A stretch of DNA of 64,000 bases, taken from the NCBI RefSeq assembly GCF_028502605.1, contig NW_026611593.1, forward strand, positions 806,001 to 870,000. The letters run 5' to 3'. A program made the position numbers and the translations under genes. The DNA comes from Trichoderma breve. Taxonomy: Eukaryota > Ascomycota > Sordariomycetes > Hypocreales > Hypocreaceae. This document shows, in pieces, positions 1-64,000 of this stretch (position 1 is the stretch's first letter; every line of letters starts with the position of its first letter). The notes under the pieces were generated by a model. That model saw only the letters and a list, made by a program, of their open reading frames with translations, ran no database searches and had not been told where the DNA came from.

Positions 1-985
1 GAGGGATCATGGGAAGAGAGAAGTCATCATTGTCGGGCGTGTTTGATGTGACCTGGACTTCAGTGGTTGCAGTGCCATAGTAATCTTGTCTCCGGGTGAG
101 GCTCTGGGTAGCTAGTCAGTATACCGCAAAGTGCCTATCAAGATAAACTTCCATTTCTTACCTCTTCAGTTGAATCTCCAGCTTCGCTGGTTCCACCATC
201 ACTTCTCTTAGCTGTGATTGGGATGCGGACTGCAAAGTTGCGAAGGCGGTTCCGGTTGCGGAATACGTGATATCCCACGGCGACGTAGATGATGATTGAT
301 CCAAAGATGCAGATCCATATGGGGATGTAATAGGCGTAGAGGCGTACTAGACTCCAGTTTGAATCAACCCAGCACCAAAGCTGGCCGAGTGTCAGTAATT
401 ACACCCCAAAGGTTGGATCAGAACGTCTCACAGCTGCATTCCCAAAGACGGGACCCTTTGCATCGTCGTGGATGGAAACTAAGACGACGGCAGGCACCAG
501 AGGACCGCCGAAGCAGATGATGCAGTAAATCCAGATGCGCTTCCGAAAAGTAGCGGGATTAGCGTTGAAGAAGAAGACGAGAAACACATTGAACGCCATG
601 GCGAACGACCACCAGGGATCAGATTGCATGAACCTAAACACCACATCAGTTTTTGTCGCTCTAAAGGAGTATGAGTAACCGAAAACTAGAGCGCCCACCA
701 TTCAAAGATGAAGCCTTGACCCTGGCAGAGAGCAGAGCTTTCGCCCTTGTCGAGGCCATCGTAGCCAATCATGGAAGCGATGCTCGCACCAGCATTTGCA
801 ATGGAAGCCAAGACGATGAACATGTTGGGAGTGGTTCGAAGTTTCTTGATCAAGAAGAAAGACACAAGAGTGAGCGTGATGGCCACCATGGAGAGGCCTG
901 CGCCAGTCCGCTCGATGGTGATGAGGACCTCGATCTCTCGAGGGCTCAGCTCCGAGCCGCTGGTATCGTTGGCAGGGGAATGCAT
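1..985 (-). CDS. cAMP-receptor-like GPCR, 5' part (3' end off window)
   Basis: Seven-transmembrane receptor of the fungal cAMP-receptor-like (Dicty_CAR/Git3-type) class, expected in the plasma membrane and coupling to heterotrimeric G proteins. Exons read as complement(<1..103, 162..380, 432..633, 699..985), with introns of 58, 51 and 65 nt and continuous phase. The ATG is at 985. After a short Ser/Glu-rich N-terminus come successive hydrophobic segments, a basic loop KKLRTTP, the family-like segment FMQSDPWWSFAMA, and a further helix ending in VAVGYHVFRNRNRLR at the start of a cytoplasmic region. The remaining helices and tail may be short or lie beyond position 1. The ligand is unknown. Class assignment rests on pattern and topology; the intron joins are visible in the sequence. 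Confidence 0.8.
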
Positions 986-2164
986 CGTAGAATGGATGGT
1001 ATCAACTATTCTAGTTCATAGCAGTAATGACGATGCGTGGTTCTGATTTTAGGTTTTAACGTTGGACGGATGAAAGAGAAACAGTGGTGATGGAAGAAAG
1101 TTGAGGTTGTGACGAACTGAGGTATTCTGGGAAAGAAATGGCCTGATGTTTCAAAGGGAAAAAAATCCTCAGATTTTGAGTCATAGAGGAACTGCAGTGT
1201 CTCCTAGGGAAAGAGAAAGGGGAGGGGAAGGCGTTCTGGTGGGCAGCTGCCAAGTCTGAGCTCGAGGTGAGCTACAACCCTGGAGGTCACTCGTAACTCG
1301 GCTCGGGTTTTGCCCTACTTTTCTTCCCAGCACTGATTCGAATGTTGATAGACAGTAGAAGAAATAATGTCAGTTTGGATCTTCCAGTTGCCATCAGTGT
1401 AAAAAGTGTCCATCTCGTCATGTCCAACTTCGTCTTGTAATACATTGGTCAACATCCCATCACTATGGGCTCACGCCGATATAATGCTGCCTTGAATAGA
1501 AGATGTTCATTTTAGATATATCCTGTCTCCCTTTTCCATTGAATCATCTCGGTTTAAACCCTTTTTCTTGTTCTTTCATCCTCTCCCCTTTCCCTTCTAA
1601 TCTATTTCTTTGCTAATAAAACTAATTCAAGAAGGCTTCAGTCGCTGTTATTGCTCCTACTACGCCGGATCGATCTGCCAATTACAGCTTCTTTTTGTCT
1701 ATAGCAACTGTTACTACATCTAGGTAGGCGATTTGAAGCTTCATGTTACATGACATTCACCTCTACACTGCTTGCTGGTTGCGTCTCTGGCTGCCGCTCG
1801 GCCAAGTACATCTTTCAGCGGCGTGTCTGCGGCCGACAAATTCATAGGTCACATGGCCGCCTATCACAGACAAGTTTATAGCAGTAGACAGGCGGTGTTT
1901 TTTGTCCCCCACTGGCGGGCTGTTTTTCACAGCAGCAGCTGACCGGGAGTACAGGTATGGCTGACCACCAATAAGAATTCATCAGTCAAATTTCGAAGAT
2001 CCCTAAATTACTAACCGAGCTGATGTTTCACAACGAACCATGAAGTTATAGCTACTTAAGGTTTTATTTCCCCTCCTCATTACTGTTCTCAACACCCGGG
2101 CGCCTGGTGGGCTACAAATAAACTGATAGCAGCGGGATTCAACTCGGCCAGCAACCGACATATT
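986..2164. other. Intergenic, divergent promoters
   Basis: This 1.18-kb stretch lies between the divergent GPCR and subtilisin genes. It holds a pyrimidine-rich tract near 1550-1615. Short open frames here lack similarity, introns or conserved motifs. No RNA gene or repeat was seen. Confidence 0.6.
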
Positions 2165-4546
2165 ATGGATACATCGCACCAGTGTCTTGTCGACGAGATT
2201 AAAAGACAGATACGCATCTTGGACTCCAATCCGAATGAGAATCAAAGAGCGCAACAGAAGAAGAAGTATCTAGGCATCATCGATGCTAGACAGCAAAATG
2301 CCTATCAACGATATCGTACTGATCTTCTCGCCCTACTTTCGAATCTAACCAGTGGTATGCACATACGCATTCCTATTGCGACATTTCCTCAAGCTAAGAT
2401 TAACTGGCCATGAGTACGCAGACTCCTTCCAGTCTAAAGCCGGGACCAAACCACCACCTCTACATCTCAACAACCTGTCTCTGTTCTGGCAAATACCGGC
2501 ATTTTGCGGCGATGCCATTGTTGTCGATCAAAATTACGCAAAGGACCGCAGCAAAGCGCTTCAAGACCATCGTGCAGCCAAAGACACCTATACTGCCGAT
2601 ATTTGGGAAAGACGCGAGCTGACGCAATGGATTTCTGGCCCGGAACCCTCTGTTCTAGTAGTTAAGGGCACTTCACAGTCTGCAGAGCGACTGGAGAAGT
2701 TCAGCGTTGAATTGGTAGACTACCTTCAGGGAAGGTGTCCAACTGTTTTCCTCCTCAGCCCATTACCGACCATCTTTTACGAAAACTCAACCTCTAGAGG
2801 CGTCTCCAGAGGCGATGATATCCTGCGCCAAATCGCTGGGCAATGCCTACAGACAATACCCTCGTCTGCTAAGAGTAACCTATTCTTTCTAGTTAATCAG
2901 GGACTATCTCTTCTGGCCAAGACGACATCCCACTTCCAGACCGCTTCTCATGAAGATTGGTTTTTAAGTATCGAAGCGGCTCTATCTCACCAAGAGCAAG
3001 TGTATATAGTTCTGGATATTTCGATTCTTCGCCAGCATTCTAGAGATGCATTTTCCTGGCCCGCTGAATTTTCGGATATGATCCACAAAGTTCAGAGCCA
3101 GAGAACAGACCTGAGAGTTATGATCCTGACTAGTCGGAGTATCGATGGACACCTTGGAGCCACAACTCGCATCATGTCAGTTGATATGGCGCCTCAATCT
3201 CCGCCGCATGTATACGATTTAGCTAAGTCTGAGAAAACAAGTCTCTTGTTTTCGCAGCCAAATAAACAACAGGTTCTCGTACCGCTACCGGCATCAACGA
3301 ATAATACTGAGACCACGAAGGAGACGTTTGCCCGGGATTCCACGCCGTCGGATCTAATTAACAGCAATCGAAAAGAAGAGCGCCAAAATTTAGTAGAGGG
3401 CACGCATAGAAGTAGCCTTGGAAGTTTTCAAGCTGCGGACTCTGGGGTGACGTACGACATCACATATTGTTCCCTTTCTTCGGCTTTTCCTGACTGACAA
3501 TCGGTAGCGAAGGATCGACCATATCATGGTTTAAGAACTTAACTTCGAAAACCCACGCTGCTATATATTCTTCTAGAAGCGCAAAAGACAACTCATTCAA
3601 GCCCGTCAAAATTGCCGTGCTAGATACCGGGTTCGCCTACACTGAAGAACATGACAAGAAGTCTTTGAAACCATATATGCACCGCATCAAGAAGTTTGCC
3701 AGCTTTGTCGAAGACGAGACAGATTTGGAAGCCATGAAAGATTCTTCAGGCCATGGTACAGCGGTCGCCGTGCAGATGCTCAAAGTTAGCCTCAGTACCG
3801 TTCTATACATCTGTCGCGTGGCCACGTCCAGCAAAGATGGCAGCCCAGAGCTCTTTCCCGACAAAGAGGCTGTAGAAAGAGCGATTAAGAAGGCTGTTGC
3901 GGAACCAGAGAAAGGTGGATGGGGTGTTGACATTATCAACATGTCCTTTGGGTGGGCGTTTGACGATCACGATGGTGTTAGAAACGCAATCCGATTCGCA
4001 CGCCGTCAAGGAGTTCACATGTTTGCTTCCACGTCAAACGATGGTCTGCTTGGTCCCCCAAATGACATCTTATATCCCTCTCGGGCGCCAGAAGTCATTG
4101 CGATAGATGCCGCTGACGGATTCGGCGAGTATACAAGAACAACCGCATCATCCGTGTCTTCATATGGCAGAGGCAGAAGGTTTAGTGCACCTGGTACAAG
4201 ACTTACAAGCCCCCATTCAGCGGCCCTCTACGATGGATCATCTTTTGCTTGTGCCATAGCTGCAGGTATAGGCGCTTTGGTACTGGAATTTGCAAGGCAG
4301 TCTCCCCTTCAAGCAAGCAAAACGGTGCAGAATAGTTTGAAGGAAATGTCAGCCATGATTGCCATACTTGAGCGAATGAGCGCCGAGAAAGGGCCTGATA
4401 GATTCAAGTTTCTCTTACCATGGACGCTTCTCGGTAAACCTGGACAGCCGAGAGAGTTTACTGCTTACAGCCTGGTGGATGAACTAAGAAATGAGTTTGG
4501 ACTTGCTGTTGGATCGGAAGTTTTCCCTTTAGAAGGAGAGAGTTGA
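2165..4546 (+). CDS. Intracellular subtilisin-like (S8) protease, HET-Q2-like
   Basis: Predicted serine endopeptidase without a signal peptide, so cytosolic. Exons are 2165..2354, 2422..3451 and 3508..4546, giving 752 aa. The last part is a subtilisin domain with the full triad in family motifs: D446 in AVLDTGF, H489 in SGHGTAV and S652 in DGSSFACA. Residues about 140-305 resemble a NACHT domain that has lost its key residues: VLVVKGTSQSAE sits where a P-loop would be, YIVLD (258-262) where Walker B would be, and MILTSR (297-302) follows. The gene converges on a gasdermin-like gene with only 101 bp between stop codons. That matches the fungal het-Q1/het-Q2 arrangement, in which the S8 protease cleaves and activates the gasdermin. 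The role here is inferred from context. Confidence 0.85.
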
Positions 4547-4647
4547 GGCAATTGGATAGAAACAAGCCTTGAATTAATTTTTATTCTTCAAACCTCGCTT
4601 GCTATTTCATCTTCTTCTGCCATTATAGACGGGTAAAAGCGTTAGGC

Positions 4648-5505
4648 TTAATCCTCCGATATCACACATTTGCAAAGTTCATCTCCAGGCGAAGACTCAT
4701 CTAGCGCATCTTTGCTGTCTAGCTGGAATTCAGACCCATCCACATCTTCATCGCTCTCAATATCCTCGGCAAAGATTGAGACTTGTGCATTTGACTCATC
4801 ATCTTCAACTTCTTTGATGCCGAGCATTGCTCCTTTGCTGTACTGTTCGTGACTGACCTCTCCCGACAACGACAATTTAATTCTTCGCAAACGGAAAGCA
4901 AAGACAAACGGATCGGCTCCGCCCTGCGATTGAGAGACTCGAATTTCGTCATTCCGAGAAAATTCAGGTCCAACATGGTTCCCTGTGAAACCTGACCCCA
5001 AGCGCAGAGCTATGCCTTTCTTCTTTACGTACTGCACGACGGACGAAGCACCGTAAGCGACTTTGATGCCGGTTATCATGTATAAGTTTGAGGCCCCAAA
5101 AGACGGCTTGTTTATCCGCAAAAAGCTCTGCACGCCATCGTCTTCTAGGCATTTGGTGATGTATGCTAGTTTCGGTGCGAAGGAGATTGTCTGCAACTTT
5201 TCGAAGGCCCATTGTTCGCTATGCTGACGGCTGTCTTCTAACGTTGCTTCTGCTTTTAGGCCTATGGTCTGTAGGAATGATGCCCAGATACCGATCCGTC
5301 CGCCGCTTTTCGCATTCACGTTGAATGTGTAATCATATTCATTATGCTCAGTAATCTCCATTGGGATGGAGCGCAAAGGAACCTGATTCTCATTGATGGG
5401 GTCATCAGCAAGTCTTGGGAGCGCGATAATATTGCCCAATTTGATCTGTCCGTTGAGGGGGTTTCCAATGGGCGCAAGGAAATAATGTTTCGGTCGTGGC
5501 CCCAT
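4648..5505 (-). CDS. Fungal gasdermin-like pore-forming protein (HET-Q1/RCD-1-like)
   Basis: Single-exon protein of 285 aa, close in size to known fungal gasdermins. The first ATG is at 5505; the frame is open slightly further upstream but without an ATG. Residues about 1-212 follow the gasdermin N-domain pattern: IKLGNII strand, two amphipathic hairpin-like stretches (about 57-90 and 142-172), the segment LYMITGIKV as in gasdermin VYVVTEV, and a closing strand FVFAFRLRRIKL. A short linker (213-230) leads to a very acidic tail (231-285), the likely autoinhibitory part removed by proteolysis. Known family members oligomerise in the plasma membrane and kill the cell. The convergent S8 protease supports the call. 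The assignment is by topology and context, not by a database search. Confidence 0.78.
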   Translation of the reverse strand: MGPRPKHYFLAPIGNPLNGQIKLGNIIALPRLADDPINENQVPLRSIPMEITEHNEYDYTFNVNAKSGGRIGIWASFLQTIGLKAEATLEDSRQHSEQWAFEKLQTISFAPKLAYITKCLEDDGVQSFLRINKPSFGASNLYMITGIKVAYGASSVVQYVKKKGIALRLGSGFTGNHVGPEFSRNDEIRVSQSQGGADPFVFAFRLRRIKLSLSGEVSHEQYSKGAMLGIKEVEDDESNAQVSIFAEDIESDEDVDGSEFQLDSKDALDESSPGDELCKCVISED

Positions 5506-5950
5506 TTCAGCAAAGCAAATCAACAATAAATACGATTATTAACGCCGTGGTATGCCTGAATACTCACTCAGGTATACTCAAAGTGTTTTTATGACATGGT
5601 AGAATAGTTACTCCGCACCTACGAAACACCGAGAGTCCAATCAATTCGCATGGAGCACAAGGGTCCCGAGAGCCCCCAACTGTATACGTCTCTAGCGGCC
5701 GTACTATAAGCACCTCGCATCTGCCTACGCTACCTGGATGTCGGATCAGACCAATAGCACATATATTTTGCCTATGGTACCTACATGAACGTTGTGGAAG
5801 CCTAACAGGTACCCAGTAAGTAGGTGTGTCGCATGTAAGCACTCCGCACATGGGATGCATGAGATTTAAGCTGCGGGGGCATCTACATATACCATCAATC
5901 ACTTGAACCTCGCAATACACTCAACTAGTCATCCTGAACTTTCACATACT
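5506..5950. promoter_or_regulatory. Shared divergent promoter of gasdermin and AAA+ ATPase genes
   Basis: These 445 bp separate the start codons of the minus-strand gasdermin and the plus-strand AAA+ gene, so they must hold both promoters. An open frame on the minus strand at 5564-5920 shows no recognisable protein features and is not called. Co-regulation of the two genes is an inference. Confidence 0.5.
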
Positions 5951-8900
5951 ATGCCTCCACCACCTCCTCGGCGACAGCAACGCCCGGTTGGCAGAGAGAG
6001 GAAATCGAGATTCAATTCGTCAAAAGGCCAAGCTTCTAGGGATGACAAAGCTGCGTCAGTGAGCGGAGATGCGAGTGATTCAAATAGCTCAAGTGGTAAA
6101 TCATGTACCTGTGCTTTCTGTCTCATACGGCACTATTAATACGTGAATACTAGACTTTAATGACACACCGTCCTCGCGCTCGAAACGGGAGCTTCCCACA
6201 TATCGTCCTGTGCTGACGATCGATTGGCGAGCGGAGATGTGCCGGCTTCTAGATTTGTCTTCACAGATCTCGGACGAAGATCTTTTTGAAGCGATAGAGG
6301 TTGCGTCACAGAGTCTCAAAGAATTCGAAATTTTGAAGTCCAAGGGAACAGAGAAACTCGGACCTCCCCGATCCCAGATCATTCATTCAGTTCATTGCCA
6401 CGCTACTGGCGATAAACCTCAGTTATATCTTGAACAGCCGTGGGCTGTTGAGGATGGTCCACTTCTCCATCTTAGAGGTAGCAAAGCCATCAATAATTTC
6501 GACCTTTTTCTTGAGAGAAACAAAGAGGTTGCGTTCATTATTTATAAAGATTACGAGTGTTGTGATGGCGTTCCATCTACAACCAGTAAGAGCAAGATTG
6601 AGCAGGGACTGGAGGTTGATGCCTCGGTTTTTTTAATTGGAGAGCACATTCAACTCATATCAGTCGATTTGAAACTAGCGCTGGAGAGTCTTGCTAGCAA
6701 AGTATTCGATGGGATACCTCACCCGTTCTCGGAGGAGAAAGATTACCCGAGTATTGAGAGTATGGATAAAAGGATGCCTCCCCAGTTCTTGAGAGAGAAG
6801 GACAACCGGAGTATCGAGTACCCTTACATGTTCTTGTTCCATCGCCGCAAAGAGGTCGAAGAAGTGACAACGAAACAACCACATGATGCACAGATATATC
6901 TTGATGTGTTCTTCAATTATCTCTTTAGCCGCATGGCAGAAGAATGGGCAATTGTCGACCAATTACTAGTTCAAAAGAAGATTTCTGCTAAATACTTGGA
7001 CTACCTCTTTGTGAGTAGCTTCAAAGATGCACTATCGGCCTATCTCATCAGACACTCACCTTTCAGGTTCCCAACCAAATAGTTTTGATGCAACGAAGAG
7101 ACATGGATACCGCACAGGCCAAAGCATATGTTCTTCAGGATTGGCTCCAAAGACCATCTGAACACGGTTCTACACCAATGGTCCCAGTGTACACTTGGGA
7201 ATTCGACGGGAATTTTTATAAGTCTTTCAGTGACCTCTCTATCGAAGATCTCCCATCTGAAACCGGAAACTTTCCTATTACCGACATGTCAGTGTATCCA
7301 ATTGAGTTTGCTAGCAAAGAGGTTGTGGGTGCCCTGAGAAAGCGCGGACATATGTTTTGGAAGTGCCGCGAAAGGCACTACGTGTCGTATAACGGGAAAA
7401 CAGACCATGCGATACAAAGTTCGGTAAGTTGGAGAGACTAAAACGTCTCTTTATGCGTGCTTATGTGTGCATGCAATACTTGCTTCTATCGTTTACTAAT
7501 AAATGTCTTTCTATAGATGGATTCTCGATTTATGATCGATATCGCCACTTATAAACAGATGCACCGCAATCAGGACAATGAAGTCGAACAACGCTCATCT
7601 GATCGGGAAGAACTACCGATCAAACTCCTTTCTGAGGACAACCCCATGCTAGGAGACACTTTCTTCTTGTGCCTGCCTACTTCGATAGCCGGGTTTAACA
7701 TGCAGACAAAGGAATGGAGTGCGTATCACTTTGGCTCATTTAGTCTGACAACACATTTTTACATGGCGAGTACTAATATCTTGGCAGTCAACCTGAACGT
7801 ACACTATATAGAAGATGTGGTCTGGAATACTGAAGCATTTGAGTTCCTTGTCATCGACCAGGGAACTAAAAGCATGATCCAAGCCGTAGTTACGAACCAA
7901 CTTCACGCTTCCCAGAATACGGACCTCATCCGTGGTAAAGGTAATGGGTTGTTTATTTTACTCCACGGGTAAGATTACCGGACATTCTGAAGAGGCACAT
8001 GCAGCCGATCGAAGCTAATATGATCAATAGTGGCCCTGGAACTGGCAAGACCTTGACTGCGGAAAGGTATTTCAGAGTCAAAATGATCCATATAAACTTG
8101 GTACTGATGACTTCAAGTGTCGCAGAAATAGCAAAGAAGCCTCTGTATAGAGTGACGTGTGGAGACATTGGTACAAGCGCCCAAGATGTCGAAAATGTAT
8201 GAATGCTGCCTACGAAACACGATCAGATGAGATCTAACTATGTACAGTATCTCGAGATTGTTCTACACCTCGGAAAGACTTGGGGTTGCGGTAAGATGAC
8301 AAAGTACTTTTCACTTCGTCTTGATTCTGACCATAATCTCTTACAGTTGTCTTGTTGGATGAAGCGGACGTTTTTCTACAACAGCGAGAACTTTACAATC
8401 TTGAACGGAATGCCCTGGTTTCCGTCTTTCTTCGAGTCCTGGAGTACTATGATGGTGATAACAGCTCTTATGAACTGCAAGCAAAGGTAACGGCTAACTT
8501 TCATCTTAGGAATTCTGATCCTGACAAGTAACCGCGTTGGCATCTTTGATGAGGCTTTCAAATCACGCATCCAACTTAGCTTGCGCTATAAGAGCCTAGA
8601 TAGAGGTCAACGGCTACAGATATGGATAAACTTTTTGAAGCGGTTGGAGCAACTCGAGAGTGAGCGTCTCGATGCTGAGAGGCGGGGCGACAAAAAAGAT
8701 TCCACGATGCTGGGTTATGGGATCAACGTTGATGAGATAAAAGAAAAATTGGAGGAATTGGCAGACGAAAGTATGAATGGTCGTCAAATTCGGAACACGA
8801 TATCGACGGCACGCCAATTGGCCATGTATCAGCGCAAAAAGCTGAGTTACGAACATATTCAGGCTGTGATTGACGAGGCGAACAAGTTTGACGAGTACTT

Positions 8901-8961
8901 GCTTGAATTGAACAAGGGGTATTCAGCAGACGAGATACAGCGAGACAAGAAGGAGAGATAG
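5951..8961 (+). CDS. AAA+ ATPase, fungal multi-exon family
   Basis: Protein of 819 aa from ten exons: 5951..6095, 6154..7010, 7067..7423, 7517..7718, 7788..7968, 8031..8066, 8118..8196, 8248..8290, 8347..8454 and 8510..8961. All joins keep phase, and the joined frame passes through every AAA+ landmark. Start ATG is MPPPPPRR. The long N-terminal part is the uncharacterised region typical of these fungal ATPases, ending near EDVVWN just before the core. Core motifs: Walker A GPGTGKT (582-588), Walker B VVLLDEAD (634-641), sensor-1 ILTSNR, arginine-finger region FKSRIQL, and an AAA lid with NGRQIRN. The substrate is unknown. The gene is divergent from the gasdermin gene. The 69-nt fourth intron has no in-frame stop, so a retained form is possible. 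Confidence 0.88.
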
Positions 8962-9410
8962 GTACGTATGGTAAGGTAGCGCCAACCAACATATTGTTGC
9001 AACGTTTGTGGTATTGGTTATGTTATAATCACATCGAGCATACAGTCATTTGTGAAATATTTGGTAACTTGAAGCCAGATGCTATACTGTGTAAAAATGC
9101 GAAGATTCTGGCCCTTAACTGCTTTGTCATTGCTGTCGCCGACGATTAGGAGCGATCGACAAGTAAAGATATGTCGAGGCCATTCGTATCTTACATTGTG
9201 AGTATAGTTATGACAGCCTAAATCGCGCGACCTGTCCTTGTTCACCAGACGCTCTAGCTTCTAATTTTGCCCCGTCGGGAGCACAAGCTCCTTTACGAAT
9301 CATTGCTCTTTAAATGAGAAGAAGTTGTCATTAGAAAGGACAAGTAAGAAATAATACATAGTTTGCAGTATGCTGTATCATGCTCCCTTGGCATCATCTA
9401 GCTTCCTAAG
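8962..9410. other. Intergenic, nothing recognised
   Basis: AT-rich 3' flank of the AAA+ gene. No credible coding frame, RNA gene or repeat was seen. Confidence 0.5.
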
Positions 9411-9615
9411 CATATCTTAGACTTGTCGGACAAATTCCCTTCGCCTTTGTCAAAGCTCATCATGGCCCTCCGTCTCCACGCCATCTAACCTCAAGCTGCA
9501 TGACGGATTCAGCCGGCCTCCTGTGCTCATCGTTACGCTTGTTACAATCCCTTGGGGGCGACTTAATATATCTCCGGCACAGAGGCAACCAGTTGGAATC
9601 AACTCGTTAGTAAGA
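9411..9615 (-). pseudogene. Decayed tandem copy of the BAG-domain 3' end
   Basis: This stretch aligns along its length with 9650-9880, the C-terminal half of the adjacent BAG gene. Blocks such as TTGGGGGCGACT, CCGGCACAG and CCAGTTGGAAT recur in the same order and spacing. Many differences are C-to-T or G-to-A, with small indels, and the BAG reading frame is lost (only fragments such as DGVETEG remain). It reads as a direct duplication that has mutated into a relic, possibly through repeat-induced point mutation. Confidence 0.75.
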
Positions 9616-9649
9616 TCGTTCATCTGTAAATAATTTGCAGCATGTTGCA

Positions 9650-10261
9650 TCATGATGCCTTAGCGGTATCCAGCTGCTTGAGCACCTCTTGGACTCGTCG
9701 GATAAGGTCCTTTCGCCTCTGTCGAACCTCATGTACGCCCTCGGTCTCCACGCTGTCTAGTTTTAAAATGATTTGCTGCATGACGGATATAGATAGCTCC
9801 TCGTGCTTCTCGTCTCGCTTCCTGTCATCCTTGGGGGGCGACTCGATATACTTCCGGCACAGCGGCAGCCAGTTGGAATGGAAGTCGTCAGAGATGTTGT
9901 CCAGCTTCTTCATAGCGGCACTGATCGCTGCGGGCGAGACTGCGTCTGCCATATCGCTGTTTGAGTCGCTGTCCATGGGTTCAACGCTCAGCGCTATATA
10001 CTGAGTTCTCATGACTTTGTTCCCATGTTGCGCCAGAAGATCGGCCATGCGCTGCTCTTCGCCTTGTATCTTGTCCTTTGAGATGGTGTTTCGATTTTGC
10101 ACCCCAGCTATGCCTCGCGCTCCATGAGATTGAGAGTTCCATGGAATACGCGGACCTGTCTTCATAGGGCTGGAGCTGATGGCGGGGCTCGGCGCAGAAG
10201 AAAAAGGTGTCGTAGATGTGATCTTACGCATACCGAAGTGTCGTTGATATGCAAAATCCAT
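9650..10261 (-). CDS. BAG-domain protein, Hsp70 co-chaperone-like
   Basis: Single-exon protein of 203 aa with ATG at 10261. Residues about 117-198 form a BAG-like helical bundle: LDNISDDFHSNWLPLCRKY, then SPPKDDRKRDEKHEELS, then ILKLDSVETEG and a basic last helix. BAG domains bind the Hsp70 ATPase domain and act as nucleotide-exchange factors in the cytosol. The N-terminal 110 residues are Ser/Pro-rich and likely disordered. They contain GARGIAGVQNRNTISKD (48-63), which is nearly repeated in the Gln-rich protein encoded at 12107-13165. A decayed copy of the 3' half lies just downstream. No ubiquitin-like domain precedes the BAG domain, unlike many family members. Confidence 0.75.
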   Translation of the reverse strand: MDFAYQRHFGMRKITSTTPFSSAPSPAISSSPMKTGPRIPWNSQSHGARGIAGVQNRNTISKDKIQGEEQRMADLLAQHGNKVMRTQYIALSVEPMDSDSNSDMADAVSPAAISAAMKKLDNISDDFHSNWLPLCRKYIESPPKDDRKRDEKHEELSISVMQQIILKLDSVETEGVHEVRQRRKDLIRRVQEVLKQLDTAKAS

Positions 10262-11161
10262 GGTGTAGCTCTAAGATAGGTAGCTGGCCAGGCATCGCAA
10301 TTATGTGACACTGGTAGCTTCTCTGTGGTAGATGAATGCTAGATGTAGGTCACGATAGATGTCAGCATATATGTAGGGAAATATGCCATGCTGCGCCCCA
10401 ATGTAAGAAGTGCGTGGGACAACTGATGTGCCGACCTACCAATAGGAAGCTCAGCAAATTGACGCTCAGAAACTCGCAGATCCATCCGCATATGCCCATT
10501 ATGCAAGCTTCACTTACATCGCCTGCCTTTATACATATCACAGAACCTGAATGACCACTCTTCAACTAGGAAGATATGTAGATATAACCCATAAAACTAC
10601 ATTATATGCATCAATGCTACTCGTTTAAAAGATTCCATTGGCTGTTGCCTTTCTCTCGAACTGAGACTTCTTTGACTTGGCCCGGGGGTGGTGGAGTCGA
10701 ACAGGCCGCTGGAAGAAAGTTTGTGGAAAGACAGGGTTTTTGTTTGACTCAATGAAAGGCGTTATTGATATTAATAAATTCCACAGACAACAGTTGTTAC
10801 AAAGTCTGTGCTCTTGCTGTCCTTGGCTATCCTCAATTTTGTCAACCCATCAACACGCTCATTGTTGCACCGACCAGCACCAAGTCTGCCCTTTGCAGTG
10901 GAGAGAATGGCATTCAGTCCTTTGTGCTTCACTTTGCATACCAATCGCGCCTCAATGTTGGCCCTTGCGACTGACTTCATAGGTTTCATCGACTTGATGA
11001 CGTGGTTCCATCCGCTTCTCAATCGCATTGACCATCTTGAAATAAAAGGATGTGTTTGCGTCGCACGCACATTCCCAACTTTTCTCTTCAAACTTCATTT
11101 TCCACTCCTCTTCTTTTTTTTAATTTGAGTAAAAAGAGGTTTAACAAACATTTTGACTATT
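10262..11161. other. Intergenic, nothing recognised
   Basis: This 0.9-kb stretch holds the divergent upstream regions of the BAG gene and the secreted-protein gene. Short open frames on both strands overlap each other and show no protein features. No RNA gene was seen. Confidence 0.5.
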
Positions 11162-11947
11162 ATGGCAAATATAAAAGTTGCCACCCTGTTATTCGCGGCC
11201 TTCTCTGGTGTATGGGCTGATGTGGATTTATGGCGGTAAGACGTCGACAACAAAAGTATCCAGTATTTAACAAACAATCCTATACTAATGGAGTGTTCTA
11301 TTAGTCCTCCACAAGAATTATATGGCAGACTTGCAATCGCTTTTTTTCCAGACAGCCAGGGCGACTCCTGCAAGGCCAAGGACATCAGCAGAGCCATAAC
11401 TCTCACCACCCCTATCATCCCGGAGGCAAACACCTGCTTTAACATGAGTGACATTTTCTCCATGAACAGTAGTTCCGGCTTCTAAAAATCCAAGCAACAA
11501 AGTGGCGGGGATCCGACACCCTGGGGCGTTAGTTGGAATCTCATCAACCAAGATCTCTACGACGAAAACGCAAATTACACGCACACTTGGGTCAGGATGG
11601 TAAACGAGCTCGTGCCGCAGGAAGGCAGGACAAGTCAGTGGTTCTATGAGCAATATACGCTACCTGATTGCCAGGATGTGCGCCTTGGTGATGAAAAGAG
11701 CGACGATGTGCCGTTTTACTGGATCAACTGCCAAACCGATAAGCACGGTGACTGCAAGACTGCGGCATATCCGATTGGGAGTTTTGCCGTTTGGGGAACA
11801 CTAAATTATGATGTTCACGAAAGCAATGATAATTGCCGCAAGTGGACTGGGTTTGGAGCCGCGAGCACGGCGAGAATAAACGCCGGCTGGCTGATAGCGG
11901 CGCTGGTGATGGCTATGCTGGTGGTGGCTATGCTGGTGGTGGTGTAA
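11162..11947 (+). pseudogene. Small cysteine-rich secreted protein gene with an in-frame stop
   Basis: Exon 1 (11162..11235) encodes a clear signal peptide, MANIKVATLLFAAFSGVWA. A 69-nt intron with branch point TACTAAT follows, then exon 2 (11305..11947). The frame would give about 238 codons but contains TAA at 11483-11485 (codon 85). The same frame continues open for 153 more codons past it. The downstream half keeps spaced cysteines (LPDCQD, INCQT, GDCKT, DNCRK), an NYT glycosylation site and a hydrophobic C-terminus (AMLVVAMLVVV) that could be a GPI or membrane signal. A sequencing error, a recent nonsense mutation or stop readthrough could explain it. An intron removing the stop was looked for; the only candidate (26 nt) is too short. 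The function is unknown; an effector or cell-surface role is possible. Confidence 0.6.
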
Positions 11948-12106
11948 AGTCGTGGACAGGAGTTTGAGACGGATTTCACATATGAGGAGAACTATATCAA
12001 CTGGTACATGGCAATAATTGCAGTTTCTTTAAGATCAGTACTTAGTGCGATAATACTCAAGCCTCTCCTCTTTATGCGAGCCCTAAATTAAAGCCACTGA
12101 GGATGG

Positions 12107-13165
12107 TTATGCACGCCTCATCGCTGCCTGTTGCTCCTGCTGAGCTCTCGGCTGGAGTAACTCTCTCACTGATTGCTGGGCTTGCGCATAGGATTGCTCC
12201 TTGATTTTGTCTACCGTATCTTGTGGTATGTTTTCAGAGCCGCCAAATTTAGCTACTGCCGCTCCCATTAGGCGATTATAGATAAGACGGGTATGGGCCT
12301 GCATTTGTACCTGTAAGGTAGTATGTGCTTGCTGAGGTCCTTGCCCTTGATGTTGTGCTTGGGCCTCAGCATGTGCTTGTTGAGCTTGAGCCTGGGCCTG
12401 TGCCTGCTGCTGCTGTTGTATTTGCATGGCTACTATGGCTTGCATGTTGTTGGCGTTGACATTAACATTATCATTCATCATCATGTTTCCTAACTGTCCA
12501 TTTATCTGGCCCATTCGGGCCATCTGCTGTATTTGAGCCTGCATTTGTGGTGTCATCTGGCGTATCTGAGCACTATGCATATTCTGCAGCTGTTGAACAT
12601 ATTGTTGAGCCCACTGTTGTTGCTGCTGCTGTTGCTGCTGCAGCATCATTTGCCGTTGCATCATTTGCAACATTTGCTGTTGCCGTTGAGGAGTCATGCC
12701 TGCGCTTTGTGCAACAATTTCAATGCCATTAAAGTTGCCATTCGGCACAGCGGCGGCCACCATCTGCTGTTGCTGTTGCTGCTGTTGCGCAGGGCTTGGC
12801 TGATGGACCGCGTACAGGCCAGGACTATCGTTGGGCAGTATAGCACCCGTTGTGCGTGGCTTGTCGTTCTCTATTTTAGCTTTTGAAGTCGCACCTCGAT
12901 TCCACATCTCGGACTTAAACGGCCCATCGCTTTGTGTCGAGTCTTTCGATATTGTGTTCCGATTCCGCAATGGGAGCGCGGAAAGCTCATTTCTCTGTGT
13001 TGAGTCCCTTGAGATTGTGTTTCGATTCGATACCTCAGTTATGCCCCGTGCTTTATGCGGTTTGGAGGTTAATAGGCTGGCTGGCTCTGCCCGCTTGACA
13101 TTGGAGGATGGCGGTGCGAGTGTGGTGAGCTGGGAGAAATCCTTTCGGAGAAATCTAGGGTCCAT
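12107..13165 (-). CDS. Gln/Met-rich prion-like protein with N-terminal 21-residue repeats
   Basis: Single-exon protein of 352 aa with ATG at 13165. The N-terminal 100 residues contain NRNTISRD (47-54), NRNTISKD (68-75) and the weaker NRGATSKA (89-96), exactly 21 residues apart. The preceding ARGITEVS matches the BAG protein of 9650-10261. Residues about 124-290 are extremely rich in Gln with Met, Ala and Asn (several runs of 5-9 Q), typical of aggregation-prone low-complexity proteins. The last 60 residues (LIYNRLMGAAVAKFGG onward) look folded and helical. The function is not recognised. The DNA is CAG/CAA-rich microsatellite-like, so length variation among strains is likely. Confidence 0.65.
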   Translation of the reverse strand: MDPRFLRKDFSQLTTLAPPSSNVKRAEPASLLTSKPHKARGITEVSNRNTISRDSTQRNELSALPLRNRNTISKDSTQSDGPFKSEMWNRGATSKAKIENDKPRTTGAILPNDSPGLYAVHQPSPAQQQQQQQQMVAAAVPNGNFNGIEIVAQSAGMTPQRQQQMLQMMQRQMMLQQQQQQQQQWAQQYVQQLQNMHSAQIRQMTPQMQAQIQQMARMGQINGQLGNMMMNDNVNVNANNMQAIVAMQIQQQQQAQAQAQAQQAHAEAQAQHQGQGPQQAHTTLQVQMQAHTRLIYNRLMGAAVAKFGGSENIPQDTVDKIKEQSYAQAQQSVRELLQPRAQQEQQAAMRRA

Positions 13166-13776
13166 AGATGGGCTTTAGGATATCATTTACCGAGTGTCGC
13201 AAGCCGGATAAGTTTTGATAGCTGTTTTGTTCAAATCGATTAGGTATCGGTGTAGCTTCCTACCAGCATATCAATACCTAACATGAAGGAAAGATTGCTG
13301 TGAAACAACGTATGTGGTGCCGGTCTTGGAATAACATATGTGCCGATCTACCAATTAAAATCACAAGCAGAGCAGAGCCGAGATGAGCAGTTCACATACG
13401 AGAAGGATTAGACTAGCTGATACATGGTAATAATAATACTTTCTTTGGAATAAATTGCCGTGTTGTTGCAGACACTCTTTCCAGACGGTCTCGTTTCAGA
13501 AGCGCAGAAGGTTTTGGTCATTTTGGGACACCTCAATTGATGGATGTGAATGACACGCAACGGCAAGCTGCATGTATACCAAGTACATGCAATAACATGG
13601 GTCAAATAATAGACTTGATTCACTTCATGACCTCCGTTTTCATTATGGTGTATGTCATCCAGCCGACACAATTCAAATCCCATGTACTTAGGTGCAATCC
13701 ATATCCACCATCCGTTTCCAGCTAATCATTCATGATCCTCCTAGGAATCGCCTCATCGCCAACCACACCAAACACA
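13166..13776. other. Intergenic, nothing recognised
   Basis: Upstream flank of the Gln-rich gene up to the tRNA. No coding frame with supporting features was seen. Confidence 0.5.
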
Positions 13777-13887
13777 GGCTTCATGGTCTAGTGGTATGAT
13801 TCCTGCTTCGGGAAAACAAACCTGGAGTCCCCGGTTCTCTAGAATCGCCTTTGCAGGAGGCCCCGGGTTCGAATCCCGGTGAAGCCC
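13777..13887 (+). tRNA. tRNA-Pro(CGG) with 39-nt intron
   Basis: Cloverleaf found by eye. The acceptor stem pairs GGCTTCA with TGAAGCC plus discriminator C. The D arm is TGGTCTAGTGGTATGA. The anticodon stem pairs CCTGC with GCAGG, loop TTCGGG, anticodon CGG at 13809-13811. The T arm is CCGGG-TTCGAAT-CCCGG. The 39-nt insert (13813-13851) sits one base 3' of the anticodon, the canonical place for nuclear tRNA introns. A- and B-box promoters are internal. Confidence 0.93.
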
Positions 13888-14281
13888 CATCTTTTGCTGC
13901 TCTGAGCAACTATATCTTTTTTCTCGCTTCTGGACACTATCTTGATGGCATGTCCTGAGGTTGGATGTTGGTTCTCCAAGAATGAGTGGCGATTGTTGGT
14001 GTTTACTTTTCGTTACTCGCACGTTGCCAGCATCTTTTTGTTTGGCGTGTTTGCTCAGTGCTACCTTGCCTCTACTTGTACTGTACAGTTCCAGGCCAGG
14101 TCCCCAATTTCGGGTAAAAGTGGACGACCTCGGCAACCCGAATTGGGCATTTGGATCTCCCCGTTTAGTCAATTCAAAACACCAGCATTGATATCACGGT
14201 CTACACCTACACCTACATCTCCGTCCTCACACTCAATGTTATATCGCGATATTACTTGTCGTTAGTCAATCTCCTCCAAAA
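13888..14281. other. Intergenic between tRNA and thioesterase
   Basis: About 390 bp forming the promoter and 5' flank of the hotdog gene, with a CT-rich leader before the ATG. Nothing else was recognised. Confidence 0.5.
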
Positions 14282-14959
14282 ATGCCTCAACCAAACGAAA
14301 CAACAGTCACCCCCCTCTCCCTGACGCCCCTCAATCGCGTCCTCAGCCCTCCCCTAGGCCTCATCCCCCCCAACACGCCCCCAAGCCTCTACGCCTCCTC
14401 CGTCTCCCACTTCCTCTCCATCCCCTGGTGCGCATGCCTCATCCAGACCCCAAACACAATCCCCTTCATCCCGCAATGCTTCAACCCCCAGAGCCCAGCG
14501 CACGACCAGCTCGTCGGCTCTACGCTCTCCGGCCCACGAGGCCTACAGCACATGCTCTGCTTCTTCCACACGGAGGATGAAGCGCATTTACAGGATCACG
14601 AGCGCCCAATCATGCACGTGAGCTCTCTTTTCGCGCTGGGGCAGGGGCTTTCTGGGTATGAGGGTGTTTTGCATGGGGGCATGATGATGACCATGGTGGA
14701 TGAGGCGATGGGGGTGCTGCACGAGATTAATATGGCGCTGGGCAAGACTGGCGAGGTGTTTGGGACTGCGAGCGTGACGGCTGGGCTTGATATCAAGTTC
14801 TTGAAGCCGGGTCCGATCAATCAGACGGTGTTGGTGAATGCGTGGGTGGATGGCGTGGAGGGCAGGAAAACGAGGATCAAGTGCGAGGTTAGAGATGGAA
14901 ATGGGGTTGAGCTGGCACGATGCTCGAGCACGTGGGTTTCAGTCAGGCCAAGGATGTGA
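14282..14959 (+). CDS. Hotdog-fold thioesterase (4HBT/PaaI-type)
   Basis: Single-exon protein of 225 aa. The C-terminal half carries the hotdog signature GYEGVLHGGMMMTMVDEAMG (H131, G132-G133, D140), where the His/Gly loop and the acidic residue of the long helix act in acyl-thioester hydrolysis. It is followed by the antiparallel strands TASVTAGLDIKFLKPGP and ARCSSTWVSV. The first 80 residues are Pro/Leu-rich without a strong targeting signal. The substrate is probably an acyl-CoA; which one cannot be told. The first third is strongly C-rich while the rest uses G-ending codons, an odd internal shift in base use. Confidence in the fold is high. Confidence 0.85.
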   Translation: MPQPNETTVTPLSLTPLNRVLSPPLGLIPPNTPPSLYASSVSHFLSIPWCACLIQTPNTIPFIPQCFNPQSPAHDQLVGSTLSGPRGLQHMLCFFHTEDEAHLQDHERPIMHVSSLFALGQGLSGYEGVLHGGMMMTMVDEAMGVLHEINMALGKTGEVFGTASVTAGLDIKFLKPGPINQTVLVNAWVDGVEGRKTRIKCEVRDGNGVELARCSSTWVSVRPRM

Positions 14960-15151
14960 GAATTTCACGAGGATACAAAAGGCAGCGAGCGAGTGGCATA
15001 ATTAGGTAATTCGTTGGGTTCGAACATTACATTGCCAGCGACGACAAACGGGTAATAACGACAAATTGAAGGAAAGAGTGGTATCATATCATATCCATAC
15101 AGTCATAGAGATTCTCGGACACTTCTTTTTATCCCCTCCTCTTTTTTTTGA

Positions 15152-16939
15152 TCACTCCTCCTTTTTCTCGCGATATGGCAGCATGACTTCTACAGCCGCC
15201 TTGAGATGTTCCTGATCGGGGTTCCTCAACGCTGAATGCGCCGTCTCTAACTTGCTCTTTCTACCCGACTCCCAGCTCTCGTTGCGCTCGTTCAGCTCGC
15301 TCTCCACAGAGCTGAGACTCTCGGTGCTGCTATTCATGACAACCTGCATCATCTTGCCCTCGCTCTTCTTGATGGAGCGTTGCTCTTCCTTGAGCTTCTG
15401 CAGGCGCTCATCTTCAACGTTCATGGCGACGATGCCCAAACCGGGGAAGTTCTTCTCCAGAAACTTCTTGAGATCTGGCAGAATGGACTTATCAGGACGG
15501 TATGTTCCAGATTCGTTGTCAATGTAGAGCTGGTAGAATGCGGGGTTTGGAGGTGGTGGCTGGTTTGGCGGGCCTCCAGGGATGGGCTCGGACGGGTGTG
15601 TCTTTTCCTGAGGCTCGGGACTGTCATTGGAATCCGGGTGTTGCAGTCTTCGAATGAAGAATTCCCCTGAGCAAGCAATGTATTTCTCGGCATCTGCGTG
15701 CATGGTATGCTTGCTCAGGAAGTCGATGCCGAATTCCTTGCCCGTCTCGGTGAAGCGAAGTAGGCCGTCCAGCGTGAGTACGTATGTAAAGACGCGGCCG
15801 CCCTCGTCGAAATGAGCCATCCTTAGGAACTGGAGAGATGCTTGCTTAGAGCATGGCTCAAAGGTGCCATATTCGGTGGAGCCGCTATAATTGTAGATTC
15901 TGTGGTGCTGCTTGTGTAGGGCCTTGTTCAATATGGTGCCACGAATGCCAGTGGATGAAAAGAGCGAGCCGATAACTGGTCTGAATTCCACGTAGCGATG
16001 GTAGAGGACCGGAGGAACAGGTCCCTGGAGTTGTAGTTCGTTGGCTTGGAAGCTAGATATCAAAACGTCAGTCAATGATTCGTTCAATAAGTTGGATATA
16101 AGCGTGTAGATATCTTGCAGTATGGAATTAACTTACTCATATTTCGTAGACTTTGGGGTATCGTCGTTCGAGTTGTGCCCCTTTTCATCGTCACTTTCGT
16201 TGGCATTCACCTTTGTGCCGATCAGACGACCAATCATAGGACTATTATGCTTGATCCATCTAGTTGGGGCCAAGGTGCACATTTGCGCATACGGAGGATC
16301 TGACTTGCCCAAGACTTCCATGCTGATTCGCAACCGAGGAGCGATGTGGCTACCGTGCACGATGGCACTAGCGATTCCTTTGAGGATAAAGGCTCGCTTG
16401 CTCATGACACGCTTCTTGGCCTCAAACTCCTGGCCCGGAGGAGGGATCCCCGGCCAGTCATCAGAGATGGAGTCAACGTTGATGGTGACATTACCGAGTC
16501 TGTCGTCCTTGTCGGCAACATCCTCATCATACATTCTACACTTGAGGGTGAAGCCGGTAGGAGGCACATTAGACACAACCCATTCCTCTTCCCATTTGGG
16601 CTCCGTGGTTGTGTGCAGAGTTCGTGTCCTGTACTTTAAGTCGGGATCCTCCTTGTGACGCTTCGGCTGCGTTCCCTTGAGAGTTGCTACCAAGAAGGGG
16701 TCTGAAGATCCCGTGTGAAAATCCGCAATCGGGATGTTGGTCGCAGCATGAAAAACAAAGCGGACAGTGTATCCTTGAGGTGCATCAGGAAGTGGAGTCT
16801 TGTCAAAGCCACCGGGAGGGCCCTTGTGTTCGTGTTCTTCGTGTTCTTCATGGTGATGTTCATGTTCATGTTCATGGTGGCCACTGTCGCTCGACTCGGG
16901 CGTGGAGTCGTCGTGATGAGTGGTGATGTTTCCTGGCAT
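15152..16939 (-). CDS. C2-domain protein with His/Glu-rich N-terminus
   Basis: Two exons, complement(15152..16052, 16137..16939), 84-nt intron, 567 aa, ATG at 16939. Residues about 57-200 look like a C2 domain: YTVRFVFHAATNIPIADF, SSDPFLVATL, EPKWEEEW and YDEDVADKDDRLGNVTI, with Asp residues placed for Ca2+ and phospholipid binding. Residues 21-39 are almost only His and Glu, a potential metal-binding stretch. The C-terminal half is conserved-looking but unassigned, with a Pro-rich loop (GGPPNQPPPPNP) and a charged coiled-coil-like end. A role in membrane or lipid signalling is likely, but no specific function can be assigned. Confidence 0.8.
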
Positions 16940-18814
16940 GATGAGCGAATGAATGAATAATACAACAGACGATCAAACACCAAGTATGGAAATGGAAAAT
17001 GAAGCTCCAAGCGGGAGTATCGTGATGAGCAAGGCTGCCAAGACTCGAGTATCCGCGCTCAGCCTCACGAAAATGGCGAAATGACGTTGTGAGGGGTCGC
17101 CTGGTGATTTTGTACTTGTAACTCCAACTGGTAGGGCTAGAGCCGATCAGTCGTAGGTAGGGAAAAAAGGCCTCCAACGAATGGAACCAAGAGATGAATA
17201 AATAGCACGAGCTAAGCCAACTGAGGTGAGGCAGAGAGGTCAGCACATCAGCATTCCCAAGCTGTACAATATTGGCAGTAATACAAAAAATATCACCAAA
17301 AGCGGGATGCGCAAGGGTCAAAAATAGGAATCGAAAAAGGTACAGCCCGGGACAAGACGCATGGACTGTAATGGGCAAAAAAACGCCTTGCGCATCGCCT
17401 CTGTCACCTGCGTGCCAAATATGCGAACCGCTGCAGGCCACAGATCTAGAACCGCGTCTGTTAGTCTCTTCTTTTCCCTTGCCAAGATCATCGTCAGGGA
17501 AATCGCCCACTTACGTCACGGCGCCTTGCCGATTATCCGAGATATGTTGTAACAAAATCCGCAACAAGTTTCTTTTTCTTGGTGTTTGCTATTGCAAAGT
17601 ACATACATGATCCTTGTTGGCGTCTTTCTGTTTGTTTCGTCCCGCCCAGACCATCGGGATCAATCTACTCTCCGATAAGGCTCTCTCCATAGCTGATGTC
17701 ATCTCTCATATAAATCAGATGCTCGGCTGAGCTCATGCAGCAGCACAACACAGCACAGCATTGGAGTGGTGGACAAGCACTCAATCCGCTAAGGGATGGA
17801 TGATGTGCCACTAAAAGATGCCAAGTCAAGCCTCTATCCGCAGGGCGCTAGGGCGTTTCTCTTGGCGGAGCTGTCACCTAAAACATTGGGGGGTGTAACG
17901 GCGATATCCGGGCGGGAATCTGGAACCTCATAGACAATTGACAGTTGGTTGGCATGTGCTTCATGCTATTAATGCAGCCCGATATAGTTGCAGCTAAGAT
18001 AATACGAGATAGATAATGCAATAAAACTGTAAGTTTATTGAAAGAGTTGCTTTCACTTCTTCTATTGCTCATGTTGATATAGCTTGTCTGCTATCATGTC
18101 CGTTCCAAGTTAAAGTCATGTCGGTCGCATCGTGACCCGCTGAATCTGAGCTGCTACTCCTGCCAAGAGCCAGCACTGCCATTTCGCCAAGATTGTGTTA
18201 CTTGAAAAGTATTGGCCTTTTGCCCGCCAAGATAGGCATTTCCAAGACATGTATAATAATCACTCGATGAGAATTCACTGTTTTCCTTTGAAGGAATCAA
18301 TACAAAGTTATATCTTGTTTTGTTGGAATTTGTATAATACTGCTGCTATGGCAACATCGGTATATATATGTTCTTTTTCTCGCACAGCCTCGTTTTTCTC
18401 TCCAAGGCTCCAGGTGGGCTTGAAAATGATGTGAATTTTAGCACCCACGGATGGTATTCTCGTAAATGGTAAGCGTTAAAAATCATCCATCACTTCTGCA
18501 ATTGAAACCACTTCCTCATATCCTCACATCAAACGACAATTTCAATATCACGCAAGTCAATACTTGGAGTTGATTTTTGGAATCCTCTGGGCTATAGATT
18601 GCTACTCATACACATGTTCCCGAAACCCTTCAACCTATAAGCCCATTCCGTATATCAACTCATGGATACCTTAATGTCAGCCCACCCATCCGGCCCTGTG
18701 ACATAATGTTCCATCCATCCAGCGTCGTTCAAAAGCAAATGTCCACTACTCTGATCTAAGCCAATTCGTAAGATACTTGCGACAATGATCGATGCACGTC
18801 AAAGCACGTATCAT
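16940..18814. other. Intergenic 1.9 kb
   Basis: Lies between the 5' end of the C2 gene and the 3' end of the unknown gene at 18815. Minus-strand open frames at 16872-17510 overlap the C2 gene and appear non-coding. A CAGCA-rich patch occurs near 17735-17760. No RNA gene was recognised. Confidence 0.5.
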
Positions 18815-20004
18815 TTACTTCTTGGACGTCTGGGGGACCTGCAGAGAGGTCGAGCGAGAGGTCTTGGCCGACTTGCCTGGAGCCAGCGGCGGCTGGCTGA
18901 CCACCGGAGTCGAGACGGATCTGGCCTTTCCCTTGCCAAAGACTTGCTTCTTGGCCGGGCCGTTATCCTCGGGCTCTTCGCTGAAGAAGCGCTTCATGGT
19001 CTTCGCCGGGACAGGGACGAGCTCGGGTTGTGGCTTTTCGTAAAGCCACCCGTCTTCGTCCCCCTGCTCAGGTGGAATGAAATGACCAAGGACGCCGGCT
19101 GGTGAACTGTTAGAGCGATTGCAACTACGAGTCCAGGAATAAGGGATACCTTACCTTGCTCGTCGTCATCGTCGTCGCCATCGTCATCGTCATCGTCACT
19201 ATCTGGTAACTCTGCGAACCAACTCCGTTGCCATGTCTCAACCTTGACAGCGTCCATGGCCGAGTTGGATAGAAGTGCCTGCACAGCTTCGGCCGGAGTG
19301 ATCTTCTCCACGCAGCTGTCAAGCATGCCGAGAAGGTTTCTCTCCAGCATGGGAGCGCTCGACAACTGAGCGATGGGATACAGGCCGTGAGGGGAGTGAA
19401 AGGAAAGTCCAATACGGCCACCGGCCATCTGACTTCCGGGGCCCATGAGGCGCGATTTGGCGTCACGGATCTCCTTCTCAGTCAACTTCCAGTCTTTGTC
19501 TTTTTTGAACTGGAACGCCGTGGCGTCCTTTTCCTTTTCCTCAAATCGTTGAAGAAGTCGCTGGAGGCCGGCGATGAAGTGAGATCTCACGGTGGTGGTG
19601 GCAGCTCTGGGGTTGTCCTGACGAAGGATCCAGCGCTGTCTGGCTCGGAGAAGAGCAAACACAACATCCTTGGCCATTTTTTCCGACAACTCGATTTTTT
19701 GCATCTGGGAAGTCGTAGTAGCAACAACGGTCCAGTACGTACGGGGTCCCTGCACATCGAAAATAGGGAGCCATTTGTTGCACTGGACAAGGAGCTTGCT
19801 TAAATGGACAATAGCAATCTCGGTCGCCTTGTATGCCTTTTCAGGGCAAAGCACAGCAAGGGCTTCTTTCTCATTAGCCTTGCCTGAAAGAAGCTTGGTA
19901 GAAGGGAAGTGGATTCCTTCAGTAGTGTTGGTGAGATCGTGAAGGAAATCACTACGCTGCGTCTCCAAGCTGCGGCTTCGATTATGCTCTCGAAGAATAG
20001 TCAT
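18815..20004 (-). CDS. Conserved-looking acidic protein, function unknown
   Basis: Two exons, complement(18815..19098, 19155..20004), 377 aa, ATG at 20004. The intron is 56 nt. The unspliced frame also continues past the donor for 55 codons, but the spliced join restores a more natural sequence (DEQAGVLGHFIPPEQGDEDGWLYEKP). The N-terminal two thirds are helical (VFALLRARQRWILRQD, FIAGLQRLLQRFEEKEKD). A run of Asp (DDDDDDGDDDDDE) precedes a Ser/Lys-rich tail ending in TSKK, suggesting nuclear or ribosome-associated chemistry. I do not recognise the family. Confidence 0.75.
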
Positions 20005-21863
20005 CTTGACGGATGATGGCGGCCACTAGGCTGCAAAGGAGCACAGTTTGGAAGCTATTGGACTTGATTAGCATCTGTATCCAACGAGGGGGATGGGTAT
20101 CAACTCGTGATACCACTCACATCGTGGTGTTTGAAGTGCAGTTGAGCTTCAGAAGCAGGAAGCGTGTGTTGATCTTGACGCGAATCAACAAACGCGAGAT
20201 GTGTGAGGAAACTTCGTTTCAGTGTTTACGCAGCCGGCAGAAATTCTTCTTTATAATGAACGCGTGATGGACGACGAGTGGCAGCCAGCTGTCAGGAGTT
20301 TGGGCTGCCAGTCTCTGTGCAGGCCAGCTACTAATCCCCCCTGGTTGACACTCGAGGCTGGTAGCTGCACACTCGCTCACAGTGCACTCCCACGCTGTCT
20401 AATATTCCTGCAATGGGCAATTCATGCGAAGCAAAGCATTGAGGATGCGGTATCCAAAATCCGGGTCAACAATACCGGGAGGACTGATGATGAAGGGTTG
20501 CTGTGTTTAGGGGGCGGGTTGTTGAAGGTGCCATAAGAGAATAGCTTCACGCATAAGTGACAATAACTTCTATTGTTGACATAGAAGACAATGTAAGAAA
20601 GTGTGCATCTTTTTGGCTACCTACTATAGATAATATTGTCGTTGCCTAGCACTTTCTCGCCTCTTGTCTTATTGTTGTGATCTCAGGGTTGCGCCTGCAC
20701 ACTCGTTGGCGGGAAAGCTTCTCGTCTATATATTCAGCACCACCATTAACAGCCAAATTATCAACTTCACAAATGCAACATGAGACTGGACGTCAGTGAA
20801 CAAAGATATGTTCATTAAAAACATTCGGTTTCATCAATGTTGAGACACGAAACAGTTGATACAGTTACTCCTCAATAGACCGCGCAGTGTGCAGTTGAGG
20901 TTCAGTCTGTCGCCAAAGTGTATGCAAAAGCAACCACTGCGAAAACTACATGTACTATGCACTCGCACATCCTTCTACGCTGAGCACTCAGTCATTCATT
21001 AAAATGATTGCTTAAACTTGCTGCTTTTGTCAGCGTTGATACAATAGTGTGCCTGCACGGGAAGGATGTGTATAACTATTCAACACAGTTCCAGTTAAAT
21101 GGGCGCACAATCACCTGTATTTCGACTCTGTTATCTAATCTACTTTTTTCTGTCGTTTTTTGGCAGTTTCAGCTGCTTTTTATAACCGCTGCCGTGTCTT
21201 ATTTTCGTCTCAGCGCTTCGAGTTCGGCGCTTAATAGCAGCTCCATCATTTGATAGGTGATTCTAGAATCCCTGTCATGGGCAAAACTCCAGTCCGCACT
21301 GCACAAACGCCGACGAAAGTCAAGGGTAGCTGCAGCTGCAACTGAGTGTTGGTTCTGTTTGCTTCGGATAGTTGCAAGTGAATGTGATAATGAAATGATT
21401 TCTAACATCCCTGCCGTTGCCGGCAGGCCTCTGACATCCCCGCCTGATTTTAAGAACATGGCCACTTCTGCCTGCAGTTCAAATTCACTCATTTCCACCA
21501 TTTTTGCATCCCATTCCATACTTCTGCAGCCAAGAACAATTCAATTTTTCTATCCCTGCTACTGTTTCTACTACCACTACTACCGCTACCGCTTCTATTA
21601 CTGCTACTGCCTTCTACTTTCTTCTACAATTGGAACGCGATTTCGTATTCGGCATACCTGTATTATCACTTGACTCCTGCTAGGCTTTTCCTCTCCGCTA
21701 CTCTCCATCCCCTTTGTACCCATTCACCTTACTCTTCTGCTTCTGCTCTTTGTATTTGTTGCATTCTATTTATTGATTCGATAGCTTTTACCAACTCTTT
21801 TCGCTCTAATAAGATACTTCTACATCGACACCGTCGATACTAGGGCCCACTGATGGAGATACA
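20005..21863. other. Intergenic 1.9 kb, promoter side of the NLR gene
   Basis: Upstream of both the unknown gene and the NLR. It contains a degenerate trinucleotide-like (CTA/CTG) run at about 21555-21605 and a CT-rich leader before the NLR ATG. Short open frames near 21008-21673 show no protein features. Confidence 0.5.
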
Positions 21864-24800
21864 ATGGACGTCCTAGGGCTTCTAGCCAATATATCTCAGG
21901 TCGTTGACCTCCTCGTCAAGATCGGTGTCATGTGCTCCATCTATTGTGTGGACGTCAAAAAGGCTCCCGGCGATGTGCGAAGACTACTAAAGGAGGTTGA
22001 CCGACTAACGGCCGTCATCAAAGAGCTTGAGAGCCTTCTTCAAAGCCCGAAAGGATCTTCCAAGCTACAATCTCCGAGCCTCCGCCAGGCAGTTTTCGAC
22101 CTTCACAGGCTCCTAGCAGAGATGGTGGCAAAGCTAGATCTGGGAGCCAAGCATGCCAGAGCTGTGTGGCCTTTCAAAAAGCGAGAGATTCACGAGATCT
22201 TTGCAACAATTGAGAGACAGAAGACTAATATTTTGTTGAATATCAACATTGAACAAACGTAAGATATTCAGTCCCCTTCCTCCTAGTGGCTATTGTTATA
22301 GCCACCAGCTGCTACTAGCTACTATGACTACCATGACTACCATGGCTACTTGGTCTATTCGATCTATCTGAGCTATCTGAGCTATCTGAGCTATCTGAGC
22401 TATCTGAGCTATCTGAGCTATCTGAGCTATCTGAGCTATCTGAGCTATCTGAGCTATCTGAGCTATCTGAGCTATTCCATTTACTTGGGCTACTTGGGCT
22501 ATTCGAGTTCTCAATTCTAACAGTAACCAGGTCGGTCCTTTTAGATGTTCACCAAGAGATTGTTCTATCCAAGCTACGAATTGCAGACGCGGCTACCTTC
22601 GATTCCAGTGCAGACGGGGAGCAATCTTTCTGCCTGGAAGGCACTCGGAGTCACATTATTGCCCAAATAGAGGAATGGGGCACCAACTCAGACAGCCAGT
22701 CAGTCTTCTGGCTCAACGGCATGGCAGGGACAGGAAAATCTACCATTTCCCGCACAATCGCACAATCTTTTGCGAATAAGAATATACTAGGTGCTAGTTT
22801 TTTCTTCAAGAGAGGTGGAGGTGATCGCAGCGGAACGAATTTCCTCATTACGACAATCGCCGCCCAGCTGGTCCGCCGAATTCCTTCCATTGCTTCACGA
22901 ATCCGTGAGGTTCTTGACTTCGAACCTCAAATTCACGAAAAACCTCTGGGTGATCAGTTCCAAAAGCTGATTTTAGATCCACTGAAAAACACTCCGGGAT
23001 GTTGGTCATCAAGTTTGCTTATTGTGGTCGACGCTCTCGACGAATGCGGCAATGAAGAGAATATGAGGACACTGATCGGCATTTTCTCAAAGGCTCAACA
23101 GAGCAATGACCCAAGGCTAAAAATCTTTCTCACAAGCAGACCCGAACTGCCCATTCGGCTCGGATTTGAGGAGATTAGTGGGAAATATGATCATCTGCTC
23201 CTCGCGACAGTGCCAAAAGCTACTATTGAGCATGATATAGGGCTGTTCATGAGACATCAACTTAATGTGATCAAAATGGATTACAACAAGTCTGTCTCAA
23301 TACATCGCAAAATATCTACCGGCTGGCCTGGCGATGATGTTGTGCAACAACTTATCGACTCAGCCGTCCCGTTATTTATTGTTGCCGCAACAATATGCCG
23401 CTTCTTGAAAGATAGAAGGCTAGGAGGCCCTCAGCATCAATTAAGCAAGATTCTCGAGTATCAAAAAATGCACATATCCGGTCTTGATATGACATACCTT
23501 CCGATTCTGGACAACCTTATTGCCGACCTTCCTCTGTCTGCCAGGAAAGAAGTGTTGACTAGATTCCAGTATTTAATTGGTTCAATAATCACACTTGCTC
23601 AGCCTTTGTCTATACGAAGCCTCGCCGATCTTCTGGGGATTTCTACAGACGCTATCGAAGATCAACTTGACCTTTTACATTCAGTACTTGGGGTTCCTAC
23701 TGACTTAGATACCCCTGTGAGACTATTGCACCTTTCTTTCCGAGATTTCCTGGTTGACTCTGAAAAGAAGCTTAATCTCAGCAAATATCCTTTCTGGGTA
23801 GATGAATCCGAGGCTCACTCAAAGCTATTCTCTCAATGCATCAAGTTATTGTCTACGGACGGCGTCCTCAAAGAAGACATTTGCTTTCTTAGAAGTCCAG
23901 GCACACTAAGATCCGATATAAAACAAAATGCTATTGATGAGCATCTACCTGGTGCAGTCCAATATGCTTGCATATACTGGGTCCATCACTTGAGTCTGAG
24001 CAGCCTCTGGATTTGTGATAATGACCAAACACACAAATTCTTGGCGAGCTACTTACTCAATTGGCTTGAAGCACTCAGCATAATGGGCCGGATTACAGAG
24101 AGCGTTCACATGATGGATGACTTGCTCTACAAACTCGAGGTAAGCGTTTACATAATTATTATAGGTAAAGCTAACCAAACATTTGAAAGGAAAAAAACGC
24201 ACAAGACATCGGAAACCTTATACGGGACGCGAAACGATTCATTCAAACAAATGTAGCAACATTTGACAAAGCGCCACTCCAAATATATTCTTCCGCCTTA
24301 ATATTCGCACCAGAGAAAAGCATTGTAAGGAGCGTGTTCAAATCAAGTATACCAACTTGGCTCTATTCCCTACCATCGATGCAATCCCACTGGGATCCAT
24401 GCTTAGCTACATTCGAGGACCAAAACATGAGGGATGCCGATGTTATAGCGATTCATGGCGGTGATAGATTCCTTTCTTATCCCGGACGTGAAGGAGAAAT
24501 GAAGATTTGGGATGCAAGAACACTGTCATGTGTTGCCATATACGAAGATGTTATGTATAAGTCTGTCAGGGTATCATCTGATGGCGCAGAAATACTATAC
24601 ATCTCCAGGAGCAAAGGTCTCCAAATTATGGATGCCTCAACAAGAAGTTGCATTGCGGAGTACAACGGCCATACCGACGAGATACGTCGTGCCATGTTTT
24701 CAGCGGATGGCCAATACCTTGCTTCAGGGTCAAAAGACGGAACCTTAAGAATATGGAGCAGAGCATCTGGCGAGATCACCTCAACTCATAATCATGATCA

Positions 24801-26673
24801 CACTGATCAGATGGAGGGATTTTCTCCAGATGGATTGACATTTCTAACGATTTCGAATTACAACAGTCTTCGGCTTCTTAGTTCAAGGATAAGCGGCCAT
24901 ATGTTGACGATGAACGGTCACAAAGGACGTATTAGAGCTGCTGTATTTTCTCCAAACAGCCAAATATTAGTGTCTCTTGATTCGAGCAATATAATAATAT
25001 TTTGGGACAGGCTATCTGGCAATACTCTGGAAGCTGAAGGAGCCAATTATATCGTTAACAGAGGTTTGCTGTTCTTTTCTGACGGACTCCGCGTCATTAC
25101 TGCCATGATAGCAAGTGTCGAGAAGGGGCATGCGATTGGCATCTGGAATACCTTAAGAGCAACTTGCGATTCTCTCTTGGAAGGCCATCGCGCTGCCATA
25201 TCAGATGTTGTCCTATCAGAGGATGAAAGCAAGATTGCCTCAGGTTCATATGACAAAAGTATCAGAGTATGGGATATGAATACGGCGACTTGTATCGCGA
25301 TATACGACGGTCATGCTGAGAGTATTGTCAGCCTCATTTATTCGGCTGATGAAACGCTACTCATATCCGTGGATTTTAATGGAACCTTCAAAGTCTGGGA
25401 TACCAGCATTGAAACGCAGTGGGGGGAGATTGAGAGCCATGAAGGCGCAGTCCTCGAAGTTGTGTTTTCTCCAGACAAAAAGACGATTGTAACTACTTCT
25501 GGAGACCGCACGGTGCGACTATGGGATTCAACTACAGGTAAATGTCTGTCGATGGGCACAGGCCACCGAATTTTTGCTTGGATTCCCTTGATGGTTCCTC
25601 AAGATATTCCTACGGCTCCTTTCGATCATATCATGAGTTCTCGTGGACTCTTTGGCTTTCCAAGATCGATTGAATTTTCGGCAGACAGCTCGACAATTTT
25701 ATCCTCAACTGATGGTTCGGAAGCTTTCAGCATTAAACTTTGGAACGCAGCAAACGGCGACTGCCAGTTGTTGTCCGACGAATTCACGGGCTCTATTCTA
25801 TCAATTGCATTTTCACCTGACGGTACAACCGTAACATCAACGTCCAGGGATGGTATCATGAGGTACTGGGACACGACGACGCAGAAACTTCTTGCTTCAT
25901 TCGGAGGAGGAACCTACAGTATATCTTCATCAATCTACACAGTAGATGGCACCCAGCTCGTTCTCGCCTGCGACGATGGAATGGTCCGTTTGCTCCATCC
26001 TTCAACTAGAAATTGCAAGGAAATGAACGAGGCACATGATAGCCCCGTGATGATTGTTACAATGTCGGTAAGCGGATCCAAGCTTGCTTCTAACGCAAAG
26101 TCAAAAGTCAAAATTTGGGACGCAGACGCCGGAACATGCATCGCCAATTATACTTCAACATCAGATACTACAAGCAACATAAGCAAACTGCTTTTCTCTC
26201 CTGATGAACAATACCTTGTCGTTCTGTACGAAGCTGGGGAAATCAAGATTGAGATTCTGAGTGTCGCAACAGGACACTGCCTTGATAAGCTCGTTGGGAT
26301 TTGTGGGCTTGCCAACCACATGGCATTCGATTCATCTGCCGGTTCCAGCCTACGAGTAATCACCAATGTGGGCACCCTTGAATTTGACCCGCCTGGCTCA
26401 GCTACCTGTGTTCATGCAAGGTCATCCTTCAGCAGCCAAAGGGCGGTAAATACGATTGGACTTGGTCTCAGCAAAGACGGGGAATGGATTACGTGGGACT
26501 CGCGCAACATGCTTTGGCTGCCATCCGCATTCAGAATCTCAGCATCAGATATCGATGTCGCGGGGTCTCTACTCGCTCTTGGATCTCGACTCGGACGGCT
26601 GCTCCTGATAGGGGTCGACCCGTCCAAAATGCCGGTTAACGTTCTGGACGCCTCACCGCGGCCCTTGGCCTAG
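21864..26673 (+). CDS. NLR: HeLo-like / NACHT / WD40 STAND protein
   Basis: Exons 21864..22258, 22531..24139 and 24190..26673 give 1495 aa. Residues 1-130 resemble the HeLo-like (HELL/PF17111-type) domain of fungal death proteins: MDVLGLLANISQVVDLLVKI, a helical middle and WPFKKREIHEIFATIER. The NACHT domain follows, with Walker A GMAGTGKST (195-203) and Walker B LIVVDALDEC ending at C304, then FLTSRPELP. The C-terminal 800 residues are roughly 14 WD40-type blades (for example GHTDEIRRAMFSADGQYLASG and DGTLRIW). The architecture is that of fungal incompatibility NLRs such as HET-E relatives: WD40 senses, NACHT switches, HeLo-like executes at the membrane. The WD repeats are well diverged from each other. 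Intron 1 holds a 9-bp minisatellite. Confidence 0.92.
22364..22471 (+). repeat. 9-bp minisatellite inside the NLR first intron
   Basis: Twelve perfect head-to-tail copies of CTATCTGAG fill 108 bp of the 272-bp intron 22259-22530. Degenerate CTAC/CATGA-type repeats flank it on the left and TACTTGGGC pairs on the right. It is not a CRISPR array, having no spacers. Confidence 0.97.
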
Positions 26674-27077
26674 CGCATATCACCGCCGACCCGAAGCTCT
26701 AATCCAGAAGCAGGCACACATGCGGCTGATGAAGCTTCCGCCAGCATACTCGTACGCAGACTTGGGCGGGGCAAATTCGCAAGCAGCAATCCTCTGTGGA
26801 TGCGAAAGGTAACTGGACAACTGGATTCCGTATGACAATTTAGGGATAGCAACGTGGCACTACTCCCCTCCCATCCTTGCGCCAAAGTCGTCATCGTGGA
26901 TCAGCTCGTAAGAAGGACTTGACTTTTACCCCGCTGAAATACCTCCTTACCAGTTTCCGATGGAGGGGGTCAGTTTATTCGCGGACATAAAGCTACAGAG
27001 CTCCCCTCTTGTCTCCCTACCAGTCGAAATTTGACCAGCATTTTACAACATCATTTACTATACCACTTTTTGCTACA
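26674..27077. other. Intergenic, FKBP promoter
   Basis: 404 bp between the NLR stop codon and the FKBP start. No further feature was recognised. Confidence 0.5.
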
Positions 27078-27784
27078 ATGGCCGATCAACCCACCAAGAC
27101 CATCCTCGAGGAAGGCTCCGGCCCCAACCCTGAAAAGGGCAACGTTGTTCTCATGGGTTATACCGGTTGGCTGAAGGACACCTCCCAGCCGGACAACAAG
27201 GGAAAGAAGTGAGTGGCAATGCCATACACTGTTCGTTGGTGTTTTTACTTATGTGCGATATTAGGTTCGACTCTTCTTACGACCGACCGGGCGAAGGCTT
27301 TAGCTGTCAGATTGGTGTTGGACAAGTCATCAAGGGTACGATTTATTCACCGATTCCACGCAGGTCGTACATTGACAATGTTGCGCAGGTTGGGACTTGG
27401 GTGTTGTTACTATGAAGCTCGGCGAGAAGGCTAGACTTGATATTCCCAGGTACGCACATATGGTCGCATTCAATGTTTGGACGTCTTACTAACACGGTTC
27501 GTAATAGCCACCTCGCTTATGGCAACAGGTAAGCCGATCAAAGTTTTGCTACGACGGTCAAGAAACGAACCCAGACGAATTGGCCTGCCCAATGACGAAA
27601 TATGGTACAACAGAACGAAGATTGCATGAGCATGCTAACATTCTTCTAGGTCTGTTGGCAATCTTATCCCTGCCAACTCTGACCTCATCTTGTAAGTCGA
27701 ATTGAATATCTATATGTAGTATTTTCTACGAACGTGACATCTGACATTATTCGTAGTGACGTCCATCTGAAGCAAATCAAATAG
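27078..27784 (+). CDS. FKBP12-type peptidyl-prolyl isomerase
   Basis: Cytosolic FK506-binding rotamase that catalyses prolyl cis-trans isomerisation and is the target of FK506 and rapamycin. Six exons: 27078..27208, 27265..27335, 27389..27449, 27508..27528, 27650..27691 and 27757..27784, giving 117 aa with one FKBP domain and no targeting signal. Active-site landmarks are present: FDSSYDR, GQVIKGWDLGV, KLGEKARLDIP, HLAYGNR and LIPANSDLIFDVHL. The fourth exon has only 21 nt. FKBP12s are usually about 108 aa; the extra residues lie in the early DTSQPDNKGKK loop. Intron positions follow from the conserved protein, so the gene model is firm. Confidence 0.94.
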
Positions 27785-28941
27785 ACGAGCAATAGGAACG
27801 AGAACCACGGCACTAAAAGTATAATTTTGGAAAGAGCCATTTTTTTGGATATATCAAACACAGGATAGTTCTAGAGATTCAAGATTGTCTTGTGCTCTTC
27901 TCAGAAGATCAATTTTCTTGCCACTCGTCTCCCGTGACTTGATGCCGTATTCATGCATCGTGTAGCCCAGCACGCTGGCACAACTACATACATGCACCTA
28001 GAGGCAGTAGAAGATAAACTTGAAGTATCTACGAACCTGCTTAAAATCGACTGATGATATCGCCCGGCCCAACGGTCCAAGTCTTTATGTTCAATCGTAT
28101 CCAGCTGTCAACCACGGAACAACGGACAACAGCGCCCTAAATGACAGCTTCCATTAAGCAACCGGACCCATCGGAAGCCTTGTACAGTGAGCCCAGCAAA
28201 ATATCGCCGTTCAGCTCAATGATGCACCATAAATCCCGATTCTTCCCCTATACTCTTCCCTATCAAAACCGTTGAAGCTATCCGGTCCGTCCCTGAAAAA
28301 ACGCTCGAGCTTCCATGGCGCTCTGACCGGTTCCAAAGCAGGTACCTCGAGCTATTTCTAAGAGCTGGCTGTCTAAGCCAATCACAGCGTCAGTGCCCCG
28401 CCTTGCTGCCCCGCCCGCGTTGCCTCAGCTTTTGCTGCCCCTCTTCTCGGTACTTCTGCCTTGTACCCGAGTTTTTTGCGTGTACTTCGTACCCCTCTGT
28501 CAGCAGCTGGGCAACAGCAGCAGCTGCCAAACTCCCGTCGCTGCTGCTAGTACAGCACAGTATTACAGTGGCACGATTAGCCACATTACCTCATCAGAAA
28601 GAACTGGAGCCTGTCATGTCCAGTGCAAGCCAACACTTCTGAATCCTGCTCATTACAAACCAACTTCTTCTCTTCCAACGCTCTTCTTCTTGTCCTTTGT
28701 CGACAAGAGAATCACCGCCTTCTTCCACCAAGCCAAACGACTCTTCTCCCGCACCGTCAGACACGCAGCAGGCTTCTTCTCTAGCCACCGTCACCCCTCT
28801 TTATCAGCAGCATCTGGGTGAGGTCACGCTCGACCTAGGTGCTGGATCACCATATCCAAGATTTCGTCACAGCCCAGCCCCGGAACGCTGGCGAAGCGAA
28901 GGCTCTCTGAAGGGGAGTCTCAACAGAACCTCAAGAGAACC
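27785..28941. other. Intergenic and probable 5' leader of the E1 gene
   Basis: 1.16 kb. Plus-strand frames at 28393-28821 and 28697-28951 overlap, are of low complexity and look like a CT-rich leader, not genes. A short upstream frame (ATG at 28616) ends after eight codons. Confidence 0.5.
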
Positions 28942-31900
28942 ATGGCTGTAGGTTGATAGATAGCTCCCTCCGAGAAAGGCGCGAAACTGACCGTCTGCTT
29001 CAAACCAACAGGCCGCCAAGCTTCCCGAGGTCGATCTTGCAACCCGCATGCAAGTCGATGAATCCGTTGTTGGAACTACAGAAATCGATGAGTCTCTATA
29101 CAGCCGACAGCTCTATGTCTTAGGACACGAGGCCATGCGCCGCATGGGCGCCTCCAACGTCCTCGTCGTTGGTCTCAAGGGTCTCGGTGTCGAGATTGCC
29201 AAGAATATTGCCTTGGCCGGTGTCAAGAGTTTGACTGTCTACGACCCTGCTCCGGTCCAGATTGCCGATCTCTCAGCCCAGTTCTTCTTGACTCCCAAGG
29301 ATGTCGGCAAGCCCAGAGATGAAGTCACGGCACCGCGTGTCGCAGAGCTCAACGCTTATACCCCCGTCAAGGTTCACCAATCTCCCAGGTATAGCCACCA
29401 AATTCTCAGACTTCGTTTTTAGAGGGGTATTACTGACCACAAATTGTAGCATCGAGGATAACTTCGCTCAATTCGACAAGTATCAGGTTGTGGTGCTGAC
29501 CAATGCGCCCATCTCGACACAAAAGGCTGTAGGCGACTACTGCCACTCCAAGGGCATCTACGTTGTCATCGCCGATACCTTCGGCCTATTTGGCTCCATC
29601 TTCTGTGACTTTGGTGATAAGTTTACCATTATCGATCAGAACGGCGAGGCCGCCTTGAGCGGTATCGTTGCTGGCATCGACGAAGAGGGTCTGGTGTCGG
29701 CACTCGATGAGACTCGCCACGGTTTAGAAGATGGCGACTACGTCACATTTTCCGAAGTTGAGGGCATGGAGGCGTTGAATGGATGCGAGCCGCGTAAGAT
29801 TACGGTTAAGGGTCCGTACACCTTCTCCATTGGCGATGTGTCAGGCCTCGGACAGTACCAGCGTGGAGGAACTTATCAGCAGGTCAAGATGCCCAAGGTC
29901 GTCGATTTCAAGAGCTTTACAGCCGCGCTGAAGGAGCCAGAGTTCCTTATTTCCGACTACGCCAAGTTCGATCGACCCCAGCAGCTTCATCTTGGATTCC
30001 AGGCCCTCCATGCGTTCCAAGTCGCCAATGGACGACTTCCCAACCCCATGGACGAGAAAGATGCCATTGTCGTTCTCGAGGCCGCCAAGACGTTTGCCGC
30101 CGATGAGAAACTCGAAATCGATATTGACGAGAAGCTGCTGAAAGAGCTGAGTTTCCAGGCCCTTGGTGACCTTAGCCCCATGGCAGCACTCTTTGGCGGT
30201 ATCGCTGCTCAGGAGGTTCTCAAAGCTGTGTCTGGCAAGTTCAATCCCATCCAGCAATGGATGTACTTTGATTCGCTCGAGTCCCTCCCTACTTCTACCA
30301 AGCGAAGCCCTGAGCTGTGCAAGCCCATCGGTAGCCGTTACGATGGCCAGATTGCTGTCTTTGGAACCGAGTACCAGGAGAAGATTGCCAATCTCAAGCA
30401 ATTTCTCGTTGGTGCCGGTGCCATTGGTTGTGAGATGCTAAAGAACTGGGCCATGATTGGCTTGGGCACAGGACCCAAGGGCAAGATTTATGTCACCGAC
30501 ATGGACTCCATCGAGAAGAGCAACCTCAACCGACAGTTCCTTTTCCGAGCCGCTGATGTCGGCAGCATGAAGAGCGACTGCGCTGCCAGGGCTGTGCAGC
30601 GAATGAACCCAGAGCTGGAAGGCCACATTGAGACTTTGCGAGAGCGCGTTAGTCCCGAGACTGAGCATGTCTTCAATGAGGAATTTTGGCGTAGCCTGGA
30701 TGGAGTCACCAACGCTCTGGACAATGTCGAAGCGAGAACTTACGTTGACCGAAGATGCGTCTTCTTCCGAAAGCCGCTGCTGGAGAGCGGAACTCTGGGC
30801 ACCAAGGGCAACACGCAAGTTGTCCTGCCCCATTTGACAGAGTCTTACTCTTCTTCCCAAGACCCCCCGGAGAAGGAGTTCCCCATGTGCACAATCCGAA
30901 GCTTCCCGAACAAGATTGACCATACCATTGCCTGGGCCAAGGAGTACATGTTTGAGAAGTGTTTTGTCAAAGCTCCCCAGACTGTGAACCTCTATCTGAC
31001 TCAGCCCAACTTCATCGAGGCCACTCTGAAGCAAGGCGGCAACCAGAAGGAAACCCTGGAGACGATCCGCAACTACCTTACCACCGAGCGGCCCCGGACC
31101 TTTGAGGACTGCATTGCCTGGGCTCGTCTCCTCTTTGAGACGGAGTTTGCGAACAAGGTCCAGCAGCTGTTGTACAACTTCCCCAAGGACTCGGTGACTT
31201 CGGGCGGCACTCCCTTCTGGTCTGGTCCGAAGAGGGCTCCAGATGCCCTCAAGTTCGACCCCAATAACCCGACTCACTTTGGATTTATCGTGGCTGCCGC
31301 GAACCTTCATGCGTTCAACTTTAACATTAAGTCGCCCGGCACCGACAAGTCCATTTATTTGAAGGAACTGGAGAATGTCATTGTGCCTGATTTCACCCCC
31401 GACTCAAACGTCAAGATCCAGGCAGATGACAAGGAACCCGTAAGCCCTCTACCTTTTTAAAAGCCCAAGTATTTTGTATCTCAATAGTACTAACTATATT
31501 TTAGGATCCCAACGCCAGCAGCTTTGATGACACGGATGAGCTCACAACCCTCTCTGCCAGCCTCCCGTCGGCAAGCACTCTTGCGGGCTTCCAGCTGCAG
31601 CCTGTCGAGTTCGAAAAGGACGACGACACCAACCACCACATTGACTTCATCACTGCCTGCAGCAACCTGAGGGCCGAGAACTACAAGATTGAGCCTGCTG
31701 ACAGACACAAGACCAAGTTTATTGCGGGCAAGATCATCCCCGCCATCGCCACGACAACGGCCCTCGTTACTGGCTTGGTTGTCCTGGAACTCTACAAGAT
31801 CATTGACGGCAAGGATGATATTGAGCAGTACAAGAACGGCTTCATCAACCTGGCTCTGCCATTCTTTGGATTCGGCGAGCCCATTGCTAGTCCCAAGGTT

Positions 31901-32230
31901 GAATACAAGGGCCCTGATGGCAAGGTCAAGCTAGACAAGATTTGGGACCGATTCGAGGTCGAAAACATCACGCTCAAGGAGCTTCTCGACTACTTTGAGA
32001 AGAAGGGCCTTAGCATCAGCATGCTCAGCTCTGGCGTCAGCCTGCTGTATGCAAGCTTCTTCCCTCCGTCCAAGCTCAAGGACCGCTACGCACTCAAGCT
32101 CAGCGAGCTGGTAGAGACCATTTCCAAGAAGCCCATTCCTTCTCACCAGAAGGAGCTGATCTTTGAGATGGTGGCTGAGGATTTGGACGAAGAGGACGTG
32201 GAGGTTCCGTACATTAAGGTAAATATTTGA
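28942..32230 (+). CDS. uba1: Ubiquitin-activating enzyme E1
   Basis: Adenylates the ubiquitin C-terminus and passes it to its own cysteine before transfer to E2 enzymes; acts in nucleus and cytosol. Exons 28942..28947, 29012..29388, 29450..31439 and 31505..32230 give 1032 aa, the normal length. The first exon is only six coding bases (Met-Ala), chosen because it joins in phase to [18 protein letters not shown]; this start is the least certain part. Visible domains: inactive adenylation half ([15 protein letters not shown]), active half ([14 protein letters not shown] with [16 protein letters not shown]), catalytic C608 in [10 protein letters not shown], and the C-terminal ubiquitin-fold domain ending near EVPYIKVNI. 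Single essential enzyme in most fungi. Confidence 0.96.
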
Positions 32231-32812
32231 TTAGGTTTTATTGGAATTAAATAGACTCGGCGCGGTTCATAAGTAGTCACCACATGAGTAGATATTTGGA
32301 ACAGAAATGAATAGCCTTAACGGATATATCAATCCCACTCTGGTGATATCAGCATGCTTCCGTATGCTTCAGTATGTTTGGGCACCCGGCACTCTTTTCC
32401 TTGCATAGCAGGGGACCATAATGGAAGACAATTGTCGTGATGACTAAAGACGCAGAATGGCTGAGTGATGAAGGCGCTAACGCCCGTGGGCGCTGTTACG
32501 TCACAATTAGAAAGCGCGCTAAGTTTTGTTCCGACGAAGAGGGATTTGGAATGACGAGGTGGGTGGATGCCATTGGATGTTATTAGTAACGTGGGAGCGA
32601 CGCCCGAAGCTTTAGCAATGCTTAAGTCAGAACACAGTCACATAGGCTATCGTAACCACTGGAACGCTAACGGGTTAAGCTGAAGGATCTCGCAGGTGGG
32701 CTTGAGGGGGCGACGCTTGGCGTTGTCGATGATACTATGAAGAGTGCTTTGTGTATATATAGACCTTCTGGCTCCCCAAGTGGTGAGTGAGGAGAAAGCA
32801 TTCAGACTTTAA
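32231..32812. other. Intergenic, GST promoter
   Basis: 582 bp without a coding frame. It carries the promoter of the next gene, including the TATA element listed separately. Confidence 0.5.
32754..32761 (+). promoter_or_regulatory. TATA-box candidate
   Basis: TATATATA lies 52 bp upstream of the GST start codon, with the leader in between. Confidence 0.45.
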
Positions 32813-34095
32813 ATGAGAGCAATTCAACAGCAGTTGAGAACCAGATCTTTTGGGGTTTTGTTCAACAATAATCACAAGCAGTTTACCAAAACATTGACAT
32901 ATTCGACGTTGTCTAATAGTGCAACTGGGTTTGGAACTTTACGAAAAACAAACAGTATTACACGAGCTTCACCACTACAGTTTCCAATTCAAATCAGAAT
33001 GGTTAGTATCTAGTGGTTTCTCCTTACCATTGTATATTTGAATTGAATAATAATCCTAACACTTGTATCCAATAATTGCAGGCTTCCAACGAGGGCAAAA
33101 TCACCGACTGGGTCAAGCCCGGCGACACAACTGGCGAGTTCAAGCGTCAAGTCAGCTCGTTCCGCAACTGGATCTCCCGCGAGGCCGGTGCCGAGTTTCC
33201 TCCCGAAAAGGGGAGGTATCATCTCTACGTCAGCTACGCCTGCCCATGGGCGCACCGAACTTTGATCACCAGAAAACTCAAGGGCCTCGAGGACATTATT
33301 TCCTTCTCCGTGGTGCATTGGCATCTGGAGCAGAAGGGGTGGCGATTTGCCACCAAGGAGGACAATGATATCCCCGGCGAGAACGTTATTCCTGATCCCC
33401 TTCACGAGGGCTTTACGCATATCCGGGACGTGTACTTTGAGTCGAACAAGGACTACACTGGACGATTTACCGTTCCGGTGCTGTATGACAAGAAGACGAA
33501 GCAGATTGTCAACAACGAGAGCAGCGAGATTATCCGAATGCTGGGGACAGAGTTTGACGACTTGATTGAGGAAAAGTACCGCTCCATTGTTCTCTACCCC
33601 GAGAGCCTCAAGAGCCAGATCGAAGAGACCAACGAGTGGACGTACAACCTCATCAACAACGGCGTCTACAGGGCCGGCTTCGCCACCAGCTCCCAAGCCT
33701 ACGAGACCGCCGTCGTCGCCCTGTTCGAGGCTCTCGACCGCGCAGAGAAGCATCTCGCCTCGCAGGCCGAGGGGCCTTACTACTTTGGCAAGGACATCAC
33801 CGAGGCAGACATCCGGCTGTACGTGACGCTGGTGCGCTTCGACCCCGTGTACGTGCAGCACTTTAAGTGCAACATCCGCGACATTCGCAGCGGGTATCCT
33901 CACTTGCACAAGTGGATGCGCAACTTGTACTGGAGCCTGCCGGCGTTCAAGGAGACGACGCAGTTTGATCATATTAAGTGGCATTACACCCGAAGTCATA
34001 CGCAGATCAACCCGTTCAGCATCACGCCTGTCGGGCCGCTGCCGCACATTTTGCCGCTGGAGGAGGAGGTGCCCGCGGTGGTGGCGAGAGTGTAG
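32813..34095 (+). CDS. Glutathionyl-hydroquinone reductase / omega-like GST (ECM4 family)
   Basis: Two exons, 32813..33001 and 33082..34095, 400 aa. The catalytic motif CPWAH (C117) belongs to the Xi-class glutathionyl-hydroquinone reductases, which reduce glutathionyl conjugates of quinones using two GSH. Further family landmarks are SFRNWI, VPVLYD, NNESSEI and DIRLYVTLVRFDPVY. The first 60 residues (MRAIQQQLRTRSF and onward, basic, no acidic residues) look like a mitochondrial presequence. Exon 1 ends exactly on an in-frame ATG (M63), so initiation there would give a cytosolic form. The full minus-strand open frame over exon 2 (33010-34047) is a shadow. Confidence 0.92.
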
Positions 34096-35624
34096 AGAGC
34101 TATTGGGGGGGAAGAGGCAAAGTTAGAGAGTATGTTTGGGAGTAGGCCATTGGGGGAAGTTTTTCGTGTAACATGGAGGTCTTTATTAGTTGGAGTTGTG
34201 AGTGCGAGGGAAAAAAGTGTGGAGGGTACTGTATTGGGGTTCCTTTTAATTGGATGGCGATGATGAGGGTGAGGTTACCTTACCCTAGGATGATGCTTGA
34301 TTGTTTGGGATTGAATTGGCACATTGGGTATTAGGACGAGTGATTATGATGAAAATGAATTATAGCGATATTTCATCTTGCTTTCGAACTACTTTACCCC
34401 GACTCTTTAATCATGACAAGGTTCCATGTGAATTTGAAAGTTGTCCTCTACATGTACTGATAAGGTCTGGAAGATTCTTAAGTCTCAACTGAAACTCAGC
34501 TGCCCAGCTGTGGGTAAGCGCCTACAACCAACACCAAACAAAGAATGAAACAACCTCGTATTGGGCATTTTTTCTTTGTTGGACGCTTTGCCTGCAATCA
34601 ACTTCTTTCGTCTTTGTGCCAATATCCATGCACAATTGCTGCATGCCAAATTCCAGCCGTGCTGCTGCCTCTCCATTCCCACAGCGGCGACGTGCGACTT
34701 TAGGCTTCAAAGCTCCAGGCGGCCACCGCTCGCTTGCCCGCCCCCTCCACTGAAAAGCCCTGGCGTGCCACTGAAAGACGCTGCTAGCCGCCTCCGTAAT
34801 CTCGTTCAATGACTCTCCTACCTCTACCTCCTTGTACCGAATAATTCCCATAGTCCTCCTCCCAAATCAGGTCCCCACCAAAAACGCAATCTGCTCCCAT
34901 CACCATCACCAATTTCCACCTCCTCCCAACCGACCGCCTTTCAAATCCTCTCTCCCTCTCGAATCGTCCCGAATATCGATACTCGTCCGCGCGAAAATCA
35001 ACCTCTCAACATCTCTCGCTCAGTCCTCGTGATCCAGCGTCTTCTTTTTTCCCGCCCGACCGCCCAAACCTTCCCCGCGCACGCACCGCACACGCACACG
35101 CACAACGCACGGCTGAAGCTACACTCATAATTTGACCCTTTTCCCTCTTCTCCTCTCGTCTTTCGTCCCTTCTAGTACTACTATCTGCCAAGTCGTTTTT
35201 TCTTGTTCCTCTTTCTGCGGCAAAGTCTTTTCCTCTCCTCGTTCAATCTCTTCTTGCGTCTTGTCTTTGGGTCGATTGGCTCCAGCTGCTGTTAAGCTCC
35301 GTGGTCGGCTCTCCCTCCTCGAAATTGCAACGCGTCCTTTATGGTCACTACCTACACCTAACAATTACAAAAGCTCCCTTGGCCATCAAGCATCTGCTCG
35401 TGTGCGGCATCCACAACTTGCGACCTTTGCAGAGCTCGTCCATTGACGCACGTTACATCACCCCACCAAATCGAACTACTACTACTCAATAACCCTCGTC
35501 GACGCTTAGGCTCTAATCTCCCCCCTTCCGGCTCTCGGCCGACTAGCTAAAGGGTTCAACCATTTTGTCCAGTGATTTAGTCGAGACATTCGCCGGATGA
35601 GCGTCGCGCATTCGCCGCCTTGCT
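34096..35624. other. Intergenic 1.5 kb with long CT-rich leader
   Basis: 3' flank of the GST gene, then about 700 bp of pyrimidine-rich sequence (about 34830-35500) typical of a long 5' UTR and promoter of the next gene. Open frames here have biased, low-complexity composition and are not called. Confidence 0.55.
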
Positions 35625-38039
35625 ATGGCCATTCGATACACCGCAGAGCATCTGCTCTTCCTGAGGGAGTCGCCGCTATGCATCAAACCTGAGAAACTGC
35701 CTCCGGCGGAGGAATGGATGGGGTGAGCACAACTCGAGGCTCGCTGAACGGCTTCAGTGTTTGCTTTAAACTGATATTGACATAATGCAGGGCACCCCCA
35801 GACCAGACTCGAGCGCAGAACAAACCGGTCAACGATCGACCTCGGTCCCTGGACAATCCGCTTCTTGACCAGACAAATCGCCGCCCAGGCATCAACCACA
35901 CCTCCCGGACCAGTACAAGTTGGTTCCATCTTAAAATACTCGTGCTGATAGTCATCTGTTGCTAACAATGTAACTCTTCAAGATCCTGATGACATTGTCT
36001 TTGCTCCTCCTCGGATGGCATTTGCTTCATCTGGCCGAGGTGGCAAGACGCTTGATGGTGAAAAACCGACCAAAGACGCCGACCCCGCAGGTCGGTTCGC
36101 CTTGCGCAATCGAAACAGCGAAGCCGACGGTGACCGTCTGCGCGCACCCAATGCTGTTCGTCGCCGCGGAGAAAACGACCTAGATAACGATGGCTGGAGC
36201 ACAGTCAAGCCCCGCAAAAGCTTTGGTGCTGAAGGTGCCGAGCGTTTCCACGGCCGCATGGGTGGCAACTTTCGAGATGAGAAGAAGCCCCTGCGAGAAA
36301 ACGATCGCGATGCCACTCGCGACCGCCCAACAAGGCCCTTTGATGCCTTTGGTCGAGACAACAAGGAAGCCGAAAATGACACTCGAGCACGCAACGGCGC
36401 TGGCAGGAGCAAAGTGGACTCTTGGCACAAGGCAGAGTCAATGCCGACAGAGTCCCCTGCGGCCGAGCGAAAAGAACGAGACCGAACCAAGAGCTGGAGA
36501 GACCGAGATACTACTGAAACTGCGGATGACCGTACCAATGGCAGGGCACCCGACAGGCGATGGGCTCGCGACCGCGAGCAGCGTGTTGAGCGTGAGCCCG
36601 AATGGTTCGACGAGCCTGCCGAGGCACTCCGCGAGGCACACACCCAGCAAGACTTCCAGAAGTGGATGGAGCAGATGAAGAAAGGCAAAGGAGGCGGTGA
36701 TGCCCCAGAGCGCCCAACTGCAGCAGCAGCGGCTCCTGAACCTGCTGCCGAGACTGAGAGGTTTCAACCTCACCAGCCTACTGCTATCGAAGTTGCCCCT
36801 GACAAATTCTTCCTTGCCTTTGGCGGTATGCAAGCACAGGGACCTCTAGAGCCCAACTCCCCACCCAGCGAAGTAAACGATGCAGCTGCCAGGCCCAAGA
36901 CCGTGGGCAAGTCATCAAGGTTCACGTCCTTCTTCCACCAACCCCAAGAAGAACCACGAGGCAGAGTAGAACAGTCGACGAGCGTGCCGCCTGCACCTTC
37001 TCAGTTCCCCCCGGGACTGGGACCGCTCGCAGGAATGGCTCCTCCTCCTCAAGAAGAAGAGAAACAGGCTTTCCAGCAACTACTGCTAAAGCTTCAGAAG
37101 CAGAGCATGAGTGCCACTCCTCCGGCTCACTCACCATTTGCTGCCCCACCACCTCAAGGAAATCTTCCAGACATGTCGAAAAAGAGCAACCTCGCATCCC
37201 CAGAGCCATTCCAACAATACGGTGGCGATAGAATCAACGGCGGCATTGGCCGCCCGCCGCCACCGCAACATGTTCAAGAAATCCTTGCACCTCGACCACA
37301 GCAACAGTCTGCTCGGCCAGACCAACTTCTCCAAGATCTCGCGGGGCACCACCAGCGTATCTCTAGCCAGGGCTCAGGAATCCCTGACCAGGCTCGCAAC
37401 AACAATAATACCGAGTTTTTGATGAATCTCATGCGAATGGGGCCCAGTGCTCCGTTAAGCATGCCCCAGCCCCAGCAGCAGAAGCAAATGCCGATGCAAG
37501 AGTCGGACTTCTCGCCAAGAGAGAATCGGGGAGTGCAGCAACGCCAGATGCGCCCCCAGCCGCCTCCTGGCTTTCCCATGGAAGAGTCTTTCCACAACGC
37601 CGAACGCGATTCCCGTCTCGGCCAGCCCACTCAGATTTTGCAACGACCCCCTCCCCCTCCTGGGCTGGATCAGATGCCACCCAGCTGGATGACCAGCGGA
37701 GGACAGATACCGCCACCACAGCAGCGAGGCCCCATGATGCCTCCTCCTGGATTGGCCGGCGGCCTAAACCGCAACGTTCCCATGCCTCACATGTTTCCTC
37801 CCAACTTCCCTCCTGGTGGCATGCCGCCTCCAGATGCAATGGCTGGCATGCCTCCACGCAACATGCCTCCTCCTCCTCCTGGCTTCTTCAACGGACCACC
37901 TCATGGGTTCATGCCTCCTGGACTCGGTGGATTCAATGGACCCCCGGGACCACCAGAGCCTTTTGGTGGATCTCCCTTTGAAGCCCGTGGCATGCCCCCG
38001 GGCGCCGCTGGTCGGGGTGCTGCCTTTGGCCGGCCATAG
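35625..38039 (+). CDS. eIF4E-binding / 4E-T-like low-complexity protein
   Basis: Exons 35625..35722, 35791..35918 and 35983..38039 give 760 aa. The N-terminus MAIRYTAEHLLFLR contains the canonical eIF4E-binding pattern YxxxxL-hydrophobic (Y5, L10, L11), followed by PPAEEWMG. The middle is charged and Arg/Asp/Glu-rich with DGWSTVKPRK. The C-terminal 350 residues are Pro/Gly/Met/Gln-rich (PPPPPGF, PPGLGG), as in P-body proteins. Likely role: translational repression and mRNA storage by binding cap-bound eIF4E in the cytoplasm. The second intron uses donor GTTGGT, weaker than consensus but needed for phase. The name is inferred from the motif and general architecture; the exact orthologue is not proven. 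Confidence 0.75.
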
Positions 38040-39001
38040 GTTGCCGCATGATCACGATAGTGAACTCTGCTTCTAACGGCAAACCTCAATTACCAAAAAG
38101 CAGAATGGCATTCCGTGTTATAATTTGTGCAGTCAAAAAACAAACTACATTTTTATTATTATTACTAGTATGACTCTTTTTTGGAGCTATGAAGGCCGAG
38201 TTTATGGGACCCAAGGGGTTATGGGTTCTAAGGACCGCTCTTTGCTTGCAATGTCATATGAATTTGTCCTGGGAAATGCTTACGGGGGAAGTAGTCTCGG
38301 TGACGAGGAGAGACTCACAAGTGCACGGATTGCCAGATATAGGGGAAAGGAGATGTAATGCGGGCGATGAGAATGAAAATATGTTGCAAATTCGGAGCTT
38401 CGTTGAACATGTGACAGTACCTGCTTGTAGATTTTTGTTGGTGTAGTAGACACACGCAATGTGGCGATGCTGCTGATATCGTCTCGAGGATACCCTGTGA
38501 AGTATTTATGAAGAGAGCATTAAAATTGCAGCTACAGTTGAAACGATTAGTTTACTATTACTGAAGTTTGTGATGTTTGCTTGTTGCTCTGTCGAATCTT
38601 TTGACTCTTCTGAGGATTGTTACCGCAGTGATCTGTGCTTCTGAAGATGAGCAGAGTCAATCGTATGATGGAACCTTGGCTGAGTTGCCCCAGACCCATC
38701 ACGGCGAGAACTTGTTCATATTCACATGCCGACAAAAGCATAATGCAAAAGTCCATACTGTTAATCAAACAATCGAGGTTAGTTCACACCACACGCTATT
38801 GCATGCAGCTAGAGTGCAAACGTATCGACGAATCATCAGCCACAGAACGAGTGAAACCTTATTGAATGAATGCCCAAACCTCCTCACTTCCGCCAAGCTA
38901 TTTAGGTGGTACCAACACGTACGTCCGCAGTCACTCCTCTTTACTCCTCCTCCTCTTCTTTACATCCCGTAATTCTTCTATTTCAATCATAATTCGCAAA
39001 G
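38040..39001. other. Intergenic, nothing recognised
   Basis: 962 bp: 3' flank of the eIF4E-binding gene and promoter of the dehydrogenase. Short overlapping frames have no support. Confidence 0.5.
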
Positions 39002-40081
39002 ATGAAGCTCGCGGTGTTTAGCTCCAAGCCTTACGACAAACGCTACATCGAGGCGGCTCGTAGCGCTGCGGCCGCCAGAGGCGCTGGGTCTGCTGCGACT
39101 CGTCCTGCGTCAGCAGATATCGAGATTGTTTTTCATGAATTTGCACTGGAGGAAGACACGGTTATCCTTGCACAGGGAGCAGATGCAATCTGTGCGTTTG
39201 TCAATGACACTCTTTCGGCGCCTGTGATTGAGGCGCTGGCAAAGGAGGGCGTCAAGGCGATTCTGCTGCGCTGCGCGGGCTTCAACCACGTCGACCTCGT
39301 GGCGGCTGAAAAAGCCGGCATCATGGTCGCCAACGTGCCGTCGTATTCGCCCGAGGCCGTGGCAGAGTTTGCGGTTGCGCTGATCCAGACGCTGAACCGA
39401 AAGACGCACCGCGCGTACAACCGGGCGCGGGAGGGGAACTTTGCGCTGGACGGGTTGATGGGGCGGACGCTGTATGGGAAGACAGTTGGGTTTATTGGCA
39501 CGGGGAAGATTGGGGTTGCGACGGCGAAGATTATGAAGGGGTTTGGGTGTCGGATTTTGGCGTACGATCCGTTTCCTGCGGCGGCGTTTGAGGGGGTTGG
39601 GGAGTATAAGGGTCTTGATGAGGTTCTCGCTGAGTCGGACGTGATCAGCTTGCACTGTCCTTTAATGGATAGCACGAGGAGGATTATTAACGAGGAGGCG
39701 ATTGCGAAGATGAAGCCTGGTGCGATGCTGATCAATACTTCTCGAGGAGGGCTTGTTGATACGAAGGCTGTGATTAGGGCTCTCAAGGCGCAGCATTTAG
39801 GGGGCGTTGCGCTGGATGTGTATGAAGGTGAGGGTTCGCTGTTTTATGATGATCATTCGGGGGAGATTATTCATGATGATGTGTTGATGCGGTTGATGAC
39901 GTTTCACAATGTGATTGTGACGGGGCATCAGGCGTTTTTCACGGAGGAGGCGTTGATGGAGATTGCGGATTGTACGTTGAGGAACATTGATGAGTTTGTG
40001 GTGACGGGGACGTGTAAGAATTCGTTGACGAAGGATTTGAAGTTGGTGAAGCGGGATTCATTGCCGGTTCGGGGTGTGTGA
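39002..40081 (+). CDS. D-isomer-specific 2-hydroxyacid dehydrogenase, D-lactate dehydrogenase-like
   Basis: NAD-dependent reduction of a 2-keto acid (probably pyruvate) to the D-hydroxy acid in the cytosol. Single-exon protein of 359 aa. The Rossmann motif is GFIGTGKIG (G166-G168-G171) and LRCAGFNHVD is the substrate loop. The catalytic set is complete: R248 in NTSRGG, E275 in LDVYEGE and H309 in VTGHQAFFTEEAL. The GHQAFFTEEAL ending and loop pattern fit the LdhA-type subgroup better than phosphoglycerate or formate dehydrogenases. An Ala/Arg-rich insertion at about 18-38 is unusual. Minus-strand open frames across it are shadows. Confidence 0.9.
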   Translation: MKLAVFSSKPYDKRYIEAARSAAAARGAGSAATRPASADIEIVFHEFALEEDTVILAQGADAICAFVNDTLSAPVIEALAKEGVKAILLRCAGFNHVDLVAAEKAGIMVANVPSYSPEAVAEFAVALIQTLNRKTHRAYNRAREGNFALDGLMGRTLYGKTVGFIGTGKIGVATAKIMKGFGCRILAYDPFPAAAFEGVGEYKGLDEVLAESDVISLHCPLMDSTRRIINEEAIAKMKPGAMLINTSRGGLVDTKAVIRALKAQHLGGVALDVYEGEGSLFYDDHSGEIIHDDVLMRLMTFHNVIVTGHQAFFTEEALMEIADCTLRNIDEFVVTGTCKNSLTKDLKLVKRDSLPVRGV

Positions 40082-40617
40082 TGGGGTTTTTGGGTTGTTT
40101 AAGGGAGAAAGTGGTTGACGGATGTTGGGTAGTGTTGAAGTATTGATCGGTAGCTTTCAAATTCGCTTGCTCTTGGTGTTTGATGTTGACGTTGAGACTT
40201 GGTTATGAGGCAACCTTGGCTGATATGTTGTACTGCAACTGGAATATCGCTATTCTTTCCATTGCTCTTGCAAACTCGAGATATAATTGGAAGCATTCTG
40301 CTACTGTTCTAAAATCTCTGGAGTTTGTTGCTTGAGTCTGACAACTGAAAGATGTTTGTATACCTGCACATGAATGTTTCTGGCAGTTGATTTGGTCCCT
40401 TGTATTTGGAATATCAACCAAATTCTAAATAGGTGGTGGCATAAATGGTAATAGCTTACTACGTTGGTAACTGCTTCTTAAATGATTCATAAAATGCTTA
40501 TCTGTCATTGAGTACGTGGTCAACTGCTTCAGTGCTATGCCAAATGAAGGTCCAAAAGTTCATCAAATCATCTCTCGTAAAGTGCCATAAGCTAATCCAT
40601 AGTCTCAGTCACAGAAG
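40082..40617. other. Intergenic between convergent genes
   Basis: 536 bp of AT-rich sequence separating the stop codons of the dehydrogenase and the second AAA+ gene. Nothing was recognised. Confidence 0.5.
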
Positions 40618-42671
40618 TTACTCTTCGCCATTCAACATCTCCATTGCCGTGATCCTCTTCTCCGCCAACTGAGCCAGCCGAGCAGTCGTGACAGGTTGTC
40701 CGCTCTTCATGTTCAACAGTCGAGCACTCTTGATCAAATTCTTGATCTCACGACCATTCAACCTCAACTCTGCTAGTTGATCGTAGTCTTCCTCGGCAAC
40801 TTTGAACCGTGTCTCGCCGCCGGCGCGATTGATGAAGTTCTGCCAGACTTGGCGGCGGGCAGTCGTGGTGAGGTCGCTATATGGGAGGAAGAGATCCACG
40901 CGAGACTGGAAAGCATGGTCCAGACTCGAGGCGCGGTTGGTGGTCAGGAAGAGGATGCCCTGGTAGTATTCGAGCTTGGTAAGGAAGATGGAGACTAGCT
41001 CGTTGCGTGCGAGAGTGTCTTCTTTTCGAGCACTTAGGAACACGTCTGCTTCATCGAGGAGCAGCATTGCGTTCCAGAGACGACAGAGCTCAAGAGCTCG
41101 GTCTAAAGATGCTTCGACTTCGTTTGGCTTGGTTCCTAGAGCGCCGGCACTCATAGCATAGAGAGGAACTCGGCCCTTCTCTGCCACGGCCTCTGCCGTG
41201 TATGTCTTTCCAACGCCTGGGGGGCCAAACATGAGGATAATAATACCGCGACCCTTGTCAGTGACAAAGTCGTCAAAGTCCGAGTTTGCAAAGTTCTTGT
41301 TGTCGATAAACGACCAAGCAAGCTCTTTCTCATCTCCAGGAAGGACCAAGTTCGAGAACGCATCATCGTTCCAGACGATATCCTTCATCTTCTCCACGAG
41401 GAACAAACCCCACTCCTTGGCCTTGAGATCAAAACCGTTGACCCAGGGCGTGCAAAGGAGGCACTGCTCGTCAGTGAGAGGAGTGAGATCTTCCTTGCGC
41501 TCAAGCCTCGTCTCAGAACTCTTGACTGTGAGTTTGAGCTCGTCAATGGCAGCTTCTTCCTGGGAGGACGAGCTGTTGGTGCTTGCGTCGGAGCCGCGGC
41601 GGGGGCGGCGGACTTTGTAACCATCTTCGTCTTCGCTAGATTCGTCTGCCTTGGGCTTTTCTTCGGAATCGAGAGGGCGGAGGTTTGGCTTGACCACCTT
41701 GCAGCTGGCGTAGTAGGCAAAAGCATCGACAACAACTCGGCCGGAAGCCTAGGGGCGTGGGATGTTAGAAGAATGTATTGACCTGTGCCACGGATTCAAG
41801 GACTTACTGGTTCTTCTTCCTTTGCGTTGCCTCTTATGACAATCTTCCTACCTTCGTACTGCATAAAGTGATATGTCCTCAATTCCTCAAACTGACGACC
41901 GCGGGCGATCATCTTGGCCTTGATTGCATCCGGGTCACTGTCAAAGGAAATCGGCCAGGTAGGAAGCAAATGAGCTCGGCGATAGCCATCGTAACCACCA
42001 ATCTTGGTCTTCATCGTCGTAAAACCGCATTTGTCACCGTTCCAGTCGACATACTCCATGTCAATGACCCAATATGCAGGGCAGGAGTAACTTTCTTCAA
42101 CCTTGTGATGTTTGAGAACGCGGCAAATGGCGTCCTGGCCGTACATCTTGGTCATGACAAGCTCTCCAGGAGGAAAGATTTGCCAGAGAAAGTCGAACTG
42201 AACTTTGCCCGTGAGACGAGTCTGTTCGAGAGAATTGACCGACGGACCAACAATGGGAAGTAGAAATTCGATCAGCTGCTGGCCAGCCTTGGTCAATTCA
42301 GGATTCGAAGTGCTCTGGCAAAAATCTTGGAGTCGCTGCCATCGATGGACAAGAGGTATGTATGGAGAGCGAAAAGTCCAGTTCTCGCACTCCAAATCGA
42401 GGTCTTGATAGTGTTCGAGGACCTCTAGGAGAATCTTGCGCATGAAGGGACTGTTGATGGTGAAGGACTCGGTGATCCAAGAAGTGCCACAGTGAATAAA
42501 GCGGTGGACGATGGGCATCTGGGTCATCTGTTTCTCCAGTGCAACCTGGTGGTCTTCTTCTGAGTCGAACTGCGACCAGTGCACGAAGCCTTGCTGGTAG
42601 AGCTTTGTGACAACAGAAGACGGTTCCTCCTTGGGGGCCACCAAGGCCACGGCTGCGTCGGTAGAAGACAT
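40618..42671 (-). CDS. AAA+ ATPase, fungal family with long N-terminal domain
   Basis: Two exons, complement(40618..41748, 41808..42671), 664 aa from the ATG at 42671 (MSSTDAAVAL). An in-frame ATG at 42752 would add 27 residues and cannot be excluded. The N-terminal half is the uncharacterised region of these fungal ATPases (FLWQIFPPGELV, YWVIDMEYVDWNGDKCGF). An acidic Ser-rich linker follows, then the AAA+ core: Walker A GPPGVGKT (463-470), Walker B MLLLDEAD (516-523), sensor FLTTNR, arginine-finger region FQSRVDL. It is related in layout to the ATPase at 5951-8961 but has only one intron. Substrate and location are unknown. Confidence 0.88.
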
Positions 42672-43909
42672 TGTGGATTTTGAGTGGTTTGCTTTTCTTT
42701 CTCTTTGGTAGACAGAATCTGGAGAAAAGAGTCCCCGTGGTTTTACATACATTTATTGAAGATTTTAGAGAGAAAGTTCAAATTGTGTTTTCGTTGTCGC
42801 AGTGAGGTCCATCTGAGAAGGCGAAGTCCCCACTAGCTTCAAGTGAATTGGAGTTGATGTCGATTGCAAACATTTCTACCAGAGAATTCAACAAATTTAT
42901 ATATCCTTCAATTACTATAACGCACTCTCAATTACACGGATAACCAACACGGATAATGATCAAAAAATAGTGGAGAGTACGGCAGTTCAGCTTGCCACAA
43001 ACCGAGCCGGGCCATGGCATTCCTAGGTTTGCTAGGCAGCCATCGCGATTCTGGCCAGTCAGACAACAGCACAGCTACGGAACAAATCTCTATACGTGTA
43101 TTTCGGCCTTTTATACCGTGACTTGATCGTACTATCGCGAGTCTGACTTGATATATCACTGTCTTTGTGGTACTGAAGCCTAGACTCAGCTGTCTTGACG
43201 GATCGTGCGAGCAAATCAGGGTTCAAGAAACGGATCCCTTGAGTCGGCGTTGACTCGATTTGGCACTTACAGTATACTCCAGGTATAGTTACTGGGTAGA
43301 GTAACCACACTTGTTGCCTTGAGCGCATTAGGATACTATTTGATAGAATAGATATAAGGCGCAATGGGGAAGCACATGCTGCATCACTAGTTACATGTAG
43401 CCAAACGGGCACAAACTGCAAAGGCGGCATCAAATTAATAGCCACACGCGGTTACTACGTGTCTTGATATATCTGGTGAATCACGCGTATCTTGAGCCAA
43501 TCGAAAGTGCAAGCTGCAGTTCTCTGGATCCTGTCGCGATGGCTATACGAGTGATTGGCTGCTCGATTCTCAGTCGCGTCACTCACCAAGAGGTCCCGTG
43601 TGGTGGTGAATTGCCCGATAGGCAGGGAGCCGGCATTTCAAGAAACTGAGTCCATGTCTCGGTATGAGTCTCAAAGAGAAAATTATCCTCCGCGGAAAAC
43701 GGACATCAAGGTTGATGCTGCACGGTTGTAAGACGAGATTAGGCAGCCGCCCGAGCTTGAAGCTATCCAGATCCCCAGCCACCTCTTATACAAACGTTTA
43801 ACTTGAGGACCGTTATTTCCGTCGGCACTTCTCTGTATTGTCATTCACGGCTCGGTACTTGATGGCATATGCAAGAATAAGCTCTCCGTGTCTTGGATTC
43901 TGGTTCCAT
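42672..43909. other. Intergenic 1.2 kb
   Basis: Start of the accessory region. A 128-codon minus-strand frame at 43059-43445 shows no domain or intron support and is not called. Nothing else was recognised. Confidence 0.5.
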
Positions 43910-45079
43910 CTAAAGTGCCCAATAAACGTCCATCTCGACCGTGTCAACCACATTCACCCATCCGCGATGCATTGCCCTCCCCCACACTGTAATCACATCG
44001 CCCAGTTTAAGACTTCGCACAAATTGGCCGTCGCCATCCATTGGCCCTTTGCCCTCCTCCATGGCTTTCTGCGCTTCTTTCGATCCTGGAGCGACGACGT
44101 CCCAGCAAGTCCAAGTCACCTCGTAGTTTGTCCATTCCGAAGAGGCCACTTTATTGCGCAGGATTTCCCGTGGGCCTTTCCAGGGCGAATGTCCATAGCG
44201 ATACCCGGGATCGCCATTATGGCTTACTGAATTTTCCGGTTTGGGCTCGACTACTCTCAGCTTGCAAATTGGCAATTTCTTTATATCTGGGCATCGTTCA
44301 CCTGTTTCAAGAGGCATTAGTATATTCCAATGACGTCTCGTTCACATTCTTTTTGGGAAATTGAACTTACACTCATGGCTAGCATCAAATCTCTCGATAC
44401 CAGCTTCGAACCAAGTTTTGGCATCGATAAACGGGCCTGTCCTCTCGTCTGTGGTCCATCCTTGATCGTGGCTGCGGATGCGAAATACAATTTTTCGCAC
44501 AGGATTGCTCTGTGTAGAAGTGTTTCTAATTAGTTCCTGGAAGAATTTCCGATCGTATTCTTTTTCAACAGGCCATGCGGCAATTCCTTCAGTCTGATAA
44601 TCTGTACGGGAAAAACCACCGTCTTCGTCTCGAATCACGTCGTCTGTGAGCCCGATAGGAAAGGATCTCAGCTGTAAAGGCGTAACCTCATGAGTTTAAA
44701 GAGCTTTGATGACCTCATTAATGACACTCACCAAGAATGTGGATCCTTGGAAATCGAATTCACCATCGCCAACTTGTTCTGCATGAATGGAAAAGTGCGG
44801 GTGAGCTTTGGCAGATGATCGAGCCCAATATTCCGCATAATCCATGATGGTTCCGACAAGCTCTGGAAGAATCACAGCTTGGGACAGCATGGCGCGCACG
44901 ACCAGGACATCGCTGAGTGTCGGCTCAAAATGCTCGAGAAAAGGCATCGCATTATTCTTCCAATGCGGCGTGAGCCAATTTTCTAATTCTTTATTTAAAT
45001 CATAAACGATCTTGTCTTGCTGAGTTGCGAGGCGAAATATTGAGGTTGAAGGGTTGGGCCAAGCTTGCACTGATGTCAT
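43910..45079 (-). CDS. Conserved fungal protein of unknown function
   Basis: Three exons, complement(43910..44301, 44371..44671, 44732..45079), 346 aa, ATG at 45079. Introns of 69 and 60 nt join in phase. No signal peptide and no repeats. The sequence is rich in aromatic residues (ENWLTPHWKNN, VTWTCWDVV). The segment LRSFPIGLTDDVIRDEDGG, cut by an exon border, and GLTDD-type motifs suggest a conserved ascomycete family. The last domain (YGHSPWKGPREIL, SLKLGDVITVWGRAMHRGWVN) looks like a small beta-barrel. The function is not recognised. Confidence 0.75.
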
Positions 45080-45327
45080 TTAATTTATTTATAGCCTTGT
45101 TTCAGCATCATCTCAATCACATGCAACAAATCAGAGTCAAGCACAACACATGTACCAGTACCTATGCATGGAACACAATAAAATCAGGGTTCATGGAAGG
45201 TGTCATAAACTACTTTATTATTACATATATGTACGTGAATAATATAATCGAATGAATGTGTCTAGGTATGTTTGCACGCTACTCTCCATATACTTGTTCA
45301 TGTAAACTGACAAAATCCCCGTGGTCT

Positions 45328-47008
45328 CTACGACCTATTGATAGCATGGTCGAACTGGAGGACAGCATCGGCAAAGTACCACGTAGATGGCACCGTCGAA
45401 GTAGTAGGAAGCCCAACCTTCAGCTGGCAGCTGTTCAACTGATTTATCGTCGATACGCTGTTTGTCACAGGAGTGTTGATAATGCTCGTGCTTGTAAAGT
45501 AAGCACCGGGACCTGATGTCGCCTGGTTGAAGCTAGGGACATCAAGCGATGTTGAACCGCAGACAATCGAGGCCGTGACTCTACCCTTCCAGCTCCTGTC
45601 GGTAGAGGTGGTTGCGATCATGAAAGAAAGTTGGTATGCAGACTTCACCTGCAGTTTGAAGGGAGCGCTAACGATGATGAGTGGTGAAACATTGCGGATG
45701 TTGGTGGCATGAAAAGCGTTTAGTTCGCCGTCGGGGCTGTTTGCATTGCTCACGCCGATGCTTGTCCACGCACTGGAGGAGCTCGACGAGGTGACCCATG
45801 GGCTCAGACCGGCCGAGAAATCACCGTTGGGGATGAGGTTGACTGGCGTGGGAGTCACAGTGACGGTTGTGGTGGTGGTAGTAGTGGCCGTGACAGTGGT
45901 TGTGACAGTAGCTGTGACGGTGGCCGTCACGGTGGCCGTCACGACGCTCGTAACAGTAGCTGTAACTGTGTTTGTGACAGTGGCAGTGACGGTGTTTGTA
46001 ACGGTGTTGGTGATGGTGTTTGTCAGGGTGTTTGTAACAGCATCCGTGATGATGTCTGTGACAATGGCTGTGGCAGTCGCAATACCACTATCAAGCTCTG
46101 TTGCCACAGTTTGCCATGCTGGTGCTGTAACGCCAGGTGTAATAACCGAGGTCGAAGTCTATCTCAGTTAGCATCATCTCTAATAAATAAGATGGGAGTA
46201 TTGGGAAAAGGTGGCCATACCACTCTGACAGTCGCTGCAGGAGCTGTCTGAGAGACTGTGACCGTCTTGGGCGGCACATTGATACAATCACAAGCGGCAG
46301 TGATGCGCTCGGGAGAGTAGACGAAGCACTTGGTGACCATACACTTGGGCTGCCCAGGCTTTCCACGCTTGAACGGAGCATGGGTGGTGACAGGCGGCGG
46401 CGGCGCCTGCTGCTGACCACTAGTGACAGTTGCTGTTGCTGTGACGGTCTGAGTTGCAGTCTGAGTTGCGGTCTGAGTGGCAGTCTGGGTTGCAGTTTGA
46501 GTGGCAGTCTGAGTGTCTGTCTCAGTTGCAGTCTGAGTTTCTGTCTCGGTCACAGTGACAACGTCTGTCTCAATTGCAGTTGCAATTGCAGTAACGATAG
46601 CAGTCTGGATGGAAGTCTCAAAGTCCGTTTCGATTGCTGTTTCTGTGGAGGATGGGACCGTGGCCGTATAAACGGTGGTTGTAGAGCTGAGGAAGTCGGT
46701 TGTGGCAGCAGCGGTGCTGGTGACCCACAGAGTTGATGTTCTATCTACAACATTAATGCCCTGATTCTTACACAATTCTTATATCAGGTATGTCAAACAA
46801 AGACTTACACAGTAGGCTCTGCTACTGTGACAGTTTGCGTAGCCGGAGCGAGAGCAGAGCAATACGCAGAAGCCGAATGAGAGTATTCTCTGCTAACGAA
46901 ACACTTGTATAGACTGTCATCTCTACAGGCGTTCCGCTCGATGAGCTCCACTGGAGTTGCAGCCACACCGGCGACGAGGCCAAGCGCGCCAACAATGAAT
47001 TTGTTCAT
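45328..47008 (-). CDS. Secreted Thr-rich repeat protein with C-terminal carbohydrate-binding-like domain
   Basis: Three exons, complement(45328..46158, 46221..46740, 46809..47008), 516 aa. Signal peptide MNKFIVGALGLVAGVAA from ATG 47008. A Cys-containing segment (ACRDDSLYKCF) is followed by two Thr-rich arrays: TDTQTAT/TQTAT-type repeats in exon 2 and TNTVTATVT-type repeats in exon 3, likely O-mannosylated stalks. Between them lies a Cys segment (KCMVTKCFVYSPERITAACDC). The C-terminal 165 residues begin with NLIPNGDFSAGLSPW, the usual start of CBM4/9-like or galactose-binding jelly-roll domains. Probably a cell-wall or extracellular adhesin. No GPI signal was seen at the end (FDHAINRS). Binding partner unknown. 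Confidence 0.82.
45855..46070 (-). repeat. Degenerate Thr/Val-coding tandem array
   Basis: A degenerate 12-24-bp unit (GTGACGGTG/GTGACAGTAGCT-type on the plus strand) encodes about 17 TxTVT-like copies in exon 3 of the secreted protein. Confidence 0.85.
46436..46660 (-). repeat. Degenerate Thr/Gln-Glu-coding tandem array
   Basis: A 12-bp-type unit (AGTCTGAGTTGC/GTCTGAGTGGCA on the plus strand) encodes TQTA and TETD copies in exon 2. The unit differs from the exon 3 array. Confidence 0.85.
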
Positions 47009-48852
47009 TATGTTAACTTTTTGATATAGAAGAAGAAAACTCAAAAGAATGTCAAGGGCCCGATGAATGAGGGATCACTCATGCCTTGGGGAGAAGAGTT
47101 TGTATCGGCACGCCATTTACAGCTTATAAAGGAAATCATCTCACGATGGAAAACACTAGTTTCTTCATCTCCTGAAGTCAGGCAGAGCCCCGTAGCTCTA
47201 TTGAATTCGGGCTGATGGGTAGCTGGCTTGAAGTTACCCACTAGCAACGATTTGATCGAATCTTCAACAGAAAGACCCCTGCAAATCGTTGGACGGGATC
47301 CATTTTGCTGTCAATGTCCCTGAATAGTACCGCAAACTATTTAAACTAGCGGGCACTAGTTTTTCTCAGCTCGTCTGTGTTCCTAGCTCTGTCAGGGCCT
47401 TCGATGAAAATAGTTTGTTAGGCCAATGGATCTTGATCTATTTGCGCCAAAGTGGAGAGGTAATCTCGGAAATAGCCACTGGCGCTTGGATATCGTAAGA
47501 CTAGACTAACAGTTTAGAAACATCGAGACACAGCATTGTTAGCCGACATAGGAGAAGACTGAACATGTACGAGTAATGCTTATTGTGTGTTCTTCCAAGA
47601 TTGAAGAGTAGCTCGTCTTGTCATCTCAAACATGATTCTTTGACGCAATCAACCGGATGCATATATATATGCTTAACCAATTTCATGAGTCATGCGTCTG
47701 GCAAGCTGTTGTATTTATATGCCTGAGACTCTTTGAACTCGTGTACTCGTAGCCCCCGGCCTACATGTACACATGCAGCCATTACAAGAGCAGTCATCCA
47801 TCTAAGACTGGAGGGAGGGACCTCTTGTGGAGAAGCTCTTCCAAACTCACTTCACGATATTTCGACCTCACCTGGGGGTCTGCGTGTTGATATTGCAAAT
47901 GCGGGGCTAAGGTGCCGTTATGCGACCCAACAGCAGTAATCCTGGTCCCTATACACGTAGTATTAGGCCATGATAGACTTTATTTGTGTATGTGGTCACT
48001 CCCTTAGCCCATCTACATATCGGATTAAATACATTATGGAATACCACAATACAGCTTACTGGATTGTCAACCCTTCAGGCTGACCTTACTGTTTATCTAC
48101 CGTACTATTATCCGATAATCCAGCGTAACTACCAATAACAAAAGGGGTTCATCCTTAGCAGGCCTTCACAAGGTGTCTTCCAATCAAATTTGTGCCCTAA
48201 ATGTTTATATACGGGCTTGGAAGGTGTGTAGACTGATGAAGTGACTACATGTAGCCTCTCGTTGCAGCAGCCGGTGCATATTCACAGCATGTCAAAACCT
48301 TCGAAGGTCTTCAAACGCTAACTGCAGAGAATACACTCACAGAGGACTACCTTTAGCGTCGTCTGACCTGAACAACTCATCTTCACGGCGATTTAGCCCT
48401 CTCACAAACTTCATATTCTCTGAACAACAGTAGAAGAAGTTTCCACCAAAGTTGTTTATCTTCGCCAAAATATACCAAATTAAGGAGAATATTTAGGTTG
48501 CCTGGCAGCTTTTACCATACTCCATTCAATCTACTTCAATTGCAACTGGCATAATGCCAAATCTTGTGCCAAGCAGAAGACCGATAATGAGCCTTATACA
48601 TAGATTGGCAGGTTGCGTCAACTTCACATACAAATTCGATAACCAAGGCCGTTTTCAACATAATACGCTATGTTAATAATCCGTATCAGACATTAGAAAC
48701 TAACTACATATGTTATACGAAGCTCCCGGAGATACTACAACTCGCGAGTGACTGACTACAGGGGCCCATCCCCCCATTCGAGACAGCGATAGAGCAACTC
48801 CTATACTACTATAGTCTCTCTAAATAATGCATCAATTATATATCACGGCATC
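47009..48852. other. Gene-empty AT-rich stretch
   Basis: 1.84 kb with no open frame having support on either strand, no RNA gene and no clear transposon ends. The composition is AT-richer than the housekeeping block. Confidence 0.5.
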
Positions 48853-49371
48853 CTAAGTGAAAGTCTTAATCTTCCCTTCGCTTCGAGTGGCAATCTCTGT
48901 AGATTGCACAATGGTAAAATTGCCGTCTTCTCCGTTGCGTATATCTGCAATCATAACAACAGAGCCGGTTTGCTTTTCTCCAGACTTCTTATCATTGTAC
49001 ATAAGTTTCCCTTCATAAGCAATGGAACCACTCCCTCCAGGAGCTTCCCACACTTTAAGCTGCTTTTGGCTGATGAGGGTCAGGTCATGGGCAGCACGAG
49101 TGCCCGTGATATATTCAAAGTATACTTGGCGAGGGACGTGATCATGATTAATTCTGATATAGCGTTACAGTCAACAACTATGGAGGAATTACATATATGC
49201 GGCACTAGGTAAGATGGGCAGTACAACTTACTTGATGGTCACGTCCTTTGCCATACGGCTCTCAAACGTGTTAACTGCAAGCTCATCATCTGGCTGAAAC
49301 AGAAGGTTGTGCCAATATTCTGATAGCCATTCAAACAATGGACTATTTTCGCTATCATGAGATGTCGCCAT
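48853..49371 (-). CDS. Small NTF2-like / SnoaL-like protein
   Basis: Two exons, complement(48853..49153, 49232..49371), 146 aa, ATG at 49371. Found by joining a downstream frame to an upstream exon in phase over a 78-nt intron. The start MATSHDSENSPLFEWLSEYW and the pattern VNTFESRMAKDVTIKINHD, then strands with YITGTRAAHDLTLISQ and GSVVMIADI, fit a single NTF2-like cone fold. Such proteins serve as small ligand pockets or enzymes. No signal peptide. Family call is tentative; the exon model is well supported by continuous phase. Confidence 0.65.
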
Positions 49372-50630
49372 AGTTTATTCGTTGTGATTATTGTTAGTGA
49401 GAAACTTAGACAAGAGAAGAGGGAGTGCGATATAAGTACTAGACAGAATACTTAGGCATGGAGGCATCGCCGCTAAAGGCAAGAGTTGTATTTCCAAAAA
49501 AGGCAATACATATTACCAAACACACATACCTGACACCCTTTTGTATATTCTATCCACTATAAGCTGACAATCTTCTTATGCACAATACCCAAGCGAAGTT
49601 TATTTAACGCGCCTCTAAGAATTTCTGGTTCAATACTAGCCCGCAACTAGAAAAAGTAAACAGCACCAAATTTCTCAACAAAGATAAGCTAGAAACTATC
49701 CCCAGATTTCCCTATTGTGGGTAAGTATATAATGGAGAAAGATTTCCAGCCATAGTCTATATAAGACTATCTGTAGTCTCAGACAGCTAGGGAAGACTTA
49801 GCATGAGGAGTTGTAATACCGCATAAATAGTATTACCAAATATCCTCAATAACTCGCAGCGATTATATACTCTCCATTTTCTTCTCAACTCTTTGTCTGA
49901 CATCAGTTTCTCCAAGTATAATACGACCTAGCGCGAACCTGAGCTCACGATTCTCAACAATACACCAACCAGAACAACAAGGTTTCTTGCTACTACAGCC
50001 AATCCGACATGTTAGCATAATTTGTGTCTCTGATAAATTTTTGAAGCACTATTTACAAAGCGATGACGACTGCACATTATCGTACTGTTGATTCTTTCCA
50101 CCTATCTGAGATATCTCACAATCTGGAAGTATTGGACCCAGTGTATATGCCTACGATTTATATCAGCCACATGCAGTTCCAAGCGGCATATACAAGTTTT
50201 CCATGGCCCTTGTGTTATCGAGTTTAGTGGGAACCATCATAAAGACATTCTAAAGAGGCCTCCGTAATCACATAAAAAGAACTTGGTTATGTGTCCAACT
50301 CCAGATAACACTCTACTGCTAATAGAGACACATGTCACTTCGGCTTTGCCTAATTTGAGCTTAGAATGGAAATGCTGGTTCTAAATATTTCTCGACTCAT
50401 CCAACATAGGAATTCCGTGCTGAGCTAATGCCGGACTAGGCTGCGGGGTTCTCCCAAATCCTCTGCTGATAGAGAGTGTAAACGCGCGTTCAAAGGTTGA
50501 GAACAGATTGCAATATCGCCGCCATCCACATATATGGCCGCATCTTCCCCAAAGTATATATACAGCAAAATTTATACCGGATTTTATCTGCGACTGCATC
50601 TTTATCTCAAGTCTTATTCATTTCGTTAAA
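49372..50630. other. AT-rich intergenic stretch
   Basis: 1.26 kb containing the divergent promoters of the NTF2-like and GNAT genes. A TATA element sits near the GNAT start. No other feature was seen. Confidence 0.5.
50555..50562 (+). promoter_or_regulatory. TATA-box candidate
   Basis: TATATATA lies about 70 bp upstream of the GNAT start codon. Confidence 0.4.
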
Positions 50631-51395
50631 ATGACTACCTATACTCTTGCTCCAGTTAGCCTCAGCGACAGCGAAGATTTGAGTCGAAACAATATATCAG
50701 CTTTTTGGCAAAATCCTAATTGGGTCTTAGCATGGAAACACAGTACGCTGGAAAAGCAGATTGATATAACTACCAAACGCTACCCGCGTAGACTGATAAG
50801 TGATCACGCAACTGCCCGACATCAGAAAGCCATTGATCCTCATACCGGACGGCTCGTGGGATATGCTCGCTGGGTCCTGCCTGAATCATATGCTACAACT
50901 GCAGATGGTGAGCCAACTTGGCCAGAGGCTTTGGGCCCAGTAGTATCGCCAGAGGAAGCAGAAGAGATCAAACGGATCGCTGAGGCAACTCCGTTGAATG
51001 CGAACAACGAAACGGATCCTCTTGACAACAATGTTACAAAAATGAAGAACGAGGTTCTGGAAGGGAAGACCTTTTTTGGTGGGTAAGCAAGATTATTGGA
51101 ATATGGGAGAGATACTGAATCGTTATGAATGATAGTGCTTGAATATTTGGCTGTCCATCCCGAAAACCAAGGAAAAGGAATCGCTACACTATTGGTGCAG
51201 AGTGGTATGAAGGAGGCGGAAAAGCTGGGACTAGATATTTTTGTCCTTGCGTTTCAACATGGGTGGGGAGTGTATGGCCGACTTGGATTCAGTGTTGAGC
51301 GAGAACTTATCCAAGATGATTCCATGTACGGAGGTGACGGTCATTACGGAGTTCGGTGTATGATATATAAACAACCTCCGAAGACCGAAGTATAA
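50631..51395 (+). CDS. GNAT-family N-acetyltransferase
   Basis: Two exons, 50631..51078 and 51136..51395, 235 aa. Acetyl-CoA-dependent transferase: motif A is LEYLAVHPENQGKGIATLLV, with the QGKGIA pyrophosphate loop, followed by GVYGRLGF, the usual motif B end. The splice GTGGGT..TAG was preferred because it keeps phase; the nearby GTAAGC donor would not. N-terminal part (FWQNPNWVLAWKH, HQKAIDPHTGRLVGYARWVLP) resembles the fungal subgroup of uncharacterised detoxification or small-molecule acetyltransferases. Acceptor unknown. Cytosolic. Confidence 0.87.
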
Positions 51396-52083
51396 TTAGA
51401 CGAGCGGAAGTCGTTATAACTATGAGTAGATAGAAGCCCTAGATATAGTTTAGTTTTATATAAGTAATAGAGGAGTGTTGAGCTACTTGAACTAAGATGT
51501 AGTGGATTCCATGCATACTAAAATATCGAGACTATTTCTTCAGCAGAGTTGTATGTCGACATCAGCATTGGCACTATTTCCCTTACTTGCCCTTATGCCT
51601 ACCCTAGTTATTCGATGTTGAAATAGAGGCGCGTATATGGAAGTGGGAACTGTAGTATTACTAAGTCCTGTAGCTGTTAGGCCTAGTCCTTCGACAATAT
51701 GTACTACACTGTACTATTATATATGATGCTGATGCTGATATACGACTTGATCAAAATCTCATATGTATACATTTTTCACTGAGTTTGTTATTTATTCTGG
51801 CTTGATTGGGATGTATCGTTCAATTCCACATGTCAGGAAGAATATTAATCCTGTCCGAAATAGACCATCCCTATTTGATCATTATACTCGACGCCTCCTA
51901 TTAGCATATAAGCGCTAGAGTATTCACGACACCACCAACTCAATGAACTTTGAGACTTCATCTAACAATTCTCCAGGAATGTTGGGTATTCCACACTAAT
52001 TCTTTAAATGAAAAATCACTGTACACATATGCTGGCTCATCTAGACTCCTCATTCAATCCAGATTGGCTCTCTTCTCTTGGTC
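51396..52083. other. Intergenic, nothing recognised
   Basis: 688 bp of AT-rich flank and promoter of the zinc-cluster gene. A frame running from 51950 in the promoter joins the second exon only by chance. Confidence 0.45.
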
Positions 52084-53939
52084 ATGGTTAACATTCCGGG
52101 CACATCTAAACGCTGCAAACAGTGTAGCGTGCGCCGAGTTAAGGTGCGCTCTTCTTCTCCAGTTCCACGCAACATTCACGCAGATGTTCATTTCGATTTC
52201 ACAATTATCTAACGTGCAAAAGTGTGACCTTGGGCAGCCGAGTTGCATAAGATGTCTTAAAAGTGGTATCAAGTGTAGCGGCCCAACAGCAGGATCGGTG
52301 TTTGTTCACCGAGATGTGAATAATATCCAACGGGTGTCGGATAGGAAAATGCTGAGCCACGCATTCCAAAACCGGCATTTGGACATCACAACATTACCCA
52401 CTGCAACCATCAAAGAGTTGCATGGTAGAGCTCAATCCAATAAACTGATAGCCCCCATTTCAATACCTTCTTCTCTTGGCTGCTCTATGGATCTATATCG
52501 TTCTGCTGTGGCTGATCTCTGGATTGTGACATGCCACCCGGCTACCATTCCTATCGATCAGAATGTCGAATCGCCAATGTCGAGTAGTGCACGAGAAATT
52601 CTCCCACTCGCATTTGGAAGCAAGACTCTAGATTCTGCTCTTTTTGCCGTCGCTACAATGTTTATGGGAAAGCTGAGGAGTGATAGCAAATTGCAAGGTC
52701 TTGCCTTGGCAGCCTATCCTCCAGCACTCAGTCGGTTTCGCTCCGAGCTTGCCCTGGGTTTTGGATCTAAGGCAAACCAGACAAATAGAACAGTCCGTGC
52801 AATAGCGATCGCACTAACTTTGCTCTTTTATGAGGTATGTATTCTACAGTTCACGAGGTCAAAGCCTCACCTTTGCCCATGCACTGACGATGACTAGTGG
52901 CTGGCCAATGGTTCGAAGGGAGAGGGATATCGTTTTCACCTCAATGGGGCCCTTGATCTTATCAAGAATTCAGGCCCGGAAGCCTTGGAATCTTCCATTA
53001 CGAAGGCGGCTTACACAGATCTTCGGTGCGGGGCTGTAAGTTGATAGCTCGGATAACTCAGTTCAGTTAGGACGGGATGCTGATACTCTTGTCGCACAGT
53101 TAGGCGAAGCATTAAAAAGTCGGAAAGCGACATTTCTTGCTTCAGACCAGTGGTTCACTATTACCAACAAGTTATCGATAAAAAACCATCGGCAACTGTT
53201 ATTAGACATTGTTGCTCATATACCCGGTCTCCTTGAGCGCGGCGACCAGCTAAAACTTCTTGGTCCGGTAGAGCTGAAGAATACCATGAATCTCGGCGCA
53301 ACAGATAAATGTTGTCACCAAAGCGCTCAATCTCTTCAAATTATCGACTACTTTGGAGATTGCGATTCAATAATTCGGAAGCTCCACTGTTGGCTACAAT
53401 CGCTAGAGGAATCTGAGGGGGGTCGGGTCTGGTGGTACTCGGATAAGGCAAATCCGGAAGAAAACAGCCAACAACGTCACGCAGCAAAGTCAAATGAGGA
53501 TATTTACTCTTCGGCAATACATTTCTCAAACCCTTGGATTCCGGGTGTTGTCATCTATTACTGGTCCAGCTTATTGGAACTTTCGAGCACAATCCTCGAG
53601 GTGCGCCAGTTGATGAATCACAACTCACCCTACGCACCCTGCCTCGGAGTATTGAGTGCCGATTCACCATCCTTATTCATGTGTCTTGAAACTGTGAATG
53701 AGTTCGCGATACATCTTTGCCAGACCGTGATTCACCTCAGCTCGACCCTAGAAGGTTGCACTATGTCACATATTCCTGCAGAACTAGCGGAACAGTACTT
53801 TACACGCCTACTTTCCACCAATAATGAAAGTCTCTTACAGAAAGACGTCGATTATTCGAAGAATAGGGAAAAGGCGTATATTGGCTTACAACTCTGCAGG
53901 AAAGGATTGGATATACTGCGTTGTACCGTTAGAACTTGA
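52084..53939 (+). CDS. Zn2Cys6 transcription factor
   Basis: Four exons, 52084..52143, 52223..52834, 52898..53035 and 53100..53939, 549 aa. The zinc cluster is split by intron 1, as often in this family: C11, C14, C21, C28, C31, C38 in the spacing C-x2-C-x6-C-x6-C-x2-C-x6-C. The remainder resembles the fungal-specific regulatory region (ALFAVATMFMGKL, IAIALTLLFYE, HLNGALDLI). It is a nuclear DNA-binding regulator. It lies between the GNAT gene and, convergently, a dehalogenase-like hydrolase gene, so it may control neighbouring catabolic or detoxification genes; this is inference. The 3' end could have a further small exon. Confidence 0.88.
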
Positions 53940-54322
53940 CTCATCCACCTTCAATATAATTGTGAACCGAACATTGCCGTACTTTATGCCTTGGGCTAAG
54001 ATTAAACCTCTGAAACAACTACACACGCGTGAAATGCTATATGTATGTCGGTTTTGTGATGGAGTAAATACGTGGGGAGTGAATCAAGAATTTGTGGTTC
54101 TTTTTGCACACCCTCGTTTACAATCTTCCTACATTACTTACTTATTAACATTCTAGTATGAAGAGTACATATTTGTGTGAGGATGAACCTTTTTAGACCA
54201 CGAGGAAGTTTTTACTTTAGCCATTATAAGTGTAATATACTAGAATCTCATTTGCGAATGCTAGGACTATCTACACGTATAGAACCCAATCCTGTGCCTT
54301 GCCACAGCACCCGACTTCACAT
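53940..54322. other. Intergenic between convergent genes
   Basis: 383 bp between stop codons. A plus-strand frame at 53824-54156 overlaps the factor gene out of frame and is not called. Confidence 0.45.
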
Positions 54323-55237
54323 CTAGTCCGAAGATAGAGGTAGCCAGTTAGCCAATTCACGACCAATTGTATGTGGGTGATCCTCTTGTACGTAATGAAT
54401 CGCCTCTCCTAAATACACGACCTTTGTGTTCTTCAATTTTTGCGTAAGCTCCTCCGCTTTTGCCTCCCAGACAAGTCCTCCGGGTTTGGCCCAGAAGAGT
54501 AGTTTCGGCTTGTCACTGGCAAATAACCACTCCATGTACTTCTTTGCATAGGACCATGTATTTTCAGGTTGGCCCTCGACAGGAAGCTCGTTGGGAAGTC
54601 GATAAATTGGCTCACGCCATTCGGGCTGTAAGAAGGGTTTGCGGTATGCGTCCATTTCCTCATCGGTCAATGGTCGCACAACGCCGCCGGGAAGAATATG
54701 CTCGATAAAGACGTTCTGATCGATTAACAGGCTTCTACCGACTCGAGTATCTGGATCTCGAAACTTCTTCCAATTTTCCACCATAACAGGTGGTAAGTCG
54801 CTCCAATTCTCCATGGGGTGGATAAATTCCATGAACGCAATACCGGCAAGGCGGTGCTCATTTCTGCGGGCCCAATTGAACCCGAGGGCTGATCCCCAGT
54901 CGTGAATGACGAGATTTATTGCCTGGGTTGGTAAGACCGTGTCTAGGAAGGCGTCGATATACTGCTGGTGGTCCTCGAAGAAATATGCCCCAGAGACCTT
55001 GTCAGAATCTCCAAATCCAATCAAGTCTGGGGCGATGCAACGGCCTTTTGCAGCTGCATACGGAATGATATTTCGCCATAGATAGGAAGACGTAGGGACA
55101 CCATGCAAGAACACGGTGACTGCTGACTTTTGATCAGAGGTTCCCACGTCAACATATGCCATTTGAGAGCCCAAAATCTGTACTCTCTTCTTCTCAAAGG
55201 GAAATTCCCCTGAAATTGTTGTTGGAGCTTCGGTCAT
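54323..55237 (-). CDS. Haloalkane-dehalogenase-like alpha/beta hydrolase
   Basis: Single-exon protein of 304 aa, ATG at 55237, no signal peptide. It follows the dehalogenase fold closely: oxyanion segment LHGVPTSSYLWRN, nucleophile D113 with halide-binding W114 in VIHDWGSALGFNWARRN, catalytic acid E137 in FMEFIHP, and base H281 in AIHYVQEDHP. True haloalkane dehalogenases have Asn next to the oxyanion Gly (HGNPTSS). Here it is V47, so the second halide-stabilising residue is missing. It may act on another substrate or use a different halide pocket. Neighbours are a convergent Zn2Cys6 factor and an HSL-type esterase. Confidence 0.85.
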   Translation of the reverse strand: MTEAPTTISGEFPFEKKRVQILGSQMAYVDVGTSDQKSAVTVFLHGVPTSSYLWRNIIPYAAAKGRCIAPDLIGFGDSDKVSGAYFFEDHQQYIDAFLDTVLPTQAINLVIHDWGSALGFNWARRNEHRLAGIAFMEFIHPMENWSDLPPVMVENWKKFRDPDTRVGRSLLIDQNVFIEHILPGGVVRPLTDEEMDAYRKPFLQPEWREPIYRLPNELPVEGQPENTWSYAKKYMEWLFASDKPKLLFWAKPGGLVWEAKAEELTQKLKNTKVVYLGEAIHYVQEDHPHTIGRELANWLPLSSD

Positions 55238-56027
55238 TGTGGGAAATGGAGAGAAATGCGTGCGTAATTGCGGCTGTGCTTGAATAGATGAGGAACTGCC
55301 AAGAAGTATATGGCGTTTGGCTGATTTGGGATCGACTTATATACTAATGGAGACATTTTGAAGGATGTAATATTTAAGTTGAGATATGGTCTTACAAATC
55401 AACATGCGTGCATTATATTTCGTGAACTATATGTTGATTTCGCAGTCAAAAGTTCACGCAATCACTTAATACACAGTTCTTAGACTTGATCATCAAAATG
55501 GTACTTGATGGGAACAGCGGCCCCGCAGTTTAGAAACCTCGTCGCTACTTCTACTTCGAGACTAGTTATCCCGTGTGGCGAGTTAGCTCGGATTTAGAAG
55601 TGTCCGCAGGATTGGGACAAAGAGGCGTTGACTTAAACTCTCAACAGGAAGCGTTACAGAACTTCGCTGCTATTTCTGGATTTGTATTAGTTTTAGATTG
55701 GGCACAACTCGATCAAGACCTTAAGCCGAGGTATTGTCGTGGGTCGAGTTGACGATTGCGACTACTATGGCCCGGCGTAAGAAGCGCCACATATTGCTTC
55801 AGCAATTGTATTCTTCTATAATTCTAATCAATCCAAAAGTGGAAGTCGCAGCGAATGGGAACTGCATAATGATATGAGTCAACTATGATGAATTTTGAGA
55901 GCATTCTATTAAGAGGAGTCGCATTGAAGTCTAGGAGGTCATGACGCCTATGTTGCATTTATAAGCTGTTGGTTGAGCAAAATGTATAAGTTGTCGAGTT
56001 TGCACTCTTGACTGATCCAGGTTGTAA
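55238..56027. other. Intergenic between divergent hydrolase genes
   Basis: 790 bp with promoters for the dehalogenase-like gene and the esterase gene. Nothing else was recognised. Confidence 0.45.
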
Positions 56028-57223
56028 ATGAGCAACATAGATACTCATATCATTCTCTCAAGAATAACTTTTAACAACGCGAAGATGTCCATGACAGTGG
56101 AAGATTTGATGCAGTTTGTGTACCCAACGCATGGACATTTACTTCATCTAACCGGATTGCTAGGCAATGCTTTACCGTTCATACAGCCGATCAATACGAA
56201 AAATTTGTTAAAAAACATGACATCCCTTCCGTGAGAGAAGAGATTCCTGGAGATGGCTCGGCGTTATGGTTCGGCTCGCCTTCAGCCAAGAGAGTGATAG
56301 CACACATGCATGGTGGTGGACTGGTCCTGTATGCGTCCACTTTCCATTTTGGCTTGGCCTACGAAATGTATAAAGCTGCGATTGCAAGTGGCGATGATGT
56401 TGCGCTTGCTGTCCTTGCTTACGGTGAGTGTTCGAAATATCTTCATATCTGCATTGTCCTTCTAACTGTGTCAGATACATGTCCGAGTGCTCCCTATCCA
56501 ACTCAGCTACGCCAACTGGTCGCATTCGTCACTCACCTTATGCATGGCCGAGATTCGAAAGATGTTAGTCGTTACCCATCATGCTCTAGACTTGATGCTA
56601 ATGCCTTCGACGTCTGTAGATCCATTTGTACGGAGACAGTGCTGGTGGATTACTGATCCTCTCTCTTCTCCTTCACGCCGTGCATCCACACCCCAAGATC
56701 CCCCCACTCTCCATCCCGTCAGGCCATCGCCTTGGGAGAATCTTGATGATATCTCCCACCACGCCGATGGTTACGCCAGCCATGACTACGAGTAAGAATC
56801 TTGGTCGCGATTTGGTTGGCGTAGATGAGGTAGCTCAAATGTGGAACGTTATTCAAGGTAATCATGACCCTGATGTTGAGCTCATCAACCCATGGTTCGC
56901 TCCATTATCAGTGCTGCATGAGGACTGGTTTGAAGCTTTACCGGCGGGGTCGATCACCATCGTTTCGGGCGGATTAGAGATATTTGAGGAGGACATCGCC
57001 AAACTTGCTCAAATAATCAAGGTGAGAATCAACATACCCATTCAATTGCTCTATATTACCGAGCATTAGGATTAATGAAAGACAGAATAAACATCAAGGT
57101 CCAGTTGACATTCTCGTAGACCCAAATGTTGGTCACATTGCCTTTCTCAAAGAAGGTATAATGGGCATCCCACCATCAGAGTATACAAACCGCGTGATGG
57201 AATGGGCCAAATTACGAGAGTAG
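56028..57223 (+). CDS. HSL/alpha-beta-hydrolase-3 esterase, steryl-acetyl-hydrolase-like
   Basis: Five exons, 56028..56119, 56164..56423, 56475..56563, 56620..57021 and 57086..57223, 326 aa. Oxyanion motif HMHGGG (H80-G83), nucleophile S154 in YGDSAGG, and C-terminal His in DPNVGHIAF. The acid is probably in VSGGLEIFEED. The fold and motifs are those of hormone-sensitive-lipase-type esterases, which deacetylate small esters or sterols. The N-terminus is uncertain: a second ATG at 56085 is equally possible and the 44-nt first intron was chosen only to restore phase. Exons 2-5 are firm. Without a transmembrane start it would be cytosolic. Confidence 0.78.
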
Positions 57224-57612
57224 TACGGAATATGAGAACGCAAGCAAGATATCTTCTCGGCGTGTTAGTAACGTTAGGCTACTAGTTGTCAATAATAAAG
57301 CATATGTTGACGATATTATAATTGCTAACTTTTTTTCTTTCCCTTTTTCTTCTCTTCGTTCTATACTTGAATTCCTTGATTGCGAATATTTGTTGAAATG
57401 TACCTATAATGCTGATAATCATAATTTTTGAAGCAGGCTGGGATCTTAGACGACGTTAGTTTTTAACCACCAGCTAGATTAAATGCCGAGGTTATGTATA
57501 GCGAGAGAGGGAGCTACTGCGGCTCCACAGCATTTTAATCTCGACTGATATCTGTATGGCAGCTGCTCAGAACGTTGTCGTCTTATACCCTTAGCGTCTA
57601 TCAACTGATCCC
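57224..57612. other. Intergenic between convergent genes
   Basis: 389 bp between the stop codons of the esterase and the SNF2 gene. Nothing was recognised. Confidence 0.45.
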
Positions 57613-60600
57613 TTATTCATGCCAATCCATGTCATCTCCTGCATCTACTAGGCTGGCAAGCTGATTCTTGGACTTCTGCTGGGATCCCATTTCCTAGTTT
57701 ACAGTTAATTAAAATTGAGACAACAAATACCAATTATGACAAACCTCTTCAACTGTATCTTTGATCATGTAGCGCGTCACGTGTACATTTTTCTCCTGTC
57801 CAAGTCGAATTGCGCGCGCGATGGCTTGACTCTCTACAGCAGGGTTCCATTGCAACTCGACGATGAAGATGCGATTCGCACAAGTTATGTTTAACCTAGA
57901 AGTCAGTTAGCGTTGTATATACCACCAGGAGTGAAAGAGACGTTTAACGTACCCAAAACCGCCAGTTCCAGTTGTCATGATGAGTACTGGCTTCATATTA
58001 TCATTCTTAAACTGCACGAGCCTATCTTTTCTTTCTTTAAGCGAGCAATTACCATCGATATCAAGATATGGAATCTTAGCATCGTCAAGATATCTTCGAA
58101 GAAGCTGCAGTGTTCGAGTCCAACATGAAAATATGATACTATGCATGTTAGACTTGAACCTCTGGTAAGTAATGGATAAAATTACCTTTTGGACTCCCAT
58201 AGATCTTTTTGGACATCCTCAATCAACGCATTCATCTTTGTTGAATAGCCCACTTTATTGAAATCAAAATAATCATCACCGTCTCCGACCTTATCTTTCG
58301 ATGGGCAGTTTGGAACACTGTCGTCGTCTATCACTGCACCGCTCTCAACTATTGCATGTCTCAGCCATCGTATGCACACTGGGCAATGTTGGGTTTGCCC
58401 TTCATCATTCGGTGTATTCGATTGGTCGATGCAATCGGAGCATAGGACATGAGCGCATTGCTCATAGATGCTATGGTTTAACCGGCTAGACCCAAGTATT
58501 GGCATTGGCATTTGGCAGCCAGCACACGTAATCTCGCTGCTTTGGCCAACGGCCGAGATGAGGGCCTCGCGTTCATCTCGGTAGCTGCGTCGGTGCCAAG
58601 AGAAAGGTTGCTGCCAGGTTCCATGGTTACACAAAAGACGCATTTGTAAGTTGATCTGGAAGGTTCCGAATTTGGAGCTCTGCTCAGCTTCACCAACACG
58701 ATGAAGGATCATGCGACGCAGAATCTTCATCGTATTCTCGTATTGCTTGCGTTCCTCCACAGAGAAACTCAGTTTGCGCACTGTTTTACGCAATTGAGGT
58801 AGATCAATGATTTCTTTTGTGCGACGCAAACAGAATGCTTGAAAGAGTAGAACAAGGCGGTCTTTGGCCAATGTCGGCGACTCGTTGTCGGGAATCTGCT
58901 CAAAAGGGACCTCTATATACTTCCGAAAGGTAGCCGCCTTAGTAAAAGGCTCAACACGTATGAATGCGAAAAGAGTACCGATGTCGGCGAGCTTGTTTTG
59001 AATAGGTGTGCCTGTGAGACACCACCGTGAATTGGCGTGTATTGCGTCGCAAGCGTGGTAGAATGCTGTAGCCCGACGCCGAATGATATGCGCTATCTAC
59101 TATCAGAAATGCGAAAGAAACCGGAAAAGGGGTAGATGAGGCCTTACCTTCATCGAGTACGACTCTAAACCAGTCGACACAATGAAGGAGAGATGGCTTC
59201 GATTTGATTTGGAATTCAGCAGTGAGGGTACTATATGTAGTCACAACGATGTCTGAATCTGCAATCTGCTCAATATCTTTTGGTCGATCAGAGCCGTGAT
59301 ACTTGATTACTTTGACACCGTGTTCCAAATAACTATGAAGCTGGTTAGTAGTCATGATGATAATTGGGTCAAAATAGCCCTACTCTGCTATCTCATTCAT
59401 CCAATTGTATATAAGAACTAGCAAGGTTAGCTTTTATCATACCGTGTTGGAAAGATTTAGGAGAGTGTTAATATTAGAGCAACTTACGAGCGGAGGGCAC
59501 AATCACAAGTGTTGAGCGCGAGCGCTTAATCGTCTCATCGACTTTGGCACCGTTTTCTTGTTGCTCGGCCCAGTCTTTCCCATGGTCAAGAGTCTTCATT
59601 ATCAGCGTTAGCATGGACAAGGTTTTGCCCATACCCATCTCATCGGCCAGAATGCCACCCCCTCTTTCGATCGGCTGTATGCCGGTCCTGATCTTGGCTC
59701 TGGTAATTTTATGACGATATCTATCGTTGTCAAATTTAAATCTTGCCTTAAATCTGCACCGATGGTAGCTTACTCTGTATTCCCGCCTTCCACGGGTATA
59801 GACTCCCAGAGCCTATACCTGTCGTTGATAATACCAGACTCTCTCTCTAGCATGAAACCCAGTGCTTCTTCTTGATGGCTATAACGGCAAGCGAATATTA
59901 GCTAAAATTCACGATGGAGATATTGTGAGATTACCGTTTGAGCGTTTGGACCACTCTGTCTCCGCCGTCTACCGCTTCAATCTCCCTCGTATTAATGGAC
60001 TTGTATACCTCTTCTAGCATGTTTCGCAATCGTGCTTCCCTTCTTCTCCTGCTGGAAGAGTTCTCTTTGATAGCTTGTGAAACAGGCTGCTTAGGTTGAA
60101 GTTGAACACCGTTCATCTTGAGCCGCAAGAAGTGCGGATTATCGTATATAGCCTCGCATCTCATGTTATCAGGCTTCTGTAGCCACAGCTTGCCGGATGA
60201 CAAATCATCACCAACTTTCATTGCAGTCGATTGTAGCCCGTAAACATTGATGTTAACTTTCACAATAGCATCAGACGGCCGGTTAGCGCGTCCAATGATA
60301 TCCATCAAATAAGATATAGACTTGATTGGCTCAAACTCGACATTGGATAACTGATTGCCCAGTAGCGACGAAAGCGTGGTGCCAACGCCGGAGCGCACCT
60401 GGCCAAATTCTTCGCCACTGTCGCTGAAACGTAGAATAACATGATTTTCGCGCTTTTCAAGTTTGAATCGCTCGAGCCCGGCGTCCCTCTTGTCCAGCTT
60501 AGAGTAGATAATTTGCATGTCGCCAAGTAGTTTGACATCGACGTCATGTAGCTAACGCAGGTAGACAGCGACTCTCACATTAGAGGCTACGTTACTCTTC

Positions 60601-61169
60601 CGTCAAAGATTATGATGACTTACCATTCCGTAGCATACTATTTCGTTGTTGGCCACTTCGTTGTTGGCTATTTCGGTGATGGCTATTTCGGTGTTAAATG
60701 TTGGAATAACGTCCTCAATTCCTGGTTGGACTGCTTCAGATGCCACAGACGGCGAGTGAGAATCCTCCTGGGATGAAATTGGCCCTATTGGAGACAAGTC
60801 TGAACCTGACGAGAGCACATCATTGTTCCAATCAGTAAGCTGGTCGTCCAAGAAGCCCAGGCCAAGGTTCGGATCGACTAGCATGTTGCTGAAGTACATT
60901 TCTGGTAAAGAGTCCGCCTGTTGGATAACCGGGACATCGCTAAAACAATTAGTAATGTGTGTGGGAATTTCCTGCTTTGTTATCTACCTCAATGGATTCA
61001 TGAAACTTGGCCCATGGTATTGACTCTGTCTCATTGAATCGTGAAATCCGTCATAATCAAGAAGCATTGCTTGCGCATACGGTTGCTGTGGCTCCACACT
61101 GGATGTGAAAAAGGTTTCATCATCTAACTCTCTGACTGGATCAAACCGTCGCTTCAAAGGATTGGACAT
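57613..61169 (-). CDS. SNF2-family ATPase with embedded RING finger (Rad5/HLTF-like)
   Basis: Eleven exons, complement(57613..57693, 57745..57895, 57953..58138, 58186..59092, 59148..59332, 59384..59417, 59488..59699, 59774..59878, 59935..60551, 60624..60939, 60988..61169), 991 aa, with every join in phase. Helicase motifs: DEMGMGKT (426-433), DEAH (549-552), WCLTGTPIQN, and the C-terminal lobe with IIFSCWTRTLQLL, TTGTGGFG, LNITCANRIFIVELQWNP and QAIARAIRLGQ. A C3HC4 RING (C740, C743, C763, H765, C768, C771, C787, C790) sits between the lobes, as in Rad5, HLTF and Rad16, which are DNA-dependent ATPases and ubiquitin ligases in DNA damage tolerance. No clear HIRAN domain. In fungi such copies are often expanded outside the housekeeping orthologue. 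Confidence 0.9.
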
Positions 61170-61775
61170 TGCGGTTACTCAATTGTCTGTAAAGTAGTGG
61201 TAAAGGATCCGGGATTCTCTGCAGAAAATTTTCCTCTTCCATGGTTGCTTCTAATAAGAGGAATAGTTGTCGAGGTGGCCAAGATGAGCATTGTTTTCAT
61301 CCTGTAAGGCAATCACGAGGCGGATAGTAGAATGGCAAGGCGGACGCGTTTCATCACCGAAAATGAGGCTGAAGCTGGTGCGCGGAACTCTACTGGCGGA
61401 ACGCGTTAGCAAGGCAATCTGATGTATCCCTATTCCGTGCTGCCTATTTGCTGCCGTCCGCGAATCGCGTACATCCAACGTGGCTTAGACGCATGCTGCA
61501 TAGGTGTAAGCTTCAACCATCCATGTAAATCCCAACACCGTCTCCCTTGGAGCAGGCAACCAAAAGTTTTGGGCGGCAAGGCCGAATTTACCAAATTAAA
61601 TTGTTACAAAAGTAGAGCGGCAGAAATACTTGGGCAAATCGACCACATGTCTGAAATATGTATGTGTGTATAAAGTAAACGTACAGCCGATCGTTGCTAG
61701 GCCCTCCTGACCCGAGTTTCATAAAGTTTGGTAGCACAACCAGACTACTTTACATCATTAATTACCAGAGACGTG
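61170..61775. other. Shared intergenic region of SNF2 and HET genes
   Basis: 606 bp between the start codons of the divergent SNF2 and HET-domain genes. It must contain both promoters. No coding frame has support. Confidence 0.5.
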
Positions 61776-63794
61776 ATGGAATCGACCACACTTTCCTTGA
61801 GACCGGCAACGACAGCGCCAGTCAGACAAAAGAGGCAGCGGTCTGAGTCTGACAGCAGCACCGACCAGGGTAATCAATCTCAATCCAGAAGATCTCGGCG
61901 ACGGTTGGACAATCTTTCGTGCAGAATATGCGCATTAATGCTCTCTCATGAAGGCCTGAAGTCTCTCAACTCATCTGATGGATTCTGGCATCGGAATCGG
62001 ACTGCTTGCAAAGCCTCTGCTGATGCAAGGTGTGGATTGTGTAAATTAATTTTATTCGCCGTCTGCAGCGAGCATGACGAGGATTGGGCTTGTGAACAAC
62101 GTCTCATCTTTCGAAATTCTCGACTTCCGCGATCTTTGTCCACTTGGCCGAACAGTCAACAAATGGGACTATATGGGCTTCAATGCAGTATCGAATCTGA
62201 GCCCACAAAACCCATTATTACCATTCAATTATTTGCTAAAAAGGGTGAGCATTCGTTCCATAAAGTGTGGGAAACTACAATCTGACAAGATATAGACGAT
62301 CCCATCGCAGAAATTGTGCGCCAGAGGCCCCTTCGCAGAAATGTCGGGAGCAGCAATGCATTTGCCGCAGCAAGGGCTCTCATCAAAAATTGCATGAATC
62401 CCAAGAATCCCCACAAGCATTGTCAATATTCTCGAGACACCGTCCTTCCATTGCGAGTTCTCGATGTTGGCCAACCAGGAGACCCTCACCCAACAGTCAA
62501 ACTGAAGATCAATGATATGGACACCCGTGCCAAATACCTGGCTTTGAGCTATTGCTGGGGAGAGCAACTCGGCCCTACAGCGAAATCACTTCAGCTACAG
62601 AAAAATAATCTCAATCAACTGGTTGCTGGTATCGAATTGGGGAGTCTTCAACAATCCATACAAGATGCCATTTTTGCCACTCGCAAACTAGGCTTTCGGT
62701 ATCTTTGGATTGATGCCCTTTGTATCATCCAAGACTGCGCTAAAGATAAGGAAACAGAGATTTCACGCATGGCATCCATCTACAAGAACGCTTCCGTGAC
62801 TATTGCGGCATCCTCCTCAGAAAATGCAGCACATGGATTCCTAACCCAGAAGAAACAACCTTATTATCCAGACTATGAAGTCCGTATTCCAATGGCGAAT
62901 AATGTTACAGGCACGGTGTATCCTTCAACAGGTCCCTACGAGCCCGATCATCCTTTAGACAAGAGAGGGTGGACATTACAAGAGTTCATGTTATCATCAA
63001 GAATGTTGATATTCTCCGACTACGAGCTTTTATGGCAGTGCAAAGAAGTGGATCTTCGGAGCGTTTCTGCAAGAGGGCTCGAGTATCTTCAACTATTGGA
63101 AAGTCTCCCATGGACCGTTTTTGATAATGGCGCAGAACCCTTATATGGAAGTCACGAAGCTGAGAAACTTTATCTCTGGATGACCATTGTTCGGCAGTAC
63201 ACAGGTCGCGAGCTGACAAATACGGATGACAAACTCAACGCAGTCATGGGCATAACCTCTGAACTTGAAACGCTGTGGCGTGATATAAATATCTATGGAC
63301 TCTGGAAGAAATGGTTTATAGACCTTCTAGCTTGGCATAAACCGGATATTGGAAGAGAAGAAAGACGAAACCTCAAACGGGCGCCAAGTTGGTCATGGGC
63401 ATCTCTGGATGGTGCGGTCGTCTATGAAGGGCCCATCACCTCTAAAGATGCCGCAGTCAAGTTCTTGACTATGCAGACAGCAGTATTGACATGCCGTATG
63501 CTGAAAGTAAATGAAGTAAAAAAGGACAAGGTCAACACGATAGTAGAGGGCACGGATCTCGAGTTTCCTGAGGCAGAACTCCAAGAGACGGGGTTGAGTT
63601 TTGACGATGTGGAATATTTGTTGTTGGGAGCAGTACAAATAGGCGCTGATACTGAGAAAGGCAAAGGGTTGCTTGTGATTGATGTTAGCGGAGGATTTTA
63701 TCGGCGGATTGGACTGGCTAACTTTGAGGACATGGGGATATGGGAAGGCGTCAATCGGCGAGACATTACATTTGAGGCGAGGATCAGTAACTAG
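61776..63794 (+). CDS. HET-domain protein (heterokaryon incompatibility type)
   Basis: Exons 61776..62244 and 62296..63794 give 655 aa from ATG 61776. The N-terminal 157 residues are basic then Cys-rich (SCRICALML, ARCGLCKLIL). The HET domain is complete: YLALSYCWG (237-245), WIDALCIIQD (294-303) and RGWTLQE (380-386), with ISRMASIYKNASVTIAA between. Many HET proteins are death effectors or sensors at het loci, but most paralogues are uncharacterised and this one has no visible sensor or STAND domain. The C-terminal region contains RAPSWSWASLDG, common in this family. The gene is divergent from the SNF2-RING gene. Confidence 0.93.
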
Positions 63795-63857
63795 GACAGA
63801 CAGTTTCTAAATGAAAATTGATTGCGGTAACCCCTATGGCTTCAAGAGCTTGAGCAA

Positions 63858-64000
63858 TTAATGCACTATTCTTGTATGGATCTTTTGGTGCCTTTGGCAG
63901 TCGCTTATTCTTGTAAAGGCCTTATCACAGCCCATGTGTGTGCACTTAAAAGGGCGCTCTCCAAAATGGCTTCTCTCGTGGCTGACTTGGTTAATCTTCC
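63858..64000 (-). CDS. C2H2 zinc-finger protein, 3' part (5' end off window)
   Basis: On the minus strand the open frame entering from position 64000 reads a linker ERPF, then a finger with C-x4-C and H-x3-H spacing (FKCTHMGCDKAF, then QRHQKIHTR) and stops at 63858-63860. Upstream SHERSHFGERPF is the end of a preceding finger and a TGEKP-like linker. This is the end of a C2H2 transcription-factor-like gene; number of fingers unknown. Confidence 0.75.
   Translation of the reverse strand, partial: KINQVSHERSHFGERPFKCTHMGCDKAFTRISDCQRHQKIHTRIVH

What the first reader, a model, noticed from the sequence alone, without database searches (positions are those of the whole stretch)
2165..5505. Convergent subtilisin-protease and gasdermin-like gene pair
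A cytosolic S8 protease with a full triad ends 101 bp from the stop of a 285-aa protein with gasdermin N-domain topology and a short acidic tail. In Podospora, HET-Q2 (S8) cleaves HET-Q1 (gasdermin) to cause cell death, and fungal gasdermin genes commonly sit beside protease genes. This locus looks like an independent case of that toxin-plus-activator pair.
Basis: partly seen in the sequence, partly recalled or inferred. Interest (0 to 1): 0.9.

Follow-up and report, generated by a model that had tools for sequence, protein, structure and literature searches.

The report
Fungal gasdermin with its activating protease
This stretch of a Trichoderma-like mould genome carries a pore-forming cell-suicide protein next to the protease that probably switches it on, a known kind of fungal immune gene pair, here with an unusual sensor region on the protease that looks like a worn-out immune-receptor domain.

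Summary
Window 4648-5505(-) encodes a 285-aa fungal gasdermin: its profile matches the solved RCD-1 (E 9e-25) and HET-Q1 (E 1e-8) pores. Convergent to it, 2165-4546(+) encodes a 752-aa S8 subtilase with complete Asp446/His489/Ser652, no hydrophobic N-terminus; 101 bp separate the genes. The genome is Trichoderma-like.

The pairing is not chance: 6 of the 9 gasdermin loci found in this genome have an S8 domain within 0.9 kb, and the pair recurs in other Trichoderma and in Fusarium.

It is a new member of a known kind; reviews report that about 80% of fungal gasdermin genes sit beside a protease gene.

Beyond that: (1) the unannotated N-terminal half of the protease resembles a NACHT domain lacking its nucleotide-binding residues (hhalign 92%; single-sequence searches do not see it) and diverges faster than the catalytic domain; (2) the gasdermin tail is conserved, with Phe260 (45 of 48) a candidate cleavage residue and a near-terminal Cys (42 of 48); (3) the five other gasdermin-linked S8 genes found carry DUF7580 instead. 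No structure could be predicted (tool off).

The parts
4648..5505 (-). fungal gasdermin gene, 285 aa, no intron
4813..5505 (-). gasdermin pore-forming domain (about residues 1-231)
   Evidence: profile match to RCD-1 and HET-Q1 pore chains spans profile positions 12-231
4651..4812 (-). acidic C-terminal tail, residues 232-285, inferred inhibitory segment
   Evidence: 21 acidic, 2 basic of 54 residues; conserved Asp254 48/48, Gly257 41/48, Phe260 45/48, Cys278 42/48
4726..4728 (-). codon of Phe260, favoured candidate P1 residue for cleavage (prediction)
   Evidence: 45 of 48 rows have Phe; P1 of HET-Q1 is reported as Phe238 (PMC10989679, passages)
4672..4674 (-). codon of the conserved near-terminal Cys278
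   Evidence: 42 of 48 rows; Cys in the last 14 residues of 6 of 6 S8-paired and 0 of 4 unpaired paralogues
2165..4546 (+). S8 protease gene: exons 2165-2354, 2422-3451, 3508-4546; 752 aa
2601..3152 (+). degenerate NACHT-like domain, about residues 124-307
   Evidence: hhalign against 19 NACHT domains of the same genome, 92% probability, score 49.3 against at most 21.6 in 100 column shuffles; not seen by hmmsearch
3605..4318 (+). Peptidase_S8 catalytic domain, residues 440-677; Asp446 3623-3625, His489 3752-3754, Ser652 4241-4243
   Evidence: PF00082 E 2.4e-21; triad checked
4547..4647 (.). 101-bp gap between the two convergent stop codons
   Evidence: sequence

Best explanation
A two-gene cell-death unit of the HET-Q1/HET-Q2 type. 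The gasdermin is made as an inactive protein held back by its acidic tail. The S8 protein is the sensor and activator: its N-terminal half, a fast-changing region with a degenerate NACHT-like fold, keeps the protease quiet until an intracellular trigger (virus, other non-self or damage; unknown) is felt. The protease then cuts the gasdermin tail, most likely after Phe260, the freed N-terminal domain oligomerises in the plasma membrane and kills the hyphal compartment. Shown here: gene structures, catalytic residues, gasdermin homology, tail conservation, and conserved linkage. Inferred: autoinhibition, cleavage, pore formation, trigger. Because both genes sit in one genome, the protease must be controlled, unlike HET-Q1/HET-Q2, which reviews describe as alternative genes at one locus.
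For: Profile homology to RCD-1 and HET-Q1 pores. Complete triad. 6 of 9 gasdermin loci in the genome have an S8 domain within 0.9 kb; with 36 S8 loci and random placement, 5.7e-13 for a 1.5-kb limit chosen after the fact. Orthologous genes linked elsewhere: N5P37_006310/006311, FANTH_1551/1553, HZ326_26707/26704 by locus tag, and three more gene pairs sharing a longest-contig length. Tail conserved. Window versus 13 Trichoderma S8 orthologues: NACHT-like part 70-83% identical, catalytic domain 89-97%, as expected of a sensor joined to a conserved effector. Proteolytic activation of HET-Q1 by HET-Q2 is reported in PMC10989679 and PMC12881547 (passages).
Against: No cleavage, pore or death assay; no predicted structure. 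3 of 9 gasdermin loci have no S8 nearby, so pairing is not obligatory. RCD-1, the best match, is reported to work without proteolysis (PMC12881547, passages). Phe260 is conserved but its role as P1 is a guess; Phe245 would leave 40 residues as in HET-Q1 but is Phe in only 3 of 48 rows. The random-placement figure ignores that some loci may be duplicates of one another.
Confidence: 0.87

Rival explanations
1. The gasdermin is not controlled by the neighbouring S8 protease; it works like RCD-1, by meeting an antagonistic allele after cell fusion, and the protease is a linked but independent protein.
For: Best structural relative is RCD-1, which is reported to act without cleavage (PMC12881547, passages). 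Two tail-less gasdermins in tandem without S8 exist in this genome (C2 locus), so that mode is plausible in the family.
Against: The window gasdermin has a long conserved tail, and in this genome long tails ending in a Cys motif go with an S8 neighbour (6 of 6 versus 0 of 4, post hoc, small numbers). Linkage persists between Trichoderma and Fusarium.
Confidence: 0.08
2. The 285-aa protein is a pore protein used for something other than death, for example unconventional secretion, with the S8 protease regulating release.
For: PMC12881547 lists secretion as a possible role of these clusters (passages).
Against: No sequence feature here points to secretion; not tested.
Confidence: 0.04
3. Chance neighbours: an unrelated subtilase and an unknown protein.
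For: No Pfam family for the 285-aa protein.
Against: PDB profile matches, repeated pairing within the genome, linkage in other species.
Confidence: 0.01

Closest known systems
HET-Q1 / HET-Q2 of Podospora anserina
   Same: Gasdermin of about 280 aa (278 against 285) with a short C-terminal segment, and an S8 serine protease; HET-Q1 pore chain 9uv9 matches the profile, E 1.2e-8.
   Different: Reviews describe het-Q1 and het-Q2 as alternative genes at one locus and HET-Q2 as 388 aa (PMC12881547, PMC10989679, passages); here both genes sit together and the protease is 752 aa with a large N-terminal region.
RCD-1 of Neurospora crassa
   Same: Closest gasdermin of solved structure (8jyz, E 9.3e-25).
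   Different: RCD-1 is activated by co-existence of two allelic variants, not by cleavage (PMC12881547, passages). The window protein has a conserved acidic tail.
Q2L proteases: sensors clustered with fungal gasdermins (ANK, TPR, WD40, NLR types)
   Same: A multidomain S8 protease gene next to the gasdermin gene.
   Different: In the reported NLR type the protease is N-terminal (PMC9815663, PMC12881547, passages). Here it is C-terminal, behind a NACHT-like region without a P-loop lysine. Section 15 of PMC10197012 (read whole) says annotated architectures cover about a third of roughly 1500 Q2L sequences, so this type may sit among the unannotated ones; the original survey (Clave et al. 2022) was not held.
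Bacterial gasdermin operons
   Same: Gasdermin beside a protease gene (reported in PMC10197012 and PMC12881547).
   Different: Sequence match to bacterial gasdermins is not significant (8sl0 E 0.07, 7n51 E 0.087).

Membership tests
fungal gasdermins (fGSDM) | Sequence homology to RCD-1 / HET-Q1 over the pore domain | tested here: met
   RCD-1 9.3e-25, HET-Q1 1.2e-8, spanning profile positions 12-231
fungal gasdermins (fGSDM) | Gasdermin fold | not testable with these tools
   Structure prediction switched off
fungal gasdermins (fGSDM) | Short inhibitory C-terminal segment removed by proteolysis | tested here: inconclusive
   A conserved acidic tail of 54 residues is present; inhibition and removal not tested
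fungal gasdermins (fGSDM) | Membrane pore formation and cell death | not testable with these tools
   needs experiment
Q2L (HET-Q2-like) proteases | S8 domain with complete catalytic triad | tested here: met
Q2L (HET-Q2-like) proteases | Gene within 10 kb of a gasdermin gene | tested here: met
   101 bp, convergent
Q2L (HET-Q2-like) proteases | Cleaves the neighbouring gasdermin | not testable with these tools
   needs experiment
NACHT / NLR proteins | Recognisable NACHT (NPHP3_N) domain by curated profile | tested here: not met
   No NACHT or NPHP3_N match at E <= 10 in 16 of 16 orthologues; hmmsearch with 19 NACHT domains no better than shuffled decoys
NACHT / NLR proteins | Remote profile similarity over the whole NTPase core | tested here: met
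   hhalign 91.7%, 163 columns in register, controls far lower; also with Trichoderma rows alone 75.6% and Fusarium rows alone 83.4%
NACHT / NLR proteins | Walker A GxxxxGK[ST] | tested here: not met
   The P-loop position reads G[TND]SQS... in 18 of 18 rows

The most novel reading that the evidence does not exclude
The protease is a pseudo-NLR: a C-terminal S8 protease controlled by a NACHT-derived domain that has lost nucleotide binding, so sensing works by direct binding or bait-like release instead of ATP-driven oligomerisation. With the DUF7580-S8 proteins of the same genome, this would show that one gasdermin-cutting protease domain has been coupled to unrelated, rapidly changing sensors, and that the gasdermin tail with its Phe and Cys motifs is the common interface.
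Probability: 0.4. Interest if true: 0.6.

Novelty: new member of a known kind. Interest (0 to 1): 0.4.

Why it matters
What triggers fungal gasdermin proteases is called an open question in the review PMC12881547 (passages). This pair offers a compact case in a non-pathogenic, genetically workable genus (recalled): a defined sensor region, a candidate cleavage residue and several natural paralogues with different sensor domains in one genome. If the NACHT-like reading is right, it adds a receptor type whose switch cannot be ATP-dependent. As a gene pair in itself it is ordinary for fungi.

Tried and rejected
Chance neighbours: rejected. CHAT (caspase-like) partners: 3 CHAT matches in the genome, none near any of the gasdermin loci found. 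A Pfam identity for the N-terminal half of the S8 protein: none in 16 of 16 orthologues; one row had a weak SNF5 match at 0.048, taken as chance. PDB search with the whole S8 profile: 112 chains, 60 shown, and in those 60 the best stretch lay in the protease part.

NACHT reading, results against it: hmmsearch with the NACHT profile scored the real proteins at most 5.4 bits while one shuffled decoy got 9.3; hhalign against the single NACHT gene of this window gave 0.1%; a C-terminal piece of the same S8 proteins (678-752) gave 19% against the NACHT set, the highest of the unrelated pieces. Only 19 of 30 fetched NACHT loci entered the profile, those where a script found a P-loop. The query profile used 18 rows: the window and 17 of the S8 orthologues found. 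hhalign E-values are for one comparison.

Rows dropped: alignment A1 holds the window and 47 of 57 gasdermin hits (ten short or long ones left out); A2 holds the window and 15 of 16 hits (P0068, 414 aa, left out). The tail comparison 6 of 6 versus 0 of 4 was thought of after seeing the tails. In one search one paralogue row was the wrong frame; it was corrected. The linkage in other species rests on locus-tag numbers or on equal longest-contig lengths for 6 of 57 gasdermin rows; for the other 51 no statement can be made.

Full report
What is there. The window lies in a 38.55-Mb genome in 9 contigs, at contig C7:806001-870000. The best gasdermin relatives are Trichoderma proteins (93% for an unnamed one, 89% T. 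harzianum and Trichoderma sp., 84% T. velutinum), and the S8 relatives too (82% T. lentiforme over the N-terminal 430 residues), so it is a Trichoderma close to T. harzianum; calling this the Harzianum clade is from memory. On the plus strand, 2165-4546 encodes a 752-aa S8 subtilase in three exons. On the minus strand, 4648-5505 encodes a 285-aa intronless protein. They converge with 101 bp between the stop codons.

The gasdermin. The single sequence hits no Pfam family, but phmmer finds RCD-1 in the PDB (1.2e-7), and a profile of the window and 47 of its 57 homologues finds RCD-1 (9.3e-25) and the HET-Q1 pore (9uv9, 1.2e-8), with bacterial gasdermins below significance (0.07, 0.087). It is a member of the fungal gasdermin family by sequence. 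The C-terminal 54 residues are strongly acidic (21 D/E, 2 K/R) and conserved: Asp254 in 48 of 48 rows, Gly257 in 41, Phe260 in 45, Cys278 in 42. HET-Q1 is reported to be cut after Phe238, losing 40 residues (PMC10989679, passages). Two candidates follow: Phe260, favoured by conservation, and Phe245, which would leave exactly 40 residues but is Phe in only 3 of 48 rows.

The protease. Asp446, His489, Asn584 and Ser652 are all present and invariant in the 16-row alignment; the N-terminus is not hydrophobic. In front of the catalytic domain lie about 430 residues with no Pfam match in 16 of 16 orthologues. By eye the order of motifs (W..REL..W....VLVV.G.SQS...LE; ILRQIA.QCL; V.IVL; LRVMILTSR) follows fungal NACHT domains. 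A profile of 18 sequences of this region against 19 NACHT domains taken from the same genome gave hhalign probability 91.7%, score 49.3 over 163 columns in register, against at most 21.6 in 100 column shuffles, 14.9-16.7 for reversed profiles, and 0.1-0.4% for most other segments or families, though a C-terminal S8 piece reached 19%. Trichoderma rows alone (75.6%) and Fusarium rows alone (83.4%) gave the same register. Single-sequence style hmmsearch did not see it, one shuffled decoy scoring higher than the real proteins, and the single NACHT gene of the window did not match. I take the relation as likely, not proven. The P-loop lysine is absent in 18 of 18 rows. Against the window, the NACHT-like part is 70-83% identical in 13 Trichoderma orthologues while the catalytic domain is 89-97%, lower in 13 of 13.

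Is the pairing meaningful? Searches with four different gasdermins found 10 gasdermin genes at 9 loci in this genome (a fifth query, added none); counts are lower bounds. Peptidase_S8 gave 43 pieces, merged to 36 loci. Six of the 9 loci have an S8 domain 181-854 bp from the gasdermin match. Five of these pairs are convergent like the window (C7, C6, C5, C1, C3); the sixth (C7:2.89 Mb) is tandem. Under random placement with a 1.5-kb limit chosen afterwards, 6 of 9 has a probability of about 6e-13, ignoring shared ancestry of the loci. Of the other three loci, one has a DUF7580 gene without S8 (C6:1.41 Mb), one a WD40-repeat-like frame (by eye; C3:3.99 Mb), and one holds two tail-less gasdermins (C2:0.26 Mb). 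No CHAT match lies near any of them. In other species the orthologous pair is linked in T. harzianum (N5P37_006310/006311), F. anthophilum (FANTH_1551/1553), F. oxysporum f. sp. albedinis (HZ326_26707/26704), and, by equal longest-contig length only, T. velutinum, F. pseudocircinatum and F. phyllophilum.

The five other gasdermin-linked S8 genes carry DUF7580 in front of the protease. So within one genome the same effector pair is joined to at least two kinds of N-terminal region; the window has the rarer kind here (1 of 6).

Mechanism. Best reading: the tail holds the gasdermin inactive; the N-terminal half of the S8 protein senses an unknown intracellular trigger; the protease cuts the tail; the pore domain oligomerises and kills the cell. 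The pieces shown are gene identity, catalytic residues, tail conservation and linkage; the rest is inferred from HET-Q1/HET-Q2.

Known or new. PMC10197012 (section 15 read whole) states that about 80% of fungal gasdermin genes cluster with protease genes, about 63% with S8 and 19% with CHAT, and that some Q2L sensors are NLRs; PMC9815663 and PMC12881547 (passages) place the protease at the N-terminus of those NLRs. PMC10989679 (passages) reports up to 23 rcd-1 homologues in Trichoderma strains. The kind is therefore known. I found no description of a degenerate NACHT region in front of an S8 protease in searches of the held library (listings only); the primary survey, Clave et al. 2022, was not held, so it may be listed there.

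Verdict: a real, well-supported, new member of a known kind; moderate interest from the sensor region, the tail motifs and the natural set of paralogues.

Noticed in passing
own genome C3:106-110k (L012), C5:1041-1045k (L010), C1:6924-6928k (L011), C7:2892-2895k and others: DUF7580 genes and a zinc-finger-like gene family sit together: 12 of 16 matches of one such protein lie within 6 kb of a DUF7580 match (18 DUF7580 loci), 11 of the 12 head to head. Six of the 9 gasdermin loci have this gene within 5 kb, not the window's. The zinc-finger label is by eye; Pfam gives only zf-C2H2_4 at 0.02. A library search for DUF7580 found 0 papers. It could be a third part of many gasdermin and other defence clusters.
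   Followed up: partly
own genome C2:256362-259760 (L015): Two tandem gasdermins with almost no tail (4 and 6 residues past the point where the others have 43-60) and no S8 match near, reminiscent of RCD-1.
   Followed up: partly
own genome C6:1411128-1412792 (L013): A gasdermin directly downstream of a DUF7580 frame on the same strand with no S8 match between or near: a sensor gene that may have lost its protease, or another mode of control.
   Followed up: no
   Followed up: no
window 22721-26670 (+): NACHT (NPHP3_N, 2.1e-22) frame followed by a WD40 frame, an NLR-like gene or two exons of one.
   Followed up: no
window 62316-63791 (+): HET-domain gene (PF06985, 8.1e-32), another incompatibility family, 57 kb from the gasdermin.
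   Followed up: no
window about 5950-8961 (+): Gene next to the gasdermin on its 5' side: ATPase-like with a fungal AAA lid domain (PF23232, 1.9e-11 at 8581-8958). No link to the pair is known to me.
   Followed up: no
window 40618-42752 (-): AAA ATPase frame (4.9e-17) with a DUF7025 frame just upstream (1e-22), similar in kind to the gene at 5950-8961.
   Followed up: no
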